Shown here: positions 1-64,000 of the stretch, piece by piece | How positions within the stretch are numbered: the stretch's first letter is position 1 | How the letters are laid out: the number at the start of each line of letters is the position of its first letter | Assembly (NCBI RefSeq): GCF_000014745.1 | Contig: NC_008347.1 | Coordinates: 558,001 to 622,000, forward strand | Length of the DNA stretch: 64,000 nt | Source: Maricaulis maris MCS10 | GTDB taxonomy: Bacteria; Pseudomonadota; Alphaproteobacteria; Caulobacterales; Maricaulaceae | Direction: 5' to 3' | Made by a program: the position numbers and the translations under genes | Notes under the pieces: model-generated | What the model saw: only the letters and a program-made list of their open reading frames with translations | Databases searched by the model: none | What the model was told of the DNA's origin: nothing

Positions 1-1281
1 CGGTTCGCCGCGTTCGACCCGGTCGTGGATATTCTCCCCGACCACGATGGCGTCATCGACCACGATCCCGATCACCAGCAGGAAGGCAAACAGGGACAGC
101 ATGTTCAGCGTCACGCCGAGCATTGGCAGGATCAGGAAGGAACCACCGAAAGCGACGAAGATGCCGACCGTGACCCAGAAGGCGACAATGGGGCGCAGGA
201 AGAGGAAGAGGACGATCAGCACCAGGATCCCGCCGAACATGGCGGAGTTGGCGATGGTCTCCATGCGCGCCGTGTACATCTCCGAATTGTCCCACCACAG
301 CGACAGGTGGACGCCATCGGGAAGGTCGGCGGCCTTGCGGTCGATATAGTCACGAACCGCACGGGAGGTGTCGACAACATCCATGTTGGGTGAGGTCTCG
401 ACGACCACCAGAACCATGGTCTCGCCGTTATAGGTGGCTTCAAGGTTGGCATCGGTGAAGCCATCCGTGACCCGGCCGATATCCCGCAGGCGCAGGGTGC
501 CGCCATCAGAGGTCTGCCGGATGATGATTTGTTCGAATTCCGGTGCCGTGTCGGCAAGCTGGCGTGAGGTGATCGGGACTTCGCCCAGCTCGGTGCGGAT
601 GGTGCCGGCCGAGGCGTTCAGCGAGCTGGCACGGACAGCGCGGACAATCTCGTCAAAGGTGAGGTCATAGCGACGCAGCGATTCCTCGGAAACCTCGATC
701 GAGACTTCCTCATTGCGGGTCGCCCAGGTGTTGACAATGGACGCACCGGGCAGCTGGGCCACCTCGTCGCGGATCTCCCGCGCGATAGCTTGCATGTCGC
801 GGCGTTCGGCAACGCCGTGCACGGCGAAACCGACCACCTGGTCGTTGTTGCGCCAGGGCGTCACGACCGGCCGGAAAGCGGACTGGGGCAGGTTGTTGAC
901 CGAGTCGACTTCCAGTTTGACGGAGTCGATGAACTCGCCGACATCGACCGAGCGCTTGCCCTCGATATTGACAAAGCCGCCCCCCTCACGTGCGGTCGAT
1001 GTGATGGTTTCGATGCCATCCATGTCCGCCAGGGCTTCTTCGATCCGGACGATGATCTGCTCTTCGATCTCCTGCGGAGACGCGCCCGGCCAGGCCACCG
1101 ACACCGTGGCGCCGTTGAAGGCTGCTGTCGGGAAGACCTCCCGGTTCAGCGAGTTGTAGCCAAGGTAGCCGCCGAGAACGGCGATGATCATGATCAGGTT
1201 GGCGGCGACGGAGTTGCGCGCCCACCAGCCGACAATACCGCCCCGCGGGGCTTCTTCATGAGTGGTGTTCGGATCGGTCAT
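1..1281 (-). CDS. RND-family efflux pump, inner-membrane subunit (3' end outside window)
   Basis: This is the proton-driven inner-membrane pump of a tripartite multidrug or metabolite exporter of the AcrB/MexB class. The ATG at 1281 follows the purine-rich GAGGAAGGAAAA. The 427 residues inside the window show a first membrane helix at about residues 27-40, a periplasmic porter domain, and a block of membrane helices that includes the motif GIVIDDAIVVGENI. Its paired Asp residues match the proton-relay aspartates of transmembrane helix 4 in this family. The gene runs off the left edge, so the second half of the protein, usually near 1,040 residues in total, is not seen. It is the last gene of an operon with the adaptor and outer-membrane factor, 29 bases after the adaptor stop. 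Substrate cannot be predicted. Confidence 0.93.
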   Translation of the reverse strand, partial: MTDPNTTHEEAPRGGIVGWWARNSVAANLIMIIAVLGGYLGYNSLNREVFPTAAFNGATVSVAWPGASPQEIEEQIIVRIEEALADMDGIETITSTAREGGGFVNIEGKRSVDVGEFIDSVKLEVDSVNNLPQSAFRPVVTPWRNNDQVVGFAVHGVAERRDMQAIAREIRDEVAQLPGASIVNTWATRNEEVSIEVSEESLRRYDLTFDEIVRAVRASSLNASAGTIRTELGEVPITSRQLADTAPEFEQIIIRQTSDGGTLRLRDIGRVTDGFTDANLEATYNGETMVLVVVETSPNMDVVDTSRAVRDYIDRKAADLPDGVHLSLWWDNSEMYTARMETIANSAMFGGILVLIVLFLFLRPIVAFWVTVGIFVAFGGSFLILPMLGVTLNMLSLFAFLLVIGIVVDDAIVVGENIHDRVERGEP

Positions 1282-1310
1282 TGCCGTTTTCCTTCCTCGC
1301 AGCTGAACGC

Positions 1311-2579
1311 TTAGCCGTTGCTCGCGACAGCTTCGCTGTCGGCGCCATCAGTGTCGGTTTCAGCAAGCCCTTCGGCGGGGTCTTCGTCATAGGTTGCGGA
1401 GTAGGCGGCAATGATTTCGCCGCTCTCGTCGAACGTCTGGATGCGCATGCCGTCGCTGGCACCGCGGATCGGTGAGGTGATGACCATCTCGCCGCCAAGG
1501 ACACCGGAGGACACCACGACCCGCTCGGCGGTGGAGTCGATGACTTCGACCGTCCGGACCGAAAGCGTGCCACCCTCTTCAGCGACATAGACGCTGTTCT
1601 GGCCGCGCAGGGCCGAGCGGGGGAGAATATAGGCATTCTCCACGTCACGGCCGGTGATGTAGGCCGTCACGAACAGGCCGACAGCGAGCGGAGCACCGTC
1701 CTGGGCGCCGGCACCATATGGGTCGGCGACTTCGGCAATGGCGTACAGCACGCGGGTCTGCGGATCGATGGCGCTGTCGGTGCGGGTGATGCGGCCCTGC
1801 CAGGTCTGGGCGCGACCGGCCAGGGTGGCGCTCAGTTCGACCGGCATGCCTTCGCCGTCGGCGGCATTATAGGCGATCGGAATGCCCAGCAGGCCGAGCT
1901 CATGGTCGGTCAGCGGCAGGCGGACCAGGATGGCGTCGGTTGAAAACACCGTGCCCAGCTGCGTGCCCGGAGACACATACTGGCCGAGGTCGGCATTCTT
2001 GGCGCGGACGCGTCCGCTGAACGGTGCCGAGATGCGGGTGCGCTGCAGGTCGAGACGGGCAGACTGCAAGGTGGCATTGGCGGCGGCCAGCTGGGCACGC
2101 GCTTCGGCCAGTTGCGGTTCGCGCAGGGTCAGCGACGAGGCTTCGCCGTCACCCAGTTCGGCCCACTCGCTGGCGGCGAGCTCGGATTCGGCCTGCTCGC
2201 GCGTCAGCGCTTGCTGCGCCTGGGCGACCTGGGCTGAGGCCCGGGTCACGGCCAGACGGTAATCGGCGTCGTCGATCTGGACCAGGGTTTCACCGGCCTC
2301 GAAGAAACCGCCCTCGATGAAGTCCGGGTTGACGAAGGTGATGCGGCCGGCGACTTGCGGCACCAGGGTGATCTGGGTGCGTGGGCGGGCCTCGCCCTGC
2401 GATGACACCTGCAGCGCGATCGAGTCGAGCCGGGCCTGGTCGACGAAGACCGCGACCGGCCGCGGCGCGGCATTGGCCCGCTCCGGCTCTGCCTGCGTCC
2501 CGAACAACATGACGATGATCCCCACGCCGACGACACCGACGACAGCGAGAATGATGAAACGTCCCAAGAAACTACCCAT
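1311..2579 (-). CDS. RND efflux periplasmic adaptor (membrane fusion protein)
   Basis: The 422-residue protein is the HlyD/AcrA-type adaptor that bridges the inner-membrane pump and the outer-membrane factor. An N-terminal membrane anchor (about residues 8-27) is followed by a split lipoyl/barrel-sandwich domain, an Ala/Glu-rich helical hairpin at roughly residues 125-200 and a beta-barrel domain. The stretch after the hairpin (GQYVSPGTQLGTV) is typical of adaptor lipoyl domains. The C-terminal tail is rich in Asp, Glu and Ala and looks disordered. The start lies 2 bases after the NodT-family stop codon, which indicates translational coupling. Family length and gene order agree with the assignment. 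Confidence 0.93.
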   Translation of the reverse strand: MGSFLGRFIILAVVGVVGVGIIVMLFGTQAEPERANAAPRPVAVFVDQARLDSIALQVSSQGEARPRTQITLVPQVAGRITFVNPDFIEGGFFEAGETLVQIDDADYRLAVTRASAQVAQAQQALTREQAESELAASEWAELGDGEASSLTLREPQLAEARAQLAAANATLQSARLDLQRTRISAPFSGRVRAKNADLGQYVSPGTQLGTVFSTDAILVRLPLTDHELGLLGIPIAYNAADGEGMPVELSATLAGRAQTWQGRITRTDSAIDPQTRVLYAIAEVADPYGAGAQDGAPLAVGLFVTAYITGRDVENAYILPRSALRGQNSVYVAEEGGTLSVRTVEVIDSTAERVVVSSGVLGGEMVITSPIRGASDGMRIQTFDESGEIIAAYSATYDEDPAEGLAETDTDGADSEAVASNG

Positions 2580-2581
2580 GA

Positions 2582-3997
2582 TTATTCTCCTGTCTGCGCG
2601 GCCGGGTCTGCGGACTGGGCCGCGGAGAAATCGCCGGCGAGGGCGAGGTAAAGATCGACACGATTGGTCGCGCGTTCGCGACGCGCCGAGATGTATTGGC
2701 TTTCAGCGCTGATCCGGCGCGACTGCGCGGTCAGCAATTCAAAGATTGTGGATACGCCGCGGGCGTACTCGCGGATGACAAGGTCCTCCGCCGCTGCGGC
2801 CTCTTCATAGGCTTCGCGCAAATTCTCGACCCGCTGGGCCAGGATGGCGTCACCATGAATGGCGTTTTCGGCTTCCTGCCAGGCGGTGAGGACGGTTGCG
2901 ACATAGCTGGCAACCAGGCCTTCGGCGTTGGCGTAGACCTGGTCGCGTTGGGCGATCAGGCTGCCACCGTCAAAGATCGGTGCGACCAGCGAGGCCGTCA
3001 GGCTGGAGACCAGGGTGTCGAGGTCGAACATGTCGGCCACATCGAGACCGCCGGTGCCGGACGAACCGCGCAGGGACAGGCTCGGGATGAGCGCCTTGGC
3101 GGCAGCTTGCGACTGCAGGCCGGCAGCATCGAGGCGATCCTCGGCGGCGCGGACATCAGGGCGCCGGGTGAGCAGGTCAACCGGCGAGCCCAGACCGCCC
3201 AGCTCATCAAAGGCCGGGAAGTCGGCTTCCGGGGCCAAGGAGGCAGACGGGTAGCGACCGAGCAATGTTTCCAGGCTGCGGGCCGACGCCGCCTCGGCGC
3301 GTTGCCGGGACGCCAGTGCGGCTTCCGAGGACGACAGCGCACTGCGTGCGGTCCGCACGTCGGAACTGCGAACCAGCCCGCGGGCGAAGCGCCGCTCCGT
3401 GAGATCAAGAGAGCTTTGGCGCGTCGCCACATCGCGTTCGGCGAGTTCGGTCTGCAGGCGGGCCTCGATCAGTGAGAACCATCCCTTGGCCACCAGGCCG
3501 GCAATGGACAATTGGGCAGCGCGCAGGTCTTCCGCGGCCGCATCGGCGTTGAGTCCGCTGGCTCGGGCATTGTCGCGCAGGGCGCCCCACAAATCGGATT
3601 CCCAGGAGGCGGAGAGGCCGAGGCCGTAGCTGTTCGAGCCGGAACCGACATTCGGCTGCGAGCGCTGATAGCTGGCGCTGGCGTCGAGCTGGGGCATATA
3701 GCGAGCGCCGTCGACCCGGGCCGCCGCCTGGGCGCCGTGGAAGCGGGCGAGAGACTGGGCGAGCGTCGGATTGCCGGCAAAGGCCGCGTCGATCAGCGCT
3801 GTCAGTCGCTCATCCTGCATTGATGCGACCCAGTCACGGGCCAGCTCGGCACCGGCGTCGCCGCTTCCGGCTGACCACGCGACCGGCGCTGTTGGCAAAG
3901 TGCCCTCGGCGCTGAAGTCGCGGGTCTCGAACGCCTGCAGGGTGCTGCAGGAGGCGGTGGCCAGCGCGGTGGCGATTACTAACAAACGTTTTGCCAT
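2582..3997 (-). CDS. NodT-family outer-membrane factor lipoprotein (TolC-like)
   Basis: The protein is the outer-membrane channel of the tripartite RND exporter. I chose the ATG at 3997, giving 471 residues, because it begins a clear lipoprotein signal: MAKRLLVIATALATASC, with the lipobox Cys at residue 17. An in-frame extension up to 4246 would place about 83 unrelated residues before the signal and is rejected. The body has the two long Ala-rich coiled repeats of the OEP/NodT family, including the conserved region LLTRRPDVRAAEDRLDAA. It is the first gene of the nodT-adaptor-pump operon and is divergent from phoR. Confidence 0.93.
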   Translation of the reverse strand: MAKRLLVIATALATASCSTLQAFETRDFSAEGTLPTAPVAWSAGSGDAGAELARDWVASMQDERLTALIDAAFAGNPTLAQSLARFHGAQAAARVDGARYMPQLDASASYQRSQPNVGSGSNSYGLGLSASWESDLWGALRDNARASGLNADAAAEDLRAAQLSIAGLVAKGWFSLIEARLQTELAERDVATRQSSLDLTERRFARGLVRSSDVRTARSALSSSEAALASRQRAEAASARSLETLLGRYPSASLAPEADFPAFDELGGLGSPVDLLTRRPDVRAAEDRLDAAGLQSQAAAKALIPSLSLRGSSGTGGLDVADMFDLDTLVSSLTASLVAPIFDGGSLIAQRDQVYANAEGLVASYVATVLTAWQEAENAIHGDAILAQRVENLREAYEEAAAAEDLVIREYARGVSTIFELLTAQSRRISAESQYISARRERATNRVDLYLALAGDFSAAQSADPAAQTGE

Positions 3998-4270
3998 GCG
4001 GGGTTCCTGCACGTCTTGTTCTCGATTGGATTTGCATCCTAGAAAGGGCATAGCGAAAGTCAACATTTTTTTATCGAAAAACACTAAATGCATAGCGAAT
4101 GGCATGAAAACTCTCTCGAAATTCGTGATGTCATTGGCCTGCGCACACAAGTTTGATGCCGCAGGCTCGTCATTTGGATGCAAATCGGGATAGAAGGCCT
4201 GCAGGCGACAGGAAAATCGGCCCGAATGGGCGGTTACATGACGCAATGCGGGCGCGAAGGCGACTAAAAC
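3998..4270. promoter_or_regulatory. Divergent intergenic region between efflux operon and phoR, with repeats
   Basis: The 273 bases separate two divergent starts and are more AT-rich than the surroundings. Two identical 10-mers, GCATAGCGAA, lie at 4048-4057 and 4090-4099 in the same orientation, 42 bases apart, which is close to four helical turns. A perfect 11-bp inverted pair, GATTTGCATCC at 4029-4039 and GGATGCAAATC at 4176-4186, brackets the region. The repeats could be binding sites for a regulator of the efflux operon, since no regulator gene lies beside it. No coding sequence is credible here. Confidence 0.5.
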
Positions 4271-5668
4271 TTGAGCAATAAAAGGGACTCAGAGGCACCG
4301 CATAGCCGTATCCGGCGCCGCGATACCGCGGCGGTCGCATCCATTGGCTGCATGGTGCTGGTGCTGTTCTGGCTGTTCAACGAATTGGGCTCGCTGGAAA
4401 CACTTGTGGCGATCGCGACCATCGCCGCCCTGTCCACATTCTATTACCTGACCATCAGCACGACCTTGAACCCGACGCCGGAAGCCTTGCCCGTGCGCGA
4501 TGTCGACGACGCCGAGGGTATCACCAAGGCGCGGGCCCAGATCATGCTGGAGAACCTGCCCATTCCGGTTCTGCTGATCGGCGGTGGCGGCCGGATCGAG
4601 ATCGCCAACCCGGCGGCACGGGCCTTTCTCGGTCTCGGCGCCGCGACGGGGCATCTGTCGGCCGTGCTCCGCCAACCCCAGGTCCTCGAGGCCGTCAGTG
4701 CCGCTCTGCGCGGGAAAACGGTCGAGCCGGTCGAGTATTCCCTCATGGCTCCGGTGGAGAGTCATGTTCGTGCCTTTGTGGCGCCGCTTGCCAGCGAGGA
4801 AGACCCGTCACTGCCATGGCGCGCTATGCTGGTGTTGTCGGACGAGACATCGATCAAGCGAGCGGACCGAATGCGGGCCGATTTTCTGGCCAATGCCAGT
4901 CATGAGTTGCGGACCCCGTTGGCGTCTCTGGCCGGGTTCATCGAGACCCTCCGCGGCCATGCCAAGGACGATCCCGAAGCGCGAGAGCGCTTTCTCGGCA
5001 TCATGTTCGACCAGACCGAGCGGATGCAGCGGCTGATCAATGACCTGCTCTCATTATCGCGCGTCGAGATGGACGAGCATGTCCGCCCCAGCGGCCGGGC
5101 CGACATGGAGGCGATCATCGAGGATGTTGTTGATGTCCTGCGTCCGCAGATCGCTGAAAAATCAATCGAACTGTCGCTGGAAGTCATGCCGGCAGAAGTC
5201 GTTGGAGATCGCGACCAGCTGCTGGAAGTGGTCATGAACCTGGTCGAAAACGCGATCAAATACTCACGTGCCGGCTCGAGCGTGGTCATAAGCCTGTCCA
5301 GCGATCTGTCTCGCGACCAGGCCGAGCGGCCAGGATTGATCCTGGGTGATGAAGCGAGCCGGCTGACCCTGGCAGCGCCGGTTTCGGAAGCGGGAGACCG
5401 TTATGCGGCTGTCCGCATCCGCGATGGCGGCAAGGGAATCGAGCGACGCAATCTGCCGCGACTGTCCGAGCGCTTCTATCGTGTGGACGGCCAGAAGAGT
5501 GGGCCGCGTGAGGGCACCGGTCTTGGTCTGGCCATCGTCAAACATATCGTCAACCGGCACCGGGGTGGATTTACCGTCGAGAGCCGACCAGACGCGGGAT
5601 CCGTGTTCAGTGTGTTTTTCCCGATGCCAAAGATGCAGTCAAAAGTACAAGCCAAGCCAGTGGCTTGA
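4271..5668 (+). CDS. phoR: Phosphate-regulon sensor histidine kinase PhoR
   Basis: PhoR phosphorylates PhoB under phosphate limitation. Two N-terminal membrane segments (about residues 24-38 and 44-62) are followed by a PAS-like domain (about 85-190), the dimerisation box FLANASHELRTPLASLAGF with phospho-acceptor His211, and an ATPase domain with NLVENAIKYS, IRDGGKGIE and GTGLGLAIVKHI. The open frame begins with TTG at 4271, about 10 bases after GAAGG. The next in-frame ATG (4351) would fall inside the first membrane segment, so TTG is preferred. It precedes pstC as in Caulobacter, but the Pho box at 5706 gives the pst genes their own promoter. Confidence 0.93.
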   Translation: MSNKRDSEAPHSRIRRRDTAAVASIGCMVLVLFWLFNELGSLETLVAIATIAALSTFYYLTISTTLNPTPEALPVRDVDDAEGITKARAQIMLENLPIPVLLIGGGGRIEIANPAARAFLGLGAATGHLSAVLRQPQVLEAVSAALRGKTVEPVEYSLMAPVESHVRAFVAPLASEEDPSLPWRAMLVLSDETSIKRADRMRADFLANASHELRTPLASLAGFIETLRGHAKDDPEARERFLGIMFDQTERMQRLINDLLSLSRVEMDEHVRPSGRADMEAIIEDVVDVLRPQIAEKSIELSLEVMPAEVVGDRDQLLEVVMNLVENAIKYSRAGSSVVISLSSDLSRDQAERPGLILGDEASRLTLAAPVSEAGDRYAAVRIRDGGKGIERRNLPRLSERFYRVDGQKSGPREGTGLGLAIVKHIVNRHRGGFTVESRPDAGSVFSVFFPMPKMQSKVQAKPVA

Positions 5669-5705
5669 GCCGGTTCGGGAAAATAGTCTGCGAGCAGGAC
5701 CGGCG

Positions 5706-5738
5706 TTGTCACAAAACTGTAGCTAAGCTGTCATAAAC
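5706..5738 (+). promoter_or_regulatory. Pho box: three 11-bp PhoB-type repeats upstream of pstC
   Basis: Three head-to-tail 11-mers are adjacent: TTGTCACAAAA (5706-5716), CTGTAGCTAAG (5717-5727) and CTGTCATAAAC (5728-5738). The 7-base cores spaced by 4 AT-rich bases match the known PhoB half-site arrangement (CTGTCAT-N4-CTGTCAT). The array lies 77 bases before the pstC start, the usual place for a PhoB-activated promoter where the box replaces the -35 element. It implies induction of pstC-phoB by phosphate starvation and positive autoregulation of phoB if the unit is transcribed through. Confidence 0.85.
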
Positions 5739-5814
5739 GGGGCCCGCACCCGGCGTAAAAGACGAGCCGGGGCGCACGGGTCCGGGCCACCATCGGCGAG
5801 CCGAGGGGAATTGC

Positions 5815-7515
5815 ATGTCCATTATCGCCATCGTCGCTCTTGCGATCATCGTGATGCTGGCCGGCGGCTTTTACGTCGGTCGCTCACGCGCCATTGCGGC
5901 AGTCTCGGGCGCGACGGCCGGGTTGCATTCCCTGCCCAACTATCACGGCTATTACATCGCTATCTGGACTGGTCTGCCGGCCTTTCTGATGCTGGCGGCT
6001 TTCGGCATGTTTGGCTCCACGCTAGTCGACCGGTTGACTGCGGCGGAGCTGCGACGCGATGCGCTGGAATTGTCCGCCAGTTTTGAAAGTGCCATGGACA
6101 CGGATGGCCGCTACCAGGAGCTGGTCGAGGCGATAGGCGTCCTGCGCGAACGGGCCGACGCCACTTATGACGAGATCGCGACCCTGCGCGGCGCTGACGG
6201 GGCCGAGCGGGACCCGGCCCGACTGGAAGCCCTCGGTGTCGAGCAGACCGATCTGGTCAACCAGATTGCCACCGCCGAGGAGGCCCGTCTCAATCGTCGG
6301 GCGATGTTGCGTGATGGTGTCTCCGAGGCCGCAGCCACCGCTGGCGCCAGCATCCAGGCGATGGCCGGCTTCGAGCTGGTTCACGCGCCGCGGGAACGGC
6401 GACAGCTGTTCCTGGCCGATGCCCGGCGTATTGCGGTCGGTGACCTGGCCAGCCGCGCCAGTCCGGAACTGGATGCAGCGGCGCAGATCGTCGCACGTCA
6501 CAACACCCAGCTGCGTCGGCTGACGGCCGGCCTGGCGCTGGCGCTGGCCGTCGGTGGCCTGTTGCGCACACGTGGGCAGATCGCGGCCAGCTTTCGTGCC
6601 CGCAATCATGTCGAAAGCCTGGTCACCGCGATGCTTTTCCTGTCATCGGTGATCGCGATCATGACGACGGTCGGCATCGTGTTCTCGCTGTTGTTTGAAA
6701 GCATCCGCTTTTTCTCGACCGTTCCGCTCACCGAATTCCTGTTCGGTCTGCAATGGTCGCCGCAGATCGCCCTGCGGGCAGACCAGGTCGGCCAGTCCGG
6801 TGCCTTCGGTGCCGTACCTCTGTTTGCCGGGACGGCCATGATCACCTTCATCGCCATGATCGTCGCCGTACCGATCGGGCTTCTGTCGGCCATCTATCTG
6901 TCCGAATACGCCGGTCCGCGCTTTCGACTGACGGCCAAGCCGGTCCTGGAAATCCTCGCTGGCGTTCCGACCGTCGTCTACGGCTTCTTTGCCCTGCTGA
7001 CCGTTGGGCCGGCCATCCGCGGCTTCTTCTCGATGATCGGCTTTGAGGATGTGGTGACCCAGAGTGCCCTTTCGGCAGGCCTGGTCATGGGGGTGATGAT
7101 CATCCCCTTCATTTCCTCTCTCAGCGACGACGTCATCAATTCGGTGCCGCAATCCCTGCGCGACGGCTCTTACGCCATGGGCGCCACCAAGTCGGAAACG
7201 ATAGGGCGGGTGATCATGCCGGCCGCGCTACCCGGTATTGTCGGCGCCATCCTGCTGGCCGTGTCGCGCGCCGTGGGTGAGACGATGATTGTCGTCATGG
7301 CCGCAGGCCAGGGCGCAAACCTCACAGCCAATCCGCTGGAATCTGTCACGACGATCACGGTGCAGATCGTGATGCTTCTGACCGGCGACCAGGAGTTTGA
7401 CAGCCCGAAGACCCTGTCAGCCTTTGCCCTCGGTCTGGTTCTCTTTGTCATCACCCTGGTGATGAACGTCATCGCCCTGCGCGTCGTGCAACGATACCGG
7501 GAAAAATATGACTGA
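5815..7515 (+). CDS. pstC: Phosphate ABC transporter permease PstC (long form)
   Basis: PstC is one of the two membrane subunits of the high-affinity phosphate importer. The 566-residue protein is much longer than the roughly 300-residue enterobacterial form. Two N-terminal membrane helices (about 2-22 and 44-64) are followed by a helical soluble segment (about 70-230) and then the usual permease domain (about 260-560), with the ATPase-contact loop near RDGSYAMGATKSETIGR. Such an N-terminal extension is known in alphaproteobacterial PstC proteins. GAGGGG precedes the ATG. The 3' end overlaps pstA by 8 bases. Confidence 0.93.
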   Translation: MSIIAIVALAIIVMLAGGFYVGRSRAIAAVSGATAGLHSLPNYHGYYIAIWTGLPAFLMLAAFGMFGSTLVDRLTAAELRRDALELSASFESAMDTDGRYQELVEAIGVLRERADATYDEIATLRGADGAERDPARLEALGVEQTDLVNQIATAEEARLNRRAMLRDGVSEAAATAGASIQAMAGFELVHAPRERRQLFLADARRIAVGDLASRASPELDAAAQIVARHNTQLRRLTAGLALALAVGGLLRTRGQIAASFRARNHVESLVTAMLFLSSVIAIMTTVGIVFSLLFESIRFFSTVPLTEFLFGLQWSPQIALRADQVGQSGAFGAVPLFAGTAMITFIAMIVAVPIGLLSAIYLSEYAGPRFRLTAKPVLEILAGVPTVVYGFFALLTVGPAIRGFFSMIGFEDVVTQSALSAGLVMGVMIIPFISSLSDDVINSVPQSLRDGSYAMGATKSETIGRVIMPAALPGIVGAILLAVSRAVGETMIVVMAAGQGANLTANPLESVTTITVQIVMLLTGDQEFDSPKTLSAFALGLVLFVITLVMNVIALRVVQRYREKYD

Positions 7516-9250
7516 TACGCCCGACATCTCGCCGATCCGGACCGCCGTCCGCAAAAATCTGGGCGCACGCTATCGTGCCGAGCTGCGCTTTCGCGCTGCC
7601 GGGCTGGGGGCGGTCGCTACGGCTGTCGGCATCCTGATCATATTGCTCAGCTCGATCGTCTCGGGCGGCCTGCCCGCCTTCACCGCACACGAGCTGGCGC
7701 TCACCGTCGATCTCGACCGCGAAACGGTCGATCCGAGGGGCGATGGCAGCGAGGAATCCCTTCGGCGGGGCAGCTATAGCCGGATCCTGCAGGACGCCAT
7801 GCGGGCAGAGTTCCCCGAGGTTCAGGGCCGTCGTGACCTGCGCAATCTGTTCAGCCTCTACACAGCGCTCAACGCAACGCGGTTGATGGATGAAGTGCTC
7901 GAGGATCCGACGCTGATCGGTACCCGGCATACATTCACCATGCCGCTGGCAGATGACCTCGACCTCTATCTCAAGGGTCACCTGGTCGATGACCGGACGC
8001 TGGCGACCAGCGGCACCCTGTCCGTCAGCGGCGATGATGGTGAGGTGCGCGTTCAGTCCAGCGCCACGGATTTCCGGGATTTCGCGGCTGAAGTGACACG
8101 CGGCCTGCGGGCCCGGGCGACGCTGTTGGAAGTCGACGCCGAGGCGCTGGAAGTCCGCGCCGGAGAGCTGACGGGCACCGAGGCCGAGGACATGCTGTAT
8201 GACGCCGGCATCAACCGTCGCCAGGCGGCAGACATCCGCTCTGCGCTGGAGGCAGGCGCCGGTCCGATCGCGCTGGATGACAGCCTGCCCAGTGTCATCG
8301 TCGAAACGGATGGCCGCGCCGTCTTGCTGACCGGTCTGGCGCGCGATGGTGCCGGGGCAAGCGGCCGTTTCCTGCTGGGCAGCGGTTCAGTCGAAGCGAC
8401 CGACGACTGGACCCTCTACGTCATCGACACGCCGGCAGAACGTCGCCGGGTATCGGACCAGCTGATCGTGTGGACCCGGGCCCTTGAGGCACGCGGCGCC
8501 ATCAATGCCGTGTTCAACACCTATCTGTTTGCCAATGCCGACAGCCGCGAGCCTGAACTCGCCGGGGTCAAGGGCGCGCTCTATGGCTCGATCCTGACCA
8601 TGATCATCACCATCATGATCTCGGTGCCGATCGGTGTCTTTACCGCGCTCTATCTCGAGGAGTATGCGCCGAAGAACCGGTTCACCGCCCTGATCGAGGT
8701 CAATATCAACAATCTCGCAGCGGTGCCGTCGATCGTCTTCGGCCTGCTGGGCCTGGCAGTGTTCATCAACGCCTTCGGCCTGCCGCGCTCGGCGCCCCTG
8801 GTCGGCGGCCTGGTCCTGTCGCTGATGACTTTGCCCACCGTGATCATCGCCACACGCGCTGCCCTCCAGGCCGTGCCGCAATCGATCCGGCAGGCGGCCC
8901 TGGCTGTGGGGGCGTCGCGGACCCAGACCGTGTTCCATCATGTTCTGCCATTGGCCGCGCCCGGCATCCTGACCGGTGCCATTATCGGCCTGGCCCAAGC
9001 GCTGGGCGAAACCGCGCCGCTGCTGATGATCGGCATGGTCGCCTTTATCGCCGACGCGCCGACGCTGGGGCTCGAAGGTTTCACCCAGCCTGCTACCGTA
9101 ATGCCGGTCCAGATCTTTCTGTGGTCGGACGGGGCCGAGCGGGCGTTCCAGGCCCGCACCGGTGCCGCAATCCTTGTTCTTCTCGCGCTGATGATCGGGT
9201 TCAACGCCCTGGCCATTTATCTGCGCCGTCGCTTCGAGCGGAGATGGTAG
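7508..9250 (+). CDS. pstA: Phosphate ABC transporter permease PstA (long form)
   Basis: PstA pairs with PstC in the inner membrane. The protein has 580 residues. A first membrane helix (about 28-52) is followed by a soluble, probably periplasmic domain of nearly 300 residues (about 55-345), as in alphaproteobacterial PstA proteins carrying a DUF3333-type extension. The permease domain (about 355-575) contains the coupling loop [18 protein letters not shown]. The start overlaps the end of pstC by 8 bases, which suggests coupled translation. Confidence 0.93.
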
Positions 9251-9254
9251 TTCC

Positions 9255-10046
9255 ATGACCGATACCCCTCAAAATCCCACCGCCGACCTGCCGATCAAGG
9301 TCACCGCGCGCAATGTGACGGTGAGCTATTCCGGCAAGCAGGCGCTGCACGATGTGTCGATCGACATTCCCGACCGCTCGGTCACGGCCTTCATCGGCCC
9401 GTCGGGTTGTGGCAAGTCGACCTTCCTGCGCTGCCTCAACCGGATGAATGATACGATCGACGGGGCTGTGGTCGGTGGGTCGCTGACAATTGACGGCCAG
9501 GAGATCAACGACAAGACGATCGACCCTGTGGTCCTGCGGGCCAGTGTCGGCATGGTGTTCCAGAAACCGAACCCCTTTCCCAAGTCGATCTATGACAATG
9601 TCGCCTACGGCCCCCGCATCCATGGCCTCGCCCTGACGCGGCCAGAGCTCGACGAAATCGTCGAAAATGCCCTGCGCAAGGCCGGCCTGTGGAATGAAGT
9701 GTCAGATCGCCTGAACCATCCCGGAACCGGCCTGTCCGGCGGCCAGCAGCAACGTCTCGTCATTGCCCGCGCCATCGCCGTCAATCCGGAAGTCATCCTG
9801 ATGGATGAGCCGTGTTCGGCCCTCGATCCGATCGCGACGGCGCGGATCGAAGAACTGATCGACGAGCTGCGCGAGAATTACTGCATCATCATCGTCACCC
9901 ATTCGATGCAACAGGCGGCGCGGGTCTCCCAGCACACGGCCTTCTTTCATATGGGCAATCTGGTCGAATACGGGCCGACCGAGGACATTTTCACCAATCC
10001 GCGCGACACCCGCACGCAGGACTACATCACCGGACGCTTCGGCTAG
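9255..10046 (+). CDS. pstB: Phosphate ABC transporter ATP-binding protein PstB
   Basis: PstB powers phosphate import by ATP hydrolysis. The 263-residue sequence shows Walker [10 protein letters not shown] (residues 48-56), a Q-loop in [12 protein letters not shown], the ABC signature [15 protein letters not shown] and Walker [14 protein letters not shown], all typical of PstB. It follows pstA by 4 bases. The periplasmic phosphate-binding protein PstS is not in the window and must be encoded elsewhere. Confidence 0.97.
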
Positions 10047-10077
10047 GCCGCGGCATCCATCGAGAGGAGGGCCAGCA

Positions 10078-10761
10078 ATGGCGCTTTCCAGAACGTCACA
10101 TATTGTCACCGCCTATGGCGAAGAGCTGGATCAGCTCGCTGATGATCTCGCCCGCATGGGCGGTCTGGTCGAGACCCAGCTTGAAAAGGCGATCTCCGCC
10201 GTCGTTCGCCGTGATGCCAGTGTCAAACCGGACATCAAGGCCCGCGAAGTCCAGGTCAATGCCCTGCAGGTCGATGTCGAGCGGCGGGTCTTGCGCCTTT
10301 TCGCCCTGCGCCAGCCGCTGGCGACTGATCTGCGCATGACGATCTCCGCGCTCAAGGTCGCTACCGACCTCGAGCGGGTCGGGGATCTGGCCAAGAATAT
10401 TGCTTATCGCGCTGGAGACCTGGCAGATTATGCGCCTGTCGCGCTGACGCAGCAGGTCGAGCGTCTCGGCGCCATCGTGATCAAGCAGTTGCGCGAAGTG
10501 CTGGATGCCCTGTCCTCGGCCGATGTCGAGCCGGCCGTGCGGGTCTGGCATTCCGATGACGAGGTCGATGAGCGCTACAACACGCTGGTCCGTGAAATGC
10601 TGATGTCGATGACCGAGGACTCCGGCCTGGTCGGCCCGGGCGTGCACATCCTGTTCGTCGCCAAGAATCTCGAACGCATTGGCGATCACGCCACCAATAT
10701 TGCCGAAGCCGTCCATTTCATGGTCACGGCCTCACCGCTGGTCGAAGACGCCCAGTCCTGA
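10078..10761 (+). CDS. phoU: Phosphate-specific transport system accessory protein PhoU
   Basis: PhoU couples the state of the Pst transporter to PhoR and damps the Pho response. The 227-residue, all-helical protein contains the two PhoU repeats, each with the conserved acidic/basic pattern seen in ALKVATDLERVGDLAKNI (first repeat) and FVAKNLERIGDHATNIAE (second repeat). A strong GAGAGGAGGG lies just before the ATG. Its position between pstB and phoB is standard for the group. Confidence 0.96.
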   Translation: MALSRTSHIVTAYGEELDQLADDLARMGGLVETQLEKAISAVVRRDASVKPDIKAREVQVNALQVDVERRVLRLFALRQPLATDLRMTISALKVATDLERVGDLAKNIAYRAGDLADYAPVALTQQVERLGAIVIKQLREVLDALSSADVEPAVRVWHSDDEVDERYNTLVREMLMSMTEDSGLVGPGVHILFVAKNLERIGDHATNIAEAVHFMVTASPLVEDAQS

Positions 10762-10793
10762 CAACGACAGCACTCGATACCCGGAGCCGGTCG

Positions 10794-11483
10794 ATGAAAG
10801 CCCATGTCCTTGTTGTAGAAGACGAAGATGCCCTGGCCACCCTGCTGCAGTACAATCTGGAGAAGGAAGGCTATTCGGTCGCGGTCGCCCGCGATGGTGA
10901 AGATGCCCTGATGCAGGCCGAGGAAACCACGCCCGATCTGGTGATGGTCGACTGGATGCTGCCGAAAGTCTCGGGCATCGAAGTCTGCCGCCGGCTGCGT
11001 GGCCGCCAGGAAACGGCCAATGTCCCGATCATCATGCTGACAGCGCGCGGTGAGGAGACGGATCGTGTGCGTGGTCTGGATACCGGCGCCGACGACTATG
11101 TCGTGAAGCCCTTCTCGATGACCGAGCTGTTCGCCCGTATCCGCGCCGTCCTGCGCCGGATCCGCCCGGGCCTCGCCGAGGATGTGATCGAGGCCGGCGA
11201 CATCACCATGGACCGGGTCGCGCACCGTGTGAAACGGGCCGATCGCGAGATTCATCTCGGGCCGACCGAGTTTCGCCTGCTGGACTATCTGATGCAGCAC
11301 CCGGGGCGGGTCTTCTCGCGTGAGCAATTGCTGGACGCGGTCTGGGGTTCGGACGTCTATGTCGAGGCCCGCACGGTTGACGTCCATGTCGGACGCTTGC
11401 GCAAGGCGCTCAACAACAAGGAAGAACGCGACCCGATCCGCACCGTCCGCTCGGCCGGGTATGCGTTTGACGTGAATGCGTGA
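10794..11483 (+). CDS. phoB: Phosphate-regulon response regulator PhoB
   Basis: PhoB is the OmpR-type transcription factor that binds Pho boxes such as 5706-5738. The 229-residue protein has a receiver domain with the acidic pair at residues 9-11, phospho-acceptor Asp53 in VMVDWMLPK and the KPFS loop, then a winged-helix effector domain ending in the family signature RTVRSAGYAFD. It closes the phoR-pst-phoU-phoB unit. Its stop codon (11481-11483) directly abuts the stop codon of the opposing gene. Confidence 0.97.
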   Translation: MKAHVLVVEDEDALATLLQYNLEKEGYSVAVARDGEDALMQAEETTPDLVMVDWMLPKVSGIEVCRRLRGRQETANVPIIMLTARGEETDRVRGLDTGADDYVVKPFSMTELFARIRAVLRRIRPGLAEDVIEAGDITMDRVAHRVKRADREIHLGPTEFRLLDYLMQHPGRVFSREQLLDAVWGSDVYVEARTVDVHVGRLRKALNNKEERDPIRTVRSAGYAFDVNA

Positions 11484-13610
11484 TTACTCATCAAGGAATT
11501 GAAGCCGAAACTCAGATTTGAGACTTTCCAGGGGAACCTGCTGGATTGTATTAGACATGAGTTTTTTGGCGAGGAACTCGATGGCACGTGATCGAAGACT
11601 AGGGCCTACTAACGGCGCACGTAGCGCTGCGCTAAGAGCAATTACTGCCAAGATGGGTACTATAAATACGGTATTGATGTTTTCTTTATCTATAATGTAG
11701 CCAACTGCAGTAATTGCAATTGTAGTTACAAACAGAACAAGATTGCATAAATCGAACATTTTCGCTGCGAAGGGGGTTTGTCGGTTCAGTTTTTCTTCGA
11801 AATGGGACCGAATTTGATGCGCTTCCCAGTTCCTTTCTGAGAGCATTTCTTTCGCATTTACATAAGCCCTATCAATTTCTCTATTTTCATCTTCCAGCGC
11901 TTGTCTTTGAGCGAGATGTCGCTCTGCATCTTTTTTTCTTTCCCTTCGAAATTTTACGCGTTCCGCCTCGGCAGTGCTTTTCCGCATCGCCTCGAGCAGC
12001 TGCTCAGGCTCAGAAGCAGAAATGGGCATTTTGGCGTTTAAAACCACGAGTTCTTCGACAGCAAGAGGGTCCCTTAGAGCAAGTTCAAATTGTTCCGCGT
12101 CTTCCATGCTTAATGATTCTGCGGCCCGAACTCTCGCTTTTTCGATAATGCCCTTGTTGCTCGTCAATAAACGTTGGCATGTCGCGAATAACTGTAGGCT
12201 CGGCAATTTGGTCGCAGCCTCGGAAGATAGTCGAATCCAGAGCAACGCCGCTAATGTTGAGGTTTCTATTACATACTGAGCTGAAAATTTCGGAACTCTA
12301 GGTATGTGGTCTCTAACAAATCTTGCTCCAAAGCTGACAAATGTGGCGTTTCTCGTTGCCAACATGTAACGCGATTTCAGAATGTCCGACTTGTATGTCG
12401 TTCCGCGCTTTCTGACGACGTATGCGAATGAAAAAGCATCGCGTTGGCGACGAATAACACTAGTAGAATCTCTGCCGAAGTGCGCTAAGCTAGTAAATTC
12501 CTCAATTAGGTCGTTTGAAAAATGGCTATGTTCATTCGGATACGATGATGGATCGAAATTAAGCACTGATACACCAAGATTTTCAACTAAACGATCAGGA
12601 GACCGGATGAATTGGCGAGCTATGTGCTCATTGCCAGAAGACTCTCGCAACGCGTCTCCGACTAACCCCCACCTTGATGATTTATCTTTATCTATAACAG
12701 TTTGGACAATTTCCACCGCTTCTTCAATGCAATGACTCAATGTTACAAGTTTGATTCCTGCTTCTTTGGATACTTCAACTATCCGAGCAAGGGCTAACTT
12801 TCTCGCGGTGCCGCTCAGGCCGATTAAATCAAGTACAACCGGCCCGTCGAATACTAGCGTTAAATCCACTTCACCTGTCGCCCACTCCGGCGCGGCGGTC
12901 AGACCTCGAACTGCGCGGAATACAAATCCAGCCGCAGCGAATTTCGCTATTTTTTCTAATGTTATTGGGTCGTTTCGGCGGCAATAGTTAATAAATTGGG
13001 CATATCGAAAAAGTCGATACTTATCGAAGTCAGTGACGACTTCATCATCATCCTCTCCATCTTCCCCATTTCTTCCGATTTTGTATGTGAAATTCCTGGA
13101 AATAAGCCTTTGGGCGGATTCATTCGCCTTGTTCTGATAGGCTTTGTCTTCGGATGTCAGCCAGTCTAGGAGATCTGTGTTCCATTCGACACGGTTTTGA
13201 GTCGATACGCCTAGTGGGTCAGCTCTGTCATCCATAAATTCCCAGAAGGCGTTTGTGATGTCAGAGAATGTTGTTTCTAGGAGTATTTCATCATTCTCGT
13301 GGTCTGAGCATATTTCAGCCGAGACCCTATAAATGGCACTATTTTCTTTTGTCGCAATTTTGGTGAGATGGTTGTTCGCGGCGAGCATTGGGACAATGGC
13401 TTGGCTTACCAACTCGGTGAACCCAGTGCCGAAGACCTGCTGCGCAGCATTAATAAATTTTTTTTGATCGAATATTTGCCCAGCTTGTTCCGCCAAAAAG
13501 GTTGAGAATACGTCGGCAACTACCGCCTGGGGAGACTTGCCACTTGAGGCCGCTACTTGAAGCATCGCGACCAACGCTGGGCGATCCTGTCCAAGATGTG
13601 TTGTTGTCAT
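11484..13610 (-). CDS. Large hypothetical protein: PIN-like domain, coiled coil, two C-terminal membrane helices
   Basis: I do not recognise a named family. The 708-residue protein has a PIN-nuclease-like pattern in its middle: a first acidic strand LVFDGPVVLDLIGLSG (about 252-267), a helix with Glu296-Glu297 after TLSHC, an RQRDAF segment with Asp391, and ATRNATFVS (418-426), which resembles the last acidic/Thr strand of PIN-like proteins. A highly charged coiled coil covers about 533-610, and two hydrophobic helices lie at about 621-640 and 647-664. The DNA is clearly more AT-rich than the phosphate genes, with different codon use, which suggests acquisition. It stands alone and ends exactly at the phoB stop. 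A defence or stress effector is a guess. Confidence 0.85.
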   Translation of the reverse strand: MTTTHLGQDRPALVAMLQVAASSGKSPQAVVADVFSTFLAEQAGQIFDQKKFINAAQQVFGTGFTELVSQAIVPMLAANNHLTKIATKENSAIYRVSAEICSDHENDEILLETTFSDITNAFWEFMDDRADPLGVSTQNRVEWNTDLLDWLTSEDKAYQNKANESAQRLISRNFTYKIGRNGEDGEDDDEVVTDFDKYRLFRYAQFINYCRRNDPITLEKIAKFAAAGFVFRAVRGLTAAPEWATGEVDLTLVFDGPVVLDLIGLSGTARKLALARIVEVSKEAGIKLVTLSHCIEEAVEIVQTVIDKDKSSRWGLVGDALRESSGNEHIARQFIRSPDRLVENLGVSVLNFDPSSYPNEHSHFSNDLIEEFTSLAHFGRDSTSVIRRQRDAFSFAYVVRKRGTTYKSDILKSRYMLATRNATFVSFGARFVRDHIPRVPKFSAQYVIETSTLAALLWIRLSSEAATKLPSLQLFATCQRLLTSNKGIIEKARVRAAESLSMEDAEQFELALRDPLAVEELVVLNAKMPISASEPEQLLEAMRKSTAEAERVKFRRERKKDAERHLAQRQALEDENREIDRAYVNAKEMLSERNWEAHQIRSHFEEKLNRQTPFAAKMFDLCNLVLFVTTIAITAVGYIIDKENINTVFIVPILAVIALSAALRAPLVGPSLRSRAIEFLAKKLMSNTIQQVPLESLKSEFRLQFLDE

Positions 13611-13838
13611 GGTGAGCTTCCATCTAGCGGTTCACTATTCTGTAGGTTGCCGGTTTTGGGTGCAATCGTAAATACTATCTTGTGGGCTCACATTATTAAG
13701 GTGGCGCATTTCCTATGTGTCGCGAGCGGTAAGTGTTGTTGTGGTGTTGATGCGCTCTATTGATTGCGACGGAGATAGTAGGGGCGATCGCTTTAATTCT
13801 GATTGGTCGAATGTGTGGCTGTGGTGTGAGCTTGAAGC

Positions 13839-13871
13839 AAAAAAAACGGCCGCCTCGAGAACGAGGCGGCC
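13839..13871 (-). terminator. Rho-independent terminator of gcrA
   Basis: On the minus strand a perfect 10-bp stem (GGCCGCCTCG at 13848-13857 pairing with 13862-13871, four-base loop) is followed by a run of eight T residues (13839-13846, one base beyond the stem). It lies 34 bases after the gcrA stop and is the strongest intrinsic terminator in the window. The rest of 13611-13838 is AT-rich and holds no gene that I can support. Confidence 0.9.
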
Positions 13872-13905
13872 ATTGTCTGTCCCGGTACCTGGGTGAGGGG
13901 TCGGG

Positions 13906-14439
13906 TCAGAAATTGAAGCGGCGCGTGGCGGCGATGGCGTCAAGCGCGGCGTTGGCGTCCGATGTGCGACGGCGGCGTTTCTGGCTCGGCTGGTAGGCCA
14001 TGTCGGAATGCGCGTTGCAATACGCCTGGCCCGTATCGGCCTTGCGACCGCAGAAACGGAATTCAGACTGGGACGGATCGCCGATCGGCCATTTGCACAT
14101 GCTTTCGCGAAGCGTCAGCACGGTGGCAAATTCACCGGAGGGAAGAACGGCTGGCTCCACCGGCGCCGGCGTTGCAGCCGGGGGCGCTGAGGGGGAGGGG
14201 CGCGCAACAGTGCGTGCCGCCGGCGCGGTGGAAGCCGTTGTAGTGCGCGGACGGGAGGGCTTTGTGGCCCGGCGGGCCGGACGCGAGGGTGTCGCACGAC
14301 CTGACAAACCCAGGCGGTGAACCTTGCCAATGACGGCATTGCGGGTCACACCACCGAGCTGTTTCGCAATCTGACTCGCGCTCAGGCCTTCCGACCAGAG
14401 TTTCTTGAGTTCTTCTACGCGTTCGTCAGTCCAAGCCAT
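13906..14439 (-). CDS. gcrA: GcrA cell-cycle transcriptional regulator
   Basis: GcrA is the S-phase regulator of Caulobacter-type bacteria. It acts with sigma-70 at promoters whose GANTC sites are methylated by CcrM. The 177-residue protein starts with the diagnostic helix-turn-helix region WTDERVEELKKLWSEGLSA and NAVIGKVHRLGLSGR. A low-complexity Pro/Ala/Arg linker (about 55-105) leads to the conserved C-terminal segment with CKWPIGDP, FCGRKADTGQAYC and H, a Cys/His arrangement found throughout the family. A strong terminator follows. This gene is the best single clue to the lineage of the host. Confidence 0.96.
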   Translation of the reverse strand: MAWTDERVEELKKLWSEGLSASQIAKQLGGVTRNAVIGKVHRLGLSGRATPSRPARRATKPSRPRTTTASTAPAARTVARPSPSAPPAATPAPVEPAVLPSGEFATVLTLRESMCKWPIGDPSQSEFRFCGRKADTGQAYCNAHSDMAYQPSQKRRRRTSDANAALDAIAATRRFNF

Positions 14440-14643
14440 TGCCCTCGTCTCCCGTCTGGGATGCGCTTGCTTACCTTGATGATGGTAAACCGCGCATTGC
14501 TCAATGCATGTTTAATTACACCAGATATTGTAGCCGCAGGAGCCACCGCCACAAGATGGGGTTATGGTCATACCTGTGGAAAGCTCACTTGCACGACCAA
14601 TCGTTAACGAAGATGGTTACCGGGAAATTAAGGGTAATTCGAT
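14440..14643. promoter_or_regulatory. gcrA / ABC-2 permease divergent region with CtrA-like and DnaA-like sites
   Basis: The 204 bases between divergent starts contain TTAC-N7-TTAA at 14617-14631, one base off the CtrA consensus TTAA-N7-TTAA. A DnaA-box-like CTTTCCACA lies on the minus strand at 14575-14583, and TTTTCCACA, a full match to TTWTNCACA, lies at 14667-14675 just inside the permease gene. Control of gcrA by CtrA and DnaA is known in Caulobacter, so the sites are plausible, but short motifs like these can arise by chance. Confidence 0.4.
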
Positions 14644-15456
14644 ATGAGTAACGCTCACTTAACTGATTTTCCACAGCCCAAGAAGTTCGGGTATTTCAAT
14701 ACCTTGGGGCTTTGGACGCTGTACAAGAAAGAAGTCAGGCGATTCCTCAAGGTCGGCATGCAGACGGTGCTCGCGCCGGTCGCAACGACGCTGCTTTACA
14801 TGACCGTTTTCACGGTCGCGATCGGGGCACGGCGGGGCGATGTCGGCGGTATTCCCTTCGCTGAATTCCTGGCACCCGGCCTGATCCTGATGGGATTGCT
14901 GAACAACGCCTTTGCCAATTCGGGGTCGTCAATCCTCGTTTCCAAGGTGCAGGGCAATACGGTCGACTTCCTGATGCCGCCACTGTCGGCTCTGGAATTG
15001 TTCATCGCCTTCGTCGCCGGCGCCATGACCCGCGGCGTGCTGGTCGCGGTGGTCACCGCGGTAACGCTGATCCCCTTCATGAACATGATGCCGGAGCATT
15101 GGTGGGCGGTGCTCTATTTCGGGCTGAGCGCTGCGGCGATGCTGGCAATGATCGGCGTGATCGGCGGTCTGTGGGCCGAGAAATTCGATCACATGGCCGC
15201 GGTTACCACGTTCGTGATCACCCCGCTGACCTTCCTGTCGGGCACATTCTACTCGATCACCAACCTGCCCGGACCGCTGGCAACCATCAGTCATTTCAAC
15301 CCCTTCTTCTACATGATTGACGGCTTTCGCTATGGATTCACAGGTCATGCCGACGGCAGTCTGATGATCGGGGTGATCCTGCTCGCGCTGATCAACCTTG
15401 CGCTCGGTATTCTCAGCTATGCGTTGTTGCATGCAGGCTGGCGCTTGAAGAGCTGA
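14644..15456 (+). CDS. ABC-2 type transporter permease
   Basis: The 270-residue protein has six predicted membrane helices and the ABC-2 layout: an N-terminal cytoplasmic segment ([15 protein letters not shown]), a first helix pair, and the conserved region [16 protein letters not shown] before the last helices. Family members export polysaccharides, lipids or drugs together with an ATPase. No ATP-binding gene lies next to it, so its partner must be encoded elsewhere. It is divergent from gcrA and about 80 bases upstream of argD. Confidence 0.88.
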
Positions 15457-15538
15457 TCGGCCCGGCCTAGAGGAGAAGAAAGGCCCGCGCCGAGACCGGG
15501 TCAGCCATGCCGTTCAGGCACTCCAGGAGGATATGAAC

Positions 15539-16726
15539 ATGCCCGCACCGATGATGGATACCTACGCCCCGCCGGATCTGGTCTTTGATCACGGCAAGGG
15601 ACCGCGCCTGTTCACGGCAAGCGGTGACGGGTATCTGGACTTTATTTCGGGCATTGCGGTGAATTGCCTGGGCCATGCCCATCCCAAGGCCGTGGCCGCG
15701 CTCAACGAGCAGGCCGGCAAGCTGTGGCACCTGTCCAACATGTTCAAGGTCCCGGCCGGCGTCGAACTGGCCGAGAAACTGACCAAGGCGACCTTCGCCG
15801 ACCGTGTCTTCTTCACCAATTCCGGTGCCGAAGCGATGGAATGCGCGCTCAAGACCGCGCGCCGCTATCACTATGTGAACGGCAATCCGCAGCGCTATCG
15901 CATCATCACCTTCACCGGCGCCTTCCACGGCCGCACCTATGGCGCGATCAATGCCGGCGGCAATCCGAAATATCTCGAGGGCTTTGGCCCGGCGATGGAA
16001 GGTTTCGACCAAGTTGAATTTGGTGACCTGGAAGCCGTCAAGGCTGTGATCAGCGACGAAACCGCCGCGATCTGCGTCGAGCCGGTCCAAGGCGAGGGCG
16101 GTGTCCGCGCTCCCGAAGACAGCTTCCTGCGCGGCCTGCGCCAGCTCTGCGACGAGCACGGCCTGATGTTGATCTATGATGAGGTCCAGTCCGGTGCCGG
16201 TCGCACCGGCAAACTGTTCGCCCACCAGTGGGTCGACGGTGCCGAGCCCGATATCATGGCGGCGGCCAAGGGCATTGGCGGTGGTTTCCCGATGGGCGCC
16301 TGCCTGGCTACGGAAGCAGCGGCCAAAGGCATGGTCGTCGGCACACATGGCTCGACCTATGGCGGCGGACCGCTGGCAATGGCGGTCGGCAATGTGGTGT
16401 TTGACGAGCTGACATCAGACGGTTTCCTCGACCAGGTGGTCGAAGTTTCCAACTATCTGACCCAGCAACTTCACGGTCTGATGGACCGCCACGCCGACAA
16501 GGTCGAGGAAGTGCGCGGCAAGGGCCTGTTGATCGGCATGAAGCTGAAACCGGGTTTTGACCCCAAAAAGCTTGCAGGCCTGGCCCGCGATCGCCATCTG
16601 CTGATCGGCGCCGCCGGTGACAATGTCTCGCGTCTGGCGCCGCCCCTGGTGATTACCAAGGACGATGCCAGTGAGGCCGTGGCGGTTCTCGACGAAGCGC
16701 TCGGCGCGCTTGAAGCCACAGCCTGA
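15539..16726 (+). CDS. argD: Acetylornithine/succinyldiaminopimelate aminotransferase ArgD
   Basis: This is a PLP-dependent class III aminotransferase of arginine (and possibly lysine) synthesis. Visible marks are the glycine-rich cofactor region [20 protein letters not shown], the [11 protein letters not shown] strand and the Lys of [14 protein letters not shown] that forms the Schiff base. Two ATG codons lie close together. AGGAGG at 15525-15530 is only 2 bases from the first (15533) but 8 from the second (15539), so I choose 15539, giving 395 residues. hslO follows 27 bases later; argD-hslO adjacency is common in alphaproteobacteria. Confidence 0.95.
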
Positions 16727-16753
16727 CGCGTCCTGCAGCCTGCAAAGACAAGG

Positions 16754-17683
16754 ATGACGACCGTGAGTGACCCGCTCGGAGAACACGACAATATTGTTGC
16801 CGGCTTTCAGATTGAAGGCCGGACCGTGCGTGGGCGGGTCACCCGGATCGGCTCGGTGCTCGACGAGATCCTGTCGGCGCATGATTATCCCGAGCCGGTG
16901 GCGCGACTGCTGGGCGAGGCCGTCCTGGTCACGACCCTGGTCGGTGACGCGCTGAAATTCGATGGTCGCCTGATCGTGCAGGCCCAGGGCGATGGTCCTG
17001 TGCGTTTCCTGGTGGCGGAATATGTCACCGGCGAAGGCGTGCGCGGCTTTGCCTCGATGGATCGCGATGCGGTGGATGCGGCGCTGGACGCCGGAATCGC
17101 CCCGGAGGCGATGATGTCGACCCTGCTCGGGCGCGGCTCCTTCGCCATGACCATCGATCACGGGCCGGATATGGACCAGTATCAGGGCGTGGTGGCTCTG
17201 GAAGGGGCTTCGCTGAGCGAAGTTGCCGAGACCTATTTCCGCCAGTCCGAGCAGACACCGACGCGTCTTCGCTGCGCGATCGGCGAGATCTGGACCGGCG
17301 ATGAGGCCCGCCAATGGCGCGGCGGCGGTGCCCTCCTGCAATCGGTCGCAGGCGATGATGCGCGCGGATCGGCCGAGGAAGACTGGGATCACGCCCGGGC
17401 CCTGTTCGAAACTGTCGAGGATGGCGAACTGCTGGACCCCGACCTGTCCGCCGGGGCGCTTCTCTATCGGCTCTACAATGAAGACGGTGTCCGCTTGATG
17501 GAGCCGACGCCGGTGATCAAGCGTTGCTCGTGCGAGCGCGAACGCCTGCGCCGGATCATCGCCTCCTTCCCGGCTGACGACCGGTCTGCGATGGAAGCGG
17601 ACGGTGCTATCGTCATGACCTGTGAGTACTGTAACCGTGACTGGCGATTTACGCCGGACGAGGTCGCAAGGCCGCATTCCTGA
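16754..17683 (+). CDS. hslO: Redox-regulated chaperone Hsp33 (HslO)
   Basis: Hsp33 is a cytoplasmic holdase switched on by oxidation of a zinc-bound Cys cluster. The zinc site is complete near the C-terminus: CSC at KRCSCERERLRR and CEYC about 30 residues later, the CxC...CxxC signature. The length of 309 residues is normal. The ATG at 16754 sits right on AAGGA; a GTG at 16763 has better spacing (about 8 bases) from the same AAGGA and gives MSDPLGEHDN, so the true start could be 16763. Confidence 0.94.
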   Translation: MTTVSDPLGEHDNIVAGFQIEGRTVRGRVTRIGSVLDEILSAHDYPEPVARLLGEAVLVTTLVGDALKFDGRLIVQAQGDGPVRFLVAEYVTGEGVRGFASMDRDAVDAALDAGIAPEAMMSTLLGRGSFAMTIDHGPDMDQYQGVVALEGASLSEVAETYFRQSEQTPTRLRCAIGEIWTGDEARQWRGGGALLQSVAGDDARGSAEEDWDHARALFETVEDGELLDPDLSAGALLYRLYNEDGVRLMEPTPVIKRCSCERERLRRIIASFPADDRSAMEADGAIVMTCEYCNRDWRFTPDEVARPHS

Positions 17684-17801
17684 CCGTCGCTGGCCGGTGA
17701 TTTTGTTGCGTTGCATCATAATCGGTTGCCCGGTCGCAACCCTCCGGTAATGCCTGCGCCGGACAATCGCGGTTCAACAGACCCGGCGAGATCCACGCGA
17801 C

Positions 17802-18956
17802 ATGGATACCAAAACACTTATCCTAGGCCTGGTTCCGGTCATTCTGGCCGGCGTGTTCATCCACGCCGCCAATGCCGCCATCCAGCGCAATAGCAACGGA
17901 CCCCGGTGGTGGCTGGCCGGCACCGCAGCGCACGGTATCGGTTTGGGTCTGATCACCCTGCGCGACGTGCTTCCTGACGTATTGGGCATCGTGTTGGGCG
18001 ATATTCTTGCGGCCGGCGGTTTCCTGATCATGCTGGAGGGGGTTGCCCGTTTCGCGGGGAAAAGAGTGCCGAAATGGCAATTGGTTGGCATGGCCGCGAT
18101 TGTCGTGCTGGGATTCCCGGCTTTCACCTGGGTGATCGACAATGCCGCTGTGCGGTTTGGCATTTTCGGCTCAGTGGTGATCGCATCAAATCTCTTGATG
18201 CTGGGCTATCTGTCGATAATCGGCCGCCGGGATGGTCAGCCGGGCGTTCGCCTCCTGCGCTACACGATTTACTATTTCGTTGGCAGTCTGACGGTGACGT
18301 GCGGCGGCGTGCTGCTGCTGACCCCGGAAATGCCGAGCATTCTGGCGCCCAGTCAGTTGGTCGCCATGGGTCTGCTATCGCTGCTGGTGGTGGAGACCAA
18401 TCTTGTTTTCGGCTTTGTCCTGCTTTCGGCCAGTCGTTCGGCCTCGGTTCTGCGCCGCGCCGCGCTGACGGATCATCTCACCGGGCTTCCCAACCGGCGG
18501 GCATTCGAGGCCTTGGTCAATGACCACTTCGAAATGGCGCCTTCGGGCGAGCAGCAGGCCGCCCTCGTCGTCTTTGACATTGACCACTTCAAACAGGTCA
18601 ATGATGGACACGGTCATGATGTAGGCGATGCTGTGCTCCAGCACGTGGCAACGGTCCTTCAGGCCGCCATTCGTGACACGGATCATGTGGCCCGGCTCGG
18701 TGGCGAAGAGTTTGTCGCGCTGATCCATGCGCGACCGGAGGCCAGTGTCCATGACATTGCCGACCGCATCCGCCAGGCTGTTGCGGACAGGCCCTTCGTG
18801 CTCGACGGACGGGAAGTTTCAGTAACAATTTCTGCCGGACTGGTCGAAGTTTCGGGAGGTCAGCCCACGCTCGCAAGCTTGTTCAAGCGCGCCGACCAGG
18901 CGCTCTACAAGGCCAAGGACGCTGGCCGCAACCAGGTGGTCACGGCAGCCGCCTAG
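17802..18956 (+). CDS. Membrane-bound diguanylate cyclase (GGDEF domain)
   Basis: The protein makes the second messenger cyclic di-GMP. The N-terminal 200 residues form about six or seven membrane helices without a recognisable sensory domain. The cytoplasmic GGDEF domain starts at LTDHLTGLPNRRAFEAL (about residue 223) and has the active-site motif GGEEF at residues 300-304, so it should be catalytically competent. No RxxD inhibitory site is apparent just before the active site. Its stop shares the four bases CTAG with the stop of trkH on the other strand. Confidence 0.92.
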   Translation: MDTKTLILGLVPVILAGVFIHAANAAIQRNSNGPRWWLAGTAAHGIGLGLITLRDVLPDVLGIVLGDILAAGGFLIMLEGVARFAGKRVPKWQLVGMAAIVVLGFPAFTWVIDNAAVRFGIFGSVVIASNLLMLGYLSIIGRRDGQPGVRLLRYTIYYFVGSLTVTCGGVLLLTPEMPSILAPSQLVAMGLLSLLVVETNLVFGFVLLSASRSASVLRRAALTDHLTGLPNRRAFEALVNDHFEMAPSGEQQAALVVFDIDHFKQVNDGHGHDVGDAVLQHVATVLQAAIRDTDHVARLGGEEFVALIHARPEASVHDIADRIRQAVADRPFVLDGREVSVTISAGLVEVSGGQPTLASLFKRADQALYKAKDAGRNQVVTAAA

Positions 18957-20410
18957 GGTCGCCAGAAGCGCGGGCTCAGCAGGATCAGGACGGCGAGGAC
19001 TTCCAGCCGCCCGATGAACATGTTGGCGGTCAGCACCCATTTCACCGGATCCGACAGGGGCTCGAACGTGCCCGCCGGGCCGATAATCGATCCAAGCCCC
19101 GGTCCGACATTGGTCAACGTGGCCGCCGCGCCCGACAGCGCCGTTACCAGATCAAGCCCCATTGCCGAAAGTATCGAGGCCGAAGCGGCGTAAACGGCGA
19201 AGAAGACAAAAAAGAACCCCAAAACCGAGTGCAGGATGCTCTCTGATACCGGTCGGCCGTTATAGTGCATCGGGATGATGGCGTTCGGTCTCAGCAGGCG
19301 AGCGAGATAGCGGCGCATGGCGGTTCCGGCGATCTGGTAACGGAAGATCTTTACGGAGCAGGTGGTCGATCCGGCGCAGCCACCGATGAACATGAAGACG
19401 AAGAAACCGGCCTGTGCCAGTGGCCCCCATTGCCCGTAATCGGTTGTGGCAAAACCGGTCCCCGTGATGATTGAAATGGCGTTGAAACTGGCATGACGCC
19501 AGGCCGCTACGTCTCCCGCAGGCAGGTCCTGCGCCATGATCAATGCGGTCAGGCCCAGCGTCGCCACGGCGACGACCAGCAGGAAACCCCGCACCTGGGA
19601 GTCCTTGTACAAGCCACTGAATTTTCCCCGCGAGGCCAGCAGGAACAGGCCGAAAGGCAAGGAGGCGAGGATCATGAACACGACGGTGATCATGTCTGAG
19701 CCGAGATGCACATATTCGCCCATCGAGTTGTCGGACGTCGAAAAGCCACCGGTCGAAACCGTCGACATGGAATGGCAAAGGGCCGGCAGCCACGCCATGC
19801 CGGTGCCGACATAGGCGAGGAAGCAGACGATGGTCAGGGCCAGGTAGATGGCCGCGATGCCGGCAGCAATCTGGGTCGCGCGCGGCAGGACCTTCTCGGA
19901 AGTGTCGCCGGTTTCCAGCTGGAATAACTGCATTCCGCCAATGCCCAGCATCGGCCAGAATGCCATGGCGGTGACGATGATGCCGATGCCGCCGATCCAT
20001 TGCAGGATGGCGCGCCAGAGCAATAGACCCGGCGGTCGCATGTCGAGCCCCGTGATCACCGTGGCGCCGGTTGTGGTCAGGCCGGAAATCGACTCGAAGA
20101 TGGCATCCGTCCAGTCCAGTCCCTGACCGGATAGTCGCAGCGGCAGCGCCGCACACAGGGCCAGTCCCAGCCAGGCACCCACGATCAGCACGAAAGCGCC
20201 GCGCGCCGGCATGTCGCCGACCGGTCCGCGTGTGCTCAAAGTCACCGCACCACCCACGAAGACACCGATGATGGAGGACAGGATGAAGGCTGTCGCGCTC
20301 TCCTGCTGGCCCGAGGCGAAATCGACCACAGCCGGGGCCAGCATTGTCACCGCCAATACCGTCACCATCATGCCGATCATGAACAGGACTTGCCGCAGGG
20401 CCTGGGTCAC
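18953..20410 (-). CDS. trkH: Potassium uptake protein TrkH
   Basis: TrkH is the ion-conducting membrane subunit of the Trk potassium transporter and normally works with the peripheral subunit TrkA, not present here. The 485-residue protein has the four membrane-pore-membrane repeats. Selectivity-filter-like glycines are seen in SGLTTTGATVITG, HSMSTVSTGGFS, ISIITGTGFATTDYG and AATLTNVGPGLG. The start is GTG at 20410, preceded by GGAAG about 10 bases away; an ATG slightly upstream is followed at once by a stop and cannot be used. Confidence 0.95.
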   Translation of the reverse strand: MTQALRQVLFMIGMMVTVLAVTMLAPAVVDFASGQQESATAFILSSIIGVFVGGAVTLSTRGPVGDMPARGAFVLIVGAWLGLALCAALPLRLSGQGLDWTDAIFESISGLTTTGATVITGLDMRPPGLLLWRAILQWIGGIGIIVTAMAFWPMLGIGGMQLFQLETGDTSEKVLPRATQIAAGIAAIYLALTIVCFLAYVGTGMAWLPALCHSMSTVSTGGFSTSDNSMGEYVHLGSDMITVVFMILASLPFGLFLLASRGKFSGLYKDSQVRGFLLVVAVATLGLTALIMAQDLPAGDVAAWRHASFNAISIITGTGFATTDYGQWGPLAQAGFFVFMFIGGCAGSTTCSVKIFRYQIAGTAMRRYLARLLRPNAIIPMHYNGRPVSESILHSVLGFFFVFFAVYAASASILSAMGLDLVTALSGAAATLTNVGPGLGSIIGPAGTFEPLSDPVKWVLTANMFIGRLEVLAVLILLSPRFWRP

Positions 20411-20460
20411 GGGCGCATGTCTTCCTGGGAGCGAGTGATCATCGGTGGGCGGTCATCGGA

Positions 20461-20853
20461 TCAGTGCAGCCACAAACGGTCGGACGGCCGATCCAGCGAG
20501 AAATCGGGAATGGTTGCCGCGAAACTTTCACCATCGCCGCGTCGCATTTCGTAACTGCCGCTCATGAAACCTGACGGCGTCGGGAGAGGCGCGCCGGATG
20601 TGTAGCGGAAGCGGCCTCCTGGCTCGATCACCGGCTGCTCGCCGATCACGCCCATGCCTTGCACATGCTCGGTGCGCCCATTGGCGTCGGTGATCATCCA
20701 TTTGCGGGCGATCAGCTGTACAGGCTGTTTCCCGGTGTTCTCGATCTCGATCGTATAGGCCCAGACAAAGCGGCCTTCTTCCGGCGTGCTCTCGTCTTCC
20801 AGATAGTCAGGACTGACACTGATCCGCACGCCGCAGCTTTCGTGCTCATACAT
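20461..20853 (-). CDS. apaG: ApaG protein (Co2+/Mg2+ efflux family)
   Basis: The 130-residue protein matches ApaG, a fibronectin type III-like beta-sandwich of uncertain function often linked to diadenosine-tetraphosphate metabolism. The core FVWAYTIEIENTGKQPVQL, RKWMITDANG, GVIGEQPVIEPGG and YTSGAPL...GFMSGSY are characteristic. I start at the ATG at 20853 (MYEHESCG). The open frame extends upstream to 21963, but that part is the antisense shadow of the dCTP deaminase gene. Confidence 0.94.
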   Translation of the reverse strand: MYEHESCGVRISVSPDYLEDESTPEEGRFVWAYTIEIENTGKQPVQLIARKWMITDANGRTEHVQGMGVIGEQPVIEPGGRFRYTSGAPLPTPSGFMSGSYEMRRGDGESFAATIPDFSLDRPSDRLWLH

Positions 20854-21018
20854 GGAGCGCCCCTGTGGCCGGCCCGCACCATGCGTGTCCGACCCTTGAT
20901 ATAGCCAGCTATCATCAACCTGCGCGCTACGCGGCTCAACCCCCACGGTCAGCACGGCTGGACAGGGGGCGCGGGATGTTGGACATCTGCGCCTCCCAAC
21001 ACATGCTGATCGTGATCC

Positions 21019-22038
21019 ATGGCCGATACCGGAATTCTTCCCGACCATCATCTTGCCGCCCTGGCCGGGCGCGGCATCCTGACGACCGCGGCGCCACTGG
21101 CCGACGGGCAGGTCCAGCCGGCCAGCATTGATCTGCGTCTGGGCAGCAAGGCCTGGCGCCTTCGCGCCAGCTTCCTGCCGGGTCCGGGGCGGACGGTCGC
21201 CGAGCGCCTGGATGATGATCTGGTCATGCACACGGTCGATCTGACCGCCGGTGCGGTGCTGGAAACCGGCTGTGTCTATCTGGCACCGCTTCAGGAAGGC
21301 CTGAAACTGCCGGCCGGCTTGAGTGCCGCGATGAACCCCAAGAGTTCGACCGGGCGGATCGATGTGTTCACGCGGGTCATCACCGATCACGGCGTCGCCT
21401 TCGACCAGGCCCCGGTGGGCTATGAAGGTCCGCTCTATGCCGAGATCTCGCCCTGTACATTCTCGATCCTCGCCCGTGAAGGCGACCGGCTGAGCCAGGT
21501 GCGCTTTCGCCAGGGAGCGCACAAGGCCCTGCGCGAGGTCACTGTCAGCGTCGATCTGGCCGGTTTTGGTGACGGGATTGTCGGCTATCGCGCTCGCCGC
21601 CATTCCGGCCTTGTTGACCTGTCCCGGATCGGCGGCCATGCGGCCGGCCGGTACTGGGAACCCCTGACGGCCCCCGACCGCCGTCTGGTCCTCGATCCTG
21701 GCGAGTTCTATATCCTGGCTTCGCGCGAAGCGGTCACGATCGGGTGCGATGAAGCGGCTGAAATGGCGCCGATCGCCACGGAGATTGGTGAATTCCGCGC
21801 TCATTATGCCGGCTTCTTCGATCCGGGTTTTGGAACCACCGAAGCCGGTGGCACGGGCGCGCGCGCGGTGCTGGAAGTGCGGGGCCGCGATGTCCCGTTT
21901 CTCCTCGAACACGGCCAGCCGATTGCCCGGCTGGTGTATGAGCCGATGTTGGATGTACCGCATACGGTCTATGGCCAGGTCGCATCGAACTATCAGGCCC
22001 AGGGCCTGAAGCTGTCGAAGTTCTTCGCCAGCGAATAA
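21019..22038 (+). CDS. dcd: 2'-Deoxycytidine 5'-triphosphate deaminase (long form)
   Basis: The 339-residue protein belongs to the long dCTP deaminase/dUTPase-fold family found in alphaproteobacteria, which supplies dUTP for thymidylate synthesis. The N-terminal half has QPASIDLRLG and the region MNPKSSTGRIDVFTRVITD, which corresponds to the conserved PKSS/TGR motif of the fold. The second half repeats the fold, with DPGFGTTEAGGTGARAVLEV and HGQPIARLVYEPM. It is roughly twice the length of E. coli Dcd because both folds are in one chain. It is divergent from apaG. Confidence 0.92.
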   Translation: MADTGILPDHHLAALAGRGILTTAAPLADGQVQPASIDLRLGSKAWRLRASFLPGPGRTVAERLDDDLVMHTVDLTAGAVLETGCVYLAPLQEGLKLPAGLSAAMNPKSSTGRIDVFTRVITDHGVAFDQAPVGYEGPLYAEISPCTFSILAREGDRLSQVRFRQGAHKALREVTVSVDLAGFGDGIVGYRARRHSGLVDLSRIGGHAAGRYWEPLTAPDRRLVLDPGEFYILASREAVTIGCDEAAEMAPIATEIGEFRAHYAGFFDPGFGTTEAGGTGARAVLEVRGRDVPFLLEHGQPIARLVYEPMLDVPHTVYGQVASNYQAQGLKLSKFFASE

Positions 22039-22091
22039 CCGGCCTTTCTGGGATTTCTTCTTGATTGTCGCGAACCGAGACTAAATCTTAC

Positions 22092-22108
22092 GGGTAGCTT
22101 ACCCTTTT
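22092..22108 (+). terminator. Weak intrinsic terminator after dcd
   Basis: A short hairpin GGGTA-GCT-TACCC (22092-22104) is followed by TTTT. The five-base stem is minimal. It lies in the 96-base gap between dcd and the first S9 peptidase gene and may equally be part of the leader of the latter, whose start is preceded by a strong GGGAGGGG. Confidence 0.4.
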
Positions 22109-22134
22109 GTGGGCTTTTATTTAGGGAGGGGTTC

Positions 22135-24123
22135 ATGGTCAGATTATCAGGCCTGTTTATGATGTTGTGCATGGCGGTTGGGGCCGCCCACGCACAGCCG
22201 CCGGTGCCGTCGATCGACGACTACGCCGCCATGGCGAACATGTCGTCTGTCAGCATTTCACCGAATGGCGAGAAACTCGTTTTCATCTCCGGCGAGAGCC
22301 GGGCCGAACGCTCGATCGTCATTTACTCGCTTACCGGCGGTGCGCCGTTCGTGATCGATGGCGGCGATGACCAGGTTCTCGCGTCTGTCACCTGGGCAAA
22401 TGACGAAAACCTGCTGGTGACCTATTCAGAGCGCCGCGACCTGGCGGGCGCTGGTGAGCGCGCCGATGTGTTCCGGACCTATGTGGTGCGGGCCGATGGC
22501 AGCGGAAACTGGGAGCTGGCGATTGACGCCGCGATGGCCAACCGCGACATGTCCGATCCGGACAGCATGCTGGTCTGGTTGCCGGTCCTGCAAGACAATC
22601 GCGGCTCGCGCACCGGCGGCGATTCCGTCGAGCGCGCAGTTGGTCTTTTTCGGCAGGAATTCACCCGTGACCGCGCCCGCCGCCGTGTCTTTATCGGTGA
22701 TGGTGGCTTCAACTATCTCCTCAACGCCAACAATGAGCCGGTGGTCCGCTATGCCTTTGATGATGGCGAGTTCGAGCTCTGGTCCAATCTCGACGACAGT
22801 GGCTGGGAGCGTGTGTATGCAGAAAACCTGACGCGGGAGCGCTTCCGTTTCGGGGCTCGCCGGTCAGACAGCTGGGTCGGTCGCATGACCAATATGGCCG
22901 GTCTGGATGCCACCGGTCAGTACGGCTATTTCAGCTCACGCGTGAACAATGACCGGTCCGCAGTCTTCCGCTTCAATTTCCAGACCAATGAGATCGAAGG
23001 ACCTGTGGTTCAGTCGGACCTGGCCGATGTCGGCGGTTTCATCCGTGATTGGCGGACGAATGCGGTCATCGGTGTTCGCTGGGCCGAAGAGCGTCAGCAT
23101 GTCGAGTATTTCGACGAGACCTTTGCCAATATCCAGACCCAGCTCGAAGGCTATTTCCCGGATTCGAATGTCTCGATCACAAGCTGGGACGAGGGTTTCA
23201 CCAAGGTCGTGATCAGCATCAGCGGCGGGCAGACCAGCCGCAGCTATTATCTGCTGGATCGCAATACCGGCCAGATGGCCTTCCTGTCCGGGGCCTACAG
23301 CCGCATTCCGGACGAAGCCATCGCACCGGTCGAGGTGGTGCACTACACCGCACGTGACGGTCTGGAGCTGTTTGGCTATCTCACCACCCCTCCGGGGCGT
23401 GAAGCCAGCGACCTGCCCTTGGTCATGATGCCTCATGGTGGCCCGCAGGCCCGGGACAATTACGGCTTTGACCCCTGGGCACAATTCCTGGCGGCGCGCG
23501 GCTATGCCGTGTTCCAGCCGCAATTCCGTGGCTCGGACGGTTTCGGTCGCAACTTCATCACCATGGCCCATGGCGAATGGGGCCGCACCATGCAGGATGA
23601 TGTTTCCGACGCTGTTCTCCACCTGGTTGAAACCGGTGTGGCTGCGCGCGATCGGGTCTGCCTGTTTGGCTGGTCCTATGGCGGCTATGCGGCCCTGGCC
23701 GGCGCAACCCTGACGCCGGAACTCTATCGCTGCACGATCGCCGGCGCGCCGGTCTCGGACGTGTTCGAAATGATGGAGTACGAGACGGGTCGTTTCCGCG
23801 GTGCATCGGTCACCTACTGGGCCGAGTATATCGGCGACTGGCGCAGCGAGACCGAGTACATCACGCGCATCTCGCCGGCGCTGAATGCCAGCGACGTCCA
23901 GGCTCCGATGATGATCATCCACGGCACCGACGACCTGATCGTTCCCTTCGAACAGGCCGAGCTGATGGCCGCGGCGATGGAAGCGGCCGGCAAGCCTTAT
24001 GAGCTGGTCGCCATCCAGGATGGTCCGCACCAGTCCTACCGGATGACTGTGGACAACTCGCGGGAGCTCTATACCGCGCTCGAGCGTTTCCTGTTCGAGC
24101 ACAATCCGCCGGATCCGCGCTAA
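22135..24123 (+). CDS. Exported S9-family serine peptidase (prolyl oligopeptidase/acylaminoacyl peptidase type), copy 1
   Basis: The 662-residue protein has a signal peptide (cleavage near AHAQPP, about residue 22), an N-terminal beta-propeller-like region of about 370 residues and a C-terminal alpha/beta-hydrolase domain. The catalytic triad is visible: Ser514 in GWSYGGYAAL, Asp599/600 in HGTDDLIVP and His632 in DGPHQSY. It should cleave oligopeptides in the periplasm or outside the cell. It is the first of three tandem paralogues. GGGAGGGG precedes the ATG, and a strong terminator follows, so it is transcribed alone. Confidence 0.95.
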   Translation: MVRLSGLFMMLCMAVGAAHAQPPVPSIDDYAAMANMSSVSISPNGEKLVFISGESRAERSIVIYSLTGGAPFVIDGGDDQVLASVTWANDENLLVTYSERRDLAGAGERADVFRTYVVRADGSGNWELAIDAAMANRDMSDPDSMLVWLPVLQDNRGSRTGGDSVERAVGLFRQEFTRDRARRRVFIGDGGFNYLLNANNEPVVRYAFDDGEFELWSNLDDSGWERVYAENLTRERFRFGARRSDSWVGRMTNMAGLDATGQYGYFSSRVNNDRSAVFRFNFQTNEIEGPVVQSDLADVGGFIRDWRTNAVIGVRWAEERQHVEYFDETFANIQTQLEGYFPDSNVSITSWDEGFTKVVISISGGQTSRSYYLLDRNTGQMAFLSGAYSRIPDEAIAPVEVVHYTARDGLELFGYLTTPPGREASDLPLVMMPHGGPQARDNYGFDPWAQFLAARGYAVFQPQFRGSDGFGRNFITMAHGEWGRTMQDDVSDAVLHLVETGVAARDRVCLFGWSYGGYAALAGATLTPELYRCTIAGAPVSDVFEMMEYETGRFRGASVTYWAEYIGDWRSETEYITRISPALNASDVQAPMMIIHGTDDLIVPFEQAELMAAAMEAAGKPYELVAIQDGPHQSYRMTVDNSRELYTALERFLFEHNPPDPR

Positions 24124-24149
24124 AGCGACCGGAATACGGTGAAATGATT

Positions 24150-24187
24150 GGGAGCGGGTCCGGACTTTCGGGCCCGCTCCCTTTTTT
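24150..24187 (+). terminator. Rho-independent terminator after S9 peptidase copy 1
   Basis: A 13-bp stem with one G-T pair (24150-24162 with 24169-24181, loop GACTTT) is followed by six T residues. It separates copies 1 and 2 of the peptidase array into different transcription units. Confidence 0.9.
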
Positions 24188-24272
24188 GTTTGATAATACT
24201 GCCCGGCTCTGCTTGAAATTACAGGTTGAGTAAATTGCGCCCCGGGGAGGGCGCTCTGTTTCGGGGGTTTTC

Positions 24273-26330
24273 ATGCGATTTGGTTTGGGTTGTGTCGTTG
24301 CGGGGCTGGCGTCCGCCGTTTTCGCATTTGAGTCTGAAGCCATTCAGCCGCAAGACATTCCGGCTCTCGAGGTCGAGGATTTCCTTGCACTCCCGGACAT
24401 GAGCGGCGTCCGCCTGTCACCGAATGGCGAGAAGCTGGTTTTCATCAGCGGGCAAAGCTGGGAAGAGCGGGCCATTGTCGTCTACACGCTGGACGGTAGC
24501 GAACCGCCACTGGTTATCGATGCCGGTGACGACCAGGCCATCTCGGTTGCCCGCTTCGCATCCGATACCCATCTCTGGCTGGAATACACAGACCGCGGCA
24601 ATTGGTGGGGCATGGGTGACGATTTCTATGTCAGCCGTCCCTACATCATGCGCATCGAAGACCAGAACTCCATCGAGCTGGAGGTCTACACGTTTTTTGC
24701 CGGCATCAATGAGGAGAATCCGGAGACTGTCCTGACCTGGGTCCGGGCGCAACGTGCGGGCGGCGGGATGATGACCCGTGTACGTGGCGGTGTCGGTTAT
24801 GGGCTGTTTGAACAGGATCTGGACCGCCGCACCGGCCGCAGTCGTGTGGAAATAGGTGTCCGCGATTTCGACATGAGCCTTGGTCCGAATGACCGACCGG
24901 TCATCCGCCAGCGTGGTGGGCGCGACGCCTCCGATCCGTACGAGTTCTGGGCCCGCTCTGATGGTGGCACCGGCAGCTGGGAGCGGCTCTACACCGAGCG
25001 CCACCAGATGATGCGGGAATTCTCTTTCGCGGCACGCACCTGGCACGACTGGCTCGGCGTCATCGAGTGGGTCCAGGGTGTCGATCCGACGGGGCGCTAT
25101 GCCTATTTCTTCTCCGAGACAAATGGCACACCCACAGGGCGGATGCCGGGGCGGCGCAGCGCGCTTTTCCGCTTTGACCTTCAGACCAGCCAGATCGAGG
25201 GGCCGGTCGTCCAGTCTGATGTTGCCAGTATCACGGGCACGCTGCGGGATTGGCGGACCAATGGCATTATCGGAGTCAGTTGGGATGATGGCCGCCGGCA
25301 GGTCGAGTATTTCGAGCCGGAATTTGCAGAAGTCTACAATCAGGTGGCCGGCTTCTTCCCGGATTCCAATGTGCGTCTGACCAGTTGGGACCGGGCGTTC
25401 GACAAGGTGGTGATCCATATTGAAGCCGGCGGCACGGCGGGCGCTTATTATCTCCTGACGCGTTCGACCGGCGATGTCGCCATGCTGGGCAATTCGCGCT
25501 CGCGGATTCCTGACGCGCTGGTCGGTGATGTGTCCGTGGTCCGCTATCAGGCCGCTGACGGCCTCGACCTGTTCGGCTATCTCACCACCCCGGCGCAGAC
25601 CGAGGCGCGTGACCTGCCCTTGATCATGATGCCGCATGGCGGGCCGGAATCCCGGGACAGCTACCGTTTTGACGAGTGGGCACAATTGCTGGCCTCCCGT
25701 GGCTATGCCGTGTTCCAGCCCCAGTTCCGGGGTTCCGGTGGTTTCGGGGTCGAATTCGCCGAGCGCGGTTACGAAAACTGGGGCCAGAGCATGCAGACCG
25801 ATCTCAATGACGGGATCGACCATCTCGCGGCCGAGGGCATCATCGATCCGGACCGGGTTTGCATTTTCGGCTGGTCCTATGGCGGTTACGCAACGCTCGC
25901 CGGAATGACGCTGACACCGGACCGCTATCGTTGCGGCGTGGCCGGGGCCGGCGTCTCCGACATCCTCGGCATGATGGATTATGCCCAGGATCGCATGGGC
26001 GGCGGGTCGCAGCTTTACTGGGCCCGCAATATCGGCGACTGGCGCGGCGACAATCGCGATCACATCATCTCCGTTTCGCCGGCCCGGCAGGCAGCATCGG
26101 TCCAGGCTCCGCTGATGATCATTCACGGCACCGACGATATCGTCGTGCCCTTCAGCCAGGCTGAACTGATGGTCGAGGCCATGGAAGAGGCCGGCAAGCC
26201 CTATGAGTTCATCCCGATCGAGGGCGGTCGTCACTATTCCGCTCAGATGACCGACGAACACCGGCGTCTGCTCTACGAAAACCTTGTCCGTTTCGTTGAA
26301 GAGCACAATCCGCCCGGTCCGCTGGACTGA
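24273..26330 (+). CDS. Exported S9-family serine peptidase, copy 2
   Basis: The 685-residue paralogue of the preceding gene has a signal sequence (MRFGLGCVVAGLASAVFAF) and the same domain order. The triad is intact: Ser535 in GWSYGGYATL, Asp621/622 in HGTDDIVVP and His654 in GGRHYS. Stretches such as LSPNGEKLVFISG, DLFGYLTTP, MPHGGP and GYAVFQPQFRGS are shared with copy 1, so the pair arose by duplication. A hairpin without a T tract follows the gene, then tRNA-Gly. Confidence 0.95.
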   Translation: MRFGLGCVVAGLASAVFAFESEAIQPQDIPALEVEDFLALPDMSGVRLSPNGEKLVFISGQSWEERAIVVYTLDGSEPPLVIDAGDDQAISVARFASDTHLWLEYTDRGNWWGMGDDFYVSRPYIMRIEDQNSIELEVYTFFAGINEENPETVLTWVRAQRAGGGMMTRVRGGVGYGLFEQDLDRRTGRSRVEIGVRDFDMSLGPNDRPVIRQRGGRDASDPYEFWARSDGGTGSWERLYTERHQMMREFSFAARTWHDWLGVIEWVQGVDPTGRYAYFFSETNGTPTGRMPGRRSALFRFDLQTSQIEGPVVQSDVASITGTLRDWRTNGIIGVSWDDGRRQVEYFEPEFAEVYNQVAGFFPDSNVRLTSWDRAFDKVVIHIEAGGTAGAYYLLTRSTGDVAMLGNSRSRIPDALVGDVSVVRYQAADGLDLFGYLTTPAQTEARDLPLIMMPHGGPESRDSYRFDEWAQLLASRGYAVFQPQFRGSGGFGVEFAERGYENWGQSMQTDLNDGIDHLAAEGIIDPDRVCIFGWSYGGYATLAGMTLTPDRYRCGVAGAGVSDILGMMDYAQDRMGGGSQLYWARNIGDWRGDNRDHIISVSPARQAASVQAPLMIIHGTDDIVVPFSQAELMVEAMEEAGKPYEFIPIEGGRHYSAQMTDEHRRLLYENLVRFVEEHNPPGPLD

Positions 26331-26342
26331 TCCGGTCACAAC

Positions 26343-26375
26343 GCCTGCGTCCCGGCTCTTTCGCCGGGCGCAGGC
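26343..26375 (+). terminator. Terminator-like hairpin after S9 peptidase copy 2
   Basis: GCCTGCG-T-CCCGGC pairs with GCCGGG-CGCAGGC around the loop TCTTTC, a 13-bp stem with one bulge. There is no T tract, so it may act as an RNA 3'-end stabiliser or a weak terminator. It lies 13 bases after the stop. Confidence 0.55.
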
Positions 26376-26428
26376 TGTGCCTATAAATACCGCCTGCGTG
26401 GCTGCCTGTTCACGGCCCGGCACAGCAG

Positions 26429-26502
26429 GCGGGTGTAGCTCAATGGTAGAGCAGAAGCTTCCCAAGCTTACGACGAGGGTTCGATTCCCTTCACCCGCTC
26501 CA
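26429..26502 (+). tRNA. tRNA-Gly (anticodon CCC)
   Basis: The 74-base gene folds as a complete cloverleaf: acceptor GCGGGTG with CACCCGC, D arm GCTC/GAGC, anticodon loop TTCCCAA giving anticodon CCC for GGG codons, T arm AGGGTTCGATTCCCT, discriminator T and an encoded CCA end. The top pair of the anticodon stem is a mismatch, which is tolerated. It lies between S9 peptidase copies 2 and 3. No integrase or duplicated tRNA end is seen nearby. Confidence 0.97.
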
Positions 26503-26615
26503 GTCTTCTCAACTGACGATTGATCCCGTAGCCGCAACTCCCCGCGCTGAGCATTGCCTCCACAAGGTCACTCGTTAAAGTGGCGCAAGGGCCTGAGAAG
26601 GTGTCGGGGGACTGT

Positions 26616-28694
26616 ATGAAAACCGTGTTTGATAATTGTGTCGCGGCGCTTGTCGCCGGCCTCTTCGCCATTGTCGGCATGCCGGTCACAGCACAGGAAG
26701 TCACGCCCCTCACAGCCGCTGATTATTCCGGTTCGGACGATATTTCTGATGTTCAGGTTTCGCCGGACGGAACGCGGATTGCCTATATCGGGAGGGGCGA
26801 GGGACACGACCGGATCATCGTGGTGATGCCAATCGGCGATGACAGCGAACCCTTGATTGTCCGGCCGACGCGGTCGGGGGGGCTGACCCACCTGCGGTTC
26901 CTCTCCGACAATCGTCTTTGGCTTCAATTGGGCGAGCACGGTAACGAGGGCCGGTTTTTTAGTGTCGTCAGCGCCTATGTGTTGGATGTGCGAACACGAT
27001 TGTTTACGACCATGCCGACGAACTCACGGCTGGCAATAGCTGCCGCCGACGACGATGGTCGAGTCCGTGTGTGGAACAATCCATTCAGTGCGCGGTCGAG
27101 CGGGTTTCTGGATCGGCAAGTATCAGGCGTCGGGTTCGGCTTGAGCAGCATCGCGCTGGACGATGCCGAGGATGTCCGCGAGGTGCTGCGGCCCAGCGAC
27201 TACACCTACGTTCTGGACGCTTCGGGTGATCCGGTTGTGCGCGTTCGTTTCGCAGAGGGCCGGCGATACACGGCTGAGGTTTGGGCACGCGCGTCGGGCG
27301 AACCGCATCGACGCAGCCGTGACAATGGCTGGAGCCGCCGCTTTTCTGAACGTCCCGCTGTCGAGAACGTCCTGAGATTTGGTGGCCGGCGTTGGGATGA
27401 AATGAGTCCCGTGATCGAACGTGTCGGCGGCCTCGGTGGTTCTGGTCGGTATCTTTTTTTCACCTCCCGCACCGATGGGACCGCTGAGGGGCGACGGCCG
27501 GGACGGCGACTGGCGGTGTTTCGCCTCGATCTGGAAACGGGCAATATCGAAGGTCCGCTGGTTCAATCTGACGTCGCTGACGTTGATCAGTTCATTCTCG
27601 ATTGGCGGACCAATGAAGTCATCGGCGTACAATGGTTTGAACGCCGCTTGCAGACGGTCTGGTTTGACCGGGATCTGGGCGCTGTCCACGCCTCGCTCTC
27701 CGCCCGTTTTCCGGACCATGATGTCAGCCTGACGAGTTGGGATCGCGCTGGCGAGATGATTGTCGTGCGTCTGGACGGGGGCGGGACTGCGGGTCAGTAC
27801 CACCTGTTTGATGCCAACAATGGCGACCTCACCCTGCTTGGGGCGGTACGTTCAAGTGTGCCTGATGATCGCGTTCATCCGGTCCGGACTGTGGATTACA
27901 CGACGTCGGACGGGCTTGACCAATTTGCCTATCTGACGACGCCGAACAACCGCGAGCCAGATGGCCTACCCTTGGTGCTCCTGGCCCATCAGGGACCAGG
28001 GTATCGGGACCATGGCGGTTTTGATGTATGGGCGCAGTTCCTCGCATCGCAGGGCTACGCGGTTCTGCAACCGCAATATCGGGGCTCGGCCGGTTTTGGC
28101 GCTGACTTTGCCCAACTCAGCCGCGGCGCCTTGGGCGGCGGCATGTATCAGGACCTGATCGATGCGCTCGATCAGGTGATAGACGACGGCGTTGTGGATC
28201 CAGGCCGGGTATGTCTGATGGGAGGCGATCTTGGCGGCCATGCGGCGCTTATGGGCGGTGTGCGATCACCGGACCGGTTTCGATGCGTGATCGCATCCGA
28301 CCCCATTGTCGACATGACGCAACGCGTGCGTGAAGAAAGGCGCCGCAACATTAACATTCAGAAGCGATTCTGGGCCGAGCGGGTCGGGGGCGATGATGCT
28401 TATGCCCCTGACCGGTTGCGGGCCATCTCACCGCTGCAGCACGTTGATCCTGATACGGCGCCGATGCTGATATATACCAACGAGCTTCAGTCATCCGGGG
28501 GCCGTGGCCTCTCGGAGCGCATGGACGATATGGCAGAGGCACTTGAAGACAATGCCGTGCCTCATTTCGTTGTTACCGTGATGAAACTTCCGGGGTGGTG
28601 GCAAAGCCGCCGCCGGTCGCCTCCGCTGGAGGTCATGATGACGGTCGGTCGATTTCTGAACGCCTACAATCCGGCGGGCGAACCCGAACCCTGA
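26616..28694 (+). CDS. S9-family pseudo-peptidase, copy 3 (catalytic triad lost)
   Basis: The 692-residue protein is a paralogue of the two preceding peptidases and keeps their signal peptide, propeller-like region and hydrolase fold (DQFAYLTTP, QGYAVLQPQYRGSAGFG, VCLMGGDLGGHAAL). All three catalytic positions are changed. The nucleophile Ser of GWSYGG is Asp538 in GGDLGG, the HGTDD loop is replaced by YTNELQSSG, and the His of GPHQS is Trp662 in GWWQS. The frame is intact over nearly 700 codons, so a non-enzymatic role such as binding is likelier than decay. The ATG at 26616 begins the signal peptide; a GTG upstream (26580) is not preferred. Confidence 0.9.
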   Translation: MKTVFDNCVAALVAGLFAIVGMPVTAQEVTPLTAADYSGSDDISDVQVSPDGTRIAYIGRGEGHDRIIVVMPIGDDSEPLIVRPTRSGGLTHLRFLSDNRLWLQLGEHGNEGRFFSVVSAYVLDVRTRLFTTMPTNSRLAIAAADDDGRVRVWNNPFSARSSGFLDRQVSGVGFGLSSIALDDAEDVREVLRPSDYTYVLDASGDPVVRVRFAEGRRYTAEVWARASGEPHRRSRDNGWSRRFSERPAVENVLRFGGRRWDEMSPVIERVGGLGGSGRYLFFTSRTDGTAEGRRPGRRLAVFRLDLETGNIEGPLVQSDVADVDQFILDWRTNEVIGVQWFERRLQTVWFDRDLGAVHASLSARFPDHDVSLTSWDRAGEMIVVRLDGGGTAGQYHLFDANNGDLTLLGAVRSSVPDDRVHPVRTVDYTTSDGLDQFAYLTTPNNREPDGLPLVLLAHQGPGYRDHGGFDVWAQFLASQGYAVLQPQYRGSAGFGADFAQLSRGALGGGMYQDLIDALDQVIDDGVVDPGRVCLMGGDLGGHAALMGGVRSPDRFRCVIASDPIVDMTQRVREERRRNINIQKRFWAERVGGDDAYAPDRLRAISPLQHVDPDTAPMLIYTNELQSSGGRGLSERMDDMAEALEDNAVPHFVVTVMKLPGWWQSRRRSPPLEVMMTVGRFLNAYNPAGEPEP

Positions 28695-28775
28695 CCTCAC
28701 AAGCTGGGATGAAGTGATGTCCCGGCATCCGGTCTGGTCCACCAGAATGAGGGCCTTTCAGCTCGTACCCATCCC

Positions 28776-29003
28776 TCACATCCGTCGCGGCCGGAAGGCT
28801 GCCGGGTCCATGCCGGCCAGCTCTACCAAGTGCACCACCAAGGCCACGCACATTGCAGCTGAGATGATGGCGATCAGGGTCCAGGGGATGAGGCGGGGGC
28901 CGCGTTCGGGTCGGACCGGTTGTCCGGATCGCCAGCGGGCGATGAAAAACAGTCCGAGGCAGAGGGCAAGACCGGTGAGCGTGGGGGCAAGGGAGAGATA
29001 CAT
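28776..29003 (-). CDS. Small two-helix membrane protein
   Basis: The 75-residue protein has two hydrophobic helices (about 5-22 and 39-60) separated by a charged loop. GAGAAG lies 3 bases before the ATG. It overlaps the last 130 bases of the glycosyltransferase frame on the same strand, in a different reading phase. The hydrophobic pattern and codon choice favour it as the real product of the overlap. I do not know a family; a role next to the glycosyltransferase is inference from position only. Confidence 0.65.
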   Translation of the reverse strand: MYLSLAPTLTGLALCLGLFFIARWRSGQPVRPERGPRLIPWTLIAIISAAMCVALVVHLVELAGMDPAAFRPRRM

Positions 29004-30487
29004 GGGCTTCTCGTCATCGCACTGACGCCGTGCTCGGTTTTCTCCCACCGATGTGGGTCTGTCAGGAGTTGGCGCAAGGCCCGCGCTGCGGCAAGTGTCT
29101 GCAGCAGCCAATAGGCCGGCATCCCGGCCAGGTCGCGGATGCGGACCGGCAGTCCGGCCCGGCGCATGGCAACTGCCGCACAAGTGATGGCACTGGCATA
29201 GCCGGCCAGCATGAAGGCGAGGGCGGGCAGGCTGGCGGCCTCGGGTCCGGCCCTCGTAGCGAGCGCGATCAGACAGGCCAGGCTGAGCGGGGCATGCAGG
29301 AGCGCCGAGGCCACTGCGCCGCCCAGCACCAGCATGCCCGGCCAGACCCGTCGCCAGGGCGTGTCCCGGCGCACCGCCAGCACGCCGATCGTCTGGGCGT
29401 AGCCCTTGATCCAGCGGGTCCGCTGCTTGACCCATGGGACCAGTCGCAGCGGTGCCTCTTCCAGGGTCTTCGGCTCGATCAGGCCGCAGCGATAGCCGGC
29501 CGCGTGCAGGCGAAGGCCGAGATCGGCATCTTCGGTCACATTCCAGGCATCCCAGCCGCCGACCCGTACAAGGGCGTCGCGCCGGAAATGATTGCTGGTG
29601 CCACCCAGTGGCAGCGGCCAGCCGAGGCGTTGATAGAGCGGCAATAGCGCGTGGAAATGGGCGGCATATTCCAGTGCGAACTGGCGGGTCAGCCAGGTCT
29701 CCTCGCGATTATACCAATTCAGTGGTGCCTGGACGCAGGCCAGTCTCTGATCGGCAACCCGAAAGGCCTCCGCTGCTCGCCTCAGTTGGTACGGGTCCGG
29801 ACGGTCCTCGGCATCATGAATGGTGACCAGCTCGGAGCGGCACAAACGCAGGGCATAGTTGAGGGCGCGCGGCTTGGTGCGCGGATTGCCGGGCGGCACG
29901 ATGATGATCTCGAACCGAGGGTCGAGTGCCATCCGGCGGGCGACATGGATGGTTTCCGTATCGTCGGCCTCGAGGACCAGTTTGAATGCGACACGGTCGG
30001 TCGGGTAGTCGATCGATGCCAGACCCCGGGCGAGGTCAGGCAGGACGGCAGCCTCGCGGTACAGGGCGACCATGATGGTCGCGGTCGGCAGATCGCCATC
30101 GGCGCAGCCTGGCGCATCCAGCCAGGCCGGCTTCGCCAGCACCGCAGCGAGACGCAGGACGATCAGGCCTGTGAACAGGGCGCAGCTGACAAGGCTGGCA
30201 ATCGTCAGGGTCAGTGTCGGCACGGTGATCGCCATCAGGGCCAGGCCGGCCAGGGCGATCAGGGCAGCGCGCCCCATGCGACCCGAAGTCGGTCCGAAGG
30301 CACTCAGATCCGGTCTGCGGACCGACAGGCCGAAGGCAGCCTGGTGCGCCCACAGGGTGGCAAGATTGTCCGGCAGGCGCGCCCGGCGTGTGGGATTGAA
30401 GGCGTGGCCGCCACGGGGCCGGGCCGACCGTCTTGGCCGGGGCTGGTCGGCGGCTACATGCCGGATGTCATTGTCGAGCAGCGCCAT
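28874..30487 (-). CDS. Family 2 membrane glycosyltransferase
   Basis: The 537-residue inner-membrane enzyme resembles processive or exopolysaccharide-type GT2 transferases. Two N-terminal membrane helices (about 75-115) are followed by a GT-A domain with VLEADD, the HDAEDRPDP metal/donor site, the acceptor-site TEDADLGLRL and QRTRWIKGY, which is the QxxRW signature. Further helices follow at the C-terminus. AGGAGG lies 8 bases before the ATG at 30487, which fixes the start; a longer frame up to 30835 would run through the sixA gene. The last 43 codons overlap the small membrane-protein gene and read as low-complexity Pro/Ser, so a frameshift near the 3' end is possible. Confidence 0.87.
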   Translation of the reverse strand: MALLDNDIRHVAADQPRPRRSARPRGGHAFNPTRRARLPDNLATLWAHQAAFGLSVRRPDLSAFGPTSGRMGRAALIALAGLALMAITVPTLTLTIASLVSCALFTGLIVLRLAAVLAKPAWLDAPGCADGDLPTATIMVALYREAAVLPDLARGLASIDYPTDRVAFKLVLEADDTETIHVARRMALDPRFEIIIVPPGNPRTKPRALNYALRLCRSELVTIHDAEDRPDPYQLRRAAEAFRVADQRLACVQAPLNWYNREETWLTRQFALEYAAHFHALLPLYQRLGWPLPLGGTSNHFRRDALVRVGGWDAWNVTEDADLGLRLHAAGYRCGLIEPKTLEEAPLRLVPWVKQRTRWIKGYAQTIGVLAVRRDTPWRRVWPGMLVLGGAVASALLHAPLSLACLIALATRAGPEAASLPALAFMLAGYASAITCAAVAMRRAGLPVRIRDLAGMPAYWLLQTLAAARALRQLLTDPHRWEKTEHGVSAMTRSPCISPLPPRSPVLPSASDCFSSPAGDPDNRSDPNAAPASSPGP

Positions 30488-30557
30488 GCCCGGCCTCCTG
30501 CCACCTCTCATGCGGGCAGGAAAGCATAATTGCATCCTTAAGGCGAGTCGCTCGACG

Positions 30558-31046
30558 CTACAGCTTCGGATTGATGCACTGGACGAAGCTGGGTTGCAGC
30601 AAGTCCGCTTCGGACAATTCGAACACGCAGGCGGTTGCCGTGGGGTAGCCCATCGGCAATTGGCGGGTCGCACCGCACCGCTGGGCCAATTTGTGGGCGA
30701 AACCGCCAATGCCGGGGTTGTGTCCAACGAGCAGGACGGTCTTCGATGGGCCAAGCACCTCGCGACTGGCCCGCTCCAGCATGTCAGTGGATGCGTGATA
30801 GAGCACCATCGGATCTTCCAGTGTTGGCGATCCAAGCTGCGGCAGCAGCTGGTCGAAGGTTTGCCGGGTTCGCCAGGCCGGTGAAACCAGGGCGATGTCC
30901 GCCTTCAGGTCGAGTGCCGCCAGGGCATCCGCTACATCGCCGGCGTCGCTCCGCCCGCGCGGCGTCAGCCCGCGCTGGAAGTCGTCCTCGGCTTCAAGGC
31001 GGTCGACCGCCTTGGCATGTCGCATCAGGATCAGGGTGGTTGTCAT
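30558..31046 (-). CDS. sixA: SixA-type phosphohistidine phosphatase
   Basis: The 162-residue histidine-phosphatase-fold protein has the catalytic motif LMRHAKA near the N-terminus (His9) and the second His in VLLVGHNPGIGGF. SixA proteins remove phosphate from histidine residues of phosphotransfer proteins. An alternative substrate is possible because small RHG-family proteins vary. It lies 70 bases upstream of the glycosyltransferase gene on the same strand, so the two may be co-transcribed. Confidence 0.88.
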   Translation of the reverse strand: MTTTLILMRHAKAVDRLEAEDDFQRGLTPRGRSDAGDVADALAALDLKADIALVSPAWRTRQTFDQLLPQLGSPTLEDPMVLYHASTDMLERASREVLGPSKTVLLVGHNPGIGGFAHKLAQRCGATRQLPMGYPTATACVFELSEADLLQPSFVQCINPKL

Positions 31047-31182
31047 GGTGTCCGCGGGTTGAAGCGTGGGTCGACGGGTTCACATTTGATTGCGCCGACC
31101 GGACCGAGGGTTGCACTCTGCCCGCTCAAGGCGCACCTACTCCTAGGCCAGTTTCATCGCGTTTTGAACCGAGGAGAAAATC

Positions 31183-31836
31183 ATGGGTCTGTTGTTGGGT
31201 GATATCGCCCCGAATTTCCAAGCCGAGACGAGTGAAGGGCCGATCAGTTTCCACGACTGGATCGGCGATGACTGGGTGATCTTTTTCTCTCACCCGGCTG
31301 ACTATACCCCGGTCTGCACGACCGAGCTGGGCTTTACTGCCCGGTTGAAAGATGAATTCGCCAATCGCGGGGCCAAGGCCATTGCCCTGTCGGTCGACAG
31401 TGTCGAGGACCACAAGGGCTGGATCAAGGACATTGAGGAAACCCAGAATGTCCGCATGAATTTCCCGATCATCGCCGATACTGACCGCAAGGTGTCCGAA
31501 CTCTATTCGATGATCCACCCCAATGCCGATCCCAAGCTGACGGTGCGCTCGGTGTACATCATCGACTCCAACAAGAAGATCCGCGCCACCTTTACCTATC
31601 CGCCCAGCGCCGGCCGGAACTTCAACGAAGTCCTGCGCCTGATCGACAGCCTCCAGCTGACCGATGGCTACAAGGTCGCCACGCCGGTCAATTGGGCCGA
31701 TGGCGACGACGTTATCGTGGTGCCATCGATCTCCGACGCTGAAGCCGACAAGCTCTTCCCGGCCGGCTACAACAAGATCAAGCCCTATCTGCGGGTGACG
31801 AAGCAGCCGAACAAGGTCGACGAGCCGGCGGAATAG
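31183..31836 (+). CDS. 1-Cys peroxiredoxin (Prx6 type)
   Basis: The 217-residue cytoplasmic peroxidase reduces hydrogen peroxide and organic hydroperoxides. The peroxidatic Cys lies in HPADYTPVCTTELGF, and Arg in the conserved SVYIIDSNKKIRATFTYP region supports the Prx6 group. The C-terminal 1-Cys extension (PVNWADGDDVIVVPSI, and KPYLRVTKQP) is complete, with no resolving Cys. GAGGAG lies 6 bases before the ATG. A terminator follows directly. Confidence 0.95.
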   Translation: MGLLLGDIAPNFQAETSEGPISFHDWIGDDWVIFFSHPADYTPVCTTELGFTARLKDEFANRGAKAIALSVDSVEDHKGWIKDIEETQNVRMNFPIIADTDRKVSELYSMIHPNADPKLTVRSVYIIDSNKKIRATFTYPPSAGRNFNEVLRLIDSLQLTDGYKVATPVNWADGDDVIVVPSISDAEADKLFPAGYNKIKPYLRVTKQPNKVDEPAE

Positions 31837-31863
31837 ACCGACGCCGAAGAGAAGACTTGAAGA

Positions 31864-31893
31864 GGGCGCCCGGCCAGCCGCGGCGCCCTTTTT
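31864..31893 (+). terminator. Rho-independent terminator after peroxiredoxin gene
   Basis: GGGCGCC (31864-31870) pairs with GGCGCCC (31882-31888), extended inside by GGC/CCG, and is followed by five T residues. It isolates the peroxiredoxin gene from the membrane-protein/XRE cassette that begins just downstream. Confidence 0.88.
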
Positions 31894-31904
31894 AGCGGCC
31901 TGCG

Positions 31905-31964
31905 TTGTAAAGCACACTTGACGACAAGCTGACTTTACATCATATAGTCAAGTACGCTTTACAA
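31905..31964 (+). promoter_or_regulatory. Long inverted-repeat operator and promoter of XRE cassette 1
   Basis: TTGTAAAGCACACTTGAC (31905-31922) and GTCAAGTACGCTTTACAA (31947-31964) are inverted 18-base arms that match at 16 of 18 positions, 24 bases apart. The core promoter lies between or within the arms: TTGACG at 31918-31923 and TATAGT at 31943-31948. The start of the first cassette gene is 17 bases after the right arm. The likely ligand is the XRE protein encoded by the third gene, which would make the cassette autoregulated; this is inference. Confidence 0.75.
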
Positions 31965-31981
31965 ACCTGAAGGAGGCCCCG

Positions 31982-32248
31982 ATGACAATGCGTGACTGGA
32001 TGAAGGATTTTGGAGATGCCGGCGAGACGCCCAGCCTTGTCTCCCTGGCCCTGTTTGCGGTGGTTTTTCTGCCAACGATCTTCCTTGCGGGAATGGTCGG
32101 CCCGTCCCTCGACATGGTGCGCGAGATCATCGGCGGCCTGTCCACCGAAATGAAGATTGCCGGCATCACCGTGTTCATTCTGGGCCTGATGGCAATCGCC
32201 CGGATCCTCACCTTGCTGTTTGGTGGCCGCGACGGGGACGGGTCATGA
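31982..32248 (+). CDS. Small membrane protein of XRE cassette 1
   Basis: The 88-residue protein has two hydrophobic helices (about 20-42 and 57-80) and a short acidic C-terminus. AAGGAGG precedes the ATG by a few bases. It overlaps the next gene by 4 bases (ATGA), and that gene overlaps the XRE regulator in the same way, so the three are one translationally coupled unit. No named family is recognised. Confidence 0.8.
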   Translation: MTMRDWMKDFGDAGETPSLVSLALFAVVFLPTIFLAGMVGPSLDMVREIIGGLSTEMKIAGITVFILGLMAIARILTLLFGGRDGDGS

Positions 32249-32655
32249 GCGTCAGTGAGAAACAGAGCTCGGTGACCCGCCGTTATTTCTGGCGCACCTT
32301 TGTGGCGATGATCGTCTTTACCGCGATCCTGGTCGCCATCGACAAGACGCTGAACCCGTCCCTCAATGGGTGGGACGCGATCTCGGCCTGGCCCCTGGTC
32401 GCGCTGACCTGCCTGCCCCTTCTGGTCTATGGTTATGAGGTGGTGCGCTATGTCCGCTCGATCGACGAGATGCTGGCACGCATGCAAGTGCGGGCTGCCG
32501 CCGTTGCGACCCTGGCCATGTTGCTCGCCAGCGCGATCTTTGGTGTCGCCGAGATCTACGGGGTCATGGAACCGCTCAACATGACCATGTTGCTGCCCAT
32601 CGCTGCTGTGGCCCACAGCGTCGCGTCGATGGTTCAGCAGGTGCAGGTCCGATGA
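32245..32655 (+). CDS. Four-helix membrane protein of XRE cassette 1
   Basis: The 136-residue protein has about four membrane helices with a short charged segment (RSIDEMLARMQVRAAAVA) between helices 2 and 3. Similar proteins paired with a small XRE regulator occur in other alphaproteobacteria. It may sense a membrane or envelope state and pass it to the regulator, but no ligand or mechanism is visible. It overlaps both neighbours by 4 bases. Confidence 0.82.
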   Translation: MSVSEKQSSVTRRYFWRTFVAMIVFTAILVAIDKTLNPSLNGWDAISAWPLVALTCLPLLVYGYEVVRYVRSIDEMLARMQVRAAAVATLAMLLASAIFGVAEIYGVMEPLNMTMLLPIAAVAHSVASMVQQVQVR

Positions 32656-32858
32656 AGAACCAGCTGCGCGAACTTCGCGGCGAGAAAGGATGGAGCCAGC
32701 AGGCGTTGGCCGACCATCTCGACGTCTCTCGCCAGACGGTCAACGCGCTCGAGACCGGCAAGTATGATCCATCGCTGCCACTGGCTTTCAAGCTGGCGCG
32801 GCTATTCGGCGAACCGATTGAGAGCATTTTCGACGATGAATGGGCGGGCGATGGCTAG
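32652..32858 (+). CDS. Small XRE-family transcriptional regulator, cassette 1
   Basis: The 68-residue protein is essentially one Cro/C1-type helix-turn-helix: QQALADHLDVSRQTVNALE covers the two DNA-binding helices and the tail KYDPSLPLAFKLARLFGEPIE completes the five-helix fold. There is no effector domain. It closes the membrane-protein cassette and probably binds the inverted repeat at 31905-31964. Its stop codon shares the four bases CTAG with the stop of the opposing small gene. Confidence 0.92.
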   Translation: MKNQLRELRGEKGWSQQALADHLDVSRQTVNALETGKYDPSLPLAFKLARLFGEPIESIFDDEWAGDG

Positions 32859-33043
32859 TTGTCGGCGTTTCCGGGTTGGCAGAATTCCAGATTGCAGTCA
32901 TCGCTGACCCAAGTCAGCTTGCTCAGCGGGATTGTGACATTCTGCGCGTACTCGAAATCGACTTGCGCAAGATCGCCGATGATCTTCTCGATACAGCCTC
33001 GCTCACCCTTGTAGGTAATTTCGGCTCCGTTCTGGATTGGCAT
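32855..33043 (-). CDS. Small hypothetical protein
   Basis: The 62-residue protein is soluble and beta-rich in appearance (EITYKGERGCIEKIIGD, AQVDFEYAQNVTIPLSKL), with a pattern like a small SH3-like barrel. GAAAGG lies 9 bases before the ATG. Its stop overlaps the XRE regulator stop in the palindrome CTAG. No family is recognised. The ribosome binding site and the exact stop overlap support it as a real gene. Confidence 0.65.
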   Translation of the reverse strand: MPIQNGAEITYKGERGCIEKIIGDLAQVDFEYAQNVTIPLSKLTWVSDDCNLEFCQPGNADN

Positions 33044-33074
33044 GGGGAAAACCTTTCATGCTGGCTGGGTTTGG

Positions 33075-34484
33075 TCAGTCCTGTTGGGCCGGGGCAGGAT
33101 CGAGCTTTATCAGCGGCTCAAGTGCCGTGAAGGTCCGGGTCAGGGACTGTGCTGACGCGTTCCTGACGACTTCATCGGTGCTGAGCAGGCGCGACTCGGT
33201 CGCCGCATCGATGAGTGCCAACGCCAGGCTGCTGATGGCGCGTTCCTGTGCCGCCAACCCGGCCTCACGATTTGCCGCATCGGTCTCGAACTCGGCCATG
33301 CGGGCTCCTGCGTCCAGGAAGCCATTGGCCGAACTGCCGCGGTCGCTGCCCGACAATGTGACTGGCGCGCCGACGAGTTGAGCGCCGAAAAGAATGCTGC
33401 TCGTCGTGAGATTTGAGGCCAGCTGGGCTGTTTGGGATGGATCAAACTGCAGCCCTTTGACGGTGAACTCACCATTGGGCATCAGCCTCAGCGCGATGTC
33501 CGTATTGCCGAAACGCCCGCGTCCGAGGGCCTGGTTGATGTTTTGACCCCAATTCGCATCCGGTGCCGACACGATCTCGTAGGCAATGCGCAGATTGCCG
33601 ATAGCCTGTCCCAGGCTCGGCGCTTCGGCGGCAAAACGCAGGAGCATGTCGCTGGCGCGCGTCGCGGGATCGGCATCGGTGTAGTCGGTAAGGGTGACAT
33701 CGCAGCCGACGCCGGTCGGGATGGAAGAGTCATCCTCTCCGCCAGGGCTGGTTTCACGCAGATAGTCAGTGACAAAGTTGCAGCGCCTTCTGAGATGCCC
33801 CCTCAGCGCGATATCGCGCTCGCGGAGCAAATCGAGCGTTGCGCCGTCATGGCTGATGATTTCCGAAAAGTCACGTGATCCGGCGGCGCGACGAACCTCA
33901 TCGTCAAGATGTTCGATGTCCTCCCGGATTCTGCCGTACTCGACGGGCAATTCATTTCGGGCAAGAAAGCGGATATCGCCCGCCGCGCTGCACCTCGACA
34001 TGGCACCGCGAAGCGGTCTCGTTAGCTCGTCAGACGTGTCGTCCTCCTGCGCGGTACCACCGGCCAGTTCAACTTCGTCATCGGACATGCTTTGGAGCAG
34101 CGCTTCGACCGCTGTAGCCAGGTTTGTGTCGTCCCCAGCCTGTGCATTGCGGTATTCGGCATCGCACGCCGCTACCGCGGCTGCCTGATCGGTCTGATCG
34201 GTGACATGGGTCGCCAATGCCGCCCGGCCGCTATCGAGCTGACGCTCTGCAATCTGATCAAGGGCGAAGACTTCCAGTCCCTTGATCTCGTCCAGGCGTT
34301 GTTCGAACGCTTCGGAGTCATGCCTGACAATGTCGATATAGGTCGCTTCCAGCGTCAACTCGGCGTTTATCGCAGACAGTGACGCGGGATCCAGCACGTC
34401 CATGGTGACTTCGAGGCTGGCACATCCGGTCAGGGACATGACGCCGACCGCGCAAGCGGTAATTGACCTGCCCAGCGATATCAT
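33075..34484 (-). CDS. Hypothetical lipoprotein (469 aa)
   Basis: The protein starts with a lipoprotein signal and lipobox LTGC (Cys21). The rest is mostly helical, rich in Ala, Asp and Glu, with a Cys-containing segment (about 255-285) that may form disulfides. No enzyme motif or known family is recognised. It overlaps the upstream lipoprotein gene by 4 bases (34481-34484), so the two products probably work together at the inner face of the outer membrane or at the inner membrane. Confidence 0.82.
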   Translation of the reverse strand: MISLGRSITACAVGVMSLTGCASLEVTMDVLDPASLSAINAELTLEATYIDIVRHDSEAFEQRLDEIKGLEVFALDQIAERQLDSGRAALATHVTDQTDQAAAVAACDAEYRNAQAGDDTNLATAVEALLQSMSDDEVELAGGTAQEDDTSDELTRPLRGAMSRCSAAGDIRFLARNELPVEYGRIREDIEHLDDEVRRAAGSRDFSEIISHDGATLDLLRERDIALRGHLRRRCNFVTDYLRETSPGGEDDSSIPTGVGCDVTLTDYTDADPATRASDMLLRFAAEAPSLGQAIGNLRIAYEIVSAPDANWGQNINQALGRGRFGNTDIALRLMPNGEFTVKGLQFDPSQTAQLASNLTTSSILFGAQLVGAPVTLSGSDRGSSANGFLDAGARMAEFETDAANREAGLAAQERAISSLALALIDAATESRLLSTDEVVRNASAQSLTRTFTALEPLIKLDPAPAQQD

Positions 34485-35230
34485 TGGCGTGCCCCCGCAT
34501 AGAGACCCTGGAAGACCAGGCGGGCATTTGCCAGTTTTGCAGCCTCGTCCGCCCCTGCAAACGCTTCGGTATGGCCGAGTTGTCGCGCGAGGGATTGCAG
34601 CGCACTCAGCACGGTTTGCTCCATGGCGTCCGAATTGCCGGTGCCACTCGTTGCCGCAAGGGCTGTTATGGCCTCCAGCTGGGACGTGATGTCTGTCGCG
34701 AGGGCATTTCCCTCGCGTTGTGAGATATTGTAGGCCGCCTGTGCTGGAGCGGCGAGGCGAAGTCGCTCGCGATTGACGATATTGGTCACGCCTTCAGCGA
34801 CGATCCGGCTTTGCGCGAACTGGCTGATGGTGTTCACGACGCTGTCCGCATTGGACGAGAGGATCAGCATGAAAGCACCGGGGCGTTGCTCACCGGTTGC
34901 CGTGATGTTGCTCAGCTGGATATTTTCCGATGGCGCACGGGAGCGGCCCTCAGTCCCCGAGTCTCCTGAACCCTGCCCGTTTGACTGGGACAGCCTGATC
35001 TCGTTGAAATACATGTCGACCGCGGACTCGTCATAGAATCCGGCAACATAGCGTGCGCTCGATGAATTCGTATTCGCCTTGATTTGCAGGCGGAAGAAGT
35101 TGACGGGCTGGCCGGTTACCTCGTTTACGGACATGAAATAATGGGTCTCGCGCACAGTCGAGGTGCAGCCTCCCAACATCATGACCAGCGCCACTACCAG
35201 GCAACTCCCGGTTACTCGCAAGTCCAGCAT
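34481..35230 (-). CDS. Hypothetical lipoprotein (249 aa)
   Basis: The 249-residue protein has a lipobox LGGC (Cys22). A beta-rich N-terminal part (about 30-160), which includes a Ser/Gly-rich loop, is followed by an Ala-rich helical C-terminal part. No known family is recognised. It is the first gene of a two-lipoprotein unit; the pair is isolated between the small protein at 32855-33043 and the exporter operon. The 81 bases downstream of the exporter operon and upstream of this start show no other gene. Confidence 0.82.
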   Translation of the reverse strand: MLDLRVTGSCLVVALVMMLGGCTSTVRETHYFMSVNEVTGQPVNFFRLQIKANTNSSSARYVAGFYDESAVDMYFNEIRLSQSNGQGSGDSGTEGRSRAPSENIQLSNITATGEQRPGAFMLILSSNADSVVNTISQFAQSRIVAEGVTNIVNRERLRLAAPAQAAYNISQREGNALATDITSQLEAITALAATSGTGNSDAMEQTVLSALQSLARQLGHTEAFAGADEAAKLANARLVFQGLYAGARQ

Positions 35231-35311
35231 GACAGCCTCCCAAGGTCAGCCTGCGACCCCGTGAAGGTAAACCATCTAAGCGTGCAAGTTAAGTGTGATC
35301 TTCCTTTTACG

Positions 35312-36418
35312 CTAATCCAGCGTCTGCCGATAGCGCAGCATGGCCACGGTCGCGATTACCGTGAAGATCACCATCAGCGGCCATATCTGGGGCCAGACAT
35401 GCTCCAACCCGGCGCCCTTCAGCATGATGGCGCGGACGGCGCGGATGAAATGGGTCGCGGGGATGGCCTGGCCGATCGCCTGGGCCCAGTGCGGCATGGC
35501 GGCGAAGGGGAACATGAAGCCGGACAGGAGGATAGAGGGCAGGAAGGCGAAGAAGGTCAGCTGCATCGCCTGCATCTGGCTGCGCGCCACGGTCGAGAAC
35601 AAAAAGCCCAGTGCCAGATTGACCAGGATGAAGAGCGAGACGGCGGCCAGGAAGGCCGGGGGTGAGCCCTCAAAGGGCACGCCGAACAGGAAGCGGGCGC
35701 CCAGCAGCATGATCGCCACCTGGATGAAGCCGACCACGACATAGGGGGTGATCTTGCCGATCATGACCTCATGCGGTCGGGTCGGGGTCGACAGCAGGGC
35801 TTCCAGCGTGCCGCGTTCGGCTTCACGGGTCAGGGCCATCGAGGTCATCATCGCCATGGTCATGGTCAGGATGATGCCGAGCAGGCCGGGGACAATATTG
35901 AGGGCGGTAAGACCGGCCGGATTGTAGCGCCGGTGGATGATGGTCTCGACCGGCGGCGTCATCTCACCGAGCATCGGTTCCAGCGCCTGCTGCACGATGG
36001 TCGCAAAGGCGCCGGCTCCGGCACCGGCAGCAACCGGGTCCGTGGCATCGGCATCGAGCAGGATTTGCGGTCTTTCGCCGCGCGCCAGTTCCCGCTCGAA
36101 GCCCGGCGGGATTGTGACGATGAAGGCGGCCTGCCCGTCGCGCATCACCGTCTCGACCTCGGCGCCGGGGGCGACCGTGCCGATCAGGTCGAAATACTCT
36201 GACGTCTCCATTGCCTGAAGGATAGCGCGGCTGGCCGGCCCGCTATCGCCCATCTCGACCAGGGTCGGCAGGTGGCGCGGGTCGGTATTGATGGCATAGC
36301 CGAACAGGAGGAGCTGCATGACCGGAATACCAACCATCATGCCGAAGGTCAGCCGGTCGCGCAGCATCTGGATGAATTCCTTGCCCAGCATGGCAAGGAT
36401 GCGGGACAGGGACTTCAT
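35312..36418 (-). CDS. ABC-2 type exporter permease (YbhR/YhhJ-like)
   Basis: The 368-residue permease has an N-terminal helix, a large periplasmic domain (about 45-180) and a cluster of five helices with the conserved segment LSGFMFPFAAMPHWAQAIGQAIP. This is the YbhR/YhhJ layout. It is the last gene of a TetR-HlyD-ATPase-permease operon whose genes all overlap by 4 bases. Only one permease gene is present, so the exporter probably uses a homodimer or a second subunit from elsewhere. Confidence 0.93.
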   Translation of the reverse strand: MKSLSRILAMLGKEFIQMLRDRLTFGMMVGIPVMQLLLFGYAINTDPRHLPTLVEMGDSGPASRAILQAMETSEYFDLIGTVAPGAEVETVMRDGQAAFIVTIPPGFERELARGERPQILLDADATDPVAAGAGAGAFATIVQQALEPMLGEMTPPVETIIHRRYNPAGLTALNIVPGLLGIILTMTMAMMTSMALTREAERGTLEALLSTPTRPHEVMIGKITPYVVVGFIQVAIMLLGARFLFGVPFEGSPPAFLAAVSLFILVNLALGFLFSTVARSQMQAMQLTFFAFLPSILLSGFMFPFAAMPHWAQAIGQAIPATHFIRAVRAIMLKGAGLEHVWPQIWPLMVIFTVIATVAMLRYRQTLD

Positions 36419-37341
36419 GTGAAATTGTCCTCGGCGCCGCTCATCAGCCAGATGAAGGCCTCTTCCAGCCCCGTCTTGGCCTCGGTCACGCTGAGTCCGT
36501 CGCGCGACCGGTAGGGTGCGGCCGCTGCCTCCAGCGCGTGCCGATCACGTCCGGAAATGTGCAGGGCGGCGCCAAAACGGGCGATCTGCTCGACGCCTTT
36601 CGTGTTCTCCAGCGCGTCATAGACCGGCTGCAGGCCGGGGCCTTCAATTCGGATCGTGTGCAGGCCGATGCGGGAGGGGATCTCGCCGGCCGGCGCGTCG
36701 ATGAGTTTGCGGCCATAGGCGATGAAGGCGATATTGTCGCATTGCACGGCCTCATCCATGTAGTGGGTCGAGACCAGCACCGTGACGCCCTGCCGTGCCA
36801 GACGGCGGATCCGGTCCCAGAAGTCCCGCCGCGCCTTGGGATCAACCCCGGCGGTTGGTTCGTCGAGCAACAGGAGTCCCGGTTGGTGCAGCGAGGCGGC
36901 AGCCAGCGCCAGGCGCTGTTTCCAGCCGCCGGAGAGGTTGGCCGCCAATTGCCTGGCCCGTGGCGCGAGATCGTATTCCTCCAACGCCTGATCCACCACT
37001 TGCCGCGTCTTGGGCAGGGCGTGCAGGCGCGACATGAAGCTCAGGTTCTCGCGCACGGTGAGATCGCCATAGAGCGAGAAACGCTGGGTCATATAGCCGA
37101 CCCGCGCCTTGATCTCGCGGCTCTGGCGGATGATGTCGAGGCCGAGCGCCGTACCGCCGCCGCCATCAGGCTTCAGCAAGCCGCACATCATGCGGATGGT
37201 CGTGGTCTTGCCCGACCCGTTGGGGCCGAGAAAGCCGTAAATCCTGCCCGGCGGGACCGCCATGTCGAAATCATCGACAACGCGGGTGCCGCCAAAGGAC
37301 TTGCTCAGCCCGGTCACGTCGATGGCGAGCGCTTCGCTCAT
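36415..37341 (-). CDS. ABC exporter ATP-binding protein (YbhF-like)
   Basis: The 308-residue ATPase shows Walker A GPNGSGKTTT, signature LSGGWKQRLALAAA, Walker B LLLLDEPTAGVDP and the H-loop STHYMDEA. A C-terminal domain follows the nucleotide-binding domain. It has one ATPase domain, whereas E. coli YbhF has two. It pairs with the permease at 35312-36418 and the HlyD-like protein at 37338-38291 to export an unknown compound. Confidence 0.94.
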   Translation of the reverse strand: MSEALAIDVTGLSKSFGGTRVVDDFDMAVPPGRIYGFLGPNGSGKTTTIRMMCGLLKPDGGGGTALGLDIIRQSREIKARVGYMTQRFSLYGDLTVRENLSFMSRLHALPKTRQVVDQALEEYDLAPRARQLAANLSGGWKQRLALAAASLHQPGLLLLDEPTAGVDPKARRDFWDRIRRLARQGVTVLVSTHYMDEAVQCDNIAFIAYGRKLIDAPAGEIPSRIGLHTIRIEGPGLQPVYDALENTKGVEQIARFGAALHISGRDRHALEAAAAPYRSRDGLSVTEAKTGLEEAFIWLMSGAEDNFT

Positions 37342-38291
37342 GGGCGCGGCTCGAAGAAGAGCGGTGTGCCCGGCGGCGGCGGTGTGTCGTCGAAACGGGC
37401 TTCGGCGCGGAAGACGAGACGCGCCCGCGAGGAGTCCGAATAGAGGATGGGCGGGGTGAATTCGGCGGCGTCATCAATCGTCGCGATCGTGGCCATCAAA
37501 CCGGCACCGCACGCGTCGCACTCCACGGCGAGCCGAGTACCGACCGGCAGGCCCGCCAGCTCCGTTTCCGGAATGAAGAGGACGGCATGGACCGCACCGT
37601 CCGGCAGAAGTTCATAGACCGGCGCGGTCGGTCCCGCCTGTTCGCCGGCGAAGCGGAGCTGGCGATGGATGCGGGCGTCCGCCGGCGCCGTGACGGTGCG
37701 CAGGGTCAGCCGGTATACGGCACCTTCACGCTCGGCCTCGGCCGCCGCGATCTCGGCCTGCAGGGCGCGCAGCTGGTCGGATCGGGCAGGCAGCTGGACG
37801 ATGTTGAGCCGCTGGCGCATTTCGTCGACGCGGGCATCGGCCGCCCGGGCGGCCGCGATGGCGGTGTCGAGCCGGGCCTGGCTGATATGGCCATCGGCAA
37901 ACAGGGCCTGGTTGCGGTCGCGCGCCTGGTCGGCCTCGGCCTGGGTGGCCAGCGCCTGGCGCAGCAGATCCCGGGCGGCGGCGATTTCCGGGTCGCGCGC
38001 GCCGGCGAGGGCATCGTCATAGCGGGCGGTCGCCGCATCGATCCGCGCCTCAATGGCGGCCAGCGCGGCGCGTTCGGCGGTATCGTCCTGGCGGATCAGC
38101 AGGCTGCCGGCGACCACGTGCTCGCCCTCGGCCGCGGCAGCCGCGGTGATGCGTCCCGGCTGGTCCGGCGCGATGCGGATGAAATCGCCCTCGGCATAGC
38201 CGACAAGCCCGCTGTCTTCGGGCGCGCTGCAGCCGGCCAGGGCCAGTTGGGCGAGCGGGAGGAGCGCGATGAGTGCGGAACGGGTGATCAT
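37338..38291 (-). CDS. HlyD-family secretion adaptor lipoprotein (YbhG-like)
   Basis: The 317-residue protein has a lipoprotein-like signal (ALAGCSAPE, Cys near 20), a lipoyl domain interrupted by a long coiled-coil hairpin (about 75-180, Ala/Arg/Glu rich) and a beta-barrel domain with AGEQAGPTAPVYELLPDG. It links the ABC permease to the outer membrane. Gene order TetR-YbhG-YbhF-YbhR matches the known drug-efflux operons. Confidence 0.92.
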   Translation of the reverse strand: MITRSALIALLPLAQLALAGCSAPEDSGLVGYAEGDFIRIAPDQPGRITAAAAAEGEHVVAGSLLIRQDDTAERAALAAIEARIDAATARYDDALAGARDPEIAAARDLLRQALATQAEADQARDRNQALFADGHISQARLDTAIAAARAADARVDEMRQRLNIVQLPARSDQLRALQAEIAAAEAEREGAVYRLTLRTVTAPADARIHRQLRFAGEQAGPTAPVYELLPDGAVHAVLFIPETELAGLPVGTRLAVECDACGAGLMATIATIDDAAEFTPPILYSDSSRARLVFRAEARFDDTPPPPGTPLFFEPRP

Positions 38292-38923
38292 GATGCAGGA
38301 GCTCGCGGCTTGAGGCCATGAAGGAGGATGTCTGCCAGCGCATCGGCCATGTCGGCCGGGTCTGTCAGCGTGTCGGGGGGCAGGGTGAAGGTCGTGGTCA
38401 GTGCCATATGGGCGAAGGCCGGCCCGGCGACCGCGCGCATGAATGCGTCGGCATCGACCGGGCGGAAGACATTGGCGCCGACACCGGCTTCCAGCAGGGC
38501 GCGCATTGCCCCGCGGGCAATCTCGAGCACCTGACGGCGATAGAAGTCTGCGATCACCGGAAATCGCCCGGCCTCGGCAAAGACCAGGCGCGGCGCGGCG
38601 CTGATCGCCGGGTCGGCCATGCTTGTGAACAACATGCGCAGGAGATTGCGCAAGCCGGTTTCCGCGTCCCGGGGGGCGCCGCTGGCGACCATGGCCTCGG
38701 CGGTTTTGGCCAGATGCCCGGCGGAGCGCTCGACCAGCCCGTTCAACATCGCTTCCTTGGACGGAAAATAGAGATAGATCGCGCCTTTCGACAGGCCGGC
38801 GGCGCGGGCAATGTCTTCGACACGGGCTGCGGCGAACCCCTGTTCTGAAAAGACGGACAGGGCAGCGTCGAGGATTTCCTCGGGGCGCGCTTCGGGGCGT
38901 CGGCGTCGGCTGTTCTCTGGCAT
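38288..38923 (-). CDS. TetR-family repressor of the HlyD/ABC-2 exporter operon
   Basis: The 211-residue protein has the TetR DNA-binding domain at the N-terminus (ILDAALSVFSEQGFAAARVE, and GLSKGAIYLYFPSKEAML) and a helical ligand-binding domain after it. It is the first gene of the operon and overlaps the adaptor gene by 4 bases. A perfect palindrome in front of its start (38936-38949) is the likely operator, which would make the whole operon autorepressed until an inducer binds. Confidence 0.94.
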   Translation of the reverse strand: MPENSRRRRPEARPEEILDAALSVFSEQGFAAARVEDIARAAGLSKGAIYLYFPSKEAMLNGLVERSAGHLAKTAEAMVASGAPRDAETGLRNLLRMLFTSMADPAISAAPRLVFAEAGRFPVIADFYRRQVLEIARGAMRALLEAGVGANVFRPVDADAFMRAVAGPAFAHMALTTTFTLPPDTLTDPADMADALADILLHGLKPRAPAS

Positions 38924-38935
38924 GACGCCAATATA

Positions 38936-38949
38936 ACTGACCAGTCAGT
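38936..38949. promoter_or_regulatory. Probable TetR operator
   Basis: ACTGAC-CA-GTCAGT is an inverted repeat centred 20 bases upstream of the TetR start, inside TATAACTGACCAGTCAGTCA. TetR-family proteins commonly bind such TGAC/GTCA palindromes over their own promoter. It lies between this operon and the divergent ABA4-like gene, so it may control both. Confidence 0.7.
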
Positions 38950-39024
38950 CATTAACAAGTGTGGGATGGCAGGCGGTCCGAATCCGCGTTCTCTACGTTG
39001 CTGGTGAAAGAAGCGGAGCCCGCC

Positions 39025-39486
39025 ATGTATGAGATCTTGTTCTCGGCCATCAATATCGCGGTCTTTCCGGCCTGGTTGCTGCTGCTTTTCGCGCCGGGCT
39101 GGCGCTGGACCGGGCCGGTCGTCCATACGGCACTGGTGCCGCTGGCGCTGGGCGCCGTCTATCTCGGCTTTCTGACGCTGGGGATCGTCTTCGGCCAGTC
39201 CGACCCGGAAGCCGGCATGTCCAGCCTGGCCGCCGTACAGGCCCTGTTTTCCCATCCCGTCGGCTTGCTGACAGGGTGGGTCCATTTCCTGGCATTCGAC
39301 CTGTTCGTCGGGGCCTGGATCAGTCGCGATGCCCGGCGTCGCGGTGTCGCGCGCGCCCTGGTCGTGCCTTCGCTGATACTGGCCTTCCTGTTCGGGCCGA
39401 CCGGCCTTTTGCTCTATCTCATTGGACGCAAACTGACCGGCAAGGCCGGCTGGTCACTGGATGAGAGCGGGCAGGTGGTCGCCTGA
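39025..39486 (+). CDS. ABA4-like (DUF4281) membrane protein
   Basis: The 153-residue protein has four membrane helices and the ABA4-like signature WVHFLAFDLFVGAWISRDARRRG followed, after a helix, by FGPTGLLLYLIGR. (The plant relative takes part in neoxanthin formation; the bacterial role is unknown, perhaps carotenoid related.) I start at the ATG at 39025, 6 bases after GCGGAG; the frame is open further upstream, but that part lacks hydrophobic character. Confidence 0.88.
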   Translation: MYEILFSAINIAVFPAWLLLLFAPGWRWTGPVVHTALVPLALGAVYLGFLTLGIVFGQSDPEAGMSSLAAVQALFSHPVGLLTGWVHFLAFDLFVGAWISRDARRRGVARALVVPSLILAFLFGPTGLLLYLIGRKLTGKAGWSLDESGQVVA

Positions 39487-39587
39487 ACCTGGACAGCCCG
39501 TGCGGGAGGAAGCGCGCCGGGGGAAACGCGCTCCCTCCCTGGGTCTGCATTCCGGCCGCCCTTGGGGGGAGAGGCAGGGCGGAATAC

Positions 39588-39620
39588 AAAAAACCCTCCA
39601 CAAGCGGGCGCTTGGGAGGG
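39588..39620 (-). terminator. Rho-independent terminator on the minus strand
   Basis: Read on the minus strand, CCCTCC-CAAGCG pairs with CGCTTG-A-GGAGGG style arms (a 12-bp stem with a single bulged base, loop of two GC-rich bases) and is followed by six T residues (complement of 39588-39593). Nothing on the minus strand upstream is annotated as a gene apart from the small frame at 39647-39739, so it marks the end of a short unrecognised transcript. Confidence 0.75.
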
Positions 39621-39646
39621 CCATCAACCGGGACTGTGGGGCCAGT

Positions 39647-39739
39647 CTACCGGGTGGAAGCGCCATCCTCCGCGCGCACAATCGCTGCCGGCCAGAAGGC
39701 CGTGCAGGAGAGGCGATATCGGGTCTGAACTGCGTTCAT
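39647..39739 (-). CDS. Possible 30-residue small protein or leader peptide
   Basis: An ATG at 39739 opens a 30-codon frame (starting MNAVQTRYRLSC, ending with TAG at 39647-39649) that lies 27 bases before a strong terminator. A perfect hairpin (39762-39779) lies just upstream. The ribosome binding site is weak (GAGA about 7 bases before the ATG). It could be a small protein, a leader peptide without a downstream gene, or an accident inside a small RNA. Confidence 0.35.
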   Translation of the reverse strand: MNAVQTRYRLSCTAFWPAAIVRAEDGASTR

Positions 39740-39761
39740 GATCGTCTCAATCTTGTGCGCT

Positions 39762-39779
39762 GACCGGTGGGCACCGGTC
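39762..39779 (-). repeat. Perfect 8-bp hairpin/palindrome
   Basis: GACCGGTG-GG-CACCGGTC is a perfect palindrome with a two-base centre. It lies 22 bases upstream of the small minus-strand frame at 39647-39739 and may be an operator or the 5' hairpin of the short transcript. Confidence 0.6.
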
Positions 39780-40044
39780 GGAGCGGGGTTGACGGGAGGC
39801 GCTGTATGACGCCGACCGCATTCGCGTGCAAGGCGAAATCGACACGGTGTGGTTGGATCGGCCAGCGGTGTGGCTTTTGGGTGACGGAAGGTGGTCTGGG
39901 GCCACCATGTAGCACGCCTCCCCCACGGGGAGAGGGAAAGCGAGCACCCGCCGCCTTCCCCACCAAGCCCACCCCGCTTGACCATCTCCCGCTTCCCCTC
40001 TACCTCGCGAGCCTCTTGTGTCCACAAACAGAAAGACCACCGGG

Positions 40045-41634
40045 ATGTCTGTCTTAGATCTTGCCCAAAACGCGAAAGCCTGGCCGTTTGAACAAGCGCG
40101 CCTGCTCAAGAAGCGTCTGGACAAGCTGGGGCGAAAATCCGGGCCGGTCGTGTTCGAGACCGGCTATGGCCCGTCGGGTCTCCCGCACATGGGAACCTTT
40201 GGCGAGGTGGTGCGCACGACCATGGTGCTGCGCGCCTTTGATGCGCTGACCGACGGGGCCTATGAGCCGCAACTGATCTGTGTCTCTGACGACATGGACG
40301 GCATGCGCAAGGTGCCCGACAACCTGCCGCAGCAGGACATGCTGAACCAGCATTTGCAGGAACCGCTGACCGTGGTGCCCGATCCGTTCGGCACGCATGA
40401 CAGTTTCGGTGCGCACATGAATGCCCGCCTGCGCGGCTTTCTCGACGGGTTCGGCTTTACCTACACCTTCCAGTCGGCGACCGAGCTATACAAGTCGGGC
40501 GCCTATGACACGATGCTCAAGCGGGCGGCCGAGCGCTATGACGACATCATGGCCGTGATGCTGCCGACGCTGGGGGCGGAACGCCAGGCGACCTATTCGC
40601 CCTTCCTGCCGATCTCGCCGAAGACCGGCCGGGTCCTCTACGTGCCGATGAAGGCCGTCGATGCGGCGGCCGGTACGGTGACCTTTGACGACGAGGACGG
40701 GGCCGAGACCACGCTGCCGGTCACGGGCGGTCATGTGAAGCTGCAATGGAAGCCCGATTTCGGCATGCGCTGGGCCGCTCTGGGCGTCGATTTCGAGATG
40801 TTCGGCAAGGACCACCAGACCAATGCGCCGGTCTATTCGCGGATCTGCAAGATCCTCGGTGCCGAGCCGCCAACGCAATTTGTCTATGAGCTCTTCCTCG
40901 ACCAGAAGGGCGAGAAAATCTCCAAGTCCAAGGGTAATGGGCTGTCGGTCGAGGACTGGCTGAAATACGCCCCGGCGGAAAGCCTGTCCTACTACAACTT
41001 CGTCAAGCCAAAGACGGCCAAGCGATTGTATTTCGACGTCATTCCCAAGGCGGTCGATGAGTACATGCAGCATCTGGCGGCCTATGCCGGTCAGACGCCG
41101 GACAAGCAGCTGGAAAACCCGGCCTGGCATATCCATAATGGCAATCCGCCGAGCGACACCTCGCCGATCTCCTTCGCCCTGATGCTCAATCTCGCCTCGG
41201 CCGCCTCGGCTCATAATACCGAGGTGATGTGGGGCTTTATCGGCCGCTATGTCGATGGCGCGACGGCGCAGAGCCATCCATTGCTCGACCAGCTGGCCGG
41301 CTTTGCGGTGCAGTATTTCGCTGACTTCGTCGAGCCGACCAAATCCTTCCGCATCGCGACCGACATGGAGCGCGCGGCGATGGAGGACCTGCTGGTCCGC
41401 CTCAGGGCTATGGATGCGGATGAACGCGATGCCGCCAGGATCCAGGACGAGGTCTTTGCCGCCGGCAAGACCCAGGAATTCGAAAACCTGCGCAACTGGT
41501 TCCAGGCGCTCTACGAAGTCCTGCTCGGCCAGTCGCAGGGGCCGCGTTTTGGCAGCTTCGTCGCCATTTACGGCGTCGGCGAGACCATAGCGCTCATCGA
41601 AAAGGGCCTGGCCGGTGAACTGGTAAAGGGCTGA
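40045..41634 (+). CDS. lysK: Class I lysyl-tRNA synthetase
   Basis: The enzyme charges tRNA-Lys and is of the class I type, as usual in alphaproteobacteria and archaea. The signature sequences are [13 protein letters not shown], corresponding to HIGH, and KISKSKGNG, corresponding to KMSKS. I start at ATG 40045 (MSVLDLAQ), giving 529 residues; an in-frame GTG at 40018 would add nine residues that do not look conserved. A hairpin terminator follows the gene. Confidence 0.95.
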
Positions 41635-41681
41635 CGCGTCCGGACGTCGGCGCGCGTAGAGAAGCGAGCATGACAGGTGAA

Positions 41682-41707
41682 AGGCCCGGCGCAGAAGTGC
41701 CGGGCCT
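41682..41707 (+). terminator. Terminator after lysK
   Basis: AGGCCCGGC (41682-41690) pairs perfectly with GCCGGGCCT (41699-41707) around an 8-base loop. The following sequence CTCTTTC is only moderately T-rich, so termination may be partial. It lies 47 bases after the lysK stop. Confidence 0.75.
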
Positions 41708-41734
41708 CTTTCATTGGATGCGTGTCGAATAAAT

Positions 41735-41788
41735 TTGACACCGCGTCAGCTGCGTATTACATCGTGTCATGTTAAAAACAACTGACAC
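41735..41788 (+). promoter_or_regulatory. Repeat-flanked promoter of XRE cassette 2
   Basis: TGACAC (41736-41741) and GTGTCA (41764-41769) form an inverted pair, and another TGACAC occurs at 41783-41788. A consensus -35 box, TTGACA, lies at 41735-41740, with TTACAT (41757-41762) as a possible -10 at 16 bases spacing. The layout (half-sites around the promoter) parallels that of cassette 1 and suggests control by the XRE protein encoded at 42679-42897. Confidence 0.6.
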
Positions 41789-41807
41789 CAAGAACGGAGT
41801 GTTTGAC

Positions 41808-42242
41808 ATGGGCTTTCGCGAGAAAAGCAATATCGCCATGCTGGTGCTGACCGGCGGCGTCTATGCCTGGTATTTCGCCAGTACGGCGAATGTATTGCTG
41901 GGCGGGGGCGTGTCGGCGGAAGAGGCGCTGGAGCTGACCAATACCAAGATGCTGTTGACGGTGGGTGCCGTCATCATCGCCTCGATCGTCGCCCATATCG
42001 CGCTCGCCATCGCTGCGCCTTCGGAGGCCGAGGAGGCCGCCGACGAGCGTGACCGGCTGGTCGAGATGCGCGGCGACCAGCGCGGCGGCTTTGTGCTGGC
42101 CCTGTTCGCCCTTGCGGCGATGGCTTCGGCGATGACCGCCCAGCCCTATTATCTGATCGCCAACCTGGTCCTGGCCGGCCTTGTCGCCAGCGAGCTGGTC
42201 AAGGGCGTCAGCAAGTTGATCGGCTATCGGAGGGGTGTGTGA
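41808..42242 (+). CDS. Four-helix membrane protein A of XRE cassette 2 (DUF2178-like)
   Basis: The 144-residue protein has two helix pairs joined by an acidic/basic loop with DERDRLVEMRGDQRGG, a pattern shared with the next gene and reminiscent of DUF2178-type proteins that accompany XRE regulators. I start at ATG 41808 because GGAG (41796-41799) is properly spaced; the earlier ATG at 41769 lies inside the operator region. It overlaps the next gene by 4 bases. Confidence 0.82.
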   Translation: MGFREKSNIAMLVLTGGVYAWYFASTANVLLGGGVSAEEALELTNTKMLLTVGAVIIASIVAHIALAIAAPSEAEEAADERDRLVEMRGDQRGGFVLALFALAAMASAMTAQPYYLIANLVLAGLVASELVKGVSKLIGYRRGV

Positions 42243-42676
42243 TGCCCGGCTTTCTGGAGAAAATGAATCGCTCTGCCGCCATCGGCACCATCCTGGCCCT
42301 GGGCTGGTACCTGATCCGTGTCGTGCCGCAGGTCGCCAGCCAACCACTGGACGAGGTGTCGTGGAAGGCCGAGATGGCGATCGCCGTGGTGATCTTCGTG
42401 GTGACCCTGATTGCCGACAGCATCCGGGCCGCCATCGCCAGCCATGGCCAGCTCGACGAGGTGGATGTGGTGGATGATGAGCGCGATCACGCCGCCGAGC
42501 GGCGGGGCGATGCCTGGGGCGGTCATGCCATGCATGCCGCGGCCTTCATCGCCCTGATGCTGCTGGTTTTCGAATTCGATCCGTTCTGGGCTGCCAACGT
42601 CCTGTTTGTCGGCGCCATGCTGGCCGGACTGACCAGCATTCTGGTGAAATTCCTGACCTATCGGGGGAGCGTGTAG
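42239..42676 (+). CDS. Four-helix membrane protein B of XRE cassette 2 (DUF2178-like)
   Basis: The 145-residue protein is a paralogue of the preceding one: same four-helix plan and the loop [16 protein letters not shown], which aligns with DERDRLVEMRGDQRGG. The tandem pair may form a heteromeric membrane complex. It ends 2 bases before the XRE regulator, so the three genes form one operon. Confidence 0.82.
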
Positions 42677-42678
42677 CC

Positions 42679-42897
42679 ATGGCCAAGCCCACGCCCATCA
42701 CCAATGAAATCCGCACCCTGCGCTTTCATGCCGGCGAGATGACCCAAGCCGATCTGGCCCGGCAGGTTGGCGTCACGCGTCAGACCATCATCGCCATCGA
42801 GCAGGGCAAGTACTCACCCTCACTGGAGGTCGCCTTCAAGATCGCGCGTGTATTCAAGGTCGGTCTGGACGCCGTGTTCCAGTATCCGCCCGAATGA
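42679..42897 (+). CDS. Small XRE-family transcriptional regulator, cassette 2
   Basis: The 72-residue protein is a single Cro/C1-type helix-turn-helix domain ([20 protein letters not shown]) with the tail [21 protein letters not shown]. It is similar to the regulator at 32652-32858. The small size and the position after membrane-protein genes define the cassette type. It probably regulates its own promoter at 41735. Confidence 0.92.
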
Positions 42898-43009
42898 GTG
42901 CCATCCAGTTGCGCCAGACGAACAGACGCTGCATTTGAAACCGATAAGGGCTGGATTTTCGCTCGAATAGAAGCATTTCTCTAACCCATTGCAGCGAGGT
43001 TGGCTGGAA

Positions 43010-45193
43010 ATGGTTTGGGGCCTGTTCAATTTGACCGACACGTTTCGTCGCGCCGTCGCCGTCAGCATGTGTTTGGCGGCGACTGCCATTTCGCCAGCCC
43101 GGGGGCAGGCCGAACCTACGGAAGCGGGCATAGCCGTCTATCGGCCTGAAGCCTTCGCCGAATTCCTCCCCAGAAATGCGCTCGACATGGTCTATCGCTT
43201 GCCGGGCTTCAGCCTGAATGGTGGCGACAATGTCCGAGGCCTGTCGGGGGCTGCAGGCAATGTCCTGATCAATGGTCGCCGTCCGCCGCGGGGTAGTGGC
43301 TCTTTGCAATCCCGCATCAGCGCAATCCGGGTCGAAGACGTCATCCGCCTGGAGCTGATCGAAGCCGGCGCCCGTGATGTCGAAATGCAGGGCTATCCCT
43401 TGCTGCTCGACATCGTCACGGCGCAGACAAGCGCTGCCCGTGTGGACGGGCGTATCGAGATAGAGCCGCGCGAGGATGGCGGTGAGGAGTATCAAGGCGA
43501 GCTCGCGGTATCGATCAGTGGTGGCCGGTCCGAGCTTGAGGCGCGCGTGGACCTGTATGACGAGACCAGGACCGATTATGGCTCGGTGCGGACGTCGACT
43601 GCCGATGAGCCGGGTGCCCGGGTCTCGTCGGACGAGCTGGAAAGCCAGACCCGCCGCGACTGGCTGGCTGTGGCCCGCTTTCACGCCAATCCGCGGAATG
43701 ACTTTGCCTTCTCCCTGTCCACGGAACGGCGCGACAATACCTCCACGCCGGTGCTCGACTCCCAGGCGCCCACCGGCACGGTCGAGACGGGCGCCTCGGA
43801 GTCCATTGCCCGGTTCGGATCGGCGCGCTGGCGGCATGACCTGACGGACACGGTCGAGCTGATCGGCCTTGTCACCCGGCGCCAGGGTGAGGCTGTGGCC
43901 AGCGACAGCTTTTTGTCCTCCGGTGTGACCAGCCAGTCCGACTCGACACGAGAAACCGAGGAAACAGCAGTCCGAGCCGATGTCCGCTGGCGGCCAAGCC
44001 GGTCGCTGACCCTGGAGACGGGTGTCACCTGGGCGGCCAACATGCTCGAGGGCCGCTCATCGGCCTATATTGACGGGGTCGAGCAGGATATCGACGGCGA
44101 TGACGCACAGGTCGAAGAAACACGGTCAGCCTTGCTGGCCTCGGCGACCTGGATTCCCACGTCCCGGGTATCGACGACCATCGGGACCCGCTTCGAGCAA
44201 TTCTCCCTCGACACATCCAACCAGGGCGGCGCCTCGCTGAGCCTGACGGATATCGCGCCGCGCGCGGATATCAACTGGTCGCTGTCGGAGGGCTGGACCC
44301 TGCGGCTCAGTTCCGAGCGCAATGTCGGTCAGCTCAATCTTGACCAGTTTCTGGCCTCCACGGATCTCAACAACTCGCTCAACACCGCCGGCGCGGCGAC
44401 GCTGGAACCGCAGCGTGACTGGACCCATGCCGTCACACTGGAGCACCGCTCCGGCGAGCGCGACCTGCTGCGCCTGGAAGCCGCGACGCAGGAGATTGAA
44501 AACCCGATTTCCAGCGTTCTTGATGGCCAAGGCAGCCTCCGTCCGGCCAATGTCGGACCGGAAACCATTCAATGGGTCAATGCGCAGTTCGAGCTCGAGC
44601 TGGACCGTTATGGCCTTGACGGGTTGAGTGTCGAGGGCAGCGCCAATCGTCGCTGGTCGGATCGGGTTGACCAGCTCCAGGGCTTTGCCCGAACCACGTC
44701 CGGACATCGCGACTACAACATCAAGCTGGTCATTCGAAAGGAATGGTCGGAGGGTCGCTATATGGCGTCTTTCGAGGTCGAGGACCGGGCCCCGGCGATG
44801 CACTACTGGCTGACCGAAATCCGTGAGGAAAACAACGGTATACGGCTTCGTTTCGAGAGCGAGTGGCGGCCTGGCCCGGAATGGCGGTCAGGCTTCTTCA
44901 TGCGCTGGAACGGTGACCGGCGGGACACGATCCAGGTTTTTGACGGGGTTCGCGAGCCGGGCGCCGATCCGGTCCTCATCAACACGATCGACCGGTCAGA
45001 GGGTGTCTTTGCGTCGGTCTGGTCGGAGTGGGAAGTGCGCCGCGCCGGCTTCCTGCGCCTGTCGCTACGGTCGGGCCGCGACGAATCCGGTGTCAGCCGG
45101 GTCGACTCCCCGGCGGGCGCCTTTCTCGACCAGATTGCCAGCCAGTCCGACAATGTGCCCTCAGTGAATGTCCGCCTGCGTTTCCAGCGCTAG
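43010..45193 (+). CDS. TonB-dependent receptor-type outer-membrane protein
   Basis: The 727-residue protein has a signal peptide (to about RGQAEP), a plug-like domain (about 35-140, with LPGFSLNGGDNVRG and GNVLINGRRPP) and a large beta-barrel of alternating aromatic and charged strands. It resembles receptors of the OMP_b-brl_3 type. The chain ends in Arg after VNVRLRFQ rather than in the classical terminal aromatic residue. I use ATG 43010, preceded by GAGG, instead of a TTG at 42989. The substrate is unknown. The stop overlaps that of the P450 gene in CTAG. Confidence 0.85.
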   Translation: MVWGLFNLTDTFRRAVAVSMCLAATAISPARGQAEPTEAGIAVYRPEAFAEFLPRNALDMVYRLPGFSLNGGDNVRGLSGAAGNVLINGRRPPRGSGSLQSRISAIRVEDVIRLELIEAGARDVEMQGYPLLLDIVTAQTSAARVDGRIEIEPREDGGEEYQGELAVSISGGRSELEARVDLYDETRTDYGSVRTSTADEPGARVSSDELESQTRRDWLAVARFHANPRNDFAFSLSTERRDNTSTPVLDSQAPTGTVETGASESIARFGSARWRHDLTDTVELIGLVTRRQGEAVASDSFLSSGVTSQSDSTRETEETAVRADVRWRPSRSLTLETGVTWAANMLEGRSSAYIDGVEQDIDGDDAQVEETRSALLASATWIPTSRVSTTIGTRFEQFSLDTSNQGGASLSLTDIAPRADINWSLSEGWTLRLSSERNVGQLNLDQFLASTDLNNSLNTAGAATLEPQRDWTHAVTLEHRSGERDLLRLEAATQEIENPISSVLDGQGSLRPANVGPETIQWVNAQFELELDRYGLDGLSVEGSANRRWSDRVDQLQGFARTTSGHRDYNIKLVIRKEWSEGRYMASFEVEDRAPAMHYWLTEIREENNGIRLRFESEWRPGPEWRSGFFMRWNGDRRDTIQVFDGVREPGADPVLINTIDRSEGVFASVWSEWEVRRAGFLRLSLRSGRDESGVSRVDSPAGAFLDQIASQSDNVPSVNVRLRFQR

Positions 45194-46563
45194 CGCCGGC
45201 TGACCCGCATCGGCATTGCGGTGTCGGGCTGCAATGTGATGCGCATGACCGGCACCGGCTCGCGATCGCCGCAAAAGTCGAGACGTAGCCGACTGGCCAG
45301 ACAGGCCATGACGATCACCATCTCCATCATCGCGAAGCGGGCCCCGATGCACACACGCGGACCAAGGCCGAAGGGCAGATAGGCGTCGCGCGGGATGGCA
45401 CTGGCGGCTTCGCCCAGGAAGCGGTCGGGGCGAAATTCATCAGCGTGTTCCCAGATGTCGCGCTGGCGGTGCAGCAGCCAGGTTGAAACCAGCACATCGG
45501 AGCCGGCCGGTACCGGCAATCCCGCGACCAGGTCCCAGGCTTTCGATGTCCGTGCGAGGATCGGGGCGGAAGGGTAGAGGCGCAGGCTTTCCTTCAGGAC
45601 GGCCTCGGTGAAGGGAAGCAGGGACGACCAGTTCGCCGGATCGGTCCCGGTCAGGTCCGCACCGTCAACCTCGGCCTCCAGCCGGGTGCGGGCTTCTTCG
45701 TCGCGCGACAGCAGGTAGAGCGTCCAGGCGAGGGTTCGGGCGGTGGTCTCATGGCCGGCGGCCAGGAAAGTCAGCAGATTGTCGATGACTGCCGTGTCGT
45801 CGAGCCCAGCCCCGAGCAGAAGGTCGAGAAAGTCGGGTGTGCGTCCCGCTTCCTTGGCCGACGGCGCCGCGCGACGGGCGCTGGCCACGGTGCCGACCTG
45901 CTCGCGCAGGTCCTTTATGACCCGCCGCGACTTGCCCTGACCGATACGCGGTATCCAGCCGGGCAGGTGGATCAGGTCGAAAGGATGGGGGATGCCGGAT
46001 ATTTCCAGCAGATCACAGATGCCGCGTGTGAAACGCGCCTTGTCGAGGGCCTCGTCGCCGGAGAACAGGGTCTCGATCAACACATCCAGGGTCAGCTCGA
46101 CCATCAGGTCGGAGGCGTCGACGGTCTGGCCATCGCGTTCGGCCAGCGCCGACAGCGTCGCGTCGCAGACGGTCCGGATCTGCGGCGCAAAACCGTTGAC
46201 CCGCCGCGGCGTGAAGACGGGCGAGACGGCCTTGCGGGCGGTCTTCCAGACATCGCCTTCAGCGGTCAGCAATCCGTCGCGCAGAAACGGCTTCAGCACC
46301 GCCTGACGCACCGGGTTCATGCCGTAATTGGCGGCATTGGTCACGAAGCAGTGGTGGATGCCGGCCGGATCATTCAGCAAGAGACTGGACCGACCCAGAA
46401 ACTGGAAGGGCGCCATGCGGATCGAGAAATGTTGTTCGCCCCAGACCTCCAGCGGATTGCGCTGCATGGCGCGGAAATAGGTCCAGTAATCCGAGAGTTC
46501 CAGCTTCCCGACGCCGCTGTATTGGGCACAGGGTGGTTTGGGCGGCGTGAAGGCGACGGTCAT
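45190..46563 (-). CDS. Cytochrome P450
   Basis: The 457-residue soluble monooxygenase has all main P450 marks: I-helix AGHETTARTLAWTLYLL, the ExxR motif in KESLRLYP, and the haem-binding loop PFGLGPRVCIGARFAM with the axial Cys. The ATG at 46563 follows AAAGGATG; the frame is open farther upstream, but that part is antisense to the next gene. Substrate is unknown; fatty-acid or terpenoid oxidation is typical for the type. No ferredoxin or reductase gene is adjacent. Confidence 0.94.
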   Translation of the reverse strand: MTVAFTPPKPPCAQYSGVGKLELSDYWTYFRAMQRNPLEVWGEQHFSIRMAPFQFLGRSSLLLNDPAGIHHCFVTNAANYGMNPVRQAVLKPFLRDGLLTAEGDVWKTARKAVSPVFTPRRVNGFAPQIRTVCDATLSALAERDGQTVDASDLMVELTLDVLIETLFSGDEALDKARFTRGICDLLEISGIPHPFDLIHLPGWIPRIGQGKSRRVIKDLREQVGTVASARRAAPSAKEAGRTPDFLDLLLGAGLDDTAVIDNLLTFLAAGHETTARTLAWTLYLLSRDEEARTRLEAEVDGADLTGTDPANWSSLLPFTEAVLKESLRLYPSAPILARTSKAWDLVAGLPVPAGSDVLVSTWLLHRQRDIWEHADEFRPDRFLGEAASAIPRDAYLPFGLGPRVCIGARFAMMEMVIVMACLASRLRLDFCGDREPVPVMRITLQPDTAMPMRVSRR

Positions 46564-46673
46564 GGAAACATCCTTTGGCAAGCCAAGCCTAGCGTGTTCG
46601 TGCCCTTCCGCCAGCGCGCGAAAAGTCGCGCTTTGCAGTTTGCGTGATTGCGAAGCTGAATTAGGGTCGATCC

Positions 46674-47432
46674 ATGATCCGAGCCACATTGTTTCTCCTC
46701 TTGCTGGCCGCCGCGCCGGCAAACGCCGACCGGGCAGCCGCCGAAGCTGCCTATGAGCAGGGCGCCTGGGAATTGGCTGCCTATGAGGCGCAAAGGCTCG
46801 AGACGGCCGATGGTTATGCCTTTGCCGCCGGCGCGCTGCTGGCGCGGCTGATGGTCGAGGATGTCGGCGAAGACCGGGAAGCGCTGGCCGAGCGGGCGGT
46901 TGACCTTGCCGAATACGCCCTGCGCCTGGACGAGGATCATGTGGAAGCGCGCCTTCGCCTCGCCGGGGCTTTGGGGTTTCGAGGCCGCTATATGGGCGGC
47001 TGGCGCGCTTATCTGACCCGCTTGCCGCAACGAGGCCGCAACCTGTTGGAAGAGGTCGTTGCCCGTCAGCCGGACAATGCCTGGGCGCTTGGCATGCTCG
47101 GCGCCTGGCATCTGGAAGTGGCGCGGCGCGGCGGATCACGGGGGCTGCGCGCCCTGGATGCTTCGGTCGAGGCCGGGATGGGATACTATTCGCAAGCCAT
47201 CGCGCTGGATCCGCAAAGCCCTGCCCCGCGCTATTTTCTGGCCCTCGGGCTGGCTGCGCTCGACGAGCCCGCCTACCAGACCCGGATCCGCGATCTGGTC
47301 GGCTCCGCCCGGGCCTTGCCGCCACGCGATGCCTTCGAAACGGCCATATTGGGTGAGCTGGATGAGTTTGCAGCCCGCCTCGATGACCGCCGCGCTGCCA
47401 GCGCCTGGGCCGACGCCCGCTTGCAGCGCTAG
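46674..47432 (+). CDS. Exported helical-repeat (TPR-like) protein
   Basis: The 252-residue protein has a signal peptide (MIRATLFLLLLAAAPANA) and a helical body of Ala-rich pairs resembling degenerate tetratricopeptide repeats (EAAYEQGAWELAAYEAQRLE, YSQAIALDPQSPAPRYFLA). It should act in the periplasm, probably as a protein-binding scaffold. No named family is recognised. It is divergent from the P450 gene and convergent with the S24-type regulator. Confidence 0.8.
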   Translation: MIRATLFLLLLAAAPANADRAAAEAAYEQGAWELAAYEAQRLETADGYAFAAGALLARLMVEDVGEDREALAERAVDLAEYALRLDEDHVEARLRLAGALGFRGRYMGGWRAYLTRLPQRGRNLLEEVVARQPDNAWALGMLGAWHLEVARRGGSRGLRALDASVEAGMGYYSQAIALDPQSPAPRYFLALGLAALDEPAYQTRIRDLVGSARALPPRDAFETAILGELDEFAARLDDRRAASAWADARLQR

Positions 47433-47435
47433 GGC

Positions 47436-48062
47436 CTACTGACTGACCCAGACGATCCGGGCCAGCCAGGCGACCTGGGTCAGCGGCAGGGTCAGGGCAG
47501 GTTGCAAGGGGTCGAGCGGAGCAAGCCGAAGCGCCTGGACGGTCTTTTCACTCAACGTCCAGGCCGACCGGCTGCCATCGCGCCGCTGCACGACCACACG
47601 GTCTCCCACACGTGTCGGCGCTTCATGTGACACGACCAGCCGGTCACCGGGCCGGTAGACCGGCAGCATGTGGGTATCCTGAACGGTCAGCGCGAAGGCT
47701 TCTCCCGGTGCCAGGCCGGGGAAAGGAATGGCGTCCCAGTCCGGGCCGGCCGGGTAGCCGGTCGCGTCGAACGGATCCTGTTCTTCTCCGTCTGCCAGTG
47801 CCCGAGAGGGCAGAGCGCCCGTGCGCGGCTGACCTGAGATCAGACCGGCAAAATCATCGAAATCGAGATGGGCGGCAGCCAGCGCCTTGGCGATGCTTTC
47901 CGTCGATGGCCAGCGCGGCTTGGTGCCATCCGCCGAGATCCGTTTGGAGGGGTTGAAAGTGGTCGAGTCGAGCCCCGCGCGCCGGGCCAGACCGGACGGG
48001 CTGGTCTGCGCGTGCCGGGCCAGGCGGTCGATCCCGCGCCAGATGTCGTCATGGGTCAGCAT
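47436..48062 (-). CDS. S24/LexA-like transcriptional regulator lacking the protease dyad
   Basis: The 208-residue protein matches the alphaproteobacterial family of HTH plus S24 regulators: N-terminal helix-turn-helix (SPSGLARRAGLDSTTFNPSKR, about 21-41) and a C-terminal S24-like domain (about 110-205) ending ARIVWVSQ. In active family members the nucleophile Ser stands in GDSMxPVYRxGD; here the sequence is QDTHMLPVYRPGD, with His131 in its place. The Lys normally in the AK pair is Trp168 in SAWTL. The protein should therefore be unable to cleave itself and may be a constitutive or ligand-controlled repressor. A palindrome lies 12 bases upstream of its start. Confidence 0.88.
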   Translation of the reverse strand: MLTHDDIWRGIDRLARHAQTSPSGLARRAGLDSTTFNPSKRISADGTKPRWPSTESIAKALAAAHLDFDDFAGLISGQPRTGALPSRALADGEEQDPFDATGYPAGPDWDAIPFPGLAPGEAFALTVQDTHMLPVYRPGDRLVVSHEAPTRVGDRVVVQRRDGSRSAWTLSEKTVQALRLAPLDPLQPALTLPLTQVAWLARIVWVSQ

Positions 48063-48073
48063 CGGTCTGAAAC

Positions 48074-48091
48074 GGTATAGGAAAACTATCC
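48074..48091. promoter_or_regulatory. Imperfect palindrome next to the S24-type regulator start
   Basis: GGTATAG-GAAAA-CTATCC is an inverted repeat with one extra T in the left arm, starting 12 bases before the regulator start. It is the best candidate operator for the regulator. Its right arm lies within the left copy of the 46-bp direct repeat. Confidence 0.55.
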
Positions 48092-48127
48092 CATGCGCGA
48101 GTCGCCCTTGCCCGAATCCGCGGTGGG
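48082..48127 (+). repeat. 46-bp direct repeat, left copy
   Basis: The sequence from AAAACTATCCCATGCGCGAG through CCGCGGTGGG is identical over all 46 bases to 49492-49537, exactly 1,410 bases away. The flanking bases differ on both sides. Confidence 0.97.
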
Positions 48128-48140
48128 ATTGTGGCCGTAG

Positions 48141-48269
48141 TCATGGCGGAAAAACAAGCAAGCCCAAGGCATCAGCGATGTCGAGCGCCGCGACAACATC
48201 CTGCGTGGTGCCGAGGGCAAGCGCCTGACCTATCGGCGGACTGCTCAACCCCACGGTGCCGCCGCTTGA
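48141..48269 (+). pseudogene. Possible 3' fragment of a gene at the left end of the cassette
   Basis: A 42-codon frame directly follows an in-frame stop and has no start codon of its own. It reads like the C-terminus of a real protein (ISDVERRDNILRGAEGKRLT), with good codon use, and ends at TGA 48267-48269. I cannot name the parent. It may be the truncated end of a gene carried in with the cassette. Confidence 0.3.
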
Positions 48270-48356
48270 GGGGCAGCGCTTCTTAAACTGGCGAAGGCAC
48301 TGATTCACCGCCGAAAACGTTCATGTTGCGTTCCGCGAAGAATCCGGTCGAAATAG

Positions 48357-48391
48357 ATACGCCCGCACGGCTGATTCCCGTGCGGGCGTGT
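48357..48391. terminator. Strong hairpin inside the cassette
   Basis: ATACGCCCGCACGG (48357-48370) pairs with 48378-48391 around the loop CTGATTC, a 14-bp stem with one G-T pair. No T tract follows on either strand, so it may be a terminator-like or RNA-processing structure, or a recombination hairpin. The remainder of 48270-48490 holds no gene that I can support. Confidence 0.5.
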
Positions 48392-48490
48392 ATGCAACCG
48401 CCGGAGAGCGGTAGTCGTGATCACGGAACGTGTATGAGTCAAATCCCGAGTCGCGTCAACCGATCTCCGGCATGGTCACGGAGATAGAAA

Positions 48491-48682
48491 ATGACCAATC
48501 CTCCCCCCTACCGTCTCACCTTCGCAGACGCCATCGAAGTATGGCTGATGCACTGGGACAAAAACCACCAACACAACATTGCGGCGCACTTCGGTGTGAA
48601 CTCTGGACGCATCAATGATGTGGTCAAGGAACGCATTCACATTGGGTCGCGCGAAGCGGCGCTGATGAAAAAGTCGGCTTAG
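48491..48682 (+). CDS. Small helix-turn-helix protein in the cassette
   Basis: The 63-residue protein contains a predicted helix-turn-helix, HNIAAHFGVNSGRINDVVKE, followed by HIGSREAAL, a pattern seen in small phage-like DNA-binding proteins. GGAG lies 7 bases before the ATG. It could regulate the cassette genes or take part in recombination as an accessory factor. The gene lies between the gene fragment and the HEPN-like gene on the same strand. Confidence 0.7.
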   Translation: MTNPPPYRLTFADAIEVWLMHWDKNHQHNIAAHFGVNSGRINDVVKERIHIGSREAALMKKSA

Positions 48683-48817
48683 TCTGACTTGGGGGCCGGG
48701 CGCTTGTCGCCCGGCTTCTGATCATGCGGCTGCGGCGGCGTCTCTAGCATCCGCTTAAGCGCCGCGTCCCTGAATCGGGTGGCTTCTTTAGCTTCCCTGT
48801 CATCGCTTGAGGGCATC

Positions 48818-49426
48818 ATGACACCAAATTTCCCAGATTGCGATCTTGACTTAATCCCGACTGAAATAGACGACAACACACTAGCTGCTATCGGCCGATT
48901 AGTTATCGGATTTGCAGACATTGAAGATGCCATCACACTCTTCATTATGAAACTTATGAAGCTCAATGAGTCCCATGCCCACGTCCTCATTGGCCCAGTT
49001 GGTATATCTAAACGGATCCAGATCGCAACTAGCTTAGCGCTTCTGACAGACCCAGAGGCCCACAAATTTCTCAAAAGCACATTCCAAGGCAATAACTGGA
49101 ATACAGCAAAAAAGATGCGTGATTGCGCCGCTCACGGGCTGGTGGTTGGCCAAAATAAACCGGGATTCGTGACGTTCCGAATGACCAATTTAGTGGATTC
49201 AGATGAGAACCAAGCCATGTTCTCCGCGCACTCATACCCAATGAAACAATTTTCAACGGTTGCGGCTGACGTCTCTAATTTTGTCCCGAGCCTGCGAGAA
49301 CACCTCGGCGTAGCAACGCTGCATTCAAAGCGTCTTCAAGGCTCTCTTGTGCCGCGCCAAAAGGGTCGCCGCAAAGCATCGCCGGACCCAAGGTCCCCCA
49401 AGCCGCCTCGATCATCTCCGGCGTGA
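48818..49426 (+). CDS. HEPN-like hypothetical protein
   Basis: The 202-residue protein starts with helical segments (TLAAIGRLVIGFADIEDAIT) and contains KKMRDCAAHGL, where Arg101 and His106 give the R-x4-H motif of HEPN ribonucleases and related RN-x-x-AHG proteins. The first 165 residues are encoded by AT-rich DNA unlike the chromosome. The last 35 residues are Arg/Pro/Ser-rich and overlap an antisense gene, so the biological C-terminus is uncertain. ATG 48818 follows GAGGGC; a GTG at 48779 is less likely. A toxin or abortive-infection role is inference. Confidence 0.7.
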   Translation: MTPNFPDCDLDLIPTEIDDNTLAAIGRLVIGFADIEDAITLFIMKLMKLNESHAHVLIGPVGISKRIQIATSLALLTDPEAHKFLKSTFQGNNWNTAKKMRDCAAHGLVVGQNKPGFVTFRMTNLVDSDENQAMFSAHSYPMKQFSTVAADVSNFVPSLREHLGVATLHSKRLQGSLVPRQKGRRKASPDPRSPKPPRSSPA

Positions 49427-49478
49427 TATCAATCTCTGTTATAGTGTCTTTTTCGGGAATCATCGGCTGTTCAGTCAT
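49275..49478 (-). CDS. Small acidic protein antisense to the HEPN-like gene end
   Basis: The 67-residue acidic protein reads TEIDITPEMIEAAWGTLGP near its start, a pattern common in small phage and mobile-element proteins (ITPEMIEAA). Its 3' part overlaps the last 152 bases of the HEPN-like gene on the other strand. It might be an antitoxin partner, but convergent overlap is unusual for toxin-antitoxin pairs, so that is only a possibility. Confidence 0.5.
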   Translation of the reverse strand: MTEQPMIPEKDTITEIDITPEMIEAAWGTLGPAMLCGDPFGAAQESLEDALNAALLRRGVLAGSGQN

Positions 49479-49491
49479 CTAAACAATCCCC

Positions 49492-49537
49492 AAAACTATC
49501 CCATGCGCGAGTCGCCCTTGCCCGAATCCGCGGTGGG
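49492..49537 (+). repeat. 46-bp direct repeat, right copy
   Basis: This copy is identical to 48082-48127 and ends 15 bases before the DUF952 gene start. It carries the CTATCC half of the palindrome found at the left copy, but not the GGTATAG half. An ATG within both copies opens only short frames. Confidence 0.97.
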
Positions 49538-49552
49538 GGTTAGGCCCTCCTC

Positions 49553-49912
49553 ATGACGACAAAAACAGCCTTTCGCCTCGCCACGCCCGACCGCTGGTCG
49601 GAAGTGATGGCCGCAGGGTCTTTCGCCGGTGACCCGCATGATGTGGCTGACGGTTTCATCCACCTGTCCGCCGCCGACCAGGTAGAGGGCACGCTCGTCA
49701 AACACTATAATGATCATGAGCGCCTGTTGCTGGTCGAGATTGATCTGTCGGCCCTGGGCGAAACGGTGGTCTGGGAAAAATCGCGCGGTGGCGCATTATT
49801 CCCGCATGTCTATGGCGAGATACCGGTCAGCGCCGTCCGCGGCATGCGCCATGTCCGCCGCAATGAGGAGGGCGACTGGATCCTCCCCGCAGACCTGGAG
49901 AGCCGCTCATGA
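49553..49912 (+). CDS. DUF952 family protein
   Basis: The 119-residue protein belongs to the conserved DUF952 family, marked by DGFIHLSAADQVEGTL, EIDLSALGETVVWEKSRGG and FPHVYGEIPVSAV. The function is unknown; the fold is related to ADP-ribosyl-type small domains. The stop overlaps the pyrD start (ATGA), an arrangement common in alphaproteobacteria, so the two are co-translated. Its promoter region was altered by the direct-repeat cassette. Confidence 0.93.
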   Translation: MTTKTAFRLATPDRWSEVMAAGSFAGDPHDVADGFIHLSAADQVEGTLVKHYNDHERLLLVEIDLSALGETVVWEKSRGGALFPHVYGEIPVSAVRGMRHVRRNEEGDWILPADLESRS

Positions 49913-50940
49913 TCCACGACCTGGCGACCCGGATGCTGCATGGCCTCGACCCGGAAACCGCGCACCGTGTCGGCATTCTCGGTCTGAAGGCCGGGCTGGG
50001 GCCACGCCAGTTCCGACCGGACCCCGCCATCCTGCGGACCCGACTCGTCGGCCTAGATCTGCCGAATCCGGTCGGCCTTGCGGCCGGTTTCGACAAGAAT
50101 GCCGAGGCGCCGGATGCCCTCCTTGCAGCGGGTTTCGGCTTCGTCGAATGCGGCGCCGTGACCCCGCTTGCCCAGGATGGCAAGCCGCGACCGCGGATAT
50201 TCCGGCTCGACGCGGACCGGGCGGTCATCAATCGCATGGGCTTTCCCAATCAGGGATTGGCGCTGTTTCATCAGCGACTGGTGCGTCGCTCGGCGCGGCT
50301 CGGCGTGGTCGGCGTCAATCTGGGCGCCAATCTCGAGAGTGAGGACCGGATCGCTGACTATGTCGCCTGTCTCGACGCGCTCAAGGACCTGGCCCAGTTC
50401 TTCACGGTCAATGTGTCTTCTCCGAACACGCCCGGCCTGCGCACGCTGCAATCATCAGGCGCGCTCGATGATCTGCTGGCCGCCGTTGCCGCGGTCGGTG
50501 CCAAGGCGCCGGTCTTCCTGAAGATTGCGCCGGATATCGAAGATGCCGAGGCCGATGTCATGGTCGCCGCGATCACGCGTCACAAGCTCGACGGCATCAT
50601 CATTTCCAACACCACCATCACCCGCCCGGAAACCCTCGTCAGTGCGAATATGGGTGAGGGGGGCGGCCTGTCCGGTCCGCCAGTCTTTGCCCGCTCGACC
50701 GAACTCGTGCGCGCTTTCCGCAAGGCCGCGGGACCGGACATGGCAATCATCGGTGTCGGCGGCGTGTCCTGTGCCGAAACCGCCTATGCCAAGATCCGGG
50801 CCGGTGCCAATGCGATCCAGCTCTATACCGCGATGATTTATGAGGGGCCGGGCCTGATCCAGCGGATCAAGCGCGGACTGGTGGAACGGCTTCAGGTCGA
50901 CGGGTTCGCATCGGTTGCCGACGCTGTCGGCGCCGAGTGA
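49909..50940 (+). CDS. pyrD: Dihydroorotate dehydrogenase (quinone), class 2
   Basis: PyrD oxidises dihydroorotate to orotate in pyrimidine synthesis and passes electrons to quinone at the inner membrane. The 343-residue protein has the class 2 N-terminal amphipathic helices, PVGLAAGFDKNAEAPDALL, the catalytic Ser region FTVNVSSPNTPGLR, the FMN-binding ISNTTITRP and IGVGGVS, and the C-terminal LYTAMIYEGPG. Its 3' end overlaps the opposing MATE gene by 49 bases. Confidence 0.96.
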   Translation: MIHDLATRMLHGLDPETAHRVGILGLKAGLGPRQFRPDPAILRTRLVGLDLPNPVGLAAGFDKNAEAPDALLAAGFGFVECGAVTPLAQDGKPRPRIFRLDADRAVINRMGFPNQGLALFHQRLVRRSARLGVVGVNLGANLESEDRIADYVACLDALKDLAQFFTVNVSSPNTPGLRTLQSSGALDDLLAAVAAVGAKAPVFLKIAPDIEDAEADVMVAAITRHKLDGIIISNTTITRPETLVSANMGEGGGLSGPPVFARSTELVRAFRKAAGPDMAIIGVGGVSCAETAYAKIRAGANAIQLYTAMIYEGPGLIQRIKRGLVERLQVDGFASVADAVGAE

Positions 50941-52259
50941 ATGCGGCGCTCGAGGCCCGGATAGGCACCGAGCAGGGCTCCGGCCCGCGCCAGATAGAAC
51001 ACAATGAAGGCGGCCCAGACCCCGTGATTGCCGTAGAGCGGGGCCAGCACGGCATCGGCGGCCAGATAGATGGCCACGGCGACCAGTCCGGCATTGCGCA
51101 GCACCCGGCCGCTGGTTGTTCCGATGAAAACCCCATCCATCAGCCAGGCCGGAGCGCCCAGCAGCGGCACCGCGGCGCACCAGGGCAGGAAGGTGATGGC
51201 CGCTGCCCGTGCTTCGGGATCCTCGATAAGGGCGGTCAGGGCGGCATCGCCCAACCACCAGGTCGCGAGGGCGAACACCGCGCCGGACAGGATCATCGGT
51301 TCGGCGGTCAGCTGCACACAGCGGCGCAGATCACGCACCGAGCGGCGCCCGAAAGCGCGCCCGGCTTCGGTCTCGGCGATGAAGGCGAAGGCGTCGAGCA
51401 CGAAGGCCCAAACCGAGATCACCTGCAGCAGGACGTGGTTTCCGGCCAGGGCGGCGGTGCCCTGGCGGGCGCCGGCATTGGCGAACCAGGTAAAGCCGAT
51501 CACCAGCGTCCAGGTGCGGATCATCAGGTTCACATTGACCTGGAATAATTCGCGGATCGCCGCACCGTCGAGCAGGCGGGCCCGGTCGAGCACGCCGTGT
51601 GCCCAGCCTTTCTGGTGTTTCAGCGTGATCAGAAGGAAGCCGCCTCCGACCAGCAGGGCCAGCCATTCGGCGATTGCCGTCGCCGCGCCGACACCGCCGG
51701 GGCCGAAGCCCAGCCCCAGCACGAACCACAGATCGAGTCCGATATTGACCAGGCTGAAGGCGACGTAGATGGCCAGAGTTGCCGCATTGCGGCCCAGCCC
51801 GATCAGCCAGCCGGACAGGGCAAAGCCGGCAAGGGCTGCCGGCGCGCCCCAGGCGCGGGCGAGCAGATAGTCCGCCCCCTTGCTCTCGACGCGCAACTCG
51901 CCCTGCAGGATGGCGAAGCCGGCCAGGGCAATCAGGTCACGCAGCAGGAAGACCAGCAGGCCAAGGGCGGCGGCGATGGCCAGGGCTCGCAGCAGGATGC
52001 GCTGGGTCTCGGCCCGGTCACCGGCGCCGTCGGCCTGGGCTGTCAGCCCGGTTGTGCCCATGCGCAGGAAGTAGAAGCTCCAGTAGAAGACCGAGAACAG
52101 GGCGCTGCCGAGGGCAACCCCGCCCAGGTCTGCCTTGTCGCCGGACAGGCCGAGCACAAAGGTGTCGGCCACACCGGCGAGCGGGACGGCGGCATTGGCG
52201 AAGACGAGGGGCCAGGCGCGTTTGAGAACATCGAGCCGGGTCAGGGGCGAAGCAGACAT
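50892..52259 (-). CDS. MATE-family efflux transporter (DinF-like)
   Basis: The 455-residue protein has twelve predicted membrane helices and MATE-family motifs, for example PLAGVADTFVLGLSG in helix 1 and FVLDAFAFIAETEAGRAFG in helix 7. It exports cationic drugs or metabolites with sodium or proton coupling. I choose the ATG at 52259, preceded by GCGAGG, over an upstream GTG at 52268. The C-terminus overlaps pyrD convergently by 49 bases. Confidence 0.93.
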   Translation of the reverse strand: MSASPLTRLDVLKRAWPLVFANAAVPLAGVADTFVLGLSGDKADLGGVALGSALFSVFYWSFYFLRMGTTGLTAQADGAGDRAETQRILLRALAIAAALGLLVFLLRDLIALAGFAILQGELRVESKGADYLLARAWGAPAALAGFALSGWLIGLGRNAATLAIYVAFSLVNIGLDLWFVLGLGFGPGGVGAATAIAEWLALLVGGGFLLITLKHQKGWAHGVLDRARLLDGAAIRELFQVNVNLMIRTWTLVIGFTWFANAGARQGTAALAGNHVLLQVISVWAFVLDAFAFIAETEAGRAFGRRSVRDLRRCVQLTAEPMILSGAVFALATWWLGDAALTALIEDPEARAAAITFLPWCAAVPLLGAPAWLMDGVFIGTTSGRVLRNAGLVAVAIYLAADAVLAPLYGNHGVWAAFIVFYLARAGALLGAYPGLERRIHSAPTASATDANPST

Positions 52260-52306
52260 GCCTCGCACCTAGCCCGGCCCGATGAGGCAGGCAATAGACG
52301 TCGCGG

Positions 52307-52648
52307 TCAGGGCTGTTCGGCGGGCGCCGTTTCAGCCGCAGCGAGGACCGTAGCGCGTCGGTCAGCGAGTTGGGACATGGCGCGTTCGGTGGTGTCGCGG
52401 ATGCAGGACCGCATGGTCACCGGGCGCAACAGGTCCCCCAGCAGGGCTTCACGGCAGACATCGCGGGCAGCCTGTTCGATCCGGACACGCAGGGTGTCCA
52501 GTCCGGCCGGGTCAATAAGATCGGTAGGGTCGAAGGCGATCTCGATTTGCGATGCCGGTTTGGTCTGCGCCTGGCTGGGCGGGGCAAGGACGAGAAGGGC
52601 GGTGCCGAGCACCAGGATTGCGAGGGCGTTCAAGAGGAAACGATTCAA
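52307..52648 (-). CDS. UrcA family protein (copy 1)
   Basis: The 113-residue exported protein has the UrcA pattern: signal peptide (LNALAILVLGTALLVLAPPSQA), then IEQAARDVCREALL and MRSCIRDTTERAM with two Cys that probably form a disulfide. The start appears to be TTG at 52648, 5 bases after GGAGAG; the longer frame to 52765 adds a non-secretory segment. UrcA proteins occur mainly in alphaproteobacteria and are of unknown function. Confidence 0.8.
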   Translation of the reverse strand: MNRFLLNALAILVLGTALLVLAPPSQAQTKPASQIEIAFDPTDLIDPAGLDTLRVRIEQAARDVCREALLGDLLRPVTMRSCIRDTTERAMSQLADRRATVLAAAETAPAEQP

Positions 52649-52779
52649 GGGGCTCTCCAGAGTTGGGCCATTATCATGCGTTTGTGCATGATCAGGTTCT
52701 TCAACTTGGGAAGGCTTGGAGTGGAATCCAGTGGTAAGTGAATGATGCTTTTTTCTAGCTACCATTCAAAAATGAATGG

Positions 52780-53157
52780 TCAGCGCCTGTCGGTCGCGCA
52801 AACTCCGTCCCGACAGTTTCGGCGAGGCCGATACGGGGCCAGCCACAGATAGATCCGGTTAAGCGGAATACGGATCGGAGCCGGCCGGGTCAGGGCTGCC
52901 AGCCAGCGCCAGTGTCGGCCGGGCATGCGTTCCCAGATGGCAATGAAGGCAAGCCATCCATCGACGATTGCTCCGTCGGGCAGGCGGACATGCAGGCTGG
53001 CCAGGGCCGAGTCCCGGTCGATGTCGTCCGGGATCTCGCCATTACAGTCATGCAGCTGGATGAGCGCAGGCGCGGCTTGGGCGTAGTGCGCCATTTCGTG
53101 GACGCAGATCGGGCAGAGCCCGTCGAAATAGGCCGTGACAGCATTGTCGTGGGTCAT
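52780..53157 (-). CDS. DCC-family thiol-disulfide oxidoreductase-like protein (DUF393)
   Basis: The 125-residue protein carries the family motif YFDGLCPICVHEM (DxxCxxC) near the N-terminus and WLAFIAIWERMPG and the C-terminal RIYLWLAPYRPR typical of DUF393. It is thioredoxin-like and probably cytoplasmic, of unknown substrate. It lies between two UrcA genes on the same strand. Confidence 0.9.
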   Translation of the reverse strand: MTHDNAVTAYFDGLCPICVHEMAHYAQAAPALIQLHDCNGEIPDDIDRDSALASLHVRLPDGAIVDGWLAFIAIWERMPGRHWRWLAALTRPAPIRIPLNRIYLWLAPYRPRRNCRDGVCATDRR

Positions 53158-53259
53158 GGCCTTAAATTGATGTGCCTGCGGCCGCGGGACAATCGGTCAT
53201 AGCGCCGCAGGTGGTCGTTCCAGCCCCTGAACGACCAGTGCAGGCAGCATGAGGGCCCT

Positions 53260-53577
53260 TCAGGGGGCCGTGATGACGACAGCGACGGAGCGGCTGTTGG
53301 CCTGGGCATACTGGCGGTCAAGCTGACCCATGGCATCGGCGAAGGCTTCATTGAAACAGGCCCGGCGAACACGCTGGGCATCGAGACCGCGCAGGCCATG
53401 GGGACGGCAGACCCGGTTGGTGGCCCGGCGGATGCGGGCTTCGATCGACTCCCAGCCAGCATCATTTTGCAATTCGCCGGTGCGGACGTGGACGACCTCG
53501 GTCGGCGCATCGGCATCGGTGGCGGGTGGGGTGAGTGTGAGGCTCGCGGCCAGCGCGGCGAGTACGGAAATGGACAT
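53260..53577 (-). CDS. UrcA family protein (copy 2)
   Basis: The 105-residue exported protein has a signal peptide (MSISVLAALAASLTL), IRRATNRVCRPHGL and VRRACFNEAFADAM, the two-Cys UrcA pattern. GAGGAGA lies 8 bases before the ATG at 53577. It resembles the other UrcA gene only in the family motifs. The 215 bases upstream (53578-53792) show no gene. Confidence 0.85.
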   Translation of the reverse strand: MSISVLAALAASLTLTPPATDADAPTEVVHVRTGELQNDAGWESIEARIRRATNRVCRPHGLRGLDAQRVRRACFNEAFADAMGQLDRQYAQANSRSVAVVITAP

Positions 53578-53792
53578 GGGGCAGTCTCCTCTGGCGTGGC
53601 CGGTCACCCCTCTGTGACCCGTCACCACAAGCCAAAGACTGCCCGCCGCCGGCTCTCCGAGAGCTGACCGGCGATGTAAACCTTTGAGAGAAATCGGTCA
53701 GAAACTGTCGCGCTTGTAAGGCCGGGGTAAGTGCGAGTCAGGCTTGCGCGCCGAAAGGCGGTATTTGCGGGACGAAAGACCAGGCAGTGCCC

Positions 53793-54218
53793 TCACGCCG
53801 TTCCGGCATCGCCCTTGTCCGGGGTGATCAGGAAATGTCCGTGCAACGTTGCAACGGGGGCATCGATCCGGTTCTGCCAGGCCTCGACGCGGACATTCGC
53901 CACCCGCCGGCCCGACCGAGCGACGACGGCGCGGGCATAGACATCCTGGGCGCGTGCCGGCCGCAGATAGTCGATGGCGACATCGATCGGCTTGGGCAGT
54001 CTTTGCAGCGGCTGGCTGGCGAGCAGCGAGGCCGAGGCGACAATCTCGAGGAAGGCACCGACCGCGCCGCCGTGCAGCGCCGGGATCAGCGGATTGCCGA
54101 CAAGATGGTCGGCGAAAGGCAGCACGCCGGTCAGCTCATTGCCCTTGCGTTCCAGACGGACTCCGAAGCGGGCGACATAGGGGGCCGACATCAAGGTGTC
54201 GATCAGGGCCTGGCTCAT
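53793..54218 (-). CDS. PaaI-type hotdog thioesterase (second of pair)
   Basis: The 141-residue protein has the hotdog fold pattern of PaaI-like acyl-CoA thioesterases, with NPLIPALHGGAVGAFLE carrying the HGG motif. It probably hydrolyses small or aromatic acyl-CoA esters. It overlaps the upstream paralogue by 4 bases, so the products may assemble together. Confidence 0.9.
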   Translation of the reverse strand: MSQALIDTLMSAPYVARFGVRLERKGNELTGVLPFADHLVGNPLIPALHGGAVGAFLEIVASASLLASQPLQRLPKPIDVAIDYLRPARAQDVYARAVVARSGRRVANVRVEAWQNRIDAPVATLHGHFLITPDKGDAGTA

Positions 54219-54703
54219 GACATGCGCCCTTCGGTATAGAGGCGCCTGGCCTTTTCCTGGGCGGCCTTTGAGGCCTTGGTGATCATGAAGGCGGCCTGGG
54301 CAATTGCGACCGGGTCATCAATGTCACCATCATGGGCGGTGGCGCGCACGAAGGCGACCAGCCCGTGCGATTTCAGACAACTGGCCTCGGCCGTCACGTC
54401 CAGGCCGGGCTTGGCCGGGCGCAGGCAATCGATCCGCAAGTCCAGCGTGGCCGGCGTGTCGTGGGCGCCAAAGCCTGCGAAGGCGGCCATGCCGCAGGCA
54501 TGGTCGAGCAGCGCCGTCACGACACCGCCATGCAGTGTGCCTGCGTCCGGATCGCCGATCAGGCTCTCGTCATAGCGCGCGCCCATGACCGCGTGGCCAG
54601 GCGTCAGCGAAATCAGCGACAGGCCCAGCGCAACAGCGTGCGGCGAGCCGTCCACAATCAGCGGAGCAATGGAATCAAGGCGGGACTGGATGTCGTCGGT
54701 CAT
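54215..54703 (-). CDS. PaaI-type hotdog thioesterase (first of pair)
   Basis: The 162-residue protein has the motif AGTLHGGVVTALLDHACGMAAF and the strand TLDLRIDCLRPAKPG of PaaI-like thioesterases. The tail (about 140-162) is a short charged helix. The ATGA overlap with the next gene suggests a hetero-oligomer or shared pathway, perhaps aromatic or fatty acyl-CoA turnover. Confidence 0.9.
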   Translation of the reverse strand: MTDDIQSRLDSIAPLIVDGSPHAVALGLSLISLTPGHAVMGARYDESLIGDPDAGTLHGGVVTALLDHACGMAAFAGFGAHDTPATLDLRIDCLRPAKPGLDVTAEASCLKSHGLVAFVRATAHDGDIDDPVAIAQAAFMITKASKAAQEKARRLYTEGRMS

Positions 54704-54764
54704 GGTGTTCCCGGTCAGGCTGTCCAGCCTTGATAGGGCAGGTAGGCCGCTGCAGGAAGCGCGG

Positions 54765-55598
54765 TCAGCGGCGACCCATTCGCTTGGCGACCACTTGTTC
54801 CAGTCCGGTGACGACCGGTTCGCGCAGCGAATGGCCCTCTTCTGCCATGCGCAGAAGTTGAGCCAGGGCGGCGCGGTGCATCTCGACCACTTCGGCTTCG
54901 GCGGCCGAGTATTCGGTCACCGCGGTGATGAAGCGTTGCAGCGATCGTCCCACCCGGATCGCCAGGCTGTCGCCTGTGAGCTGGGTTTCGTGGGCGAGGG
55001 CGACGGCGGCGGCCCGGGCCGCGGACATCGGTGTGGTCAGGCCATCGGCGACATCAGCCATGCGCTTGTGGGCCGGCCCTTCGGCCCGGCGTGCACGGCG
55101 GCGTCTGTCAGGCCCGTTGAAGCGTGAGGCGCTGATGAAGTCGCGGGGCTGATCGTCCAGTGACCGCAAGCGGTTCTGCAAGGTCACCGGCGCAATCGGC
55201 GTGATCAGGAATTCGGAGACACCGACATCGCGCGCATTCTCGATCTCGCGGCGCGAGCGGGGTTGCGAAATCAGGACGATGGGCGTGTCGCGAAACGGCG
55301 CGCCCTCGCTTTCCCGGATTGTCCGGACCAGTTTCAGTCGGTCTTCTTCCGCGCTGGTATCCGCGTGCCAGTCGGCGATGATGACACTGGGTGTCCGTTC
55401 AGCGATCTGAGTAAGCGCCGTGTCGCCACGACTGGCGACCGTCACTTGATTGGCACCGGCATCGCGCAACAGCCCGAGCAGCATGTTGCGCAGGAAACTG
55501 TTGGATTCGAGTAGCATCGGCGCATTGCCACAGCCGTCCAGTTCCCGGGATCGGATGCGGTTCGCCGTCATGGACAGGGTGTGTGCGCTCGCGGTCAT
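54765..55598 (-). CDS. Receiver-domain protein with degenerate active site
   Basis: The 277-residue protein has an N-terminal CheY-like domain (about 27-145). The phospho-acceptor position is Asp76 in VIIADWHAD. Of the usual acidic pair only Glu31 is present, and the conserved Lys of the KP motif is replaced by Thr in LITPIAP. The C-terminal half (about 150-277) is helical, rich in Arg and Ala, and of no known family. It may be a phosphorylation-independent or weakly regulated output protein. A second ATG 27 bases downstream could also be the start. Confidence 0.82.
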   Translation of the reverse strand: MTASAHTLSMTANRIRSRELDGCGNAPMLLESNSFLRNMLLGLLRDAGANQVTVASRGDTALTQIAERTPSVIIADWHADTSAEEDRLKLVRTIRESEGAPFRDTPIVLISQPRSRREIENARDVGVSEFLITPIAPVTLQNRLRSLDDQPRDFISASRFNGPDRRRRARRAEGPAHKRMADVADGLTTPMSAARAAAVALAHETQLTGDSLAIRVGRSLQRFITAVTEYSAAEAEVVEMHRAALAQLLRMAEEGHSLREPVVTGLEQVVAKRMGRR

Positions 55599-55672
55599 GC
55601 GGCAGCTCTACCAAGCCTTCCTTGCCATCCGGCAAAGGAAGGTGGTTAACAAAGTCCGACCGGGTGTTGTGG

Positions 55673-55993
55673 TCAGCGGCGGCGCAGGGCGCCCAGAACG
55701 CGGAACACGATCCAGATCGGGATGACCAGGACTGCACCGAGCAGGAAGTACTCGATCGCCCAGCCAACCGAATGGGTCAGGAAGTCGATGAAACGACCCC
55801 AGGATTCGGCAATCGTGCCGAAAAAATCGACCCAGAGGCGTCGCGGATTGACGTGAAACGCCGCCAGGATGAAGCCGGCGATGACGCAGAGCACCACGAC
55901 CCGGATGATGTCGGTCGAACCGACCCGGATCAGCCGCTGGACAAAAGTCCGGTCATCGGCCGGTTGCCCGCTTGTTGTGTCACGATCTGTCAT
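55673..55993 (-). CDS. Small membrane protein (DUF6460-like)
   Basis: The 106-residue protein has two membrane helices (about 28-48 and 78-98) and the pattern FVQRLIRVGSTDIIRVVVLC and WAIEYFLLGAVLVIPIW shared by a conserved alphaproteobacterial family. The function is unknown. It lies 60 bases upstream of nothing else on its strand except the receiver-domain gene and 60 bases downstream of mscS. Confidence 0.82.
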   Translation of the reverse strand: MTDRDTTSGQPADDRTFVQRLIRVGSTDIIRVVVLCVIAGFILAAFHVNPRRLWVDFFGTIAESWGRFIDFLTHSVGWAIEYFLLGAVLVIPIWIVFRVLGALRRR

Positions 55994-56053
55994 GGCGTCA
56001 GCTTACCCCAAATTGCGGCGCAATCGGGGCCGAAGCCCCGATTGCCATCCGGC

Positions 56054-56884
56054 TCAGGCCTTGCGGGCGATATTGACCCGGTGCGGGTAGGGAATGGAGA
56101 TGCCATTGGCATCGAAGGCTTCCTTGACGTTCTTCATCGCGTCGAAGTGAACGCCCCAATAGTCACCGGAATTGCACCAGGCGCGGGTCACGATATCCAC
56201 CGAGGATTCGCCGTGCGCGGAGACTGCGGTGAAAATGGCCGGCTCGCTGTGAACCCGCTCGTCGGCGCCGATCGTGTCCTGGATCACCTGCATCGCCTTG
56301 CCGATATCGTCGCTGTAATCGATCGAGAAGGTCAGGTCGACGCGACGGGTCGGATTGGCGGAATAGTTGGTGATCGTGTCACCCCAGGATTTGGAATTGG
56401 GAATGATGATCTTCTTGTTGTCGCCGGTCGCCAGCACGGTGGTGAAGAGGGTGATCTCCTTGACCACGCCGGCCGTTCCGGCCACTTCCACGAACTCGCC
56501 AAGGCGGTAGGGGCGGAACAGGATCAGCATCACGCCTGCGGCCAGGTTGGACAGCGTGCCCTGCAGGGCCAGGCCGATCGCCAGCGAGGCGGCACCGAGT
56601 GTGGCGACAAAGCTGGTCGTGGGAATGCCGAAAGTGCCCATCATCGCGATCACGACCATCGCCATGATGCCGTAATAGGCCAGCGAGCCGAAGAAGCCGC
56701 CGAGCGTGTCGTCCATCGTTGCGCTCTTGTGCACGGCAGTGCGGATGGCCTTGCGCACAGAGCCGGCGATGAAGAGGCCGATGATGAGAATAATGGCGGC
56801 AAGCACGACATTCGTACTGGCGGCGATTCCCATCTCGACCATTGTGGCGAGCGTTTCAGGATTCATGAGGTCTTCGGGATTCAT
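56054..56884 (-). CDS. Small-conductance mechanosensitive channel (MscS family)
   Basis: The 276-residue protein opens when membrane tension rises and releases solutes in hypo-osmotic shock. Three N-terminal helices end in the pore helix with GAASLAIGLALQGTLSNLAAG, followed by the beta domain (FRPYRLGEFVEV, KKIIIPNSKSWGDTITNYS) and the C-terminal alpha/beta domain. AAAGGGGAA precedes the ATG. The length equals that of E. coli MscS. Confidence 0.96.
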   Translation of the reverse strand: MNPEDLMNPETLATMVEMGIAASTNVVLAAIILIIGLFIAGSVRKAIRTAVHKSATMDDTLGGFFGSLAYYGIMAMVVIAMMGTFGIPTTSFVATLGAASLAIGLALQGTLSNLAAGVMLILFRPYRLGEFVEVAGTAGVVKEITLFTTVLATGDNKKIIIPNSKSWGDTITNYSANPTRRVDLTFSIDYSDDIGKAMQVIQDTIGADERVHSEPAIFTAVSAHGESSVDIVTRAWCNSGDYWGVHFDAMKNVKEAFDANGISIPYPHRVNIARKA

Positions 56885-56959
56885 GGCGTTCCCCTTTCAG
56901 GCGTTTGGTTCTGAACCGCTCCCTAACCCCTTCTGCGTGTCAAGGGAAGGCGCTTTCGG

Positions 56960-57694
56960 TCAGTCTTCGTGCGCGACGGTATCATTGGGTTGGGCCGCCC
57001 GAACGATATCGATCTTCTGCCAGATCTTGGCCGACATGTTCGAGGTCAGGGATTCGATGTCATTGACGGCAGCAATCACTACCGGATCGCGGGAGCTTTG
57101 CGCGTACAGCGCGGCGACCTTGCCAGCCAGGCTGAGGGTTTCGGCGCAATAGTCCAGATACCGGCCCAGTTCGAACTCGGTCATCGACCGGACCGGCGAG
57201 GCGTTTGTACTCGGCCCCAATCGCAGCAGGGCGGTCGGGTCCTTGGTCAGCTGGTGCATGTCGATGACGTGCGCGATCGAACGCAATTCATGCAGGTCAT
57301 CGAGGGCGAGCGATCGCTTGAGCCTTTCCTCGACCCGGGTCAGCGTGAAGATCGCGACAGCCGTCAGGATGACGATGTTGAGCCCCGCTTCGACACCCTC
57401 AAAAACGGTAAAGACATCGGCTGTGGCACTCGTCGCCTGGGCCCAGTTGAAGACGCGTTCGCCGACATAGATCAGGCCGAGCAATGCCAGGCCGACCGCG
57501 AGAAAAATACCGCTGCGCAAGAGCAGATAGGGCCGGGAGAGCCGCTGGCTGCGGCGACGGTCGCGCTTGGCCAGACCCGTCAGCTCGTCGATGACATTGT
57601 TCAGGCTGGCGGCTGGAAAGCGGTCACGGGCCCGCTGGGCCAGACGTTCCAGCGTGGCAACGATATGATCGGAACTGAGTTGACTGAACGGCAC
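56960..57694 (-). CDS. Hypothetical membrane protein (244 aa)
   Basis: The protein has two membrane helices (about 59-79 and 100-120) flanked by charged helical regions. No known family is recognised. The start is GTG at 57694, with a strong GGGGGAAG nearby; no better ATG exists. It lies in a run of minus-strand genes between mscS and the DUF4003-like gene and may be co-transcribed with either. Confidence 0.82.
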   Translation of the reverse strand: MPFSQLSSDHIVATLERLAQRARDRFPAASLNNVIDELTGLAKRDRRRSQRLSRPYLLLRSGIFLAVGLALLGLIYVGERVFNWAQATSATADVFTVFEGVEAGLNIVILTAVAIFTLTRVEERLKRSLALDDLHELRSIAHVIDMHQLTKDPTALLRLGPSTNASPVRSMTEFELGRYLDYCAETLSLAGKVAALYAQSSRDPVVIAAVNDIESLTSNMSAKIWQKIDIVRAAQPNDTVAHED

Positions 57695-57771
57695 GCGCTT
57701 CCCCCACTGGCACCCGGCCCATACGGGCCAATGCCGGTTTTAACGCGCCCGGCGCGGGTCGTCACGCCCGC

Positions 57772-58719
57772 TCAGGATGCGGCCGCTATGGCGGCTGTGG
57801 ACCCGGCAGCGACCGCGATGATGGCGGCCTGGGCTGCCAGGATGGCGGCAAGGTCGCGCGCCGCGGCGTGGGGCTCGGTCGAGCCGGTCTGCGCCTGGGT
57901 CAGGCGCATGGCCAGCCGCGCCGAAACCTGCCCGGACGGGCGCGGACGTAGCGCGCGCACGGCTTCGAAGCTGGAGACCAGCATGTCTGCGGTTTCGCGG
58001 CCGCGGCCGCGAGAGGCGAGCACGGCCAGGCCGGTCTTGCCGACACCGGAACGCAGAACAGGACGTCCGCGCACTGCCGTGTTCAGACTGGTCCAGGCTG
58101 CGGCGAGTTCGCCGCCATTGATCGGTCCGAGGCAGATTTCCTGGGCGGCGCGTTCAACATGGTGGCCGGGTATGCCGGCTGATCGCAGCGCCAAGCGGGA
58201 CTGGTCCAGCTTGCGTCGGGCGTCTTCCGGGGTCTCACCGGTTGCCGCGAACGTGGCGGCCAGCACGTCCTCGCGGGCCGGCACCCGGTTCCACCAGGGC
58301 AGGGTTATCTCGTCGAGAATGTCGAAAAAATTGTCGACCTGCGAGGTATCGCCACCGGCGACCACCAGGGCCAGGGCGGCGCAGGATCCGCCATGGCTGA
58401 GCGTGCGGGACCCGCGTTCCTGGCGCCGGGTGTTGAGCGCGTTCCGAACGGTGAAGAAATTCCCGGCCGTTCGGTCGGACGCGGCCAGTGCGGCGGAAAA
58501 GACCAGGCGCATGGCCCGGCCGGGTGAGCGCCAGGTGCCAAGGCCTTCATTCATGCGGTCACGGATGTGCAGGCTGCGATCGACCAGCTGCTCCGGGGAT
58601 TCCTCGCCGGAAATGCAGGCGAGGGCGGAAAAACGGCCATACAGTCGCTCACCCTTGCTGGCGCGTTCACTGAACGCGGCATCAAGCCGTTGAAACCGTT
58701 CAATGACGGCGTTGACCAT
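57772..58719 (-). CDS. Hypothetical protein, weakly DUF4003-like (315 aa)
   Basis: The 315-residue protein is helical and ends in an Ala/Ile-rich hydrophobic segment (about 285-313) that could be a membrane anchor. RFSALACISGEESPEQLVDR and GSCAALALVVAGGD, with periodic short helices, recall DUF4003 proteins of Firmicutes, but the match is from memory and weak. GAGGG precedes the ATG. No catalytic motif is seen. Confidence 0.8.
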   Translation of the reverse strand: MVNAVIERFQRLDAAFSERASKGERLYGRFSALACISGEESPEQLVDRSLHIRDRMNEGLGTWRSPGRAMRLVFSAALAASDRTAGNFFTVRNALNTRRQERGSRTLSHGGSCAALALVVAGGDTSQVDNFFDILDEITLPWWNRVPAREDVLAATFAATGETPEDARRKLDQSRLALRSAGIPGHHVERAAQEICLGPINGGELAAAWTSLNTAVRGRPVLRSGVGKTGLAVLASRGRGRETADMLVSSFEAVRALRPRPSGQVSARLAMRLTQAQTGSTEPHAAARDLAAILAAQAAIIAVAAGSTAAIAAAS

Positions 58720-58874
58720 GGCTCATTTTCCCTCGCTAATACCAAACTCGGCCATCAGCATGGCGAAATCGGGGCAGAACAGGCAGGGGGACGCTTTGGG
58801 TGGTCATCCCCCCTTGCGCAGGCATCCCCCCTACAAGGAATGTGCGCACTGATCCGGTGCGCCGGAAGCAAGAC

Positions 58875-61349
58875 ATGCCGAAACGCCAGGCTGCCGATCT
58901 GCTGCCGGAACGCTTTGCCGACTGGTTTGCCAGCCGGGGCTGGCGCGCCCGGTCGCATCAGCTGGACATGATCGCCGCGGCGCAGGCGGGCGAGGATGCG
59001 CTGCTGATCGCGCCGACCGGCGGCGGCAAGACGCTCGGCGGGTTTCTGCCCAGCCTGATTGACCTGGCAGACCGCATTGACGGCCAGGGACCGACCCGGC
59101 CACATGCCTTGCACACGCTCTATATCTCGCCACTCAAGGCGCTCTCGGTCGATGTCGCCCGCAATCTGATGATGCCGGTCGAGGAGCTTGGCCTGGATGT
59201 GCGCATCGAAACGCGGACCGGTGACACCTCGGCCTCCAAGCGGCAGCGCCAGCGGGCCAGCCCGCCGGACATCCTGCTGACCACGCCGGAGCAATTGGCG
59301 CTGTTTTGCGCCACGGCCAACGCCGAAGCTTTCTTTCGCGACCTGCAACGTATCATCATTGATGAAGTCCATGCGCTGGCGCCGCAAAAACGCGGCGATC
59401 TGCTGGCACTTGATCTGGCGACCATCCAGGCCTGGGCCTCGGGCGCGACCCGTGCCGGCCTGTCCGCGACTGTAGCCGATGAAGGCGGTCTGGCGCGCTG
59501 GCTTGTCACCCAGCCGGTCGGCGGCGACCGGTTCGCCCGTCTCGTCCGCGGATCGGCGGGCGCCCGGCCGCAGGTCGAGATACTCGATCCGACCGAGCGC
59601 ATCCCCTGGGCCGGTCATTCGGGACTACATGCGCTGGGCGATGTCTATGCCCGCATCAAGGCGGCGAAGATGGCGCTGGTCTTCGTCAATACGCGCTCCC
59701 AGGCCGAGCTGACCTTCCAGGCGCTGTGGGCGCTCAATGACGCCAACCTGCCGATTGCCCTGCATCATGGCTCATTGTCGCCGGAAAAGCGCCGCAAGGT
59801 CGAAAAGGCGATGGCCGAAGGCCGGCTCAAGGCGGTCGTCTGCACCTCCACGCTCGATCTGGGTATCGATTGGGGCGATGTTGACCTGGTGGTGCAGATG
59901 GGAGCACCCAAAGGCTCGTCGCGCCTGATCCAGCGCCTGGGTCGCTCCAATCACCGTCTCGACACACCGTCCATGGCGCTGCTGGCGCCAACCAACCGGT
60001 TCGAGCACCTGGAATGCCAGGCGGCCCGTGAGGCGGTGGCCGAGAATGCACTTGATGGCGAACCGCTGGGTGCCGGCACACTGGATGTTCTGGCCCAGCA
60101 CATCATGGGGCGCGGCTGCGGCGATGGCTTCCATGCGGACGCCCTGTTCGACGAAATCCGCAGCGCCACGCCCTATGCCCATCTCGATCGCGACACGTTT
60201 GACCGCCTGCTCGATTTCACCGCTACCGGTGGCTATGCGCTCAACACCTATGAGCGTTTCCGGCGGCTTGTCCGGCGCAAGGATGGTCTCTGGCAGGCGC
60301 GCACGCCGCAGATCGCCCAGCGCTACCGGATGAATGTCGGCACGATTGTCGAAGCCCCGATGCTGGACGTGGTGGTTTCGGCGCGCGGGCGCGGCGGGCA
60401 CCGGCTGGGCCAGATCGAGGAATGGTTCGTCGAACAGCTCAGCCCCGGCGACACCTTCGTGTTCGCCGGACAGGTGCTGCGGTTTGTCGGCATTGAGGAG
60501 ATGCAGGCGAGGGTCATGCGGGCGGCCGACGCGGACCCGAAAGTCCCCTCCTACCAGGGCGGGAAATTCCCGCTCTCGACCTATCTCGCCGAACGTGTGC
60601 GCGACCTGGTCCAGCATCCGGGTCAATGGGGTGAGCTGCCCGGACAGGTGCGTGACTGGCTGGGCCTGCAGGCGGAGCGCTCGCGCCTGCCCGACGCGCA
60701 TGGCCTGCTGGTCGAGACCTTCCCGCGCGCGGGGCGGCACTATCTCGTCTGCTACCCGTTCGAGGGGCGGCTGGCGCACCAGACGCTCGGCATGTTGCTG
60801 ACCCGGCGGCTCGAACGCATGGGCCTGCAGCCGATGGGCTTTGTCGCCAATGAATACGCGCTCTCGGTCTGGGGGCTGCGCGACCTGTCCGGTGTCGATT
60901 TCGACCGGCTGTTCGATGAGGACATGATGGGCGATGATCTCGACGCTTGGCTCGCCGAGAGCCAGCTGATGAAGCGAACCTTCCGCAATTGCGCCGTGAT
61001 CGCCGGACTGATCGAGCGGCGTTTTCCCGGCATGGAAAAGTCCGGCCGCCAGGTCACGTTCTCGACCGACCTCATCTATGACGTGCTGCGCGAACATGAG
61101 CCGGACCATGTCCTGTTGCGCGCCGCCTGGCATGACGCCGCCTCCGGGCTGCTGGACATACGGCGCCTGGGCGAAGCCCTGTCCCGCGTGAAGGGCCGGA
61201 TCAGTCATGTCGGGCTGGACCGCATTTCGCCGCTGGCCGTGCCGGTCATGCTGGAGATCGGAAAGGAAGCGGTTTATGGCGAGGGCCATGACAGCATCCT
61301 TGAAGACGCCGCCGAAGATCTCATCGCGGAGGCGATACGTGTTGGCTAG
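58875..61349 (+). CDS. Ligase-associated DEXH-box helicase (Lhr type)
   Basis: The 824-residue superfamily 2 helicase has the motifs APTGGGKTLGGF (Walker A), TTPEQL, IIIDEVHAL (DEVH box), GLSATVADE, TSTLDLGIDWGDVDLVVQ and QRLGRSNHR, followed by the long C-terminal Lhr domain. In other bacteria it is encoded with an ATP-dependent DNA ligase, PdeM and an exonuclease and acts in DNA repair. Here the PdeM gene is close by, but ligase and exonuclease genes are absent from the window. I start at ATG 58875, preceded by GGAAG. Confidence 0.95.
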   Translation: MPKRQAADLLPERFADWFASRGWRARSHQLDMIAAAQAGEDALLIAPTGGGKTLGGFLPSLIDLADRIDGQGPTRPHALHTLYISPLKALSVDVARNLMMPVEELGLDVRIETRTGDTSASKRQRQRASPPDILLTTPEQLALFCATANAEAFFRDLQRIIIDEVHALAPQKRGDLLALDLATIQAWASGATRAGLSATVADEGGLARWLVTQPVGGDRFARLVRGSAGARPQVEILDPTERIPWAGHSGLHALGDVYARIKAAKMALVFVNTRSQAELTFQALWALNDANLPIALHHGSLSPEKRRKVEKAMAEGRLKAVVCTSTLDLGIDWGDVDLVVQMGAPKGSSRLIQRLGRSNHRLDTPSMALLAPTNRFEHLECQAAREAVAENALDGEPLGAGTLDVLAQHIMGRGCGDGFHADALFDEIRSATPYAHLDRDTFDRLLDFTATGGYALNTYERFRRLVRRKDGLWQARTPQIAQRYRMNVGTIVEAPMLDVVVSARGRGGHRLGQIEEWFVEQLSPGDTFVFAGQVLRFVGIEEMQARVMRAADADPKVPSYQGGKFPLSTYLAERVRDLVQHPGQWGELPGQVRDWLGLQAERSRLPDAHGLLVETFPRAGRHYLVCYPFEGRLAHQTLGMLLTRRLERMGLQPMGFVANEYALSVWGLRDLSGVDFDRLFDEDMMGDDLDAWLAESQLMKRTFRNCAVIAGLIERRFPGMEKSGRQVTFSTDLIYDVLREHEPDHVLLRAAWHDAASGLLDIRRLGEALSRVKGRISHVGLDRISPLAVPVMLEIGKEAVYGEGHDSILEDAAEDLIAEAIRVG

Positions 61350-61363
61350 GACAGCTCATTCCA

Positions 61364-61517
61364 CACCGTCATCCCACGGTGACCGCATTGCGGGCATCCG
61401 GGGGACCTCAGCGAGCCGGTTGACGTTGGAGCTGTGACCGCAGACGAGCTCAGACTGCGTTCCGGGTGGCCGGGGTCCCCCGGATCACTGCTCTGCAGCG
61501 ACCGTGGGATGACGGTG
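61364..61517. repeat. Extragenic palindromic element
   Basis: Two perfect inverted 17-mers, CACCGTCATCCCACGGT (61364-61380) and ACCGTGGGATGACGGTG (61501-61517), bracket 120 bases that include a second inverted pair, ATCCGGGGGACC (61395-61406) and GGTCCCCCGGAT (61474-61485). The 154-base unit would fold into a long branched hairpin in RNA. It lies between the helicase and PdeM genes and resembles dispersed intergenic palindromes; a role in mRNA processing between the two genes is possible. Confidence 0.8.
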
Positions 61518-61581
61518 ATTATGATGAGGCGAGGGAGCCCGTACACGAGCGACATGTCCCTGCACGAGGAATAGGCAACGT

Positions 61582-62289
61582 ATGCGTGACACAACTGAGA
61601 CCGAAGCGCTGGCAACCTGCATCAACACCGTCCAGGCCATCGCCGATCCCGATGGTGTCCTCGTCCTGCCGGAGCACGGGACGTTGATCGTCTCGGACCT
61701 GCATTTCGAGAAAGGCTCGTCCTATGGCATGCGCGGCCAGATGCTGCCGCCCTATGACACCCGCACCACGCTGCGCCGTCTCGCCGCTGCCATCCGCCGC
61801 CACTCGCCGGACACCGTCATCGCGTTGGGTGACAGCTTTCACGACACACTCGCCGACCGGCGCATGAATGGCGCCGATGCCGAGCAATTGGCCGGTCTTG
61901 TCGCGGCCGTGTCGCGCTGGGTCTGGATCGAGGGCAATCATGATCCGGCCCCACCGCCGCAATTCGGCGGCGAGGTGCTGCACACGCTGGCACTGGGCGA
62001 ACTCGTGCTGCGTCACGAGCCGACTGAAGGTGCGGCTGTCGGAGAGGTCGCCGGGCATCTGCACCCGTGCGCCAAGGTGCGCGGCAAGGGGCGTGCGGTG
62101 CGGGCGCGCTGCTTCGCCACCGACGGGGCCCGCCTGATCATGCCGGCTTTCGGCGCCTATACGGGCGGTCTCAACATTTGTGACCCGGCCTTTGAGCGCT
62201 GCTTCGGCCAGGTGCCCGACGCCCTGGTGATGGGGCGTTCCCGCGTCTATCCCGTCGGCGCCAGTTCCTGCGTGCCGGACCGGCGTTAG
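61582..62289 (+). CDS. pdeM: Ligase-associated DNA-damage-response endonuclease PdeM
   Basis: The 235-residue metallophosphoesterase has the metal-binding motifs SDLHFEKG, GDSFHD, GNHD and, near the C-terminus, GHLHP. These and the length mark the PdeM family, which partners the ligase-associated helicase in DNA repair. It lies 232 bases downstream of the helicase gene with the palindromic element in the gap. Confidence 0.93.
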   Translation: MRDTTETEALATCINTVQAIADPDGVLVLPEHGTLIVSDLHFEKGSSYGMRGQMLPPYDTRTTLRRLAAAIRRHSPDTVIALGDSFHDTLADRRMNGADAEQLAGLVAAVSRWVWIEGNHDPAPPPQFGGEVLHTLALGELVLRHEPTEGAAVGEVAGHLHPCAKVRGKGRAVRARCFATDGARLIMPAFGAYTGGLNICDPAFERCFGQVPDALVMGRSRVYPVGASSCVPDRR

Positions 62290-62329
62290 CGCGCATCTGA
62301 AGCCGTCGGCCGGGACGTCGGACGCCCGG

Positions 62330-62797
62330 TCAGACAGTCATCGGATAAAGCGCCAACATTGCCAGCGCGGCCGTGCAGGCCCCCAGGGTCAGGACGCTGC
62401 GCAGGCGGCCATACCAGGCTGGCAGAATGCCCCGCCGGGTCGATGCGATATCCCAGCGCCAGTGCATGAACAGGCTGGCAAACACCAGCGTGAAGGCGGT
62501 CAGCGGGGCGCCTGCCCAGTAGAGGAATGTCGCTGCGAGACCCGCAAGACTCGGGGTGATCGACAGGGTGAAGGTCAGGGCATTGCTGTCTTCGTCGGAC
62601 AGGGCCCGTCCCCATCTGACGCCGCCCAGAAAGCCGAGGATGATGGCTGCATAAATGACGAACAGCCCGGCCTCGGCCGCCGCACTCCGGCCGGAGAAGG
62701 CCGCCTGGGCAGTCAGGGCGACCGGGAGCCAGAAGGGGATCCAGCCGGCGAGGCCAAGCAATAGCGGCGTTTTCGGAACGGGTTGGCTGTCGGTCAT
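62330..62797 (-). CDS. DUF3429 family membrane protein
   Basis: The 155-residue protein has five membrane helices and the DUF3429 motif YAAIILGFLGGVRWG, followed by a C-terminal LRSVLTLGACTAALA helix. The function is unknown. It is convergent with pdeM and 37 bases downstream of the TIGR02186 gene on the same strand. Confidence 0.9.
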   Translation of the reverse strand: MTDSQPVPKTPLLLGLAGWIPFWLPVALTAQAAFSGRSAAAEAGLFVIYAAIILGFLGGVRWGRALSDEDSNALTFTLSITPSLAGLAATFLYWAGAPLTAFTLVFASLFMHWRWDIASTRRGILPAWYGRLRSVLTLGACTAALAMLALYPMTV

Positions 62798-62834
62798 ACG
62801 GCAGAGGTAGGCGGAGACGATGCGCGGGAAAGGG

Positions 62835-63593
62835 TCAGCGTCTGCTGAAGGCTAGATTGGCAGCATAGCCGGCAATCATCGCGATGAAGACGCAGAACAG
62901 GCCATAGAGCATCGGCCGCTCGTGGGCGGTTTCATAGACGAAGCGTTCAATGCCCGCCTTTTCGACACGCAGGCTGGTGGATCGGCTGGCGATCGCGCGC
63001 CCGTCACGGAACAGGTAGACCTCGGCGACGTAGTTGCCGACCGGGGTCAGGGGCGGCAAGGCAATGGTGGCGCGAAACAGGCCGCCATCGAGGATTTCCA
63101 CACCACGCTGGGCCTCGGCATAAACATTGGCCCGCAAGCCGGATCGGGCAATGGCCGCCAGATAGGGGTCCGGCTGACCGGTTTCGCCGATCGTGGCGGC
63201 ATCGCCGGCATTGCCGACCAGGGTCGCAGTCAGGCCGATACCGCTGCCCGCAAGTTGCTCCGGAGTAGCGATGTCCGACAGGGGCAGGGACGTCGCGATG
63301 GCATAATAACTGGGAATGTCCTCGAACTCGCGCGGGGCGGAATTGACCCAGATGCCGAAACTGCGGGCCTTCTGCATCACCCGCAACTCGCGACCGGGAC
63401 CGCGCAGCACCACCACCACCTCGTCCTGGATCGTCATGCCGCGAGTGGCGCCGTAGAGCACCAGCTCCATTCCCGCGAAGTCCTCGCGGATCTCCACGGT
63501 CTCATGGGTCAGCGCGGCGACGATGCCGGGCGCTTCATTGGCGATCTGGGGCTGGACCTGCAGGGCCAGGCCGAGGATCAGGCCGGACAGCAT
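62835..63593 (-). CDS. TIGR02186 family transmembrane protein
   Basis: The 252-residue protein has a signal/anchor at the N-terminus, a periplasmic beta-rich domain (about 20-220) with YGATRGMTIQDEVVVVLRGP and a C-terminal membrane helix (about 230-250). The family is usually encoded next to a TauE/SafE permease, as here. The start codon directly follows the stop of that permease gene, so the two are coupled. The molecular role is unknown, perhaps sulfur-anion export. Confidence 0.9.
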   Translation of the reverse strand: MLSGLILGLALQVQPQIANEAPGIVAALTHETVEIREDFAGMELVLYGATRGMTIQDEVVVVLRGPGRELRVMQKARSFGIWVNSAPREFEDIPSYYAIATSLPLSDIATPEQLAGSGIGLTATLVGNAGDAATIGETGQPDPYLAAIARSGLRANVYAEAQRGVEILDGGLFRATIALPPLTPVGNYVAEVYLFRDGRAIASRSTSLRVEKAGIERFVYETAHERPMLYGLFCVFIAMIAGYAANLAFSRR

Positions 63594-64000
63594 CTAGTGA
63601 CCCTCCCCACCGCGTGGCAGGACCACGAACAGGTCGGAGGGCTGGGCGACAAGGTCCCAGCCGAGTTTGAAGCAGACTGCGAGGACCATCATCGCCAGCA
63701 GGGCGCGCAATTCCTCGGCCTTCACATTGCGGCCGGCGCGGGCCCCGAGCTGGGCCCCGATCACGCCACCGATGATCAGCAGGACCGCGAGCACCACATC
63801 AACGGTCTGGTTCTGGGTCGCCTGGAGGAAGGTGGTCAGCGCCGTGACGAACAGGATCTGGAACAATGATGTTCCGACCACGACATTGGTCGGCATGCGC
63901 AGGATGTAGATCATCGCCGGGACCATGACGAAGCCGCCGCCAACACCCATGATCGCGGCCAGTGTCCCGACGAAAAAGCCGATCAGGACCGGCGGGATGA
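63594..64000 (-). CDS. TauE/SafE-family permease (5' end outside window)
   Basis: The 135 residues in the window cover the C-terminal part of a sulfite-exporter-type permease, with the conserved AAIMGVGGGFVMVPAMIYIL in one helix and GVIGAQLGARAGRNV in another. The frame is open across the right edge, so the N-terminal helices are missing. ATGs at 63950 and elsewhere are internal. TauE/SafE proteins export or import sulfur-containing anions. Confidence 0.9.
   Translation of the reverse strand, partial: IPPVLIGFFVGTLAAIMGVGGGFVMVPAMIYILRMPTNVVVGTSLFQILFVTALTTFLQATQNQTVDVVLAVLLIIGGVIGAQLGARAGRNVKAEELRALLAMMVLAVCFKLGWDLVAQPSDLFVVLPRGGEGH

Follow-up and report, generated by a model that had tools for sequence, protein, structure and literature searches.

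A probable defective IS1595-family transposon between perfect 46-bp direct repeats in Maricaulis maris MCS10

The locus considered here lies in a 64,000-nucleotide stretch of the Maricaulis maris MCS10 chromosome (contig NC_008347.1, positions 558,001 to 622,000; hereafter the window), where 1,364 bp of DNA enclosed by two identical 46-mers in direct orientation separate a Peptidase_S24-type repressor gene (minus strand) from a DUF952 gene (plus strand). The question that it raises is how this DNA arrived and why repeats of such length border it. An earlier note on the window had read the insert as a likely non-autonomous integrative cassette, bounded by the 46-mers as attachment sites and dependent on a host or helper recombinase. 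Our analysis indicates that the insert is, very probably, a defective transposon of the IS1595 family which inserted at AAAACTAT and is now expected to be immobile. What looked like a new recombinase-free cassette is then explicable as an 8-bp transposon scar that grew to 46 bp, and long perfect direct repeats flanking a small insert are not necessarily attachment sites.

Repeats, insert and empty site

The repeat pair reported in the earlier note was confirmed, with a start-to-start distance of 1,410 bp (Table 1), and is the sole exact direct repeat of at least 30 bp in the window, direct repeats being the class tested. The different composition ascribed to the insert was likewise borne out, its G+C content being 0.539 (0.499 in the HEPN-like gene) as against 0.628 for the window. 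When relatives were compared, the insert was missing at this locus from all 18 of the other genomes of the genus, the five closest of which have a clean empty site of 80–82 bp. The S24 repressor gene is present in 19 of 19 genus genomes. These precise empty sites uphold the view that foreign, now non-autonomous mobile DNA was inserted into an existing promoter region; the outcome that the earlier note had named as refuting it, related strains all with the insert and none with an empty site, did not occur.

In each of the five genomes closest to this one, the native target site is conserved, with the pattern TATAGGAAAA.T.TCCC. A strict pattern, TAGG-N8-CC[CT][AC], which was devised once the sites were known, has its single match in the 64-kb window at this site; the looser AGG-N8-CC[CT] has 17 matches. 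The 8-bp sequence AAAACTAT is found on both sides of the element, its left copy lying 38 bp of flank sequence away from it.

Table 1. Features of the locus, in window positions
Feature	Position	Strand	Basis or remark
Flanking host gene, Peptidase_S24-type repressor, 208 aa	47436..48062	-	Pfam PF00717, E 1.7e-9
Native target site TAGG-AAAACTAT-CCCA	48078..48093	+	Pattern match and conservation in relatives
Left 46-bp repeat copy: 8-bp target copy AAAACTAT (48082-48089) plus 38 bp native flank	48082..48127	+	
GGGATTGT, inverted match to right-end ACAATCCC	48125..48132	+	Possible last trace of left inverted repeat
Junction filler	48128..48155	+	Origin unclear
C-terminal IS1595-family transposase remnant (..ISDVERRDNILRGAEGKRLTYRRT..)	48156..48269	+	Left limit uncertain, about 48153 to 48168
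Perfect 12-bp hairpin	48359..48389	+	Without assigned gene
Small HTH-like passenger protein, 63 aa	48491..48682	+	HTH from the earlier note; family matches sub-threshold only
Small basic passenger protein, 46 aa (..ALKRMLETPPQPH..)	48679..48819	-	Divergent from HEPN-like gene; the two start codons overlap
HEPN-like passenger protein, 202 aa, motif RDCAAH	48818..49426	+	Motif and counterpart alignment
Small acidic passenger protein, 67 aa (..EIDITPEMIEAAW..)	49275..49478	-	Convergent with HEPN-like gene
Right inverted repeat GGGGATTGTTTAGATGAC (minus-strand reading)	49474..49491	-	Inverted-repeat consensus and Marinicauda comparison
Right 46-bp repeat copy: 8-bp target copy AAAACTAT (49492-49499) plus native flank	49492..49537	+	
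Flanking host gene, DUF952 protein, 119 aa	49553..49912	+	Pfam PF06108, E 2.7e-29

Transposon remains within the insert

At the right junction, an IS1595-type inverted repeat abuts AAAACTAT, an A/T-rich 8-bp sequence such as an element of this kind would duplicate. This end agrees with the inverted-repeat consensus at 10 of 14 positions, a score attained at 9 of the 127,972 strand-positions of the window, the right end included, and it has GTTCAGTCA in common, and in register, with the right end of an element from Marinicauda. Its GGGG terminus counts against this reading: elements in AGG-N8-CCT sites end in CCTA or CCCA, and the two analysed elements with GGGG ends (L055 and L057) lie outside such sites. 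Target duplications of 8 bp are in print for the IS1595 family (PMC8101967), as are A/T-rich 8-bp repeats and GGGGCTGT.. ends (PMC12561309).

Behind the left repeat lies the C-terminal part of a transposase, of fewer than 40 codons, so that the earlier statement that the insert encodes no transposase needs some correction. The DNA of this remnant is 78.5 % identical over 107 bp to the element of Marinicauda salina, the transposase of which matches the family model NF033547 transpos_IS1595 (9.3e-62); in a hand-chosen block, 19 of 25 residues are alike. A tblastn search with the remnant matched a Bradyrhizobium plasmid (E 0.01, 56 % identity) where IS256 interrupts an IS1595 transposase; among the matches listed, those to proteins annotated as IS1595 family transposase had E values of 0.1–2. 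A profile search of the M. maris genome gave no PF12762 match, that is, no IS1595-family transposase was found there, and the element is therefore probably immobile; for want of an intact DDE transposase gene, we class it as a defective derivative and not as a full member of the family.

The left end appears largely to have been lost. The 14 bases from 48128 agree with the inverted-repeat consensus at 6 positions, and a left inverted repeat is recognizable over 8 bp at most, namely the GGGATTGT shared with the right end. As nothing of it is recognizable beyond these 8 bp, a matching pair of ends with an adjoining 8-bp duplication is not demonstrable for the window element. Positions 48128–48159, which include the junction filler, agree in register with the beginning of the DUF952 gene at 20 of 32 bases, a likeness with a probability of 5e-5 against random pairs but of 0.007–0.01 when judged by gapped local alignment.

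Set beside the IS1595 family as a whole (PF12762/NF033547), the window element is alike in its transposase C-terminus, its GGGG-type right inverted repeat, its A/T-rich 8-bp target and the placing of genes behind the transposase, but it differs in having no intact transposase, in the apparent disappearance of its left inverted repeat and in being flanked by repeats of 46 bp, not 8 bp. IS1595 members with passenger genes are known. The groups named within the family are IS1016, ISPna2, ISH4, IS1595, ISSod11, ISNwi and ISNha5 (PMC8101967), a paper that mentions one transposase gene.

A more specific comparison is offered by the element of M. salina WD6-1 (L127; also L126 and L074), which measures 2,373 bp between its ends. 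It resembles the window element in the C-terminus of tnpA, in a small basic gene 63 % identical to that of the window at the protein level, in a HEPN-like gene with the motif RNELAH, in the right-end GTTCAGTCA and in a minus-strand ORF entering from the right end. Unlike the window element it is complete, with both inverted repeats, an AATATAAT duplication and an adjoining DnaA-C-like gene; it also has a 53-aa ORF, and the small HTH-like protein of the window was not found in that genome.

Origin of the 46-bp repeats

Our current explanation has three steps, of which the first and third are the better supported. Initially, a transposon with the layout inverted repeat, tnpA, small genes, basic gene (minus strand), HEPN-like gene (plus strand), acidic gene (minus strand), inverted repeat would have entered TAGG-AAAACTAT-CCCA between the S24 repressor and DUF952 genes, duplicating the 8 bp AAAACTAT in the manner of its family. 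Its left end would have been remodelled after insertion: repair or replication may have stalled at the left target copy and slipped to the identical right 8-bp copy, which is also the first step of precise excision, then copied 38 bp of the right-hand flank before being joined again to the transposon. The left inverted repeat would have disappeared at that time or later, together with most of tnpA. Both sides would then show 8 + 38 = 46 identical bases, each host gene would keep its own upstream region, and the element, which is not expected to move any more, would at most still express its passengers. The 46-mer is best read as having two parts, an 8-bp target duplication and 38 bp of adjacent sequence that was copied to a damaged left end; the specific route just described we regard as moderately probable. 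The earlier objection, that target duplications are much shorter than 46 bp, would fail if the first 8 bp alone represent duplicated target and the remaining 38 bp are copied flank. Against this, IS1595 elements do not produce 46-bp repeats, the scar is a single case in this analysis, and the DUF952-like filler is not explained by copying, given the perfect 46 bp alongside.

An alternative which differs in the second step only, and which we consider unlikely, is that an IS1595-type transposon inserted in one step with a wide stagger, its two ends joining the target strands independently of each other, 43–46 bp apart, and gap repair producing a target duplication of 43–46 bp, after which an internal deletion took the left inverted repeat past its first 8 bp together with most of tnpA. 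The first bases of the insert and the last GGG of the repeat do form GGGATTGT, matching the start of the right inverted repeat as an exact left joining would predict, but an 8-bp match could also arise through microhomology or by chance. The A/T-rich 8-bp target that directly adjoins the right end, inside TAGG-N8-CC, looks normal, and the duplications of the family are of 8 bp, both in PMC8101967 and in our selected set of delimited elements. Considerably less probable is a crossover between two copies of the element, one inserted at AAAACTAT and the other about 38 bp further right in another chromosome, whereby the left part of one copy was linked with the right part of the second. Such an event would leave exactly one target copy with flank at the left and a normal end at the right, and related elements seem to re-insert at one locus; it requires, on the other side, two insertions within an 80-bp region, and there is no other copy of the element in the genome, nor was the HEPN-like protein found in any of the 18 other genus genomes.

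The cassette reading of the earlier note now appears very improbable. It is consistent with the perfection of the 46-bp repeats, with the precise empty site and with the lack of an internal integrase, and five matches to PF00589 (tyrosine recombinase), four of them over the cut-off, occur elsewhere in the genome; an empty site in relatives is, however, equally expected of any transposon insertion. A search for further 46-mers, as the note had suggested, found no third copy in the 3.37-Mb genome, where the 42-bp core has two occurrences with up to three mismatches allowed, and no other insert bounded by the 46-mer was seen, a 27-base core pattern with one base free being absent from the viral_contigs set. 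The transposase remnant, the inverted repeat ending at an A/T-rich 8-bp target on the right and the passenger genes held in common with IS1595 elements all point away from attachment sites. Segmental duplication of the divergent promoter with trapping of unrelated DNA would account for the promoter-region sequence kept in both copies and for the weak likeness running 32 bp into the DUF952 start, but we reject it as equally improbable because the inserted DNA is recognizably a transposon whose right end coincides exactly with the repeat boundary, as a blind duplication would not arrange.

Passenger genes and related elements

Four small genes are present in the insert, the 46-codon basic gene on the minus strand being an addition to the three claimed previously. 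None of the passengers has a match over the cut-off in Pfam, PHROGs, NCBIfam or PADLOC. The small HTH-like protein had one weak match besides itself among 101 genomes and was not found in viral contigs; the acidic protein, which is 28 % (L081) and 38 % (L080) identical to its counterparts, had no profile match and was not found in 100 other relatives. For the DNA of the insert there was no match in phages or plasmids, and none in Rfam for positions 48000–49700. Weak matches to PvlArgDC (on an overlapping minus-strand ORF), HCV_NS4b, LCAT, JetA (for L080) and a 3-oxoacyl reductase were discounted.

The HEPN assignment made in the earlier note survives in part. The protein has an Rx4-6H motif with a polar residue after the arginine, RDCAAH, which aligns to the RNxxxH of its counterparts with R and H invariant in a five-row alignment, and in this arginine-polar-x3-histidine motif it resembles the HEPN superfamily, the roles of which include genome conflict and defence according to the title of PMC3710099. 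Its identity to these counterparts is 15–21 % only, and no credible Pfam, NCBIfam or PADLOC model matched it; since no curated HEPN model does so, we name it HEPN-like. The L080 counterpart gave matches below the cut-off to HEPN_Cthe2314 (E 0.033) and HEPN_RiboL-PSP (E 0.13), and its Cas13c match (E 0.019) may be a faint HEPN signal. The profile had no PDB sequence match, and two structure models were unusable for judging the HEPN four-helix fold (mean pLDDT 36 and 33). Searches of phages, plasmids, viral contigs and genome contigs gave no match to the window protein, and 385 genomes of the class, its own included, held one further weak match (G412, E 7e-4), on a 5-kb contig with no transposase-like ORF in its ORF list; of four weak matches from a separate search, two (G055 and G086) contain internal stops and are likely due to chance. 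Judging from the motif, the protein is most likely an RNase acting as a toxin or defence gene, perhaps controlled by its small neighbours.

Similar ends occur in related elements. When 17 loci were scanned, 12 gave end pairs whose 8-base flanks agreed at 7 or 8 positions (8/8 in ten, 7/8 in L121 and L058), a selected set because the output was limited to pairs with at least 7/8; as the scan looked only at the 8 end-adjoining bases, a scar of the 46-bp type is undetectable by it. L056 had ends without a target repeat and L122–L125 no end pair. A separate end search of 27 loci, many of them short-flanked, gave credible IS1595 ends with 8/8 bases in six (L055, L060, L061, L063, L069 and L074) and 7/8 in L058. 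Such ends are shared by eleven related elements that were delimited at other loci, eight of which have, like the window element, an R[ND]xxxH ORF next to a small basic gene; the count of eight such ORFs compares with a mean of 1.1 and a maximum of 4 in 2,000 shuffles, the motif having been noticed before the test in four of the eight; L120, L059 and L057 are without one. This points to HEPN-type RNase genes being carried repeatedly by IS1595 transposons. Once the source rows of the HEPN profile are set aside, an IS1595 transposase adjoined one of ten matches (G090:C31:1460), so the HEPN family also exists without the transposon. The basic gene is present in ten of the eleven elements. It occurs at 15 places in 101 genomes, nine of them in a delimited element or the window (five of 11 once the four source places of the model rows are removed); the places outside delimited elements are G052:C2, G056:C1:1458109, G064:C8, G020:C74, G030:C3 and, with stops, G046:C1.

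Target choice also recurs. Six related transposons, in six genomes and in both orientations, adjoin a DnaA-C-domain gene in AGG-N8-CCT sites, to which the window target is similar, and four of the eleven elements (L120, L121, L055 and L057) lie elsewhere than in such sites. L119 and L126 have only the DnaA-C-gene flank in common with L080, the other flank being different, and in-place inversion of an element could produce opposite orientations. In L119, L126 and L059 the 4-base flanks on the inner and outer sides are unlike, and for this reason we rejected the idea that the related elements duplicate 16 bp of target (TAGG-N8-CCTA). We tentatively propose, as a single joint suggestion, that the Alphaproteobacteria harbour an IS1595 lineage with both a conserved, possibly addictive or defensive module and an unusual site selectivity. 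Its module would pair a small basic gene with a divergently oriented HEPN RNase gene, in many cases together with a small ORF that enters from the right end; its targets would be palindromic AGG-N8-CCT sites with an A/T-rich core, operator-like and ahead of DNA-binding regulators, used repeatedly and in both orientations beside the DnaA-C-domain gene and, in the window, ahead of the S24 repressor. The repeated insertion site indicated beside the DnaA-C-domain gene is directly testable.

A defective IS1595-type transposon in the S24-DUF952 region

The region of Maricaulis maris MCS10 between an S24-type repressor gene on the left and a DUF952 gene on the right carries an insertion, and the 1,364-bp insert is the remnant of an IS1595-type transposon, and so a defective representative of an element type already known. 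The insert lies between two identical, directly oriented 46-mers whose starts are 1,410 bp apart, and its deviating composition, reported with these repeats in an earlier note, was borne out (GC 0.539 against 0.628 in the window). No other exact direct repeat of at least 30 bp was found in the 64-kb window. The search for further copies of the 46-mer that the note proposed yielded none in the genome, a single contig of 3,368,780 bp, where a 42-bp core occurs twice with up to three mismatches allowed. Empty sites, which it also proposed to look for, were found: each of the 18 genus genomes searched besides that of MCS10 has the S24-DUF952 neighbourhood, and none has the insert there. In the five closest genomes the intergenic region contains the site once (e.g. 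TATAGGAAAATTGTCCCATGCGCGAGTCGC..CTTGCCCGAATCCGC) and spans 80 or 82 bp. It spans 92-130 bp in eleven further ones, and in genomes G008 and G018 it is made up of different DNA and reaches 462 and 478 bp. Loci L008 and L012, from two genomes of the genus other than MCS10, carry about 380 bp of additional hairpin-bearing DNA in this region, within which Rfam detected nothing; a repeat scan of L008 found no long flanking repeat around it.

Near its left end the insert matches plasmid-borne IS1595 transposases (tblastn, best E 0.01), and over 107 bp it is 78.5% identical in DNA to an IS1595-family element of Marinicauda salina WD6-1. The block ISDVERRDNILRGAEGKRLTYRRTA, in a region corresponding to the extreme C-terminus of the transposase, is alike in 19 of 25 residues in the M. 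salina protein. Homology fades leftwards between 48153 and 48168, so the remainder of the transposase gene (tnpA) has been lost. On the right, the insert closes with 18 bases whose minus strand is GGGGATTGTTTAGATGAC, where complete elements have GGGGATTATATACTTGAC and its relatives. In the conserved part of this terminal inverted repeat (IR) 10 of 14 positions agree; among the 127,972 strand-positions of the window 9 reach this score, the right end being one of them. GTTCAGTCA also occupies the corresponding positions at the end of the M. salina element. The 8 bases beyond, AAAACTAT, have the A/T-rich composition of the 8-bp duplications made by the IS1595 family, whose elements generate duplications of this length according to PMC8101967 and PMC12561309. 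The earlier note was right to regard the insert as foreign and non-autonomous, but the tnpA C-terminus, the right IR and the A/T-rich 8-bp target make the mechanism it proposed, that of an integrative cassette, very unlikely. The element is expected to be immobile: the IS1595 transposase profile PF12762 finds no match in the MCS10 genome, and the insert occurs there once. The tyrosine recombinase profile PF00589 has five matches in the genome, four of them above the cut-off, and nothing links these to the 46-mer.

Features of the insert, its surroundings and compared loci (window positions unless a locus is named)
Feature	Position	Strand	Remark
S24-type repressor gene	47436-48062	-	left neighbour
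46-mer, left copy	48082-48127		direct
GGGATTGT	48125-48132		left junction
Segment resembling DUF952 start	48128-48159		compared with 49538-49569
Transposase match	48141-48266	+	tblastn
DNA similar to M. salina element	48168-48274		L074/L126/L127
Perfect 12-bp hairpin, ACGCCCGCACGG / CCGTGCGGGCGT	48359-48389		between transposase remnant and small HTH-like gene; terminator-like read on minus strand
Small HTH-like gene	48491-48682	+	
Basic gene	48679-48819	-	
HEPN-like gene	48818-49426	+	
Acidic gene	49275-49478	-	
46-mer, right copy	49492-49537		direct
DUF952 gene	49553-49912	+	right neighbour
Additional intergenic DNA	L008 1849-2326; L012 1849-2310		
IS1595 element, same layout	L055 2654-6385		Bradyrhizobium plasmid
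Basic/HEPN-like pair	G030:C3:141799-142279 (L122)		

Passenger genes of IS1595-type transposons

To delimit elements for comparison, 17 loci were passed to a script that accepted a pair of ends where 7 or all of the 8 flanking bases agreed. Such ends were found in 12: ten with 8/8 (L055, L057, L059, L080, L081, L117, L118, L119, L120, L126) and two with 7/8 (L121, L058). Ends without a target repeat are present in L056, and the script gave no end pair in L122-L125. A previous end search over 27 loci had yielded six credible elements with 8/8 (L055, L060, L061, L063, L069, L074). These sets are selected, and a displaced target copy, as at the left end in MCS10, would escape detection. The counts below use the twelve elements minus L058. 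In L055 the transposase gene is broken by an IS256-family element.

The passenger genes of the window belong to IS1595-type transposons. A first single-sequence search with the HEPN-like protein gave matches in 5 of 101 genomes, its own included, the other four being weak (E 6e-4 to 0.007); two of these, G069:C49:409541 and G085:C1:410486, lie directly behind IS1595 transposases that were found independently with PF12762. The loci of these two matches, the Marinicauda element and the Bradyrhizobium plasmid element show one gene order, in which a small minus-strand basic gene (ALKRMLETPPKPH-like) diverges from a HEPN-like gene carrying RNxxxH and a small ORF, also on the minus strand, enters from the right end; the L080 and L081 versions of this ORF align with the acidic gene of the window. 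A profile of the basic gene matched 15 places among 101 relatives (8 in delimited IS1595 elements, one in the window and 6 elsewhere); it matched 10 of the 11 elements, the exception being L057, and the places inside elements are 5 of 11 when the four that supplied rows are left out. An ORF of 130-289 aa with R[ND]xxxH is present in 8 of the 11 elements, against a mean of 1.1 and a maximum of 4 in 2,000 shuffles; for four of these elements (L055, L080, L081, L126) the motif was already known when the test was made. Of the 10 places that the HEPN profile matched and that had contributed no row to it, 1 lies beside a transposase, so that the protein family is not exclusive to IS1595 transposons. 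A basic/HEPN-like pair also occurs in G030, which holds a complete element as well, with neither PF12762 transposase nor ends (script) detected nearby.

Passages of PMC3710099 place the motif positions in the RNase active site and name D after R among the residues; the HEPN-like gene of the window keeps these positions, D after R included. HEPN models gave matches only below cut-off, for the L080 counterpart, and structure models have mean pLDDT of 36 and 33. Judged from sequence, the likeliest role of this putative HEPN protein is that of a toxin or in defence. HEPN cargo in IS1595 transposons was not described in a literature search on titles or in passages of PMC8101967, PMC12561309 and PMC7371123, and passages of PMC9296519 mention IS1595 and HEPN in unrelated places; we do not assert novelty on the ground that such cargo did not turn up in the literature searched.

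Origin of the 46-bp repeat

The native site reads TATAGG-AAAACTAT-CCCATG. On the right AAAACTAT stands as expected from a normal insertion; on the left, the 38 bp that adjoin it on the right (CCCATG...GGTGGG) stand between it and damaged transposon DNA. The 46 bp therefore resolve into 8 + 38. The simplest route, which we infer with slightly better than even confidence, no intermediate having been seen, would begin with normal insertion placing AAAACTAT on both sides, followed by an aborted precise excision in which slippage or repair would have passed from the left-hand 8-bp copy over to its right-hand counterpart; the 38 bp would then have been copied and rejoined into the element, its left end being lost at the rejoining or later. 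At the left junction GGGATTGT equals the start of the right IR; it may reflect microhomology at the rejoining, may be what survives of the left end, or may mark a rather improbable alternative, in which a single insertion with a wide stagger made the duplication. The aborted-excision route gives no explanation for a likeness beyond the perfect 46-mer, where 20 of 32 positions agree with the start of DUF952 (5e-5 for random pairs; 0.007-0.01 by local alignment). Compared with the site in three of the closest genomes, the 46-mer has 5-7 differences over its 46 positions, and they are common to both copies; the repeat was therefore made within the MCS10 lineage, or has been kept alike by gene conversion. 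The 46-bp repeat around this defective transposon is an instructive scar.

Target sites and a DnaA-C-like gene

For six of the 11 elements, from six genomes, tblastx of the flanks shows homology that takes in a DnaA-C-like gene; the test for the Bac_DnaA_C domain covered L080 and L118. Both flanks match in L080, L117, L118 and L081, and the DnaA-C-like gene side only in L119 and L126. Both orientations are present: where L080 carries ATATTTTT, L118 carries the reverse complement, AAAAATAT. Unless an element was inverted in place, this suggests that one site received separate insertions. The six, together with L059, occupy AGG-N8-CCT sites, and L120, L121, L055 and L057 do not. These observations provide a lead toward a possibly site-selective, HEPN-carrying transposon lineage. 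The target in the window, TAGG-AAAACTAT-CCCA, is the sole TAGG-N8-CC[CT][AC] in the 64 kb, a pattern composed after the sites were known; the looser AGG-N8-CC[CT] has 17 matches there.
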